A stretch of DNA of 36,686 bases from Ferruginibacter sp. (GTDB lineage: Bacteria; Bacteroidota; Bacteroidia; Chitinophagales; Chitinophagaceae): NCBI GenBank assembly GCA_025351645.1, contig JANXVN010000144.1, forward strand, positions 1 to 36,686. Direction: 5' to 3'. Both the position numbers and the translations under genes were made by a program. Below the pieces are notes generated by a model. The model ran no database searches and was not told where the DNA came from. It saw only the letters and a program-made list of their open reading frames with translations. Positions 1 through 36,686 of the stretch are shown here, one piece after another (the stretch's first letter is position 1; the number at the start of each line of letters is the position of its first letter).

Positions 1-60
1 ATTATTTTTATTTAAAGGAGTTATAATATTTATACAAAATTAAGTCAAAAGGATAATTAA

Positions 61-86
61 GAATTAAAAATTAAGAATTAAAAATT
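61..86. repeat. Short A+T-rich direct repeat
   Basis: The 12-mer GAATTAAAAATT occurs at 61-72 and again at 75-86, separated by AA. It lies in the gene-free first 172 bases, downstream of the minus-strand synthase. I see no gene or clear hairpin terminator here. The repeat may be simple low-complexity sequence. Confidence 0.4.
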
Positions 87-139
87 CTCTCACTTCTTGT
101 CAGCAATAGAAAAGCGATGGCTCTTTAAGTTGAGCAAAT

Positions 140-160
140 CAAAAACAAAAAACTATAAAC
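140..160. repeat. 21-nt A-rich string, copy 1
   Basis: A 21-nt string beginning CAAAAACAAAAAACTATAAA is repeated exactly at 18561-18581. Both copies lie just downstream of the stop codon of a minus-strand gene (the synthase here, the malic enzyme there). On the coding strand it reads as a T-rich tract without a hairpin. It may take part in transcript ending or be a low-complexity repeat (inference). Confidence 0.5.
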
Positions 161-172
161 AAAAAACGGCTG

Positions 173-1429
173 TTATGCTTTCTCCGCCATGTTAGGTATA
201 TCTGCTGCTTTGTACTCTCCCGCATCTAATTTTTTCTTGGTTATTTTAAAGGCATTTAGTGTCTGTTCAATATCTTCATCGCTGTGTGCGGTGGTTGGTA
301 TCAGGCGGTAAATAATATCACCTTTTGGTATTACCGGATACACCACAATGGAACAAAAAATATGATAATTTTCCCGCAGGTCCATCACCATCTGGGTGGC
401 TTCCGGCACATCGCCTTTCATAAAAATAGGCGTTACCGGTGAGTTGGTATGGCCAATGTCAAAGCCTCTTTCTCTTAAGCCACTTTGTAATTTTTCTACA
501 TTATACCAAAGCTTCGTCCGTAGCTCTGGCTTAGCCTGTACCATTTCCATGCGCTTCAGCATGCCTTCTACAATCATTAACGGCAAGCTTTTTGCAAAAA
601 TTTGCGAGCGGGTATTATACCTTAAATATTTCAGCACTGCCTTTGGGCCGCTGATGAATGCACCGATGCTGCCCATGCTTTTTACAAAAGTGCTAAAGTA
701 TAAATCAATCCCTTGCTGGCAGCCTTGTTGTTCATCTGCACCAGCGCCTGTTGGGCCCATGTAACCAAAGCCATGTGCATCATCTATTAAAATACGGAAA
801 TCAAATTTTCTTTTTAATGCCACAATTTCTTTTAAAATGCCTTGCTCGCCATCCATGCCAAACACGCCTTCGGTAATTACCAAAATACCGCCGCCTTGTT
901 TGGCTGCCAGTTCGGTGGCACGCTGCAGTTGCTTTTCGCAGTCTTCAATATCGTTGTGCTTAAATATATAGCGGTGCCCCATGTGCAGGCGCACGCCATC
1001 AACAATACAGGCGTGTGCTTCAGCATCGTACACAATTACATCACGGCGGTTTACCAATGCATCTATACAGCTCATAATGCCCTGGTAGCCGAAGTTTAAC
1101 AGCATCGTATCTTCCCTGCTAACAAATTTGCTGATCACTTTTTCAAGTGCTTCGTGCATATCCGTGTTGCCACTCATCATCCTAGCGCCCATAGGGTTGC
1201 CCATGCCATATTTTGCCGCAGCGTCCGCATCTGCTTTTCTAACTTCAGGGTCGTTTACTAAGCCGAGGTAATTATTAAGGCTCCACACAATCATTTCTTT
1301 GCCGCGAAATTTCATGCGTGGCCCTAGTTCGCCTTCTAACTTCGGAAAGGCAAAATAACCATGCGCCCTATCCATGTGCTGGCCAATCGGGCCGCCATCT
1401 TTCACTAATTTTTCAAAAACATCTGCCAT
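173..1429 (-). CDS. Alpha-oxoamine synthase, serine palmitoyltransferase-like
   Basis: This is a PLP enzyme of the alpha-oxoamine synthase family (serine palmitoyltransferase, KBL, BioF), 418 aa. Members condense an amino acid with an acyl-CoA and release CO2. The PLP lysine is Lys250 in STFVKSMGSIGAF, the aspartate that contacts the cofactor ring is in LIDDAHGFGYMG, and a glycine-rich LNFGYQG segment comes earlier. The N-terminal extension of about 45 residues before WSLNNYLGL and the VKSMGSIGAF active-site block resemble Bacteroidetes proteins assigned as serine palmitoyltransferase, the first step of sphingolipid synthesis. Glycine C-acetyltransferase is the main alternative. The ATG at 1429 is followed directly by the conserved MADVFEKL start. 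It is divergent from the phosphatase gene, and no biotin or threonine genes lie nearby. Confidence 0.85.
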   Translation of the reverse strand: MADVFEKLVKDGGPIGQHMDRAHGYFAFPKLEGELGPRMKFRGKEMIVWSLNNYLGLVNDPEVRKADADAAAKYGMGNPMGARMMSGNTDMHEALEKVISKFVSREDTMLLNFGYQGIMSCIDALVNRRDVIVYDAEAHACIVDGVRLHMGHRYIFKHNDIEDCEKQLQRATELAAKQGGGILVITEGVFGMDGEQGILKEIVALKRKFDFRILIDDAHGFGYMGPTGAGADEQQGCQQGIDLYFSTFVKSMGSIGAFISGPKAVLKYLRYNTRSQIFAKSLPLMIVEGMLKRMEMVQAKPELRTKLWYNVEKLQSGLRERGFDIGHTNSPVTPIFMKGDVPEATQMVMDLRENYHIFCSIVVYPVIPKGDIIYRLIPTTAHSDEDIEQTLNAFKITKKKLDAGEYKAADIPNMAEKA

Positions 1430-1451
1430 AATAAAGCTATTGTATAAAGGG

Positions 1452-1527
1452 TTTTTGTCCGGGCTAAGAAACTACCATGGGCTTCATTGGCGTCGCACTC
1501 TTGTACTAATACCAATTAGGAACTTTG
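1452..1527 (-). repeat. GTGCGACGCC intergenic repeat, copy 1
   Basis: Read on the minus strand this segment contains AGTTCCT, then AGTGCGACGCC, ATGAAG and finally CCCGGACAAAAA. The same blocks in the same order and similar spacing occur on the plus strand at 8973-9051. By eye about two thirds of the positions agree, with 11 identical bases at the core. It fills much of the 254-base spacer between the divergent synthase and phosphatase genes. Confidence 0.6.
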
Positions 1528-1642
1528 GCTTTCTGTTCGCAACATCATTACTAACCCGCAACTTATAAATGGCTGCGGTGGGCAAATTTAAGGCATTGCT
1601 GGCAAAAACATATAACACAGGCTTAACATCGGTAACCACCCA

Positions 1643-1670
1643 TTGTACATCGGTTAAAAAGCTATCTTTA
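1643..1670 (+). promoter_or_regulatory. Candidate Bacteroidetes-type promoter of the phosphatase gene
   Basis: TTG at 1643-1645 and TATCTTTA at 1663-1670 are separated by 17 bases. The second box differs at one position from the Bacteroidetes -7 consensus TAnnTTTG. The ATG of the phosphatase follows 13 bases later, so any leader would be very short. Confidence 0.35.
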
Positions 1671-1683
1671 CCAAAATTTTTTT

Positions 1684-3330
1684 ATGAGCAGAAAACTAGT
1701 GGCCCTTTGTTTTTTATTAACAGGTTTAAGTACTTCAGCGGTAGCGCAGGCAAAAAAAATCGCCTCGCCTTCACCAGCAAAACCAAAGCTAATAATAGGC
1801 ATTGTAATAGACCAGATGCGTTGGGATTATTTATACCGCTATAACCAACTATATGCCAGCAACGGCTTTAAACGCTTATTGGGCGAAGGTTTTAGTTGCG
1901 AGAATACTTTAATTCCTTACACGCCTACCTACACGGCTGTTGGGCATACTTGTATCTATACAGGCAGCGTGCCAGCAATTAATGGCATGGTAGGCAACAA
2001 TTGGTGGGATAAAACTTTAAATGCGAATGTGTATTGTACCGACGACAGCACCGTAAATACTGTTGGCACCGATAGCAAGGCAGGCAAGATGAGCCCGCAA
2101 AATATGTGGGTAACCAGCATTACTGATGAGCTTAAGCTAAGCAATAATTTCAAGAGCAAAGTAATTGGTATTTCTTTAAAAGATAGGGGAGCGATATTGC
2201 CTGCAGGGCATAGTGCCGACGCAGCTTACTGGTACGATGATAAGGGCGGCAAATGGATAAGCAGCACGTATTATATGCAGGATTTGCCAACATGGGTAAA
2301 AGATTTTAATGCAAAAGATGAGCCTGGCAATTTTATGGGCAAAGAATGGGCCACGCTGTTGCCATCTGATAAATACGGACTAAGCACAGCTGATGACAAG
2401 CCTTACGAAGGAACGATACCAGGCGAACTTACCAATACTTTCCCGCATAAATTACCTACTGTGACGGGCAACAAATATTACGCTTTCCGGTACACGCCAT
2501 TTGCCAATACCTACACTTTTGATTTTGCAAAAAAAGCTATTGAAAGCGAAAAATTAGGCAGTAGCACAGTGCCGGATTTTTTAACGGTCAGCGTTTCATC
2601 AACAGATTATATCGGGCATACATTTGGGCCTAATTCAATAGAAATAGAAGATACTTATTTAAGGCTTGATAAAGACATCGCTGATTTTTTGCAATACCTG
2701 GATGAAAAAGAAGGCAAAGGCAATTACCTTGTTTTTTTAAGCGCCGATCATGGCGTGGCACATGTGCCAGCATTTTTAGCTGAGCATAAAATACCCGCCG
2801 GCACTTTTAGCGACGAAGAATTTGCTAAAGAAATAAACCAGGAAATAGATACCAAGTTTGGTATGAAGAAAGGCGTTTTATCGGTGCAGAATTACCAGGT
2901 ATATTTAAATTATGCTGAGATGGAAAAGCAAGGAAAAGATAAAGACGCCATTGTAAAAGATGTGATTAATTTATTAAAACAAAAGCCTTACATAATAAAC
3001 GTTTTTGAAACTGATAAAATAATGCAGGCCACCATTGTTGAGCCTCAAAAAACAATGATGATTAATGGCTATAACCCCAAACGTAGTGGCGATATACAGT
3101 TTACCTTTAAGCCCGGTTATTTTGATGGCGGCGCAAAAGGTACAACACACGGTTTATGGAACCCATACGATGCACATATACCGTTGCTATTTTTTGGATG
3201 GAACATTGCCCACGGCAAAACAAACCGGGAAACATACATGACTGATATTTCATCAACTTTAGCAGCCATGCTGCAAATACAAATGCCTAGTGGCTGTGTT
3301 GGTAAAGTAATTACTGAAGTAGCAAAATAA
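1684..3330 (+). CDS. PafA-like exported alkaline phosphatase
   Basis: This is a 548-aa protein of the alkaline phosphatase superfamily, closest in motif layout to Bacteroidetes PafA. A signal peptide is visible (hydrophobic stretch ending AVAQA near residue 23), so it should act in the periplasm or outside the cell on phosphomonoesters. Metal and catalytic residues can be placed: Asp43 in IVIDQMRWD; nucleophile Thr84 in TPTYTAVGH; an Asn at 105-106 in VGNNWW; Lys166 and Arg168 in SLKDRGAILPAGH, with the K-x-R spacing known from PafA; then DYIGHTFGP and SADHGVAH for the remaining metal ligands. The Lys/Arg pair argues for a monoesterase rather than a nucleotide pyrophosphatase of the NPP type. 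It is a single gene with its own candidate promoter and terminator. Confidence 0.88.
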   Translation: MSRKLVALCFLLTGLSTSAVAQAKKIASPSPAKPKLIIGIVIDQMRWDYLYRYNQLYASNGFKRLLGEGFSCENTLIPYTPTYTAVGHTCIYTGSVPAINGMVGNNWWDKTLNANVYCTDDSTVNTVGTDSKAGKMSPQNMWVTSITDELKLSNNFKSKVIGISLKDRGAILPAGHSADAAYWYDDKGGKWISSTYYMQDLPTWVKDFNAKDEPGNFMGKEWATLLPSDKYGLSTADDKPYEGTIPGELTNTFPHKLPTVTGNKYYAFRYTPFANTYTFDFAKKAIESEKLGSSTVPDFLTVSVSSTDYIGHTFGPNSIEIEDTYLRLDKDIADFLQYLDEKEGKGNYLVFLSADHGVAHVPAFLAEHKIPAGTFSDEEFAKEINQEIDTKFGMKKGVLSVQNYQVYLNYAEMEKQGKDKDAIVKDVINLLKQKPYIINVFETDKIMQATIVEPQKTMMINGYNPKRSGDIQFTFKPGYFDGGAKGTTHGLWNPYDAHIPLLFFGWNIAHGKTNRETYMTDISSTLAAMLQIQMPSGCVGKVITEVAK

Positions 3331-3349
3331 ATGAGCTCGATATATTTTC

Positions 3350-3376
3350 AAAAGCCCTTCTTCGGAAGGGTTTTTT
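3350..3376 (+). terminator. Rho-independent terminator of the phosphatase gene
   Basis: CCCTTC-TTCG-GAAGGG forms a 6-bp stem with a TTCG tetraloop. It is preceded by AAAAG and followed by six T residues. It starts 20 bases after the phosphatase stop codon. Confidence 0.85.
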
Positions 3377-3460
3377 GTTGCAGCTACGTTATCCTTTGCA
3401 AATAAAGCAGCGTGCCAATCGAGGAAAGGTTACCTTGGCAAAGTTCATCAACCACATCTC

Positions 3461-4054
3461 ATGATACAAGAATTCGACGTACTCATTAATAGCTTTATAG
3501 ATAATAACGTAGGTATAGCTGACCATTTTTTATCTGAAAATCTATCTGCCAGGCTGCAGCAAAATATCCACGATTTGCAACAGGCGGGAAGTATGCAGTA
3601 TGCAGGCATTGGCAATGATAAAGTTGCCGCAGCCACCCAGCAAATGCGCGGCGATAAAATATACTGGCTCGATAAAAAGAATAATAATAGTACCGAACTG
3701 GAGTTTCTAGATAGGGTTGAAAGCTTTATAAGTCACCTGAACGAAACGTGTTACACCGGCATCAACGATTACGAATTTCATTACGCGGTGTACGAACCAG
3801 GCACGGCATATAAAAAACATAAAGACCAGTTTAAAACAGATAATAACCGCAAATATTCCCTAATCTGTTACTTGAACGATGATTGGCTGGCAACTGATGG
3901 AGGTCAATTATTAATTTATCAAAACGAGGCTGCGCAAAGCATTGAGCCAAATGCGCAAAAAGCGGTGTTTTTTAAAAGCAATGAAATGGAGCACGAAGTA
4001 TTGCTTGCACACCGCCCACGCATGAGCATTACAGGCTGGCTAAAGCAAGTATAA
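3461..4054 (+). CDS. 2OG-Fe(II) oxygenase (prolyl 4-hydroxylase-like)
   Basis: This is a 197-aa protein with a double-stranded beta-helix dioxygenase fold. The iron ligands are His120 and Asp122 in YKKHKDQF and His178 in NEMEHEV. Arg187 in HRPRMSITGW is the expected 2-oxoglutarate anchor, and the chain ends with the usual SITGWLK strand. The YSLICYLNDDW and GGQLLIY segments match the core strands of P4Hc/SM-20 type proteins. The substrate cannot be read from the sequence; related bacterial proteins hydroxylate proteins such as ribosomal components or EF-Tu. It has no signal peptide, so it should be cytoplasmic. It converges with the DUF1415 gene with a 39-base gap. Confidence 0.85.
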   Translation: MIQEFDVLINSFIDNNVGIADHFLSENLSARLQQNIHDLQQAGSMQYAGIGNDKVAAATQQMRGDKIYWLDKKNNNSTELEFLDRVESFISHLNETCYTGINDYEFHYAVYEPGTAYKKHKDQFKTDNNRKYSLICYLNDDWLATDGGQLLIYQNEAAQSIEPNAQKAVFFKSNEMEHEVLLAHRPRMSITGWLKQV

Positions 4055-4093
4055 TTTTTCCAAAAAAATCTTCCAAATAAATTGGATAATTAT

Positions 4094-4636
4094 TTATAAG
4101 CAAGTATCCCTAAGCATTTTCATGTATTGCACGCCTTTTTCTCGGGCAAAATTTATGTTATTGCCTGGTATACTTTCAGGGTCGGGGTATCGTTCAAGTG
4201 CTGCATCAATTTGCGCTTCTCTTAATATATGCAGCATGGGGTAAATAGACCTGTTGGTATAATTAGCCGCATCATTTACGGGTGCGCCGCCAAAAACATA
4301 TTGCGGGTGAAAGCTAGCTACCTGATAAATGCCATCATAATCATTTTCTTCCAGCAACGCTTCGGCAGCGGCTACTAAATCAAGGTAATCATCAAACTGC
4401 TCAAATGCGTTTGGGTAAATTAGCAGCGTTGTTACTATTGAATTATCTTCATCCAGGATTAAACATTCCTGCAAAAAAGCTTGTAGGCATGCTTCTTTAA
4501 CAGTGTTATTTATTACCTGGTAACTAATAGTGCCTTGTTTAATTTCTTTAGCAACAAATGGGCAAAAATTGCAGCCTGCAACAACATTTGCTACCCACCT
4601 TTTTGTCTGGCCTATAATTTCTTCTGTCGTTTTCAC
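4094..4636 (-). CDS. DUF1415 family protein
   Basis: This is a 180-aa protein of the DUF1415 family, whose function is not known. The family signature near the N-terminus is present as TKRWVANVVAGCNFCPF, with Cys22 and Cys25 in a CxxC arrangement. QVASFHPQYVFGG and YTNRSIYPMLHILRE are further recognisable blocks. The start is GTG at 4636: no ATG precedes it in frame before an upstream TAG, and starting later would cut the conserved block. The family's length is usually about 180-200 aa, so it looks complete. It lies between the convergent oxygenase gene and the RRM gene upstream, from which a hairpin separates it. Confidence 0.85.
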   Translation of the reverse strand: MKTTEEIIGQTKRWVANVVAGCNFCPFVAKEIKQGTISYQVINNTVKEACLQAFLQECLILDEDNSIVTTLLIYPNAFEQFDDYLDLVAAAEALLEENDYDGIYQVASFHPQYVFGGAPVNDAANYTNRSIYPMLHILREAQIDAALERYPDPESIPGNNINFAREKGVQYMKMLRDTCL

Positions 4637-4674
4637 CTGTTTTTTATTAACTATTATTTGAAGTGGCGCAAACT

Positions 4675-4707
4675 AAAAAAGTCCCTCACATAAAGTGAAG
4701 GACTTAA
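4675..4707 (-). terminator. Terminator of the RRM gene
   Basis: On the minus strand AAGTCCTTCAC and GTGAGGGACTT pair with one mismatch around a five-base loop, followed directly by a run of T. It lies 26 bases past the RRM stop codon. The plus strand also shows a T run after the stem, so it could work both ways. Confidence 0.8.
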
Positions 4708-4732
4708 TTTTTTATGTATACTAACCCAAGTA

Positions 4733-5203
4733 TTAATAATCTTTGTTGTAACCACCGCCACTTCCGCCGCCACGGTTTCCACCGCCACCGCTTCCGCCGT
4801 AACCACCACCACTACCGCCACTTCTTCCACCGCCACCGCTTCCGCCGTAACCACCACTACCGCCGCTTCCACCACCGTAGCCGCCACCGCCACTTTTCTT
4901 GTAGCCACCGCCACCGCCAAAGCTACGTTTTTTAAATCCGCCTGCACCGCCTTCGCCTTCTGTACGTGGTTGAGATTCGTTAACGATTAATTTACGGCCT
5001 TGTATTTCGTTTTCGTTCAGGTTCGCAATGGCAGTCTTTGCTGCTTCTGCGTCATCCATTTCAACAAAACCGAAACCTTTGCTACGGCCATTCATTTTGT
5101 CTTTCAGAATTTTAGCACTCGTAACGGTACCAAATTGTGTAAAGAGACTACTTAAGTCTTCGTCGGTCATTGTCCAACTAAGGTTTCCTACGTAAATGTT
5201 CAT
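4733..5203 (-). CDS. RRM-type RNA-binding protein with glycine-rich tail
   Basis: This is a 156-aa protein. Residues 1-80 form one RNA recognition motif, with RNP2 IYVGNL at 3-8 and RNP1 KGFGFVEM at 42-49. After a short linker (QPRTEGEGG) the C-terminal half is almost entirely Gly, Ser, Tyr, Asn and Arg. In that tail a unit of the form GGYGGSGGGG recurs, visible also in the DNA as CCGCCACCGCTTCCGCCGTA repeated at about 4785 and 4830. The layout is that of eukaryotic and cyanobacterial glycine-rich RNA-binding proteins, which bind single-stranded RNA and often respond to cold. A role as RNA chaperone is inference. It is monocistronic with a leader of about 115 nt if the TACATTTG box is its promoter. 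Confidence 0.9.
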   Translation of the reverse strand: MNIYVGNLSWTMTDEDLSSLFTQFGTVTSAKILKDKMNGRSKGFGFVEMDDAEAAKTAIANLNENEIQGRKLIVNESQPRTEGEGGAGGFKKRSFGGGGGYKKSGGGGYGGGSGGSGGYGGSGGGGRSGGSGGGYGGSGGGGNRGGGSGGGYNKDY

Positions 5204-5325
5204 TGTAAAAACTTTTAAATATTAAATAAAAACTCTAATGATTTAGTTAGTACAATGAACTGAATACAGACTTGAAAAAAGGCATTTATCAGCTAGCGAC
5301 GAAATACAAAACCATTATAGCAATA

Positions 5326-5333
5326 CAAATGTA
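5326..5333 (-). promoter_or_regulatory. Candidate -7 box of the RRM gene
   Basis: The minus strand reads TACATTTG, a perfect match to the Bacteroidetes TAnnTTTG box. No TTG is found at the expected upstream distance; the DNA there is a T run. If used it gives a leader of about 115 nt. Confidence 0.3.
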
Positions 5334-5371
5334 GCTATTTATTTAAAAAAAAAACTATTTTCAACAAATAT

Positions 5372-6988
5372 TCATATACCAGATTTTTCTAGTATCATCT
5401 GTGCCAAACGGCTGTCTCTTTGGTAAACATCTTTTCTAAAATTAAGCTTTCCCTGCCTGTCTACCCATGCGGTAAAATAGGCAATAAACACTGGTATCGT
5501 GGTTTTTAGCGTTACGTATTGTTCAGTGCCTTTTTTCATGGCGGCGTTTATTTTGGCATCGTCCCAATTTTTGTCATTCCTTAAAAGATACTGCGCCAAT
5601 CGTTTAGGTTCTGCCAACCGGATGCAGCCATGGCTAAATGCCCTGTTGTTTTCTTTAAACAATGATTTTGCCGGCGTGTCGTGCAGGTAAATACTATGCG
5701 AATTTGGAAACAAAAATTTTACCAGCCCCAACGAATTATTTGGCCCTGGTTTTTGCCGCACGTTGCCATTATTCCATTCCATATTATGCTGCTCTAAATA
5801 ATTGCCATTTTTTTTTATAGCTGGCAAAGTTTCATTTTTTAAAATACTAGCAGGTATATTCCAGTAAGGGCTAAAAACAATATACTTCATGTCGCCATTA
5901 AAAATTACAGTTTTATGCTGGTCTTTGCCTACTACAACATTTATGTCAAAAGCTAAACTACCGTTCTCGTATACGTGCAATTTGTACTCTGGTATATTCA
6001 CCGCTAAATAATCGCCGCTTGGTTCAATAGGCAGCCACCTGCTGCGTTCCATATTTACCATTATTTGTTCAATCCTTTTTTCTACCGGATAATTCATTTC
6101 ATTTATCAGCGCAGCGTTTACAATACCATCTTCTTTGAAACCCAGCCTTTGCTCAAAACTTTTAACGGCGCTTGTTAAGATATCATCAAAAATAGTAGAT
6201 CCGCTATTTTTTGTTAAGTCTCCTAGCTGGAACAACCGTTCCCGTATAGCCAATACTGTAGCCGAAGAGTCTGCCAGCTTATACAATTTTTTATCTGCCT
6301 TAATAGGTTCAAGCTTGCCTTGTACTTTTAAGTTGTTGTACTTTTTTAAGTACTCTTTCAATAAAGCGTATTGCCTGTATGTTGGCGAATTATCTAAAAA
6401 GTTTTTGCCGCTTCCTAATGAGTCAAGCAACTGCTGGCTACTTATTTTTTTGCGTGGCAGCAGCCATTCCGTTGCCAGCGATTGTTTTTCGCTTAAGCCT
6501 ACCCATACATTTTTTGCATAGGCTAAATATTGCGAAGTCAGCATCAGTTCTACTGTTGGCGCTATTTTATCACTTCCTTCTTCAGTTTCCATCAAAGCAC
6601 TAAAAGCTGTTTTGTACGGCACTGAATCAGGTATGCCTTCATCGCTAATATTTAAAATACGGTTGTATAAGTTATTGGCTGGCTCAATCATCCCTTTATC
6701 GTCGTACCATGCATATGCGTAATTTCTGCCTTTATAAAAACCAACAATATCTTTTTGAAATGCCTTGAATTTTGGGAAACTATCCAGGAAAGATTTTATT
6801 ATAGCGCTATCGAATTTGATTTTTGTCTGTGCACTAAAGCTGCCGGGTATGCCCATTTCTTTGGCTGTAGCTTTTGGTATAGAATCGTTAGTTGCTATAA
6901 CAGTTTTTACCTGGCTTTTGCAATTGGCAAAAGCAATGCCTGTAAATAAAAAGACTATTGTGATAAGCGTAAAATTATTGTTAGGCAT
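5372..6988 (-). CDS. Murein L,D-transpeptidase (YkuD family)
   Basis: This is a 538-aa L,D-transpeptidase of the large YcbB/LdtD type, which makes 3-3 cross-links in peptidoglycan or attaches proteins to it. The N-terminus has a hydrophobic export segment ending near FANCKS. A peptidoglycan-binding-like region follows (DDILTSAVKSFEQRLGFKEDG). The YkuD catalytic domain has IYLHDTPAKSLF and the active-site block FSHGCIRL with nucleophile Cys455. I chose ATG at 6988; the open frame extends 17 codons further to a TTG, but that extension lacks signal-peptide character. The Cys in FANC could be a lipid anchor, but the preceding residues are not a classical lipobox. It is a single gene between the RRM gene and a repeat-rich spacer. 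Confidence 0.88.
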   Translation of the reverse strand: MPNNNFTLITIVFLFTGIAFANCKSQVKTVIATNDSIPKATAKEMGIPGSFSAQTKIKFDSAIIKSFLDSFPKFKAFQKDIVGFYKGRNYAYAWYDDKGMIEPANNLYNRILNISDEGIPDSVPYKTAFSALMETEEGSDKIAPTVELMLTSQYLAYAKNVWVGLSEKQSLATEWLLPRKKISSQQLLDSLGSGKNFLDNSPTYRQYALLKEYLKKYNNLKVQGKLEPIKADKKLYKLADSSATVLAIRERLFQLGDLTKNSGSTIFDDILTSAVKSFEQRLGFKEDGIVNAALINEMNYPVEKRIEQIMVNMERSRWLPIEPSGDYLAVNIPEYKLHVYENGSLAFDINVVVGKDQHKTVIFNGDMKYIVFSPYWNIPASILKNETLPAIKKNGNYLEQHNMEWNNGNVRQKPGPNNSLGLVKFLFPNSHSIYLHDTPAKSLFKENNRAFSHGCIRLAEPKRLAQYLLRNDKNWDDAKINAAMKKGTEQYVTLKTTIPVFIAYFTAWVDRQGKLNFRKDVYQRDSRLAQMILEKSGI

Positions 6989-7295
6989 AATTAATATTTT
7001 GATAGGAGTGTAAATTAAATGGATGCGGCATACAAACAATAGCCTATGTTATAAAATTTCAATAAAGATAGGGCTTGCTTAAATACATTTATTTTCCGGC
7101 TAAAACCTAGGTACAGCCTCCCTGCCCTTAAAAGGAAGGTTCTTAGAGTAAGCTTGTTTTATAGCTCGATCCTAAACCATATGTACTTGGGAGCACAAGG
7201 AGGCTATATTCTTTAAATTTGATTTTTAACAGTGTTTTTTACAAGTTAGATGGGTTATGCAGATAGTATTCCAATAAAGTTTACATCTTTCTAAA

Positions 7296-7424
7296 AGGTA
7301 TAAACTTTAACGGAAAAGCTCTTACCCGGTGAGCCATCTTTTGTGGGTGGTTCACCGGGTAAATGCTTTTATTTCAAGGTGAGCCACCCACAAAAGATGA
7401 CTCACCTTGAAATAGGTATAAACT
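7296..7424. repeat. Nested double-hairpin element flanked by 11-bp direct repeats
   Basis: Hairpin 1 (7323-7361) has perfect 10-bp arms TACCCGGTGA/TCACCGGGTA. Hairpin 2 (7371-7413) has perfect 13-bp arms ATTTCAAGGTGAG/CTCACCTTGAAAT. The 29-base centres of the two (7328-7356 and 7378-7406) are reverse complements of each other at 27 of 29 positions. The pair can therefore fold as two hairpins or as one large one. AGGTATAAACT occurs at both edges (7296-7306 and 7414-7424), like a target-site duplication. It sits in the 497-base gene-free stretch 6989-7485, just past the rplI terminator. The rest of that stretch shows only a weak inverted repeat (AGCCTCC at 7115-7121, GGAGGCT at 7199-7205). Confidence 0.85.
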
Positions 7425-7429
7425 ACAGC

Positions 7430-7462
7430 AAAAAAAAATCCGTCCTGCAAGAGCGGGACGGA
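7430..7462 (-). terminator. Terminator of the rpsF-rpsR-rplI operon
   Basis: A 10-bp stem (7439-7448 with 7453-7462, one G-T pair) closes an AAGA loop. Read on the minus strand it is followed by nine T residues. It begins 24 bases after the rplI stop codon. Confidence 0.9.
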
Positions 7463-7485
7463 CCTTAAAATATTTATCGGTATAA

Positions 7486-7932
7486 TTATTCAGCTACTAC
7501 TTCAAATTCAACTTCAGTTTCGTTGCCGTTACCAAAATCAATCTTCGCTTTAAATGTACCTAATTCTTTTACATCATCAATAATAGTGATCCTGCGACGG
7601 TCAATTTCGTAGCCCTTTTGTTCTTTAATTGCCCGTGCAATTTGTACAGAAGTTACGCTACCAAATATTTTGCCTGTAGTACCCGTTTTGGCGCCAATTT
7701 TTAATGGGCCATTTGTTAAGGTTGCAATTACACTGTTTATTTCTGCTAATAATTTGGCTTCTTTTTTAGCCATTTGCTTTACCTTTTCTTCCCTTTGCTT
7801 AAGGTTGCTAGGGCTAGCTTCAATAGCTAATTTAGAAGGGATCAAAAAGTTACGGCCGTAACCATTTTTTACTGTTACCAGTTCGTTGGTACCGCCGAGG
7901 TTGTTTACATCCTGTATTAATATTACCTGCAT
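7486..7932 (-). CDS. rplI: 50S ribosomal protein L9
   Basis: L9 is a 148-aa 23S rRNA-binding protein of the large subunit. The N-terminal domain is unmistakable: MQVILIQDVNNLGGTNELV followed by VKNGYGRNFLIP, then the long connecting helix and the C-terminal domain (GSVTSVQIARAI, RRRITI). The start is ATG at 7932; an upstream in-frame TTG at 7953 would add seven residues not found in the family. It is the last gene of the rpsF-rpsR-rplI operon, 75 bases after rpsR, with a strong terminator behind it. This gene order is common in bacteria, sometimes with a single-strand-binding protein gene that is absent here. Confidence 0.97.
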   Translation of the reverse strand: MQVILIQDVNNLGGTNELVTVKNGYGRNFLIPSKLAIEASPSNLKQREEKVKQMAKKEAKLLAEINSVIATLTNGPLKIGAKTGTTGKIFGSVTSVQIARAIKEQKGYEIDRRRITIIDDVKELGTFKAKIDFGNGNETEVEFEVVAE

Positions 7933-8007
7933 GTTGTTTGCATTTTTACCCAATAACGCTTTTTGGCGCCACTTTCAGCCCGTGAGGGATTAGGGTGGTT
8001 TAAAATT

Positions 8008-8274
8008 TTATTTCAATAAATCTGTAACGTACGGTAAGATGGCCATTTGACGGGCTTTTTTTACTGCATCGCTCACCTTGCGCTGAAACTTTAGAGAGTT
8101 TCCAGTTAAGCGGCGTGGCAATAACCTTCCTTGTTCGTTAAGGAATTTTTTTAAGAATTCTGCATCTTTATAATCAATATAATGAATGCCCATTTTCTTA
8201 AAGCGGCAATATTTCTTTGGACGCTTTTCAGCTTTGATAGCTGTGAGGTATTTAATCTCGTTAGGTTTTGCCAT
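8008..8274 (-). CDS. rpsR: 30S ribosomal protein S18
   Basis: S18 is an 88-aa small-subunit protein that pairs with S6 on 16S rRNA. The conserved core is present: IHYIDYKDAEFLKKFLNEQGRLLPRRLTG and KFQRKVSDAVKKARQMAILPY. The usual length is 70-90 aa. It starts two bases after the rpsF stop, so the two are translationally close, which fits their joint assembly. The 75-base gap to rplI holds no clear signal. Confidence 0.97.
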   Translation of the reverse strand: MAKPNEIKYLTAIKAEKRPKKYCRFKKMGIHYIDYKDAEFLKKFLNEQGRLLPRRLTGNSLKFQRKVSDAVKKARQMAILPYVTDLLK

Positions 8275-8276
8275 GA

Positions 8277-8633
8277 TTATGCTTCCACTTTTTCGGTTGG
8301 TGAATATTTACCGCCGCTTCTCTTTTTGGTGTTGTAATCGACGGCGTATTTATCGAGTACAGTATACATGTGACGCATCACTGATTCATCACGTAAAAGT
8401 TGAGTTTTCAACTTTTCATTGAAGATGGTTGGCGCTTTATACTCTATTACCCAATAAAGGCCAGTGGTCTTTTTGGCAATAGGATAGGCCAGTGATTTTA
8501 GTCCCCAGGGGTTGGTGTATAAAACTTCGCCGCCATTATCTGTAATAATTGCTGCAAATTTTTTCTGAGCGGCTTTGTATTCCTCTTCAGATAACACCGG
8601 GGTAAAAATCACCATCAATTCGTAGTTGTTCAT
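8277..8633 (-). CDS. rpsF: 30S ribosomal protein S6
   Basis: S6 is a 118-aa small-subunit protein that binds 16S rRNA with S18. It shows the N-terminal MNNYELMVIFTP strand, NPWGLKSLAYPI and the typical WVIEYKA strand, ending in a short charged tail. The start is ATG at 8633; a TTG at 8678 would add 15 unrelated residues. It is the first gene of the operon with rpsR and rplI. A TACCTTTG box at 8695-8702 is the likely -7 element, giving a leader of about 55 nt. Confidence 0.97.
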   Translation of the reverse strand: MNNYELMVIFTPVLSEEEYKAAQKKFAAIITDNGGEVLYTNPWGLKSLAYPIAKKTTGLYWVIEYKAPTIFNEKLKTQLLRDESVMRHMYTVLDKYAVDYNTKKRSGGKYSPTEKVEA

Positions 8634-8694
8634 TTTCCCTTGTTTATTAATTAAAAAATTGGTTAATCCCGCACACAATTTGCCTACGGGGCTG

Positions 8695-8702
8695 CAAAGG
8701 TA
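8695..8702 (-). promoter_or_regulatory. Candidate -7 box of the rpsF operon
   Basis: The minus strand reads TACCTTTGC, matching TAnnTTTG with the favoured C after it. The same nine bases precede atpG. No TTG or TTTG is found about 19 bases upstream, so the assignment rests on the -7 box alone. Confidence 0.4.
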
Positions 8703-8790
8703 AGGGTTTAATGGATAATTTGTTAATTGATAATGGATAATTTTTGTATTGTCGGGTATTTTTCTTATTTGATTATATCAAAGGGGTAAA

Positions 8791-8917
8791 TATTCCATTC
8801 TGTAGGTTTTTTGTAGGAACAGGGCCGCGGCATGGTCTGTGGGGAATAATTATTTTGTGTATTATTTGTGTTTGCGTGGAATCTGCTTAACAGGCCACGG
8901 CCTAATCCTACGGAATA
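8791..8917. repeat. Large imperfect palindrome in the rpsF-macroglobulin spacer
   Basis: Three blocks on the left recur inverted on the right in mirror order: TATTCC (8791) with GGAATA (8912); GTAGG (8802) with CCTAC (8907); and AGGGCCGCGG (8821) with CCACGGCCT (8895, one mismatch and a bulge). They form a broken stem around a 64-base A+T-rich loop. It is the G+C-rich part of the otherwise A+T-rich 494-base gene-free stretch 8634-9127. The rest holds the GTGCGACGCC repeat copy 2 and a terminator. Confidence 0.55.
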
Positions 8918-8972
8918 CCTGGATGCTTTTACGAGAAATAGCTATCCTGCAAAAGCCCCATGCATAGTAGAA

Positions 8973-9051
8973 AAAGATTCCTGAAAAACTGATGTAGAAA
9001 AGTGCGACGCCTATGAAGGCCCACATAGCTATGTATTGGCCTGGACAAAAA
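8973..9051 (+). repeat. GTGCGACGCC intergenic repeat, copy 2
   Basis: AAAGATTCCT, AGTGCGACGCC (9001-9011), ATGAAGGCC and CCTGGACAAAAA follow in this order. The minus strand of 1452-1527 has the same blocks with similar spacing. No open frame is conserved between the copies, so it looks like a non-coding repeat. Confidence 0.6.
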
Positions 9052-9075
9052 ACGTATTAAAAAATACAATTTATA

Positions 9076-9110
9076 AATACGGCCATTGTTTAAAAACTAA
9101 CGGCCGTATT
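9076..9110 (-). terminator. Hairpin downstream of the macroglobulin gene
   Basis: AATACGGCC and GGCCGTATT form a perfect 9-bp stem with a 17-base loop. It lies 17 bases past the stop codon of the macroglobulin gene. The bases after the stem on the minus strand are A+T-rich but not a pure T run, so termination is likely rather than certain. Confidence 0.6.
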
Positions 9111-9127
9111 ATTTGAATAGTTACATT

Positions 9128-12100
9128 TTAAGGCGCTTCAACCGACACTCGTATGCCATCGCTGTTGCTGGTAAACTCCGGCGCGTACATGCATTGTATG
9201 CTGGTGATTCCGTTGCTGAAATTGCCGGCGTGGGTAACAAACATAGTGTACTCGAACACGTAGCTGCCGCGGGGCAACTGCCCAAAGAAAAAGTTAGTGC
9301 TGGCATCTTTGGTGGTTTCGTAATAGCCAAGCCCGCCCTGCCATTTATATTGGCTGATGACGTTGGTTGGCTCCATGCAGGCAGCACGCATGTCTTTCAT
9401 GTGCACGTATTCCATATCCCTGTCTACTTTTAATTCGATGCGCACTTTTACTTTGTCGCCTATTTTTAGTTCTGCGCCATTGGTAATGGGTTGTAAAACA
9501 GGGCCTTTGTCTGTATTTTTTTCGATGAACAATTTTTTAATGACTTGCAGCGGAGTGCTTGCAAAAGTTATTTTATCAAGGCCTTCAAAATATTGCCAGT
9601 AAACACTGCCCCATGAAGCGCCATTGTTCGCTGAAACAGGGTTGGTGGTGGCTATTGGTTTAACGGTTACAGCAATATTGCCCATTTGCGGCGTTACCTT
9701 TTCTCCTTCAATTATTTTTTTGAAATAGCCGGTGCCTGCTTCGGTTTTATCATCGGTGCTTTTGATGGCTGTGCTGCCCACATTAATGGTTACTTCTTTT
9801 TCTGCTGCCAAATTATTGGTGCCACTTAGTAGTAATGCGTAGCAAGCCTCTGCAGTGGCTTTGGTGGTGCGCCAATTTTGGGTTTGCTTTTGTTTTAGCA
9901 GCCATGTCTTTAAGTCGTTTATAGTATTGGTATTTTTATCGATGTCAGTAAAGGCTTCTATCATTAACGCCTGGCTTTCAATTGGCGCCTGGTACCAGTA
10001 ATAGCCGCCGTTGGCCCATTCTTTCCAGTACATGCCCAGCTCATTATTGCTGATGCTATTTTCTTTTAATGATTTAATGATGGCTTTTGGCGTTGCCTCA
10101 TCTTTAGTGCGGTTTAACGCCAATGCAATCATTGCCTGCAGGTATTTACTATTGCTTAACCAGTATTTTTTTGCTTGCTCGCGGTAATAGGTATACGCAG
10201 TTTGAGCTACTGTTGCAATAGGCGTTTCGGTGAAAAAGCTTCTCATATACAAATACTGGATAGCTGTATTGCTAAGGTTATTGTTAGCAAGTTTTGCTTT
10301 GTACTTTGTAAGGTTATCGTACTCTTCTTTTATTTTTTTATCAAGATAAGGCATTGCTTTATTGGAGATGCCCATGATATCTTTTAACTGGTTTTCGTTA
10401 TTGCCATGCAAGGCATTTAGTTTTTTTAGATGGCCGATACCGGTGATAATGTATTGGGTAATAAACCTGTCATCCGCGCCGCCTTTAAACCATACAAAAC
10501 CGCCATTGCTGCTTTGCATATCTTTTAGCTTGGCGATGGCTTTATCGGTTTCGCTACCCATCTTTACCATGTCGAATAACAAGGCTATATTTTTCTTTTG
10601 CTGGCTTTCATTTTGTGCTGCCAATACCCAGGGAGTTTCTTGTAACAAGGCTGCTTTTAGCTCTTCATTTTTTTGCAGGTTACTTAATAAGGCTGCGGTA
10701 TCGCCCCCTTTCCCCGCAATGGGTGAAATCCATTGATCGAAAACGGCTTTAATTTTTGGCATGCTGTTGCTTACATAAGTTGCAAGCGTATTGGCGTAAT
10801 ATTTATTAAAAGTTTGCTCTGCGCACTCGTACGGATACTCCATTAAATAAGGCAATGCTTGTACTGCATACCAGGTGGGGTTGGAGGTGTACTCAACCGT
10901 TAGCGACCGGTTGGTAATGGTTTGGCTACTGCCGCTGTTCAACAATTTATCAAAAGTAAAGGCCCGGGATGTTTCGTTGCGAAGGTTGATGGGCATTGAT
11001 TCTGTAACCAGCATGCGGTTGGTTAAAATTGGTATGGCCATTTCTTCCCCATCGGAGAAAATACCCCCGTCGCCTGAAGGGGTGTTATTTGACGACTTCG
11101 CTGTTATTCGATAGGTCATGGCGGAGTTAAAGTTGAACGGTATTTCTATGGGGAATTTTACTGCTGCGCTTTGCCCGGCTGCTACCGTGAAATATTGTGT
11201 TGGAAAAACATTTTTAAACCATCCATCTATTGGTTTATTGGTGGCTGCATCCAGCAATTCTAATTGTGTTGTGCCTGTTACTTCTTTATCGCTCAGGTTC
11301 ACTATTTTAGCACTAAATTCTATGCCATCGCCTTCCCTTAAAAAGCGTGGTGCATTGGGTTGCACCATCAATGGCTTTTGTGTTACGGTTGTTTTTTCAA
11401 GATAACCGCTTGCTAAATTTTTGGTATGCGCAAAAGTCATCAGTTTCCATTGCGTTAATGCTTCTGGTATGGTGAAGGAGAAAGAAACATTGCCGGCTGC
11501 ATCTGTTTTCAAATCAGGGAAGAAGAAGGCAGTTTCGTTGAAGTTTTTGCGGATTTGGATAGATGGGTTTTGGATTTGTGGTTTATTGTTTTTTGTTACG
11601 GATGTCGAATCTGCTTCTACAGTATTGTCGCCTTTAATTTCTTCTATTTTTTCATCCGCTACAACTTGTCCATCTTTTACAATTTTTGGAGGAGTAAATT
11701 TTATTTGGTTAATTTCCGCAGGAGATGCAACGACACCCGCTACTCTGCCTTGCAATGCGTTATTAAGAACAACATCCTTTCTTTTTACAATTCCATAACC
11801 TCTTACAATAATTTCATCTAATCCCATATTTAGAGGAAATAGCTCATCATAAGTTTTTGCAGGTACCCCAACATATTCATTTTCTCTCCGGTAATAATCT
11901 TCAGAATTCACTCCTTGAAATCCATTGCCATCCCAACTAACACTACTACTTATTGAAGGCCAAATATTTAATGCACTCCAACTATGCGGCTTAAACTGGT
12001 CCAGGCTTGCATCGTACATACTTGCCAATATTTCTGCTGCTACTTTTTCGCCTTTGCTGCCGCTTATTTTTACTGTCCATTTTTCTTCGCTGCCGGGCAA

Positions 12101-15100
12101 TAATTTATCACGGAAAGTTGAATAGTCAATTTTTAATTCTTTGTTGCTCCACGGAATATCAAAACTTTCTTTGCCTTTATACACCCTGTTGTGCTGCACA
12201 AATGCGTAACTAACAGCCATGCCTCCACGGTCAGTTTCATTAATTGAAATTTCTTTTTGGTAAGGCTTATTTGTTGTGATAGGCTGGTACGTTGTATTGT
12301 TGATATTATCAATTTTAGTTAGCGAATGGATCAGCCAAATGTTACTAAAACCCGTAGCGATATTGTACACTATCTTTTCGCCCGGTTCGGCATTGTCTTT
12401 TTCAACCCTAACTTCTATTGGTTCAAAAGATGGTTCCGCTTTTGTGTTGTTGTATAACTGCACATATTTTTCTGCTTTTACCTCTTCACCATATTTATCT
12501 TTTGTGGTGGCTACAATCTTGTACCAGCCTGATTTTAAATCAGCCCCTTTTATTGCTACAGCTGTGTTAGTACTGTTAAGTTTTTCATACACTTTACCAG
12601 CCACTTCATAGTTTTTTACTTTATCCTCATCCCTATAAACATCATACGGAAAGTAGCCATAGTATTCATCTTTGCTCATCACAAACTGGTCAGGCTGCTG
12701 CCAATACCGTTCCCTAAAAACTTTAGAAGGTGTTTTTAATTGCTGGATGGTTACAGTTGCGGTTGTTTTTTCTTCAATGCCATTAAGGTTGGTACTTTTA
12801 ATGGTGATGGTTTTTAGGCTATCGATGGATAATTTTTCTGGTACATTAATTTCAAGCTGCAGCATTTGGTACGCTACGGCAACAAAAGCATTGCCGCTCC
12901 TTGTTTCGCCGTTAATATCTGTAATGTCAGCATTTACTTCGTAGTAAAAAGTAGGCTGGCTTTTTTTATCAATGCTTTCATCCGGCAAGGCTTTAAAGGT
13001 GATATGGAATTCGCCTTTAGCATCAGTTACTGCTTCGCCATTGGTAATTTCCATTTGGCCGCCCTGCCTGCCGGGAGGCGAAAACTTTCTTCCAAATAAA
13101 GGATAATCCCCATCCCACCAAATGGGGTAACGTACTTTGCGCATCACGCTGTAACTAACCTTTGCGCCATCGATATTATTGCCTGCATAAGCTTTTGCCG
13201 TGCCCGTAATTTTAATGCTATCCAATAAGCGGTACGTACCCTTTGGCTTTTGCACATCTACAAAAAATTTAGGGCGCTTATATTCTTCTACATTAAAATA
13301 TTGGGAAGTTTCGCTGGTAGTATCGTATAAGCTAAACTGCCCGTTCAGCGTACCTTCCAGTAGTTTAAAGGAACCATTGTACGAACCAAATTCATTGGTT
13401 ACCAATTGCACTTCACTTACTTTTTGGCCATTAGCATCTTTTAATTGTATAGTTGTGTTGAATGATGGAAGGATAGCTGTCTCATTGGCTTTACTGCCTT
13501 TTTTTAACACAATGCCTTTAAAAAAAATTGTTTGTCCGGGGCGATAAATAGAACGGTCGGTAAACAAAAAAGTAACCGGTTCGACCTTGTCTGGCTGCTC
13601 AAAACTGTTGTAGTAATTGTTGTAATTATTGTCATCTAAAAAAAGTTCTTCACCAGCATACTTTATTTGAAAATTTATATTCCTGTAATCTTTTGTTTTT
13701 TTTAATTTGAATAACCCATTTTTATCTGTGGTATAATTCTCTGCTTTGATATCTTCATTTTGGCTGGTAGTATAATTGTATTTGCTCAACCAAACCTGCA
13801 CCTGCGCATTGTTTAAAGGCTGGCCGTTATCCCTGTTCAATACATAATAATCGTTATCGTTATTGTGTAAGAGGCTGATATTGGTGATGTAGGTTAGTTG
13901 TTTAGCAATTATGTTTTTTTGCACAGAAAAACTTTCATCGAGGCTTGATAGGATGTAGTACATGCCAGCCGGCAATCCATCTATTTTAATTTCAGCCGAA
14001 TGGCGTTGATAATCCTGTAAGTCAGGCAAAGCAACGCTCCATATTTTAATAGGTTTTAGGGCAACAATATCTTTCCATGTTTTATCATAATCCCGGCCGT
14101 TTGTTTTTTTAATTTCTTCCTTAGATGTTTTGATGAGGCGGAAATAAACAGCCTTTGTATTTTTATAACTGATCAATGTACGGAACGGCAGCCCTGGTAC
14201 ATTTACTTTTTCTGTCTCTAACTTTAAGGATGGCTGTAAAATTTCTTTCAATAAATTTTGAGCATTAATACCACCTTCGCTTTTTGGAAATTTTTGATAA
14301 GCTGCTTCACATAATTCTCTGGCTCTTTTAATTTCATATTGATCAGCGGTTTTAGTCAATGGCTCAAATTGCTGCCCACGCTCATTATAAATTTGTGCCC
14401 TTAAATACATGGCTTGTGCTGCAGCAGGGTTCGTGCTATATTTATCTTCTATATTTTTTAAGGCAGCTTCGTATAATTTGCTTTTGTCTTCGTTTACGGC
14501 ATGTCCGTTCACAAAGTTTAAACGTATCAAATCCGCATCCAGCAAGGCATCCGCGTTATTATCTTTTAAATGAAATTTTAAAATATCATGCAGTAATAAG
14601 ATGGCTTTCTGCTGTAAAGATGCCGTATCTTTTGTAGCAAACGAAGCAGTTGCAAACTCCGCCGCAGGGGCAAATGCTTTAGGGTTATCAATGATGAATT
14701 TATATGCTGGTTTGGTAAGTTCCTGCTCATCATCCATAAAATAACGTAACGCCCTAAAAGCTAAAAAATCGTATAAGGTTGGCCTTAGCTGCCGGGTATT
14801 TTCTCCTTTTAGAATGATAGGTTCAAAGCCATCTAATTTGGTGGATTGTAATGCTGTTTCATTAGTAAGCGAGGCCTTGTATAATGAACTGATGGTTGCA
14901 TGTAATTTATCCAGGCTCCAGGTGCTGATGTCGTTGCTTTTTTCTTCTGTTAGTTTTGTACGATCATAAAATTTATAACGGTTGTTTTGAAGGTATTGCC
15001 AAAACATCTCTGCCTGCATATTTTGTAAAATATTTTTGGCGGGTGTTTTTGCCTTTGCAATCAGCGTATCTAAAAAAAAAATATTGTTTTCACGGCTATC

Positions 15101-15346
15101 CTGCTGTACCATATTGCGATATTTTATCTGGTAGATGGCGCTCTTTATTTGCTGCGCATCATTGTTGTCTTTTAAAGCCAGATTATAAATTACCAGCACT
15201 TGCTCCAGTGCAGATTTTGTAAGCCCTTTTTTTTCAATCGCGTCAACTTTTTTCCAGTTGGTTGCGTAATCGCTTTTTGTTTGTGCCATGGTTGCCGTAA
15301 ATATAGTTGCCGATAAAAATAGCAGGAATAATTTCTTTAAAAGCAT
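9128..15346 (-). CDS. Giant exported alpha-2-macroglobulin family protein
   Basis: This is a 2072-aa protein with a signal peptide (MLLKKLFLLFLSATIFTATMAQ) and the layout of bacterial alpha-2-macroglobulins, which trap proteases through a bait region and a reactive thioester. An MG2 domain begins near residue 594 (TDRSIYRPGQTIFFKG). The A2M domain follows near 1265 (ETAFFFPDLKTDAAGNVSFSFTIPEALTQWK). The thioester is present as PYECAEQTFN, with Cys at about 1508, in an alpha/alpha toroid. Two oddities: residues about 1175-1208 read like the plug of a SusC TonB receptor (LDEIIVRGYG, then LQGRVAGV), and residues 1418-1428 are encoded by a REP-like repeat. I chose ATG at 15346; a TTG two codons upstream is also open. 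It stands alone with its own terminator and no penicillin-binding protein 1C gene next to it. Confidence 0.93.
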   Translation of the reverse strand: MLLKKLFLLFLSATIFTATMAQTKSDYATNWKKVDAIEKKGLTKSALEQVLVIYNLALKDNNDAQQIKSAIYQIKYRNMVQQDSRENNIFFLDTLIAKAKTPAKNILQNMQAEMFWQYLQNNRYKFYDRTKLTEEKSNDISTWSLDKLHATISSLYKASLTNETALQSTKLDGFEPIILKGENTRQLRPTLYDFLAFRALRYFMDDEQELTKPAYKFIIDNPKAFAPAAEFATASFATKDTASLQQKAILLLHDILKFHLKDNNADALLDADLIRLNFVNGHAVNEDKSKLYEAALKNIEDKYSTNPAAAQAMYLRAQIYNERGQQFEPLTKTADQYEIKRARELCEAAYQKFPKSEGGINAQNLLKEILQPSLKLETEKVNVPGLPFRTLISYKNTKAVYFRLIKTSKEEIKKTNGRDYDKTWKDIVALKPIKIWSVALPDLQDYQRHSAEIKIDGLPAGMYYILSSLDESFSVQKNIIAKQLTYITNISLLHNNDNDYYVLNRDNGQPLNNAQVQVWLSKYNYTTSQNEDIKAENYTTDKNGLFKLKKTKDYRNINFQIKYAGEELFLDDNNYNNYYNSFEQPDKVEPVTFLFTDRSIYRPGQTIFFKGIVLKKGSKANETAILPSFNTTIQLKDANGQKVSEVQLVTNEFGSYNGSFKLLEGTLNGQFSLYDTTSETSQYFNVEEYKRPKFFVDVQKPKGTYRLLDSIKITGTAKAYAGNNIDGAKVSYSVMRKVRYPIWWDGDYPLFGRKFSPPGRQGGQMEITNGEAVTDAKGEFHITFKALPDESIDKKSQPTFYYEVNADITDINGETRSGNAFVAVAYQMLQLEINVPEKLSIDSLKTITIKSTNLNGIEEKTTATVTIQQLKTPSKVFRERYWQQPDQFVMSKDEYYGYFPYDVYRDEDKVKNYEVAGKVYEKLNSTNTAVAIKGADLKSGWYKIVATTKDKYGEEVKAEKYVQLYNNTKAEPSFEPIEVRVEKDNAEPGEKIVYNIATGFSNIWLIHSLTKIDNINNTTYQPITTNKPYQKEISINETDRGGMAVSYAFVQHNRVYKGKESFDIPWSNKELKIDYSTFRDKLLPGSEEKWTVKISGSKGEKVAAEILASMYDASLDQFKPHSWSALNIWPSISSSVSWDGNGFQGVNSEDYYRRENEYVGVPAKTYDELFPLNMGLDEIIVRGYGIVKRKDVVLNNALQGRVAGVVASPAEINQIKFTPPKIVKDGQVVADEKIEEIKGDNTVEADSTSVTKNNKPQIQNPSIQIRKNFNETAFFFPDLKTDAAGNVSFSFTIPEALTQWKLMTFAHTKNLASGYLEKTTVTQKPLMVQPNAPRFLREGDGIEFSAKIVNLSDKEVTGTTQLELLDAATNKPIDGWFKNVFPTQYFTVAAGQSAAVKFPIEIPFNFNSAMTYRITAKSSNNTPSGDGGIFSDGEEMAIPILTNRMLVTESMPINLRNETSRAFTFDKLLNSGSSQTITNRSLTVEYTSNPTWYAVQALPYLMEYPYECAEQTFNKYYANTLATYVSNSMPKIKAVFDQWISPIAGKGGDTAALLSNLQKNEELKAALLQETPWVLAAQNESQQKKNIALLFDMVKMGSETDKAIAKLKDMQSSNGGFVWFKGGADDRFITQYIITGIGHLKKLNALHGNNENQLKDIMGISNKAMPYLDKKIKEEYDNLTKYKAKLANNNLSNTAIQYLYMRSFFTETPIATVAQTAYTYYREQAKKYWLSNSKYLQAMIALALNRTKDEATPKAIIKSLKENSISNNELGMYWKEWANGGYYWYQAPIESQALMIEAFTDIDKNTNTINDLKTWLLKQKQTQNWRTTKATAEACYALLLSGTNNLAAEKEVTINVGSTAIKSTDDKTEAGTGYFKKIIEGEKVTPQMGNIAVTVKPIATTNPVSANNGASWGSVYWQYFEGLDKITFASTPLQVIKKLFIEKNTDKGPVLQPITNGAELKIGDKVKVRIELKVDRDMEYVHMKDMRAACMEPTNVISQYKWQGGLGYYETTKDASTNFFFGQLPRGSYVFEYTMFVTHAGNFSNGITSIQCMYAPEFTSNSDGIRVSVEAP
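11065..11095 (-). repeat. REP-like repeat (CCCCTTYAGGGG family) inside the macroglobulin gene
   Basis: On the minus strand these 31 bases match the copies at 21575-21605 and 35090-35120 at 24 of 31 positions each, without gaps. The core is CCCCTTCAGGCGACGGGG. It is translated in frame as SSNNTPSGDGG, between strands reading YRITAK and IFSDGEEMAIP. It therefore looks like an in-frame insertion that the protein tolerates. Confidence 0.7.
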
Positions 15347-15502
15347 AATCAATAGAGTTTAAATACAAGATACAATTTGTTGAAATGGGATGTTATTTTG
15401 TTGTGGAAATATAACATTTGTGGTAAGATGAAAGAACGGCAGGATTTACATAATAATTTTCCAGGTTAAAACCCGGGGCAATTTAAATAAGCCAATGCCC
15501 AT

Positions 15503-15535
15503 AAAAAACAAACCCCCAGCTTTCGGTGGGGGTTT
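15503..15535 (-). terminator. Terminator of sucD
   Basis: AAACCCCCA and TGGGGGTTT form a 9-bp stem around an 8-base loop. On the minus strand GTTTTTTAT follows. It lies 21 bases past the sucD stop codon, in the spacer before the macroglobulin gene. Confidence 0.88.
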
Positions 15536-15556
15536 ACTATCTATCAATACTTTATT

Positions 15557-16432
15557 TTATTTTTTTAACGCATCAGCCATTGTTTTGCCAATGTTTGCCG
15601 GGCTATCAACCACAATAATTCCGCATGCCGCCATGATCTTCATTTTAGCTACTGCGGTATCATCTTCGCCACCAACAATTGCGCCAGCGTGCCCCATACG
15701 GCGGCCGGGAGGGGCTGTTTGGCCAGCAATAAAGCCTACCACAGGTTTTTTGTTGCCAGTAGATTGTATATAGTACGCAGCTTCTGCTTCCATGCCGCCA
15801 CCAATTTCACCAATCATTACAATTGCATCCGTTTCAGGGTCGTTCATAAACAACTCAACAGCTTCTTTAGTTGTTGTACCAATTATAGGGTCGCCGCCAA
15901 TGCCAATTGCAGTAGAGATACCTAAACCTGCTTTTGCCACCTGGTCAGCCGCTTCGTAGGTTAAAGTTCCGCTTTTAGACACGATGCCAATCCTTCCTTT
16001 TTTAAAAATAAAGCCAGGCATAATACCCACTTTACATTCATCTGCCGTAATTACGCCAGGGCAGTTAGGGCCAATCAGCCTTGCTTTTGTGCTCAGTAAA
16101 TAATTCTTCACTTTCACCATGTCCTGCACTGGTATGCCTTCTGTAATACAAACTATCAATGCAATGCCTGCATCTGAAGATTCCATAATAGCATCTGCCG
16201 CAAAAGCCGGCGGTACAAAAATAATGCTCACATCAGCACCGGTGGTTTTAACTGCATCTGCTACGGTATTAAAAACCGGCCTGTCTAAATGCGTGCTGCC
16301 ACCTTTGCCTGGTGTAACTCCGCCAACTAAATTAGTGCCGTATTCTATCATTTGCGTGGCATGAAAAGTGCCTTCTGTACCGGTGAAACCTTGTACAATT
16401 ATTTTTGAGTTTTTATTTACCAGGACTGACAT
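15557..16432 (-). CDS. sucD: Succinyl-CoA synthetase alpha subunit
   Basis: SucD is the 291-aa alpha subunit of succinate-CoA ligase, the substrate-level phosphorylation step of the TCA cycle. The N-terminal CoA-binding Rossmann domain ([27 protein letters not shown]) and the second ligase domain ([21 protein letters not shown]) are intact. The phosphorylated histidine is His248 in [11 protein letters not shown]. The length is normal. The beta subunit gene sucC is not in the window, so the two are unlinked here. A good promoter (TTTC, 19 bases, TATCTTTG) lies 41 bases upstream and a strong terminator follows, so it is likely transcribed alone although mlaF ends only 81 bases upstream. Confidence 0.96.
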
Positions 16433-16472
16433 AGTATCAAATAAAATTAAAATGAGTTGTAAAAAATTTTCG

Positions 16473-16503
16473 CAAAGATAGGGTAGAAGGGGTATTATTG
16501 AAA
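16473..16503 (-). promoter_or_regulatory. Candidate promoter of sucD
   Basis: The minus strand reads TTTC (16500-16503), 19 bases, then TATCTTTG (16473-16480). This matches the Bacteroides pattern TTTG-N19-TAnnTTTG with a single mismatch. It falls in the 81-base spacer between mlaF and sucD and gives a leader of about 35 nt. Confidence 0.5.
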
Positions 16504-16513
16504 AGGAATGTTT

Positions 16514-17341
16514 CTACTTTATCTCCTCCCCTTTTTTCAACATTTCTTCCATATCCCTGTCATCGGCAATAATGCCCTTTGCCTCCAGCATACGCATGTC
16601 CTTAGCATCCTGCAAAAACTTACTCGCAAAAATAAATTCGTTCAGTTTATCGTTTTTACTAAAAATTATTTCTTCGTTATTGCCCGTCCATTCTTTTTGG
16701 CCTTCAAACATGTACAAAATATTTTCGCCAATTTCCATTACGCTGTTCATATCGTGGGTGTTTATAACAGTCGTCATGTTAAACTCCTTGGTAATCTCAT
16801 GGATAAGCTTATCTATTACCATAGAAGTCTGAGGGTCAAGGCCAGAGTTTGGTTCATCGCAAAATAAATATTTCGGGTTCAGCACAATTGCCCTTGCAAT
16901 ACCAACCCTTTTTTTCATGCCACCGCTTATCTCTGCCGGAAATTTTTTATTGGCACCTTCCAGGTTCACCCTATCCAACACTTCGTTTACCCGTTTTCTT
17001 TTTTTGGAGCTGCTCATATTGCCAAACATATCCAGCGGAAACATCACATTTTCCTCTACCGTCATACTATCAAACAGGGCAGATCCCTGAAACAACATAC
17101 CAATCTGCTGCCGCAAGCCTTTCCGAAGGTCTTCCGTCATGTCGGTAAAATTTACCCCGTCGTAAATAATTTCGCCACTATCGGGCTCAAATAAACCAAC
17201 AAGGCATTTTTGCAAAACCGTTTTGCCACTGCCGCTGGTGCCGATAATAAGGTTGCATTTGCCAGATTCCATAATGTGGCTCACATCATTCAACACCACT
17301 TTTTCGCCAAAACTTTTTTTAATATTCTTAAATTCTATCAT
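16514..17341 (-). CDS. mlaF: MlaF-type ABC transporter ATP-binding protein
   Basis: This is a 275-aa ATPase of the MlaF/Ttg2A group, which powers phospholipid movement between inner and outer membrane. Walker A is GTSGSGKT (34-41), the signature is ISGGMKKRVGIARAI and Walker B is YLFCDEPNSGLDP. The signature with GGMKKR and the phrase EPNSGLDP are typical of this group rather than of amino acid importers. The C-terminal 45 residues past the usual end are charged (MEEMLKKGEEIK). It starts 15 bases after the mlaE-type permease stop, so the two form an operon. The usual third gene, the MCE-domain protein mlaD, is not next to them: sucD follows instead. Confidence 0.88.
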   Translation of the reverse strand: MIEFKNIKKSFGEKVVLNDVSHIMESGKCNLIIGTSGSGKTVLQKCLVGLFEPDSGEIIYDGVNFTDMTEDLRKGLRQQIGMLFQGSALFDSMTVEENVMFPLDMFGNMSSSKKRKRVNEVLDRVNLEGANKKFPAEISGGMKKRVGIARAIVLNPKYLFCDEPNSGLDPQTSMVIDKLIHEITKEFNMTTVINTHDMNSVMEIGENILYMFEGQKEWTGNNEEIIFSKNDKLNEFIFASKFLQDAKDMRMLEAKGIIADDRDMEEMLKKGEEIK

Positions 17342-17356
17342 GCTAATTTTTTGCGC

Positions 17357-18100
17357 TTAATGGCTCAATAATAATTGTGATAAAGCGTAATCCGCAAATA
17401 AAAGTACTATACAGCTTACCACTACGCTCTTGGTACTGCTACGCCCAATTTCTAACGCACCACCTTTTACATGATAGCCAAAATAGGCAGGGATACTACT
17501 AATAATAAAGGCAAACGTATAGGCTTTTATAAGTGCAAAAGTAACATTATACGGTATAAAACCATGCAGCAAGCCCCTATCGAAAGTATCGGTAGATACT
17601 ATGCCAGATGCAACAGCAGCAAGCCTTCCGCCCCAAATGCCCAACACCATACTTATAATAACCAGCATTGGAATAGTTATCATGGCCGCAATAATTTTGG
17701 GAAGTATCAGGTAAGCTTTTGTGTTAATGCCCATAATTTCCAGCGCATCTATTTGTTCGCTCACCCGCATGTTGCCAAGTTCGCTGGCAATTTTACTGCC
17801 CACAACGCCCGCCAGTACTATACATATTAAGGTTGGCGCAAATTCCAGTATCACCGTATCACGTACAACAGTGCCAATTGTTTCCAGCGGTATCAGCGGA
17901 CTAACCAATTGATAAGCCGTTTGCACTGCACTAACAGCGCCAATAAAAACAGAAATAATAGACACAATACCAAATGACCCAATGCCAATATCATTGCACT
18001 GGTGCATAAATTCTTTCCAATACATCTTCATGTTCTCTGGCCTGGAAAACATTCCCTTAAGCATCAAAAGGTAACGGCCGAAGTCGGTAAAAAAAGTCAT
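17357..18100 (-). CDS. mlaE: MlaE-type ABC transporter permease
   Basis: This is a 247-aa integral membrane protein of the MlaE family. The diagnostic stretch is GSKIASELGNMRVSEQIDALEIMGIN at about 100-125, a cytoplasmic coupling segment found across MlaE permeases, followed by KAYLILPKIIAAMITIPML. About five hydrophobic segments are visible, and GAVSAVQTAYQL lies near the first. It should form the membrane half of a lipid transporter with the ATPase directly downstream. A TAAATTTG box lies only four bases before the ATG, which would make the transcript almost leaderless; I treat that as uncertain. Upstream is a 490-base gene-free stretch with a structured repeat. Confidence 0.88.
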   Translation of the reverse strand: MTFFTDFGRYLLMLKGMFSRPENMKMYWKEFMHQCNDIGIGSFGIVSIISVFIGAVSAVQTAYQLVSPLIPLETIGTVVRDTVILEFAPTLICIVLAGVVGSKIASELGNMRVSEQIDALEIMGINTKAYLILPKIIAAMITIPMLVIISMVLGIWGGRLAAVASGIVSTDTFDRGLLHGFIPYNVTFALIKAYTFAFIISSIPAYFGYHVKGGALEIGRSSTKSVVVSCIVLLFADYALSQLLLSH

Positions 18101-18192
18101 AAAGCAAATTTATTGAAAATATCTATAGTACTGTACAATTACCCTGCCCATATATTCTACAGGGTAAAGGCTACGGTTAATAAGGTTTATTT

Positions 18193-18310
18193 GGGCGCAC
18201 CCTTTGGGGCCGGGCTATCCACAGTACTCCGCAGCGCCGTATCAATAGTTCAGCTTCGCAAGGTAATAGTAAACGGCGCTTTACGGGGTACTTGCTCCTA
18301 TCCCTTGCGC
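18193..18310 (+). repeat. Multi-branched palindromic element, copy A
   Basis: An outer stem GCGCA (18195-18199) / TGCGC (18306-18310) closes the element. Inside is a long arm, AGTACTCCG-C-AGCGCCGT (18223-18240) pairing with ACGGCGCT-TTA-CGGGGTACT (18273-18292), with one G-T pair and a small bulge. The flanking blocks GGGCGCACCC, GGGGCCGGGCTATCC and GCTCCTATCCCTTGCGC match, in order, blocks of copy B at 35649-35796. It is the G+C-rich part of the gene-free stretch 18101-18590. The remainder shows a GTAACC/GGTTAC pair, a small TATCCT/AGGATA hairpin and the 21-nt A-rich string. Confidence 0.7.
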
Positions 18311-18560
18311 TTCAATCCGAAAAGTATCCGGCTATTTAAAAGCTTGCTCAGCGAAGGCTTAAAAAAGGCTCCCTAATTTGCCGTAACCAGTCATACGAGG
18401 GCGTCAGGCCGGTTACTAAAGCCTGCTTCTAACGCAAGGATTAATCATCTTGCTAAAAAATAAAAACTAAATAAATGCTTTAAATACGCCCTTCAAAAAT
18501 AAAATAAAGTTACTTCAATGGCTAAGCTATCCTCTTTAGGATACTATTACTCCGCCCAAC

Positions 18561-18581
18561 CAAAAACAAAAAACTATAAAC
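18561..18581. repeat. 21-nt A-rich string, copy 2
   Basis: This is an exact copy of the 21 bases at 140-160, ending nine bases before the malic enzyme stop codon. A looser version lies at about 33748-33775 ahead of lysA. Confidence 0.5.
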
Positions 18582-18590
18582 CAAAAAACC

Positions 18591-20939
18591 CTACAGGTCA
18601 TGCGATATTTTCTTAAACTTATTCCACCACCTGCTTTTCTTAATTTCCTCCTGCGTATCTGTCTTGCATTTCATTTGCGCATCAACCACCGCAATTAACA
18701 CCATATTAAAAATTGAGCGGATAGAACTGCCCAGTTGCAGCACGTGCACTGGCTTTTTAAGCCCCAATAAAATAGGCCCGATGGTATCTGCGCCGCCCAC
18801 TTCCTGTAATAAATTATACGCAATATTACCCGCCGCAAGGTTAGGAAAAATAAGTGTGTTCACCTCCCCATCCAGCAGTTCTGTAAACGGATAATTATCT
18901 TTTAAAATTTCTTTATTAAAAGCCAGTATGCCTTGTACTTCGCCATCGCATATAAGCGTTGGGTCTTTTAGTTTAACCAGTTCCCTTGCTTTACGTACCA
19001 AATTTGCCTCCGGCGAATCGCTGCTACCAAAGTTGCTATAACTAAGCATAGCAATACGTGGCTTAATGTTGAATTGTTTTACTTCTTTGGCAACCAGCAA
19101 AGTAATCTCAGCCAGTTCCTCTGACGTAGGGTTAAAATTAATGGTGGTATCTGCTAAAAATAATGGGCCACGCTTGGTGAACATAATGTACATACCGGCA
19201 ATCTTTTTCACTCCATCTTCCGTACCAATTGTTTGCAAAGCCGGGCGTATAGTGTTAGGGTAATTTCGTGTTAGCCCGCTTATCATACAATCAGCTTCAC
19301 CGGTTTCTACCATCATACAGCCAAAATAATTACGCTCCTGCATCATTTTATAAGCCTCGTGCCTGTTAAGGCCTTTGCGCTGGCGGCGTGTGTAAAAAAT
19401 ATCGCCAAATTGTTTGCGCAATTCATGGTATTCATCTGCTTTGGGGTCAACTATTGGCATACCATCAATATCAATTTTATTGTTGGCCGCAAGCTTGCGT
19501 ATTTTAGCCTCATCGCCTAACAGTATCGGGTAGCCCACTCCTTCTTCCTGCGTCATCTGTGCTACCTTCAATATTTTTATATTTTCAGCATCAGCAAAAA
19601 TTACACGTTTAGGGTCTTTTCGGGCCTTGTTGCCAATAACACGGCTTAACTGGTTATCAAGGCCTAAGCGTTTATTTAGTTCCAGTTTATAAGCTTCCCA
19701 ATCTTGTATCGGGTATTTGGCAATCCCGCTTTCCATGGCGGCTTTAGCCACGGCTGGCGCAATGGTAGACAATAAACGGGGGTCTAATGGCTTAGGGATA
19801 ATATAATCCGGGCCGAATGCAATTGTTTTTTCATTGTAGGCAAGGTTAACAATATCTGGTACCGGTTCCCTGGTTAGTTCTGCCAAAGCCTTTACTGCAG
19901 CCAATTTCATGGCTTCGTTAATAGAAGTTGCCCTAACATCCAATGCCCCGCGAAAAATATAAGGAAAGCCCAAAACGTTGTTTACCTGGTTAGGGTAATC
20001 GCTTCGGCCTGTAGCCATGATGATGTCTTTTCGTGCCGCAGTTGCCAGCTCATAAGTAATCTCCGGGTCGGGGTTGGCCATGGCAAAGACGATAGGGTTT
20101 TTAGCCATACTTTTCACCATTTCCGCAGTTACAACATTGCCTACGCTAAGGCCTACAAATACATCAGCATCTTTCAATGCCTTTGTTAAATCATAGTCCT
20201 TATATTTTTCATCAACACAAAAATCCTTTTTCAGGTCTTCAATATCGGCCCGCCCTTTGTATAAAATACCGAGCTTATCCAGCACCATAAAGTTACTATG
20301 TTTGGCACCGAGGGACACATACAATTTCATACAGGCCATAGCTGCAGCACCGGCACCATTTATTACAATGCGTACTTTATCTATCCTCTTTTTTTGAAGC
20401 TCCAGCGCATTCAATAACGCCGCAGATGATATGATGGCAGTACCATGCTGGTCATCGTGCATCACCGGTATCTTCAATATTTCTTTAAGCTTTTGCTCAA
20501 TGTAAAAACATTCAGGTGCTTTAATATCTTCCAGGTTAATGCCGCCAAAAGTTGGTTCTAATGCTTTTACAATCTGTACAAACTTCTCAGGGTCGGCCTC
20601 GTTTATTTCTATGTCGAAAACATCTATGTCTGCAAATATTTTAAAAAGTACGCCCTTGCCTTCCATTACCGGCTTGCTGGCTTCTGGGCCAATATTGCCT
20701 AAGCCTAGCACTGCACTGCCATTGCTTATTACGCCTACAAGGTTTCCTTTGGCAGTATATTTATAAACATCTTCCGGGTTGGCTGCAATTTCTAAACAAG
20801 GTACTGCCACGCCGGGCGAGTAGGCTAGCGATAAGTCACGTTGTGTCTTGGCTTCTTTGGTTGGTACAACTTCAATTTTGCCCGGCCGGCCTTTGCTATG
20901 GTAGTCCAGCGCTTCTTGTTTTCTTAATTCTATCGACAT
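18591..20939 (-). CDS. maeB: NADP-dependent malic enzyme with phosphotransacetylase-like domain
   Basis: This is a 782-aa MaeB-type enzyme that decarboxylates malate to pyruvate with NADP. Residues 1-430 form the malic enzyme part: [11 protein letters not shown] with the catalytic tyrosine, [13 protein letters not shown], the metal site in the [11 protein letters not shown] region, [10 protein letters not shown] and the dinucleotide-binding [12 protein letters not shown]. Residues of about 430-760 resemble phosphotransacetylase ([47 protein letters not shown]), a domain thought to regulate the enzyme by binding acetyl-CoA rather than to be catalytic. The length is slightly above the usual 750-770. 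It is a single gene; no promoter box was recognised upstream. Confidence 0.95.
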
Positions 20940-21143
20940 AAATATTTTTTAGGATCGAAGCTGGTTATGGAATCGCTTCAACCATATAGAAACTACCTGT
21001 TTTAAACCTGCGGGCAGCTATATTTTTTGGTAAATAAGTGGTGTAAGGTACAGAAATGATTGTCAAAATCTGGTAAACATCATGGCAATTTGTTAGATGA
21101 CGGATTAACGCTGAGTGGCAGCAGTAAGCCTTAGTATTGAGTA

Positions 21144-21549
21144 CTAGTATTTAAATTTGAGTGTATCGTTGGGTTGATATATTTTCCATGGTGGGTTTAT
21201 CCTGTTGGTGCCTGCAAAATAAAGTATCAGTTGGTTTTAGTCCGGGTCTTTCAGGCGGGCTTCTCTCCATAGCCAGGCCTTATTGGTTGGTAGTTATTCA
21301 AAAGCAATTCCTTTGTCAATTAATAACTGCACCTGCGCATCCAAATCCTGCACTTCAAAATAAATCCAGGCGCCATTTCCCATGGTAGTTTATCAACCTT
21401 GTGCAAAGAAAAGTGGCATTGCCATCAGCGCATAAAAACCTGGCATAATGTGGCCATGCACGCACAATCAATGTAAGCCCTAAGCTTTCATAAAACGAAA
21501 TGGATTTTTCAACATCCTTTACAGGCATAGTTATCTGTTTAAGGTTCAT
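21144..21549 (-). pseudogene. Decayed VOC/glyoxalase-family gene
   Basis: The whole length of a small VOC protein (about 130 codons) can be followed on the minus strand but in three frames. Frame 1 from ATG 21549 reads MNLKQITMPVKDVEKSISFY to GNATF. Frame 2 then reads SLHKVDKLP. Frame 3 reads GNGAWIYFEVQDLDAQ to IAFE, a TAA, LPTNKAWLWREARLKDPD, another TAA, then NQLILYFAGTNRINPPWK and a final TAG at 21144. These blocks are the familiar ones of the family (typically WLWREARLKDPDGN and YYAGENRxNPPW). So two frameshifts and two premature stops have accumulated. It lies 33 bases past the M20 gene, so it was perhaps the last gene of the deoC run. The remaining bases 20940-21143 hold nothing I recognise. 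Confidence 0.85.
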
Positions 21550-21574
21550 TGTAAAAACGTATTCTTAAAAGGGA

Positions 21575-21605
21575 ACGTAAAATTACTCCCCTTCAGGGGA
21601 TTGGG
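21575..21605 (+). repeat. REP-like repeat overlapping the M20 stop codon
   Basis: The core TCCCCTTCAGGGGA is a 5-bp hairpin with a TTCA loop. The 31 bases match 35090-35120 at 25 of 31 positions. Read on the minus strand the repeat supplies the last residues and stop codon of the M20 gene (QSPEGE, then TAA), so it replaced or extended the gene's 3' end. Confidence 0.7.
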
Positions 21606-22794
21606 ATATTGCTCCGGTAGAGCCTAACAAAGCCATCATGCCCATGCCAATTTCAATGCAATTTTCATCTACATTAAAGGTTGGCGTATGTACGCCGATA
21701 GAAATACCTTTTGCTTTATTGCCAACGCCAAGCCTGAAAAAACAGCCTGGTATCTGGTGGGAATAATAAGCAAAATCTTCTGCGCCCATACGTAGTTCTG
21801 TTTCCTCTACATTGGCTGTGCCGAGATACGCCTCTGCTGTTTTGCGGGCTGCAGCACTTAGCTTTTCGTTGTTCAATACAAAGGGATAGCCTACATCAAT
21901 TTTCAGGTCGATCTCTGCGCCCATACTATGCACTAACTCTGTAGCTAGCTTTGTTATTAACCCATGTGCCTTAAAGCGCCAGGTTTCGTCCATTGCCCTA
22001 AAAGTGCCCATCAGCTTAACTTCCGAAGGGATAACATTAGTTGTATAGCCACCCTGGAAAGAAGTAATGGATAATACAGAAGGATTGAAAGGGTCGTTGT
22101 TTCGGCTAACGATTTGCTGCAGCGCCACAATTAAATGTGCCGCAATTAAAATAGTATCCGCCGTATTTTGTGGGGCCGCCGCATGGCCGCCTTTAGCTTT
22201 GATGGTGATGTAAATTTCATCTGCACTGGCCATAACCATGCCGCCTCGAAAACTTAGTTTGCCTACCTCAAGCCCTGGGTGTACATGCAGCGCAAAAATA
22301 TTTTCAGGGGCAGGGTTTTGCAGCACGCCTGCGTTTATAAGCAGGCTTGCACCACCAGGGTTTTTTTCTTCGCCCGGTTGAAAAATTAGTTTTACCGTAC
22401 CTTCCCATTCATCTTTTAAAGTGTTCAAAATTTTTGCAGCACCAAGCAGGCAGGTGGTATGCACATCGTGCCCGCAAGCATGCATAATGCCTGGATTTGT
22501 AGATTTATACGGCACATCGTTTTCTTCAGTAATGGGCAACGCATCCATATCGCCCCTTAAAGCAACTACCCGCTTTTCAGGATTCTTTCCTTTTAACAAA
22601 CCAATTACGCCGGTGGTAGCTTTTACTTCAAAAGGAATGTTTAAATCAGTAAGTTTTTGCTGGATGAATTTTGAGGTCTCGAACTCTCTGTAACTTAGCT
22701 CAGGATGCGCATGCAAGTATTGGCGGATGCCGATAAATTCATCCGCATATTGTTTGGCAAGGTTTTTTATTTGCTGTTGTAAAAGTTCGCTCAC
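21583..22794 (-). CDS. M20 family amidohydrolase (N-acyl-amino acid / hippurate hydrolase type)
   Basis: This is a 403-aa M20D metallopeptidase that should split an acyl or peptide amide with two zinc ions. Visible motifs are ALRGDMDALPITEE (79-91), the metal site MHACGHDVHT with Cys107, His109 and His112, the catalytic FQPGEE with Glu142/143, the dimerisation domain starting near GGHAAAPQNTADTI, and GAEDFAYYSHQIPGCFFRLG near the end. No signal peptide is seen, so it is probably cytoplasmic. The start is GTG at 22794; no ATG fits. The last six residues come from a REP-like repeat. It follows the SPOR gene by 58 bases and probably shares its transcript. The exact substrate cannot be read. Confidence 0.88.
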   Translation of the reverse strand: MSELLQQQIKNLAKQYADEFIGIRQYLHAHPELSYREFETSKFIQQKLTDLNIPFEVKATTGVIGLLKGKNPEKRVVALRGDMDALPITEENDVPYKSTNPGIMHACGHDVHTTCLLGAAKILNTLKDEWEGTVKLIFQPGEEKNPGGASLLINAGVLQNPAPENIFALHVHPGLEVGKLSFRGGMVMASADEIYITIKAKGGHAAAPQNTADTILIAAHLIVALQQIVSRNNDPFNPSVLSITSFQGGYTTNVIPSEVKLMGTFRAMDETWRFKAHGLITKLATELVHSMGAEIDLKIDVGYPFVLNNEKLSAAARKTAEAYLGTANVEETELRMGAEDFAYYSHQIPGCFFRLGVGNKAKGISIGVHTPTFNVDENCIEIGMGMMALLGSTGAISQSPEGE

Positions 22795-22852
22795 GATAAT
22801 TTTTTTTATACTAATTAGACAAATTCTTCACGGAACGATAGCGTTTCTGTTA

Positions 22853-23323
22853 TCATTCCGCAGCATCCTTATCCTTGTCTTTATCAGGTTTTACCTCGAT
22901 GGTTTCTGGGAGCACGTAAATATTATTTGTCACCAGTTTGGTGCGGACAATTTCTTTTTTGTATTTATCGGCATCCACTTTTTCTAAAAAATTGCCAAAC
23001 CTTAATTTTATGTAGGGTGGCTGAAAGCTCATGTAAACTTTCTGTTCCGGGTAACGCTTAAGCAACTCGGCCCGCAGCTTCATTGCTGCTGGCCTATCGC
23101 TAGTGCTCAATAACATAAGGCGGTAACCTCTGGCAGAGTGAGGCCCTAATGCATAACCATTTGCATCGTTGTAAGCTGCTTCTTTTTTTGCGAGTATGTC
23201 TATGCGGGCATCTTTGTAAATATTTATAGTACCGTTTGTCGAAGTATCGTTTACAGCAGTAACCTGTGCAAATGCCTGTGAGCCAAAAAAGGCTATGGAG
23301 AAAACAAAAACTATTTTTTTCAT
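22853..23323 (-). CDS. Exported SPOR-domain protein
   Basis: This is a 156-aa protein with a signal peptide (MKKIVFVFSIAFFGSQAFAQ). Residues of about 66-138 form a SPOR-like domain, from GYRLMLLSTSDRPAAMKLRAELLKRYP to YIKLRFGNFLEKVDADKY. SPOR domains bind glycan strands lacking stem peptides, often at division sites. The tail is short and charged (DKDKDKDAAE). I start at ATG 23323; the longer open frame to 23401 begins with TTG inside deoC and would bury the signal peptide. It lies 29 bases after deoC and 58 before the M20 gene, so the three are probably cotranscribed, though no shared pathway is evident. Confidence 0.85.
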   Translation of the reverse strand: MKKIVFVFSIAFFGSQAFAQVTAVNDTSTNGTINIYKDARIDILAKKEAAYNDANGYALGPHSARGYRLMLLSTSDRPAAMKLRAELLKRYPEQKVYMSFQPPYIKLRFGNFLEKVDADKYKKEIVRTKLVTNNIYVLPETIEVKPDKDKDKDAAE

Positions 23324-23352
23324 GATTGGATATTTGTCAAAAACTGTTCCGG

Positions 23353-24015
23353 TTAATTTTGTTGGGTGGCTTCGTTTACAATTTGTACGCTGCTGCTGCA
23401 ACCTAGCCTGGCAGCGCCGGCATCAATTAATTGTTTGGCAAAAGTATAGGTTTTTATGCCACCGCTTGCTTTGATCTGTACATTATCTGCCAGGTGCCTG
23501 CGCAGTAGCAGTACCGCTTCTACCGTAGCGCCTTTTTCTGCATAACCGGTGGATGTTTTCATAAAATCCACTCCGGCAGCGCCATACAGGTCGCAGCACT
23601 TAATTATTTCGGTATCAGTTAAAATACCACTTTCAATAATTATTTTAATTACCTTTTTTTGTTTCCTGATGATTGGTAAAATAGCATTTATCTCGCTGGC
23701 TAAAAATTGCCAATCGTTGTTTTTTATTGCACTGATATTTATTACAACGTCCAGTTCATCTGCGCCATCGATAACGGCTAAAATGGTTTCCGCCACCTTT
23801 GCTTCAATAGCAGCATAGCCAAACGGAAAGCCGATAACAGTAGCCACTTTGATAGATGTATCTTTTAATAGCTCTTTTGCTTTTTTTACAAAAAGTGGCG
23901 GCACACACACTGCTGCAAAATGATATTCCATTGCCTCACTACAAATTTTTTCAACATCTGCAATTAAGGTAGTTGGTTTTAAAACGGTGTGATCTATATA
24001 AGATGCGATATTCAT
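23353..24015 (-). CDS. deoC: Deoxyribose-phosphate aldolase
   Basis: DeoC, 220 aa, splits 2-deoxyribose 5-phosphate into glyceraldehyde 3-phosphate and acetaldehyde in deoxynucleoside breakdown. The Schiff-base lysine is Lys153 in DFMKTSTGY, the second catalytic lysine is Lys182 in IKASGGIKT and the proton-relay aspartate is Asp89 in GADELDVVIN. The phosphate-binding end (LGCSSSVQI) is present. The length is typical of the short bacterial form. It is the first gene of a run with the SPOR and M20 genes. A TAATTTTG box at 24032-24039 lies close upstream. Confidence 0.96.
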   Translation of the reverse strand: MNIASYIDHTVLKPTTLIADVEKICSEAMEYHFAAVCVPPLFVKKAKELLKDTSIKVATVIGFPFGYAAIEAKVAETILAVIDGADELDVVINISAIKNNDWQFLASEINAILPIIRKQKKVIKIIIESGILTDTEIIKCCDLYGAAGVDFMKTSTGYAEKGATVEAVLLLRRHLADNVQIKASGGIKTYTFAKQLIDAGAARLGCSSSVQIVNEATQQN

Positions 24016-24495
24016 ACTAAAGGTTGTGGGGCAAAATTACTGATTAATTATTTTGTTGCTCATTTGCAAAAATATGAAGGGCAATTTTCCTGATAAAAAC
24101 ACAAGTAGCATTACAAGGGCATTTAGATAAAGCAGGAGATAGATCTTTATAATTATCAAAAGTAGTGTTTGAAAAACACAAGTATCAATATGGAGTAAAA
24201 TCGCATTGAAACGCCCTGCGAAAAGGCGAATTATTGAAATTAAAAGCAAAAAGTATAGATGGTTTTACGCTGTTAAAGTGAGTTTTTTTTAAAAGGATGA
24301 TTTACTGGTAACCATATTTTATCCATAGCATACTTTTATTTTTGGAAATAGGGCTTAATAAATCTTTTGATCATTTTTTATTAACCATAAATAAATTTCC
24401 TTAAATTTATCTACGATTAATTATTGCTATTTCCCCCTATTTAATTTATTAATTGTATAGTCAGATTGCATCTTTTACCATTAAAAATTGCCAGC
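24016..24495. other. Gene-free stretch between deoC and the oxidoreductase
   Basis: This divergent spacer holds a possible -7 box for deoC. From 24093 to 24281 one plus-strand frame reads like protein with two internal stops: VALQGHLDKAGDRSL, stop, LSKVVFEKHKYQYGVKSH, stop, NALRKGELLKLKAKSIDGF. I do not recognise a family, and it may be a gene remnant or chance. The rest is strongly A+T-rich. No terminator is seen. Confidence 0.35.
24032..24039 (-). promoter_or_regulatory. Candidate -7 box of deoC
   Basis: The minus strand reads TAATTTTG, a TAnnTTTG match, 16 bases before the deoC ATG. No upstream TTG is found at the usual distance. Confidence 0.3.
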
Positions 24496-25899
24496 TTGTC
24501 AAAAAAAACACCACCACCATCCCGCAGGGATTTTATAAAACATTTAACCGGCACCACGCTGGCTCTAAGTTTGGGGCCGCTGGCATCGCTGGCGCATCAA
24601 CAAAAAGCGGAGGAACGCATTATTCAATACCAAAAAAAAATTACTGTAAATGATAGGATAAACATTGCAGTGATTGGCATGGGGATAATGGGCAACAATA
24701 ATTTAAATACTGCCTTAAAAGTGCCGGGCGTACAATTGGTTGCAGCCTGCGACTTATACACAGGCCGCTTGCAACGTGTAAAAGAATTGTACGGCGATGC
24801 TATTTTTACCACCAACGATTACCGAAAAATTTTAGCCCGGCAAGATGTTGATGCGGTTATAATTGCCACCAGCGATCAATGGCATGCACGCATTACAAAA
24901 GAGGCATTACAAAAAGGCAAACACGTGTATTGCGAAAAGCCGATGGTTCATTTTATTAGCGAAGGGCAGGGCGTTATAGCAGCCCAAAAAGCAAGTAATA
25001 AAACGATGCAGGTTGGCAGCCAGCGGGTAAGTAGTATTGTATATGCCAAGGCACATGAATTATATAAATCCGGCGAAATTGGTAAGCTGAATATGGTAAA
25101 TGCAATCTACCACAGGCAAAGTGCATTGGGCGCCTGGGAATATACCATGCCACCGGATGCATCAACCGCAACGGTAGACTGGGAGCGGTATATAGCCGGC
25201 ATGCCTACTATGCCTTATGATGCTAAAAAGTTTTTTTGGTGGAGAAATTACCGCGAATTTGGAACGGGTGTAGCCGGTGATCTTTTTGTTCACCTGCTTT
25301 CCGGAACGCACGTTATTACAGATTCGAAAGGCCCTGTTTCTATTTATTCATCCGGCCAGTTATGTTATTGGAAAGATGGCCGGAATGTACCTGATGTAAT
25401 GACTGGTATTTTAAATTATCCGGATACGCCGGAGCACTCGGCTTTCCAATTATCGCTTCAGGTAAATTTTGTTAGTGGCACCGGAGGTATGGAAACAATA
25501 CGTTTTATTGGTGATGAAGGAACCATTGATATTGATGGCGATGGCTTAACAGTGCATCATAGTAAAATGACAGTTGCCCCGGGTATTGGTGGCTGGGATG
25601 CTTTATCAAGTTACCCCAAAGCAATGCAGGATGAGTTGTTGCAAACATACAATCAAAAATATACTGCCGGGCAGCAAAAAAGCGATAACAAACAAGATAT
25701 TGTTTTTAAACAGCCTAAAGGTTATGATGAGCACCTTGACCACCACACCAATTTTTTTGATAGCGTAAGAACTGGTAAACAGGTGGTAGAAAATGCCACA
25801 TTTGGCTTTAGGGCAGCAGCACCCTGCCTTGCCTGTAATGATAGTTATTTTGAAAAGAAGATTATTGGCTGGGACCCGGAAAATATGAAGCTTACTTAA
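24496..25899 (+). CDS. Twin-arginine-exported Gfo/Idh/MocA oxidoreductase
   Basis: This is a 467-aa NAD(P)-dependent oxidoreductase of the Gfo/Idh/MocA family. The N-terminus carries a Tat signal (SRRDFIKHL followed by LALSLGPLASLA). The Rossmann motif is INIAVIGMGIMG (56-66) and the catalytic lysine is Lys148 in HVYCEKPM. The C-terminal half is the family's large beta-sheet domain. Tat export fits a protein folded with its cofactor in the cytoplasm. No ATG fits: TTG codons exist at 24466 and 24496, and I prefer the second because it gives a normal Tat n-region. Its neighbour 107 bases on is a Tat-exported TIM-barrel sugar enzyme. Together they suggest periplasmic sugar or inositol turnover (inference). 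Confidence 0.85.
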   Translation: MSKKTPPPSRRDFIKHLTGTTLALSLGPLASLAHQQKAEERIIQYQKKITVNDRINIAVIGMGIMGNNNLNTALKVPGVQLVAACDLYTGRLQRVKELYGDAIFTTNDYRKILARQDVDAVIIATSDQWHARITKEALQKGKHVYCEKPMVHFISEGQGVIAAQKASNKTMQVGSQRVSSIVYAKAHELYKSGEIGKLNMVNAIYHRQSALGAWEYTMPPDASTATVDWERYIAGMPTMPYDAKKFFWWRNYREFGTGVAGDLFVHLLSGTHVITDSKGPVSIYSSGQLCYWKDGRNVPDVMTGILNYPDTPEHSAFQLSLQVNFVSGTGGMETIRFIGDEGTIDIDGDGLTVHHSKMTVAPGIGGWDALSSYPKAMQDELLQTYNQKYTAGQQKSDNKQDIVFKQPKGYDEHLDHHTNFFDSVRTGKQVVENATFGFRAAAPCLACNDSYFEKKIIGWDPENMKLT

Positions 25900-26006
25900 T
25901 TGGCCAGCCCAATATTTTATGCTATTTTGTAGGTATTAATATTCAATAAAATCTTTTAAAAGTTTCCAAATAAAAAATATCATCTCATTTTATAAAACAT
26001 AAAAAT

Positions 26007-26927
26007 ATGAAGGTTTCAAGAAGAAAGTTTCTGGTTAATAGTTCGCTTACGGCTGCCGGTACATTCCTGTTTTCAAACAATATTTTTGCCCAATCAACTG
26101 CCGCACCGGTTGTATCAGGCATACAATTATATTCAGTTAGGGATGAGATGGGAAAAGATCCGCTGGCATCGCTAAAACAGTTGGCTGCAATGGGCTATAA
26201 AAATGTTGAGCATGCTAATTATGTAGATAGAAAATTTTACGGCTATAGTGCCGTTGAATTTAAAAAGATACTGGACGGCCTTGGTTTAAAAATGCCCAGC
26301 GGCCATACCGTAATGAACGCCAATCATTGGGATAAGGCTGCAAATGATTTTACAGATGCGTGGAAACAAACGGTGGAAGATGCTGCAACCGTTGGTCAAA
26401 AATATGTGATAAGCCCCTGGCTTGATGAAGGGCTGCGTAAAAATTATGATGACCTTTTGGGCTTTTTAGACGTGTTTAATAAGTGTGGTGAATTATGTAA
26501 AAAATCGGGTTTAAAATTTGGGTACCATAACCATAATTTTGAATTTAAATATTCGCTTAACAACCAAAGCATTTATGATATCATCCTACAAAAAACAGAC
26601 CCTGAATTAGTGCTACAGCAAATGGATATCGGCAACATGTACGGTGCCGGCGGCAGGGCTTTGGATCTTTTAAAAAAATATCCTGGCAGGTTTGAAAGTA
26701 TGCATGTTAAGGATGAAATTAAATCGTCTAATAAAGGTGAAATGGATGATGCTTATGAAAGTACTATTTTAGGTAAAGGTATTTTACCGGTAAAAGAAAT
26801 AGTAGGCCTTGCACGAAAATTGGGCGGCACAACAGAATTTATCATTGAGCAGGAATCTTACCAAAACAAAACCCCAATGGAATGCGCACAGGCCGATCTT
26901 GCCATTATGAAAAAGTGGGGATTTTAA
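26007..26927 (+). CDS. Twin-arginine-exported sugar phosphate isomerase/epimerase-like TIM barrel
   Basis: This is a 306-aa protein of the xylose isomerase-like TIM-barrel superfamily. A Tat signal is clear: VSRRKFLVNSS, a hydrophobic stretch and FAQS near residue 30. The barrel begins with VSGIQLYSVRDEM. Metal-site blocks of the family follow: KFGYHNHNFEF, QQMDIGNMYGAGG, FESMHVKDE and FIIEQESY. Although the family name mentions sugar phosphates, an exported member is unlikely to use phosphorylated substrates. Related exported proteins act with Gfo/Idh enzymes on oxidised sugars, which matches the gene upstream. The exact reaction is not known from sequence. A perfect 21-bp palindrome ends the transcript. 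Confidence 0.85.
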   Translation: MKVSRRKFLVNSSLTAAGTFLFSNNIFAQSTAAPVVSGIQLYSVRDEMGKDPLASLKQLAAMGYKNVEHANYVDRKFYGYSAVEFKKILDGLGLKMPSGHTVMNANHWDKAANDFTDAWKQTVEDAATVGQKYVISPWLDEGLRKNYDDLLGFLDVFNKCGELCKKSGLKFGYHNHNFEFKYSLNNQSIYDIILQKTDPELVLQQMDIGNMYGAGGRALDLLKKYPGRFESMHVKDEIKSSNKGEMDDAYESTILGKGILPVKEIVGLARKLGGTTEFIIEQESYQNKTPMECAQADLAIMKKWGF

Positions 26928-27087
26928 CTTGGTAATATGTAGGTAAGACAATAGATTTTTATACCATCCTCCTGTGGATACGCTGTAAAAAATACATAAA
27001 ATCTGCGTCAGCAAATTGTATGTATCAGGTAAGTAATTGGTATTGATAGAATCTCCTTATAAAACGGGTTTAAAAAAATGATGTATA

Positions 27088-27130
27088 AAATTATAAAGGC
27101 TAATCTTTTAAAGATTAGCCTTTATAATTT
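27088..27130. terminator. Perfect 21-bp palindrome between convergent genes
   Basis: The arms 27088-27108 and 27110-27130 are exact reverse complements around a single T, with GGCTAATCTTT as the inner part of the left arm. The outer part is A+T-rich, giving T-rich flanks on both strands. It separates the TIM-barrel gene (+) from secA (-), whose stop is 15 bases away, so it probably ends both transcripts. Confidence 0.88.
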
Positions 27131-27144
27131 ATAAAAGATGTTAC

Positions 27145-30100
27145 TTACACATCCTTGCCATGGCAGTTTTTAAACTTTTTGCCACTACCACAAGGGCAAG
27201 CATCATTCCTTCCGATTTTTGGTTCTACACGGATTGGTTCTTGCTTGATAGTGGGTGATGGTTCGTTGTAATCATTTTCGTTAGAGATATATTCAGGGCC
27301 ACCAGTGCCAGATGCTGCGCCTACAAATTCTTCTTTACGCTGGCGCATTTTGCTCATGTCGGTTTTTTGTTCCCGGCCCTCTTGAATCTTGCCTGTATTA
27401 TTGTTTTCTTCCGTAGGTATAGCGCAATGGCACAAGAAGCTTACGATATCTTTATTAACCTGGTCGTCCATTTGTTTAAAGGCACTAAATGCTTCTATCT
27501 TATAAATAACCAGCGGGTCTTTTTGTTCGTAGCCTGCAGTCTGTACACTGTGGCGCAAATCATCCATGGCCCTTAAATGTTCTTTCCAGGCATCATCAAT
27601 TAATGCCAGTGTGATGCTACGTTCCAGGGCATTAGGCAATTCTGCGCCCTCGCTTGCCAATGTCTTATCCATATTGGCTAAAGCCTGTATGGATTTGCGC
27701 CCATCTGTAAACGGTACCGCAACATTTTCAATATGTTCGCCTTGTTCTTTGCGGATGTTTTTAATAATGGGGAAAGTTTGCTCTGCAACGGTAATTACTT
27801 TACGGTTGTAATTAGCCTTTGCTTCATCATATAATTTTTCAGCAACTACCTGTATATTCCCTTTTTCAAGCTCTTCCTGTGTAACGGTAGTATCGATACC
27901 AAAGTTTACAATGGCAGCTAATTTAAAGCCATCAAAATCGCCGCTTTCCCTGAAGGAATTGATTAGGCCATCTGCAACTGAGTAAAAGGCATTATCCAAA
28001 TCCAGCGCAAGCCTATCTCCAAACAGTGCATGGTTACGTTTGCTGTAAACCACGTTGCGTTGCTTGTTCATAACATCATCATACTCGAGCAAGCGCTTGC
28101 GTATGCCAAAGTTATTTTCTTCTACTTTTTTCTGCGCCCTTTCAATTGATTTAGAGATCATGCTATGCTGGATCACTTCGCCTTCTTTATAACCCATCCT
28201 ATCCATTAAAGAAGCAATACGTTCGCTGCCGAACATACGCATTAAATCATCTTCCAAACTAGCAAAAAATTGGGTGCTGCCCGGATCTCCCTGGCGGCCA
28301 GAACGGCCTCTTAACTGCCTGTCCACACGACGGCTTTCATGCCTTTCTGTACCCACGATTGCTAAGCCACCTGCATCTTTAACGCCAGGGCCAAGCTTAA
28401 TATCCGTACCACGGCCAGCCATGTTGGTAGCAATTGTTACCGCTCCGGCCAGCCCGGCTTCTGCAACTACCTGTGCTTCTTTAGCATGTTGTTTTGCGTT
28501 CAATACATTATGCGGGATGTTTTTTTGTTTCAGCATCCTGCTTAACAATTCACTTATTTCTACAGATGTTGTACCAACCAGTGATGGCCTTCCTGCTAAG
28601 CGCAAACGTTCAATTTCATCAATAACTGCTTTGTATTTTTCACGTTTGGTTTTATATACCAAATCTTGTTCATCTTTTCTTATAGCAGGTAAATTAGTTG
28701 GGATGGTTACCACATCTAATTTATAAATGTCCCACAATTCTGCTGCTTCTGTTTCGGCAGTACCCGTCATGCCGCAAAGCTTGTGGTACATCCTAAAGTA
28801 ATTTTGTAAAGTAACCGTAGCGTATGTTTGTGTGCTAGCTTCTATCTTTACATTTTCTTTTGCTTCAATTGCCTGGTGCAAGCCATCGCTATAACGCCTT
28901 CCATCAAGGATACGGCCTGTTTGTTCATCAACAATTTTTACAGATTCATCCATTACCACATACTCGGTGTCCTTATCAAACAGCGTGTATGCTTTTAGTA
29001 ATTGCTGTACGGTATGTATACGGTCTGCCTTTAATGAATATTCATTTAACAAAGATTCTTTCAGGTGCAGCTTTTCTTCAGCAGCCAAGGTGCCTTTTTC
29101 AATGTCGCTTAGCTTAATGGCAATATCCGGTAAAATAAAAAATTCAGGGTCTTCGCCAGACCTTGTAATTAGGTTAATTCCTTTATCAGTCAAATCAACC
29201 TGGTTATTTTTTTCATCTATTTGAAAGTATAGTTCTTCATCTACTTTTGGCATTTCCTTTTGTTGGTCTGCCAGATAATAATTTTCACTTTTTTGCAATT
29301 TTACCCTCATGCCTGGCTCGCTCAAAAACTTAATTAAGGCGCCATTTTTTGGTAAGCCCCTGTGTGCCCTAAATAACGATAAGCCACCGTCTTTAGGGTC
29401 GTCGTTGCCTTCGGCTATTTTCTTTTTAGCATCAATTAAAAACTGGTTCACGGCTTTGCGCTGTGCATCCAATAGCTTTTCAATACGCGGCTTCAGGTCA
29501 AAAAATTGTTGGGTATTATCGCTATGGCCAACAGGGCCGCTTATAATTAAAGGGGTACGGGCATCATCAATCAAAACACTATCCACTTCATCTACCATAG
29601 CAAAATGATGCTTGCGCTGTACCATTTCATCTGGGCTATGCACCATATTATCACGCAGGTAATCAAAGCCAAATTCGTTGTTGGTGCCATAAGTTATATC
29701 CGAATTATAAGCCGCTCTTCTTGCATCGCCGTTGGGTTCGTGCTTATCAATACAATCAACTGTAAGCCCTAAGTATTCAAATATAGGACCGTTCCATTCG
29801 CTATCCCTTCTTGCCAAATAATCATTTACGGTAACTATATGTACGCCTTCGCCGCTTAGCGCATTTAGGTATGCGGGCAAAGTGCTCACAAGCGTTTTAC
29901 CTTCACCGGTAGCCATTTCTGCAATTTTGCCACTATGCAATACCATGCCGCCAATCAACTGCACATCGTAGTGTAGCATGTTCCAGGTAACATCGCCACC
30001 ACCGGCTGTCCAGGTATTGCTAAAAAAAGATTTATTGCCTTCTATGCGGATGTATTTTTTCTTTACCGCTAACGTTTTATCTAATTCTGTGGCGGTACTT

Positions 30101-30489
30101 TCCAGGGCTGTATTATCTTTAAAACGACGGGCTGTATCCTTTACTACTGCAAATGCTTCGGGTAAAATCTGTAATAAAATTTCTTCTATTTTTTTGTCCC
30201 TGTCTTTTTTAAAGGCATCAATTTCCTGGTAAATAATATCTTTTTGAGTGATGTCTGTAATAGGCAAATTTTCGGCTTCTAATTTTTTGCTTTCTATCTG
30301 CTCGTCAATACCAGCCAGGTATAGTTTTATGCGTTGTTTAAATTCTACTGTCTTGTTACGCAGCTCATCATTGTTAAGCGACTGGTATTGTGCAAAAAAA
30401 CCGTTGATTATTTCAACCTGGGGACTAATTTTTTTTACATCTTTGTCGCTTTTATTGCCGCCAAATATTTTCGATAAAAAGCCTATCAT
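27145..30489 (-). CDS. secA: Preprotein translocase subunit SecA
   Basis: SecA is the 1114-aa ATPase that drives proteins through SecYEG. Walker A is ATGEGKTLVSTLPA near residue 193. The DEAD-like box is DEVDSVLIDDARTPLIISG near 296. Later blocks are GMTGTAETEAAE, TNMAGRGTDIKLG and the HESRRVDRQLRGRSGRQGDPG motif. The C-terminus has the zinc-binding SEC-C motif CPCGSGKKFKNCHG. The protein is about 200 residues longer than E. coli SecA, mainly from insertions between the first nucleotide-binding domain blocks (residues of about 310-480), as is usual in Bacteroidetes. It is a single gene; no promoter box was recognised. Confidence 0.98.
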   Translation of the reverse strand: MIGFLSKIFGGNKSDKDVKKISPQVEIINGFFAQYQSLNNDELRNKTVEFKQRIKLYLAGIDEQIESKKLEAENLPITDITQKDIIYQEIDAFKKDRDKKIEEILLQILPEAFAVVKDTARRFKDNTALESTATELDKTLAVKKKYIRIEGNKSFFSNTWTAGGGDVTWNMLHYDVQLIGGMVLHSGKIAEMATGEGKTLVSTLPAYLNALSGEGVHIVTVNDYLARRDSEWNGPIFEYLGLTVDCIDKHEPNGDARRAAYNSDITYGTNNEFGFDYLRDNMVHSPDEMVQRKHHFAMVDEVDSVLIDDARTPLIISGPVGHSDNTQQFFDLKPRIEKLLDAQRKAVNQFLIDAKKKIAEGNDDPKDGGLSLFRAHRGLPKNGALIKFLSEPGMRVKLQKSENYYLADQQKEMPKVDEELYFQIDEKNNQVDLTDKGINLITRSGEDPEFFILPDIAIKLSDIEKGTLAAEEKLHLKESLLNEYSLKADRIHTVQQLLKAYTLFDKDTEYVVMDESVKIVDEQTGRILDGRRYSDGLHQAIEAKENVKIEASTQTYATVTLQNYFRMYHKLCGMTGTAETEAAELWDIYKLDVVTIPTNLPAIRKDEQDLVYKTKREKYKAVIDEIERLRLAGRPSLVGTTSVEISELLSRMLKQKNIPHNVLNAKQHAKEAQVVAEAGLAGAVTIATNMAGRGTDIKLGPGVKDAGGLAIVGTERHESRRVDRQLRGRSGRQGDPGSTQFFASLEDDLMRMFGSERIASLMDRMGYKEGEVIQHSMISKSIERAQKKVEENNFGIRKRLLEYDDVMNKQRNVVYSKRNHALFGDRLALDLDNAFYSVADGLINSFRESGDFDGFKLAAIVNFGIDTTVTQEELEKGNIQVVAEKLYDEAKANYNRKVITVAEQTFPIIKNIRKEQGEHIENVAVPFTDGRKSIQALANMDKTLASEGAELPNALERSITLALIDDAWKEHLRAMDDLRHSVQTAGYEQKDPLVIYKIEAFSAFKQMDDQVNKDIVSFLCHCAIPTEENNNTGKIQEGREQKTDMSKMRQRKEEFVGAASGTGGPEYISNENDYNEPSPTIKQEPIRVEPKIGRNDACPCGSGKKFKNCHGKDV

Positions 30490-30951
30490 AAATTTTAAGT
30501 TATGGTATAATATAAATTATTAAATCGGGTGATTTGCAATGTCAAATATGGTGCTTAAATAATATTTTAGCCAAATTGACAGAACAGCGAAGGTACAAGT
30601 TAGTTGACAGTTATTTGCCTGCAGCTAAAACTGAAAAAGGAAGTAGCCGCAAAGTTTTTGTTAATATCCAATTGTAATTGGGAACACATTTGATATAATT
30701 ACGGCTGTTTTAATACTGACGGATACAATATTGTGGAGACGCCTAATTAAAGTCAATACTGCTGGAAGTGGGGTTGCAAAGCGCAAGCAGTAACAGGGAC
30801 GTTAAAAAAACGCCATTGGCAACATTATGAGTTATCCTAAATATTGCCAGTAATAAAATTAAAGGTTCCTATTAGCCAGTGGTTGATAAGTGAGGCTTCT
30901 ATATAAGATGAACTGCTTAGCCAATAAATACTAAGACCGGGGTTTGAGATA
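30490..30951. other. Gene-free stretch upstream of secA
   Basis: These 462 bases separate secA from the small membrane protein gene, both on the minus strand. I find no open frame of note, no strong hairpin and no TAnnTTTG box for secA. A stretch at 30723-30752 (ATACAATATTGTGGAGACGCCTAA region) faintly recalls the GTGCGACGCC repeat but lacks its second half. Confidence 0.4.
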
Positions 30952-31302
30952 TTAATGGATAACGATGTTAGGCCTGTTTTGCAGCATGTCCGGATCCAGC
31001 GTAATTGTTTTCATAATAAAAAAGCTTGAACAATTTATTACGATAGAGATTAAAAATCCTTTTTTCCATCCACAGTTTGTAAGTATCCACAATGCAAGGC
31101 CTTCTGCTATTACTACGCCCACTTCAATATAGTTGATATTTATTTCTGTGCTCATTTTTAAAATATGCACTATCGGCCACGTAACCAACACTATAAAAAA
31201 TCCATAAATAATTGCTGACAAACGTTTTTTCTTTTTAAAAAAGAGTGCAATAATGGGTAATTCAAGCAATAATGTAAGTAAAATATCTAAAGCTATCACC
31301 AT
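30952..31302 (-). CDS. Small integral membrane protein, unknown function
   Basis: I do not recognise this 116-aa protein. Four hydrophobic segments are visible at about 2-22, 29-49, 57-76 and 81-97. A lysine-rich loop (FFKKKKRLS) lies between the first two, and a short polar tail ends PNIVIH. The positive loop suggests both ends face away from the cytoplasm (inference). The ATG at 31302 is followed by a GTG codon. It is isolated between gene-free stretches and is read towards secA. Membrane segments in regular spacing and the absence of an overlapping better frame support a real gene. Confidence 0.6.
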   Translation of the reverse strand: MVIALDILLTLLLELPIIALFFKKKKRLSAIIYGFFIVLVTWPIVHILKMSTEININYIEVGVVIAEGLALWILTNCGWKKGFLISIVINCSSFFIMKTITLDPDMLQNRPNIVIH

Positions 31303-31647
31303 CCTAAAAATTTATTAGTGTTGAAAAAAATTATGTATAATAATTTATAGGGGATGGATTTGCCTAAAGCAGCTGCACTTAAAATAATTTATATAAATGA
31401 TATTATTTTCATTTATAAACTTTAATAATATAGGATGCTTTTAAATTGCAATATATGCAGAAACGTAATTCATATTGCTTTTATTTTAGTTTTATAAAAT
31501 TTATTTTAAAGATGATGCATGATTATATTCTAGGCTACAGCTAAACCCCTTTATTAGTGGCTTTTTTGTTTAGGATGCCGGTATCATTTAGCGTTTTTTG
31601 CCATACCTTTGCCATCCGAAAACTAAAAAGTTAATTAATTAATTTAT
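31303..31647. other. Divergent spacer upstream of atpG
   Basis: This 345-base spacer is very A+T-rich. It holds an inverted repeat TATAAATGA/TCATTTATA (31392-31417, 8-base loop), a looser GCAATAT/ATATTGC pair further right, and the candidate atpG -7 box. The inverted repeat could be an operator for the divergent genes, but A+T richness makes chance likely. Confidence 0.35.
31604..31611 (+). promoter_or_regulatory. Candidate -7 box of atpG
   Basis: TACCTTTGC matches TAnnTTTG with the favoured C and is identical to the box before rpsF. It gives a leader of about 30 nt. No TTG is found at the usual upstream distance. Confidence 0.45.
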
Positions 31648-32529
31648 ATGTCAGGAGCCTTAAAGGAAGTACGTAACCGCATTAAAAGCGTACAAAGCAC
31701 GCAACAAATTACAAAAGCCATGAAAATGGTAAGTGCCGCAAAATTGCGCCGTGCACAGGATGCAATCACGCAGATGCGCCCTTATGCGCAAAAGCTGCAG
31801 GAAATGCTAAGCAACATCATCAGTAATAGCGATGGTGATTTAAAAGTAGCATTGGCAACTGAAAGGCCAGTTGAAAAAATATTGATAATAGTAGTTACCA
31901 GCGATAGGGGTTTATGCGGCGGCTATAATAGCAACCTTATAAAATTAACCCGCCAGCAAATATTTGAAAAATACCCTGCCCAGCATCAAAAAGGCAATGT
32001 AACAGTTTTGCCAATTGGTAAAAAAGGTTTCGAACATTTTACAAAAAATGGCTTTAAAGTAGTAGATGCTTACTGGGATATTTTTACCGGTTTAAGCTTT
32101 GACAGGGTACAAACAGCCGCAAAATACGCCATGGATGCATTTGCTAACGCTGAAGTAGATGCGGTTGAATTGGTGTACAGTGAATTTAAAAATGCCGGCA
32201 CACAAGCATTTATTGCTGAACAATTTTTACCCGTGAGCAGGGTGCAAAAAAAGGCAGGCGAAGCAAACGCTGATTTTATTTTTGAGCCAAGCAAAGAAAT
32301 ACTGATAAGCGAACTGATGCCAAAAATATTAAACACTCAATTGTTTAAAGCAGTGCTTGACGGCAACGCCAGCGAACACGGTGCACGCATGACAGCTATG
32401 GACAAGGCTAGCGACAACGCTAATGAATTACTAAAATCATTAAAGATAAGTTATAACCGTGCAAGGCAGGCGGCTATAACAACTGAATTAACAGAAATTG
32501 TAAGTGGTGCAGCAGCATTAAATGGATAG
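31648..32529 (+). CDS. atpG: ATP synthase gamma subunit
   Basis: AtpG is the 293-aa central rotor shaft of F1. The N-terminal helix (RNRIKSVQSTQQITKAMKMVSAAKLRRAQ) and the C-terminal helix (RQAAITTELTEIVSGAAAL) are the conserved coiled-coil pair, and VVTSDRGLCGGYN is the typical middle block. The length is normal. It has its own candidate promoter, and no other ATP synthase gene lies beside it: upstream is a divergent membrane protein gene and downstream is scpB. In many bacteria atpG sits between atpA and atpD, so it has been separated here. A pair of REP-like repeats fills the 74-base gap to scpB. Confidence 0.97.
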   Translation: MSGALKEVRNRIKSVQSTQQITKAMKMVSAAKLRRAQDAITQMRPYAQKLQEMLSNIISNSDGDLKVALATERPVEKILIIVVTSDRGLCGGYNSNLIKLTRQQIFEKYPAQHQKGNVTVLPIGKKGFEHFTKNGFKVVDAYWDIFTGLSFDRVQTAAKYAMDAFANAEVDAVELVYSEFKNAGTQAFIAEQFLPVSRVQKKAGEANADFIFEPSKEILISELMPKILNTQLFKAVLDGNASEHGARMTAMDKASDNANELLKSLKISYNRARQAAITTELTEIVSGAAALNG

Positions 32530-32550
32530 CCCCCATCCCCTAAAGGGATG
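32530..32550 (-). repeat. REP-like repeat directly after the atpG stop
   Basis: It begins at the base after the atpG TAG. On the minus strand it reads CCCTTTAGGGGATGGGGGC, the same family as the copy at 32582-32601 but inverted to it. The two could pair to form one long hairpin in the atpG-scpB transcript. Confidence 0.65.
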
Positions 32551-32581
32551 AACAGGAATCGTATAATTTCAAAATTAATAT

Positions 32582-32601
32582 ACCCCTTTAGGGGACAGGG
32601 G
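32582..32601 (+). repeat. REP-like repeat directly before the scpB start
   Basis: ACCCCTTTAGGGGACAGGGG ends two bases before the scpB ATG. It is inverted relative to the copy at 32530-32550. It occupies the place of a ribosome binding site, so folding could affect scpB translation (inference). Confidence 0.65.
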
Positions 32602-32603
32602 CA

Positions 32604-33575
32604 ATGGAACTTTCTCAAATAATACCACATATTGAAGCCTTGGTTTTTGCAAGTGATAAGCCGCTCATTAATAACGAGCTGGTTGAGTTGCTGAATAATG
32701 CTTTGGGGTTTATAGAAGATAGGGCCACAATTGAACAGGTAGATGCTGCCATAGAAGGCATCCACGAAAAATACGGCTCGGAGTTTTATGCTTTTGAGTT
32801 AAAACAAAGCGGCGGCGGCTGGCAATTTTTAACAAAGCCAGCATACCATAAAACAGTCGCACAATTAAATGGCGATAAATTTTTAAAACGCCTATCTACC
32901 GCTGCCATTGAAACCCTTGCTATCATTGCTTATAAGCAGCCTATTGCTAAAAGCGAAATGGAAGCCATCCGCGGCGTTAACTGCGATTATGCGGTTCAAA
33001 AACTATTGGAAAAAGACCTCGTGATAATCTCGGGAAGAAATGAAGATGCCGTTGGCAAGCCGCTAATTTATGCAACGTCAAAATCTTTTATGGATTATTT
33101 TGGCATCAATAGCACGGCAGATTTACCTAAAATAAGCGAAGTGCTGATGGAAGAATTGGTGCAGGCAACGTTGGTAAACCATCAGCCCCAGCAACCCGAA
33201 GAAATAGTTGCTGTTGAAACGGATGCTAAAGAGGATACTAGCGAACATGCATTTGGGAATGATACAGCTGAAGAAGTGGCGGAAAGCAAGGTTGATATGG
33301 CCGAAAAAGGCGACATAGAAACATCTGGAAATGACAATATTGAAGAACAAGAAATTGAGATAGCAGCACCTGCCATTACTGTAGAAGCAAATAATTTTGC
33401 CGCTATAGAGATAGAAGAAAGCGAAACCGCAGACGAAACAATAACTGAAGCAGATAAACAGATAGGCATTCCCGAAGGAAAGCAAGAAGAAAGCACTGTA
33501 GCTAAAGCCGAAACCGATTCAACCAAGGAAGAAGATAAGCCGAAGCAGGATAAAGAGCAACAACCCGAATCATAA
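32604..33575 (+). CDS. scpB: Segregation and condensation protein B with long acidic tail
   Basis: ScpB, with ScpA and SMC, forms the bacterial condensin. Residues 1-190 carry the two winged-helix domains (IEALVFASDKPL; LSTAAIETLAIIAYKQPIAKSEMEAIRGVNCDYAVQKLLEKDLV, followed by GRNEDAVGKPLIYATSKSFMDYFGI). The family is usually about 180-210 aa; here residues of about 200-323 are an added tail rich in Glu, Ala, Thr and Asp, without predicted fold. The tail is in the same frame and codon style, so it is part of the gene. scpA and smc are not in the window. It probably reads through from atpG as well as ending at its own terminator. Confidence 0.93.
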   Translation: MELSQIIPHIEALVFASDKPLINNELVELLNNALGFIEDRATIEQVDAAIEGIHEKYGSEFYAFELKQSGGGWQFLTKPAYHKTVAQLNGDKFLKRLSTAAIETLAIIAYKQPIAKSEMEAIRGVNCDYAVQKLLEKDLVIISGRNEDAVGKPLIYATSKSFMDYFGINSTADLPKISEVLMEELVQATLVNHQPQQPEEIVAVETDAKEDTSEHAFGNDTAEEVAESKVDMAEKGDIETSGNDNIEEQEIEIAAPAITVEANNFAAIEIEESETADETITEADKQIGIPEGKQEESTVAKAETDSTKEEDKPKQDKEQQPES

Positions 33576-33591
33576 ACCTACAATAATATTT

Positions 33592-33632
33592 AAAAAAAGG
33601 TATGACGAAGATGGTTTCTCATACCTTTTTTT
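33592..33632 (+). terminator. Terminator of scpB
   Basis: AAAAAAAGGTATGA and TCATACCTTTTTTT form a perfect 14-bp stem around a 13-base loop, ending in seven T residues. It starts 16 bases past the scpB stop. Confidence 0.88.
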
Positions 33633-33784
33633 ATGTGCTGGAGAATGGTAAAGTATAGTATAATCCAAAGTAAATAAAAGTAATTTAAATAGCAGGGTGC
33701 ATTAACAACCAACAAAAGAAGAAAAACATCCAGCTGCGTCCCATAACGAAAAACAATAAACACCAAACAAAAAACACTAAAGAA

Positions 33785-34999
33785 ATGGCAAAAAATTTAA
33801 CCCACGAGCAACTAATTGAGATTGCTGATGAATTTGGCACTCCCGTTTACATCTATCATGCAGAACGCATTGCCGCACAATATAAAAAATTGCAAAAGGG
33901 GTTTGCCGGTTGCGATGCCCGTTTTTTCTATGCCTGTAAATCACTCACCAATGTAAATATTTTAAAGTACGTACAATCAATTGGCGCTTCGCTTGATTGT
34001 GTAAGCATCAACGAAGTAAGGCTCGGTATTATGGCCGGCTTTAGCCCCAAAGATATTTTGTACACGCCCAATTGTGTAGATTTTGAAGAGATAGTGGCCG
34101 TAAAAGATTTAGGTGCCAACATCAATATCGATAATATTTCTATCCTGGAACAGTTTGGCAACAAGTTCGGACACTCGTACCCGGTATGCATCCGGTTGAA
34201 CCCGCACATTATGGCCGGCGGAAATTTTAAGATCAGCACCGGGCACATTGATAGCAAATTTGGCATCTCCATCCACCAGATGCGCCATATAGAACGTATT
34301 GTAAAATCAACCAACTTAAACGTTACCGGCATACACATGCACACCGGCAGCGAAATAAAAGACATCAATGTTTTTTTAGAAGGCCTTGCAGTAATGTTCG
34401 ACTTGGCAACGCATTTTCCCAACCTGGAGTTTGTAGATTTAGGCAGCGGCTTTAAAGTGCCCTACCAACCCGGCGATGCCGAAACAGATGTTGCCGCACT
34501 AGGCGAAAAAGTAGCCCTAGCCTTTGCGGAATTTGAAAAAGAAACCGGCAGAAAATTGCAGGTATGGTTTGAGCCAGGCAAATATTTAGTAAGCCAGTGC
34601 GGTTATTTTGTAGTAAAAGCTAACGTCATCAAACAAACGCCCGCAGCAGTATTTGTAGGCGTAAACAGCGGGTTTAACCATTTAATACGCCCCATGATGT
34701 ACGATGCCTATCACCACATCGAAAACATCTCCAACCCCAAAGGCGCCGAACGCATTTACACTATCGTAGGCAATATTTGCGAAACCGATACTTTTGCATG
34801 GGACAGGAAATTGCATGAAGTCCGCGAAGGCGACTACCTTGTTTTCTACAACGCAGGTGCCTACGGTTTCGAAATGAGCAGCAACTTCAACAGCCGCTTA
34901 AAACCCGCCGAAGTATTGCTAAAAGATGACAAAGCAAAACTCATCCGCCGCAAAGATGAGTTTGAAGACCTGCTAAGGAACCAGGTAATAGAAGCATAG
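33785..34999 (+). CDS. lysA: Diaminopimelate decarboxylase
   Basis: LysA, 404 aa, is a fold-III PLP enzyme that decarboxylates meso-diaminopimelate to lysine. The PLP lysine is Lys52 in FFYACKSL (YAVKAN in most LysA). HMHTGSEI, DLGSGFKVPY and EPGKYLVSQCG form the cofactor and phosphate sites. The active-site cysteine from the partner subunit is Cys332 in VGNICETDTFAWDR, and NAGAYGFEMSSNFNSR closes the site. The C-E-T-D block fits LysA better than ornithine or carboxynorspermidine decarboxylases. It is a single gene with a strong terminator. The 209-base spacer before it holds an A-rich string related to that at 140-160. Confidence 0.9.
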   Translation: MAKNLTHEQLIEIADEFGTPVYIYHAERIAAQYKKLQKGFAGCDARFFYACKSLTNVNILKYVQSIGASLDCVSINEVRLGIMAGFSPKDILYTPNCVDFEEIVAVKDLGANINIDNISILEQFGNKFGHSYPVCIRLNPHIMAGGNFKISTGHIDSKFGISIHQMRHIERIVKSTNLNVTGIHMHTGSEIKDINVFLEGLAVMFDLATHFPNLEFVDLGSGFKVPYQPGDAETDVAALGEKVALAFAEFEKETGRKLQVWFEPGKYLVSQCGYFVVKANVIKQTPAAVFVGVNSGFNHLIRPMMYDAYHHIENISNPKGAERIYTIVGNICETDTFAWDRKLHEVREGDYLVFYNAGAYGFEMSSNFNSRLKPAEVLLKDDKAKLIRRKDEFEDLLRNQVIEA

Positions 35000-35028
35000 A
35001 ACGATTATTCTCAAATTATAGCAGCATG

Positions 35029-35054
35029 CCGCCCAGAAATTGGGCGGTTTTTTT
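35029..35054 (+). terminator. Terminator of lysA
   Basis: CCGCCCA-GAAAT-TGGGCGG forms a 7-bp G+C-rich stem followed by seven T residues, 30 bases past the lysA stop. Confidence 0.92.
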
Positions 35055-35089
35055 GTATCTGGCAAAAAAATAGCTGCTAAAATGTAAGG

Positions 35090-35120
35090 ACGTAAAATAA
35101 TTCTCCTTCAGGGCACGGGG
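35090..35120 (+). repeat. REP-like repeat between lysA and the DoxX-like gene
   Basis: These 31 bases match 21575-21605 at 25 positions and the minus strand of 11065-11095 at 24. The core reads CTCCTTCAGGGCACGGGG, so the hairpin is weaker than in the other copies. The spacer also holds the lysA terminator and a promoter candidate. Confidence 0.65.
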
Positions 35121-35142
35121 TAAAAGATTATCCCTAAAACAC

Positions 35143-35173
35143 TTGCAACCCCATTTTATATGTTGTAACTTTT
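35143..35173 (+). promoter_or_regulatory. Candidate promoter of the DoxX-like gene
   Basis: TTG at 35143-35145, 20 bases, then TAACTTTT (one mismatch to TAnnTTTG). The ATG follows 18 bases later. Confidence 0.35.
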
Positions 35174-35191
35174 AGGTCTAAACTTGCCATC

Positions 35192-35599
35192 ATGAAATAT
35201 CAACACGTAATATCCCGCATATCAATTTTTTTGCTATCCTTTGTAATGATTATTTTCGGCATACTTCATTTTGCCCATCCCAGAGACCTTGTTAATTATG
35301 TGCCCGCATTTTTGCCCGGCGGCATCATCTGGGTATATTTTGTAGGCGCAGCATTTATATTGGTAGCGCTTGCCTTTTTAACCAACACAATGGTAAAAGC
35401 TGCCGGTTATATTTTGGCAGGCCTGCTTTTTATTTTTGTGCTCACCATCCATTTGCCAAATTTTATGGAAGCTAGCAATGCAGAAGCAAAACAAATGGCA
35501 CTCATCAGCATGCTGAAAGATACTGCGATAGCGTGTTTTGCGCTTTACATCGGGGCAGGGGCCTATCACCAAAAACTAAATATGGATAATAGCGATTAA
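35192..35599 (+). CDS. DoxX-like small membrane protein
   Basis: This is a 135-aa protein with four membrane segments at about 8-27, 43-63, 67-87 and 105-124. The first segment ends GILHFAHP and is followed by a FLPGG turn, the arrangement of the DoxX/DoxD-like family. Members sit in the inner membrane; some take part in redox or quinone-linked functions, but most have no proven role. It starts at ATG 35192 after a plausible promoter. The NDH-2 gene follows in the same direction but 368 bases on, so a functional link is only suggestive. Confidence 0.75.
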   Translation: MKYQHVISRISIFLLSFVMIIFGILHFAHPRDLVNYVPAFLPGGIIWVYFVGAAFILVALAFLTNTMVKAAGYILAGLLFIFVLTIHLPNFMEASNAEAKQMALISMLKDTAIACFALYIGAGAYHQKLNMDNSD

Positions 35600-35648
35600 C
35601 AGCTAACCGTATTTTTATTTATAAGTATTCACATAAGCAAAATAATTA

Positions 35649-35796
35649 GGGCGTGCCCCAAGCCGCTGCGGCAAGGGGCTGGGCTCTTCCCGTCCGAACC
35701 GGTTCATCCGGGCGGGCACTTCAATCTTTTTGCAGTAGTAGCCTGCCGATGCTAAAAGTATTCCGCAAAAAGGATTTCCGTTGCTATCCCTCACGC
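35649..35796 (+). repeat. Multi-branched palindromic element, copy B
   Basis: An outer stem GCGTG (35651-35655) / CACGC (35792-35796) encloses three hairpins: GCCCC-AA-GCCG/CGGC-AA-GGGGC at about 35655-35679; CCCGTCCG/CGGGCGGG at 35689-35716 around an AACCGGTT palindrome; and AATCTTTTTGC/GCAAAAAGGATT at 35723-35776 with one bulged base. Blocks GGGCGTGCCC, GGGGCTGGGCT and TGCTATCCCTCACGC align with copy A at 18193-18310. It accounts for most of the gene-free stretch 35600-35967; the rest is A+T-rich with no signal I can name. Confidence 0.75.
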
Positions 35797-35967
35797 GGGG
35801 CGCATCCGGTATAAAAATTATTATGCCCAGCTTAAAGTTACCAGCCTCAATAAAATAAAAAAGCGGTATCTAATTTGATGACCCATAAATTGCAACATTT
35901 AAAAGCGAAAATTGTTAAATCTTTTACTTGCTAATATTTTAGGCCTTTAATTAAAAATAAATACTAA

Positions 35968-36686
35968 ATGAAAATAGTTATAATAGGTGGTGGTTTTGGA
36001 GGCGTTAACCTTGCTAAGGCATTAGCCAACATAAAAGGCTTTGAAGTACTGCTGATAGACAAAAATAATTATAACTTTTTTGCCCCACTCATCTACCAGG
36101 TGGCAACAGCTTTTTTAGACCCCACCAGCATTAGCTACCCATTTAGAAAATTATTTGCAGGTAAACACAATATTGGTTTCCGCCTGGGCGACGTAAAAAA
36201 AATAGTACCCGGACAAAATAAAATTGTGCTGGAAGATGGCGAAGTGGAATACGACCAATTGGTATTTGCAACCGGTGCCGAAACCAATTACTTTGGTATG
36301 GAAAACGTAAAGCAGCATGCCATACCAATGAAAACTTTATCAGATGCGCTTGAAATGCGCAACCGTTTATTGGAGCAAATGGAGCAAGCCACCATTGCTA
36401 CCGACCCGTTTGAAATAAAAAGGCTGTTAACCATAGTAATAGCCGGTGGAGGCCCAACTGGCGTTGAACTAGCGGGTATGTTTGCTGAAATGAAAAATGG
36501 CATATTGCGTAAAGAATACCCTATGCTGGCAGGCAAAGGCGGCGAAATTTATTTGGTTGATGGCGGCAAAGTTGTGCTTGCACCCATGAGCAACGCAAGC
36601 CAGCACGATACTTTTGAGGCATTGACTAAACTAGGCGTAAAAATAAAACTCAACTGCCAGGTGAAAGATTATGTAGATGGGCGGGT
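35968..36686 (+). CDS. ndh: Type II NADH dehydrogenase (NDH-2), 3' end outside the window
   Basis: The first 239 codons of a single-subunit NADH:quinone oxidoreductase are present; the gene runs off the right edge. The FAD-binding motif is MKIVIIGGGFGGVNLAKAL at the start. NYNFFAPLIYQVATAFLDP is the typical NDH-2 block with the conserved PLxYQVA. YDQLVFATGAETNYFG closes the first FAD half. The NADH-binding motif is VIAGGGPTGVELAGMFAEM near residue 155. NDH-2 feeds electrons to menaquinone without pumping protons. The quinone-site and C-terminal membrane-binding parts would lie beyond the window. ATG 35968 follows a very A+T-rich leader. Confidence 0.92.
   Translation, partial: MKIVIIGGGFGGVNLAKALANIKGFEVLLIDKNNYNFFAPLIYQVATAFLDPTSISYPFRKLFAGKHNIGFRLGDVKKIVPGQNKIVLEDGEVEYDQLVFATGAETNYFGMENVKQHAIPMKTLSDALEMRNRLLEQMEQATIATDPFEIKRLLTIVIAGGGPTGVELAGMFAEMKNGILRKEYPMLAGKGGEIYLVDGGKVVLAPMSNASQHDTFEALTKLGVKIKLNCQVKDYVDGR

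Follow-up and report, generated by a model that had tools for sequence, protein, structure and literature searches.

A branched palindromic element between two genes

The window, the whole stretch of 36,686 nucleotides that we analysed, carries a multi-branched palindrome (copy B) in the gap between two codirectional genes (Table 1). The original prediction described at this place a GCGTG/CACGC stem around three hairpins, and each of these parts could be located: we call the outer stem S1 and the hairpins H1, H2, and H3. In copy B, H3 stands on an AATC/GGATT foot. The same blocks had been said to recur at 18.2 kb with arms that differ and still pair. We found this second element (copy A), in which 2 of the 5 outer stem pairs are altered on both sides relative to copy B and H2 is absent. 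Neither window copy has an unusual folding energy: as DNA, z is −0.55 for copy B and −0.84 for copy A, and copy B folded as RNA gives −0.76. What rises above chance is recurrence and covariation, rather than folding energy. Elsewhere in the window, the minus strand holds a 2074-aa open reading frame (9128–15352).

Table 1. Positions of copy B, its parts, copy A, and the neighbouring genes in the window.
Feature	Position	Strand	Remarks
Upstream neighbour ORF	35192–35599	+	135 aa, no Pfam match
Whole element, copy B	35649–35796	+	strand as presented; Flavo-1 reads on the minus strand
Outer stem S1, 5' arm	35651–35655	+	GCGTG; covariation
Hairpin H1	35656–35678	+	CCCC..GGGG with inner GCCG/CGGC; free-sequence arm
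Stem S2, 5' arm	35681–35683	+	GGG; partner CCC at 35788–35790
Junction segment	35684–35689	+	CTCTTC (usual form CTATYC); slot 1 for H2
Hairpin module H2	35690–35717	+	flush at slot 1
Long arm, 5' side of core	35718–35726	+	ACTTCAATC, conserved
H3 tip	35727–35771	+	CTTTTTGC..GCAAAAAG type; above usual length in copy B
Long arm, 3' side of core	35772–35790	+	GGATTTCCGTTGCTATCCC, conserved; last bases are the S2 3' arm CCC
Outer stem S1, 3' arm	35792–35796	+	CACGC
Rfam RF01705 (Flavo-1) match	35702–35806	−	29.4 bits (threshold 42), E 0.00028
Copy A	18193–18310	+	same frame as copy B
Copy A, S1	18195–18199 / 18306–18310	+	GCGCA / TGCGC
Copy A, H1	18200–18208	+	
Copy A, S2	18212–18214 / 18302–18304	+	GGG / CCC
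Copy A, inner arm	18224–18291	+	unrelated to that of copy B
Downstream neighbour ORF	35968–36684	+	pyridine nucleotide-disulphide oxidoreductase; runs off the window

The long arm of the element is Flavo-1

The prediction depended on further copies in the genome, and there are many. A blastn search of the own genome gave 60 matches to the element, a lower bound since 40 of 114 candidates were scored. Exact right-end motifs number 31 there, versus 0 for the reversed pattern. The minus strand of the inner part of the element is the Flavo-1 motif of Rfam (RF01705). Scoring 150 of 990 candidates against this model, we found at least 69 matches in the own genome, 57 of them at or above the Rfam threshold, and none in 14 control genomes.

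The window copy itself, which has an extra hairpin and a long tip, lies under the RF01705 cut-off. Among 15 scored loci, seven copies without H2 in slot 1 reached 49–61 bits and four with H2 in slot 1 reached 29–35 bits; a variant without H2 (L026) scored 28.7 bits. The core stems and fixed loop positions of Flavo-1 were confirmed in 28 aligned copies from the own genome and two other groups, and the window copy, which lies outside this alignment, keeps the core sequence. We therefore call it a homologue of the threshold-passing copies and not itself a threshold member. Copy A has no match in Rfam at E ≤ 10; some members of the family thus escape the Rfam model.

The likeness to RF01705 (PMC2864571) thus concerns the long arm on the minus strand. 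The 76 positions of the model cover this arm only, without the S1, H1, and H2 of the full element, and the family is filed as an RNA of Bacteroidetes, whereas the present element is DNA-like and is also found in genomes titled as spirochaetes. Across copies, the full frame consists of S1, H1, GGG/CCC, the long arm, and S1', that is, a three-way junction. The Flavobacterium-type architecture has a four-base bulge at the position of H1 and CCCG/CGGG at the position of GGG/CCC.

In PMC2864571, Flavo-1 is a candidate from comparative genomics, listed as likely RNA and not cis-regulatory; PMC9029176 names it, without a function, in a section on the most abundant sRNA families. The Flavo-1 core is thus known already. 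The open-licence papers, as far as their text was available, held no description of the sequence words or of such repeats beyond Flavo-1 and subclass 2.6 of TnpA-REP. Nor did we meet there the three-way frame, the purine-mismatch pattern read as DNA, the arm replacement and slotting, or the occurrence in spirochaetes.

Two observations concern the flanks. A semi-conserved tail of the TTCaatnCGnatAGTATtcG type, about 20 nt past the CACGC of S1', follows many own-genome copies, and the repeat thus extends beyond the stem. Runs resembling heptamers, AACTCCTAACTTATAACTCATAACT for example, occur in the left flanks of elements in L002, L018, L080, L090, L101, L111, and L117; they are possibly another repeat family.

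A patchy distribution that includes genomes titled as spirochaetes

RF01705 matches are patchy, being found in 9 of 30 relatives: G019 has 106, the own genome 69, and the seven others between 1 and 4 each. In a sample of 198 genomes of the phylum, with 22 candidates scored in each, 28 had matches, and a scan of named sequences gave at least 80 loci, mostly from Flavobacterium and other Bacteroidota. The original prediction had suggested similar elements in other Bacteroidetes, and these counts bear it out.

Among the named-scan matches listed, nine loci come from six assemblies titled as spirochaete groups. We counted matches in the genomes behind seven loci (150 candidates scored each) and found 11, 150, 86, 140, 138, 86, and 77. 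Six of these genomes, with 11–150 matches, are titled as spirochaetes (one of them as Leptospirales), and one is titled as Bacteroidales. A stray contaminant contig is unlikely because the matches spread over many contigs, yet the assemblies are metagenome-derived. blastn searches in plasmids (two queries) and phages (one query) gave no match.

Elements can be nested or placed in tandem. In G425, to which a locus titled 'Spirochaetia bacterium' belongs, some elements are nested or chained via a CTGGTCG..CTGCTCGCCC hairpin (L470, 6701–6792; L474, 483–649). Flavobacterium sp. Leaf82 carries a tandem Flavo-1 pair 221 bp apart (L370, around 5252–5493), identical over the element as compared and with near-identical flanks.

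The arms covary around fixed, strand-polar mismatches

Covariation of the arms was the other property on which the prediction depended. In the own genome, 36 of 56 parsed stretches had a perfect partner for the outer stem; 2000 permutations gave a mean of 8.8 and at most 19. We had removed 24 of the 80 stretches parsed, which lacked core evidence, and the 56 still include some false or double parses. In the named set, parsed with the core pattern, S1 was perfect in 27 of the 28 elements that fit the AGG/AAG rule of the S1 frame, with 13 different stem sequences (permuted mean 5.5, maximum 13; 2000 permutations); the other 53 of 81 elements do not fit this rule and were left out. On 20 chosen contigs of G425, 31 of 42 elements had a perfect S1, where 1000 permutations gave 16.0 on average and 27 at most; two of the 42 come from nested copies parsed twice. 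The arms do covary.

We aligned the core of 28 copies: 12 from the own genome, 3 from G019, and 13 from the close pair G054/G232. Paired cells made up 95.1%, against 78.9% in shuffled alignments, and the covariation score was 0.457 against 0.157; 0 of 500 shuffles reached either value, with the reservation that cells are sequences and not events, so that one inherited change may count many times. Slid versions of the alignment reached at most 49.7% paired cells and a covariation score of 0.119. Two of the five shuffle measures were within chance, namely pairs with a two-sided change (251/500) and further pair types (499/500). Helices 1 and 2 (seven pairs, 196 cells) showed 50 two-sided changes, no one-sided (G.U) change, and one unpaired cell; helix 3 had 4 U-G cells, which we read as a misaligned variant. 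Compensatory stem changes, by which structured elements in general are recognised, are thus present in both S1 and the core helices.

Four A.G/G.A oppositions on the Flavo-1 strand show no variation across the 28 aligned copies; a fifth is found in 22 of 28, and the remaining six have a gapped variant. The pairs that flank these mismatches covary. The opposite strand would show C.T oppositions, and the fixed pattern is therefore strand-polar. Folding is also better on the Flavo-1 strand than on its complement: 33 of 36 copies show this as DNA, and 29 of 36 as RNA. The mean folding z of own-genome copies was −3.39, for copies selected for a perfect S1 and against mononucleotide shuffles. The H2 stem carries a mostly conserved T.G pair on the strand as presented, which is an A.C mismatch on the Flavo-1 strand. 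Mismatches in own-genome S1 stems showed no excess of G.T over A.C (2 versus 3 of 230 pairs, in a parse that contains a few truncated copies). The suggestion that fold rather than sequence is conserved is thus no more than partly right, since the core and its purine mismatches keep their sequence.

Arm or tip replacement at two orthologous loci, and H2 flush in slots

We aligned 13 orthologous pairs of the close pair and dropped one (L217/L214) that shared a single flank. An arm or tip was replaced in 2 of the 12 usable pairs. In L201/L210, the whole arm was replaced, and the nearest 60 nt on either side were 94% identical (wider flanks, 93%). In L205/L208, the tip was replaced between 60-nt neighbourhoods that were 99% identical (wider flanks, 79%). 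Both changed G232 loci carry the identical 30-nt tip, and two more G232 copies have it within two mismatches. This tip was not found in the G054 loci examined at up to two mismatches, although a 17-nt form is present there once, at one mismatch; the G054 partners have tips similar to those of other copies in both genomes. Whole-unit arm replacement, as at these two orthologous loci, can thus be the source of part of the covariation, in place of stepwise compensation.

A single pattern found 42 copies of H2 in the own-genome loci examined, a count that misses some variants, for example those in slot 1 of L009 and L028. Thirty-three of the 42 have the same orientation and are flush with one of three helix junctions: slot 1 holds 11, slot 2 has 2, slot 3 has 18, and a further 2 lie between slot-1 and slot-2 sequences where H3 is absent. 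Of the 9 others, 4 look slot-3-like by eye. A search of about 2.0 Mb of loci from other genomes gave no H2. Such a mosaic accounts for the presence of H2 in copy B and its absence from copy A.

Presence and absence between species

At a first locus, 4.1 kb of G199 were compared with 199 genomes of its genus; 30 loci were examined, 22 of which had both flanks. Three were filled (G199, G283, and G315), 15 lacked the element, with abutting flanks in 7 and a 2–11 nt gap in 8, and 4 carried a different repeat. At a second locus (20 genomes searched, 17 compared), only G232 and G315 had the element. By eye, nine of the other 15 carried one type of palindrome, five a second type, and one a short spacer. 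The palindromes in the slots of L167–L178 and L415–L431 differ by species and are of the AAGTCGAAAGTC, TAGTGATTAG, CACATAGAAACATAG, and GTCATTTCGACGAAGG types. The intergenic gaps behave as if they were interchangeable slots for hairpins.

The close pair gave 25 matches in G054 and 40 in G232 (150 candidates scored each). Eleven of 25 examined G232 loci had no match of more than 300 nt among the 25 G054 element loci, and five of these 11 were aligned to G054. One, the clearest polymorphism, showed a 74-nt deletion inside the element, between ATAG repeats; the other four comprised one decayed G054 element, two complex differences, and one single-sided alignment. Loss was thus seen once, and there was no clean gain among the five. 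A MITE would have terminal inverted repeats, a target-site duplication, and a parent transposon. The element has an outer stem; the loci compared across species showed no clean empty site or insertion with defined ends and no clean target-site duplication, and no parent was found among the half sites and neighbouring ORFs examined. At L243 of G232, compared with L249 of G054, G232 has several hundred extra bp that contain a small lipoprotein-like ORF followed by an element.

None of 68 own-genome copies pairs with another at 95% identity or more over at least 90 nt. The family in this genome is therefore old or fast-changing and shows no sign of recent dispersal. In G425, this level is reached by 6 of 42 elements, of which 4 or more are double parses.

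Gene context: RNA, host function, or DNA

We scored the orientation of the element relative to its neighbours with a simple ORF caller, using 68 elements of the own genome and 49 of G054/G232; 5 in each group lacked a gene on both sides and were dropped, and 9 in each group overlapped an ORF. There was no clear bias: the downstream gene pointed the same way as the Flavo-1 strand in 24 of 63 cases in the own genome and in 20 of 44 in G054/G232, the upstream gene in 31 of 63 and 20 of 44.

These counts bear on whether the element is a structured RNA, as filed in Rfam. In that case the Flavo-1 strand would be transcribed, as a small RNA or as part of a UTR. Its nomination by comparative genomics (PMC2864571) fits such a role, as do the good covariation of the core and the better folding of one strand. 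According to a transcription map of F. psychrophilum (PMC9723704), several 5' transcribed regions coincide with Flavo-1 hits. The same source, however, reports the hits indistinctly in sense and antisense, without a consistent strand, and many of them outside transcribed regions. Mismatches of the A.G type, frequent in RNA, would suit an RNA as well, but codirectional genes are not preferred, helices 1 and 2 contain no G.U step in 196 cells, and the copies are numerous and dispersed. Taken together, the orientation data, the F. psychrophilum map, and the Flavo-1 listing favour DNA, short of proof, and we consider an RNA unlikely. The original prediction had offered a structured RNA, a mobile element, or a chromosome-organising site; the first of these, which is also Rfam's filing, is weakened by the missing orientation bias, by the missing G.U steps in helices 1 and 2, and by the F. 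psychrophilum map.

The element could instead serve the host at each site where it is found, as a DNA or mRNA hairpin that is selected at gene ends like REP/BIME and acts as a bidirectional terminator, an mRNA stabiliser, or a site for a nucleoid protein. The copies are mostly intergenic and lie somewhat nearer to stops than to starts (median 115.5 versus 162 nt in the own genome, 86 versus 118.5 nt in G054/G232), and other species carry other palindromes in the same slots. In addition, G232 and G315 have the same element sequence over 91 nt, in a locus that is 89% identical over 1476 nt, which points to constraint, exchange, or transfer. A host function would nevertheless have to accommodate an element that few related species share at the two compared loci and that is patchy among genomes, and it leaves the flush H2 modules and the arm replacement unexplained. 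We therefore rate it, too, as rather improbable.

Search for a mobiliser

A third candidate is a REP-type element moved by a Y1 (RAYT) transposase, for example of TnpA-REP subclass 2.6, which in Bacteroidetes has atypical flanking structures (PMC6006769). With REP/BIME and the TnpA-REP of subclass 2.6/group 5, the present element shares many intergenic strand-polar hairpins per genome, the phylum, and the report of atypical structures, and a single-strand logic would be common to both. Y1 genes do exist near some copies: one in the own genome, broken by a stop, lies 1.6 kb from a weak Flavo-1 match, one in G183 about 1 kb from a good match (L268), and one in G171 2.0 kb from a match. Also reminiscent is the mode of insertion of IS200/IS605 elements, whose joints are flush and without obvious duplication, like those of H2.

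Yet such proximity is rare. A threshold Flavo-1 match lay within about 1.5 kb at 1 of 30 Y1 loci from 13 Flavo-1-rich genomes and at 0 of 7 in the own genome, some of these neighbourhoods being cut by contig ends; in G054 and G232, 0 of 9 Y1 matches were within 5 kb of Flavo-1 (nearest about 5.8 kb). G113 and G167 are rich in Flavo-1 (22 and 21 matches, 22 scored each) and have no Y1 match; the other 13 genomes tested do have Y1. Among the relatives, Y1 occurs in 24 of 30 versus 9 of 30 for Flavo-1, and in most of those that are free of the element. The three-way junction with its modules is a further difference from REP. We rejected a RAYT-borne REP element on the rarity of Y1 flanking and the absence of Y1 from two rich genomes, and regard it as very unlikely. 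The comparison with IS200/IS605, which is one from general knowledge, also has its limits: H2 is likewise flush, after an ATYC-like or TTTCC slot sequence, but no transposase is linked to the element, and its ends are not defined.

No recurrent family emerged when we clustered 785 ORFs near 198 element positions. Only ordinary families were present, the largest clusters being by eye ABC ATPases and short-chain dehydrogenases. Again, no element-linked gene family was found among 311 ORFs from 20 G425 contigs and from further loci of the seven counted genomes and the named scan. An autonomous form, with a gene between half sites, was rejected as well: 45 partnerless halves were by eye variants missed by the pattern or chance matches, with no gene between.

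Discussion

Our preferred reading, which we put forward tentatively and at somewhat less than an even chance, is that of a modular, structured DNA element with dispersed copies and with Flavo-1 as its long arm, which would act as a folded single strand and be rearranged by a putative activity. It builds on observations: the copy number, the covariation, the mismatches on one strand, the lack of a clear orientation bias, the presence and absence between species, the two arm or tip replacements, the flush H2, and the occurrence in genomes titled as spirochaetes. When the DNA becomes single-stranded, in replication, repair, or transfer, the Flavo-1 strand would fold into a three-way junction made of the outer stem S1, the free arm H1, and the long arm with its fixed A.G/G.A mismatches. 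Recombination between copies, or a putative single-strand recombinase working on the folded strand, would swap tips and arms as units. The same activity on the folded strand would set hairpin modules such as H2 flush at helix junctions. We infer single-stranded DNA as the acting form, the existence of a dedicated protein, and the route by which copies would reach new sites.

Functionless palindromes, spread and homogenised by replication template switching and by gene conversion that make the arms match, would account for perfect arms without G.U steps and for arm replacement and slippage deletion, but such arm-correcting processes should erase the A.G/G.A mismatches that are fixed in 28 of 28 copies, which makes this explanation highly improbable.

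The structured DNA element may also be taken further. It is possible, though we lean against it, that Flavo-1, instead of being an RNA, forms the core of a class of modular structured DNA in Bacteroidota and Spirochaetota, the arms of which would be transferable modules, inserted flush and exchanged by a single-strand activity other than Y1. Covariation would then record the exchange of modules rather than stepwise compensation and so could not, by itself, identify an RNA. If this is true, a catalogued 'small RNA' family becomes a DNA element and provides a direct test of compensatory changes that arise without RNA selection. It would hint that Bacteroidota and Spirochaetota may possess an activity that recombines single-stranded DNA, and would caution against covariation alone as proof of an RNA.

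Integron attC sites are folded single strands with conserved unpaired positions and free variable stems, and the present element resembles them in these respects. It differs in that S1 is of 13 types without a fixed R box and in that there is no orientation bias relative to genes.

Four Flavo-1 matches are clustered within about 4 kb in G019 (L127, contig C102, 6099–10396), next to a cNMP-binding protein and to a pair made up of a HigB-like toxin and an HTH protein. This toxin-antitoxin-like pair prompted an integron-like cassette as a candidate, which was dropped because S1 lacks a fixed box and the upstream gene is codirectional in no more than 31 of 63 and 20 of 44 cases. Finally, a XerC/D-like tyrosine recombinase was recognised by eye in the 2.5 kb neighbourhood of the element at L229, L245, L329, L331, and L364, at least three of which are the same orthologous place.
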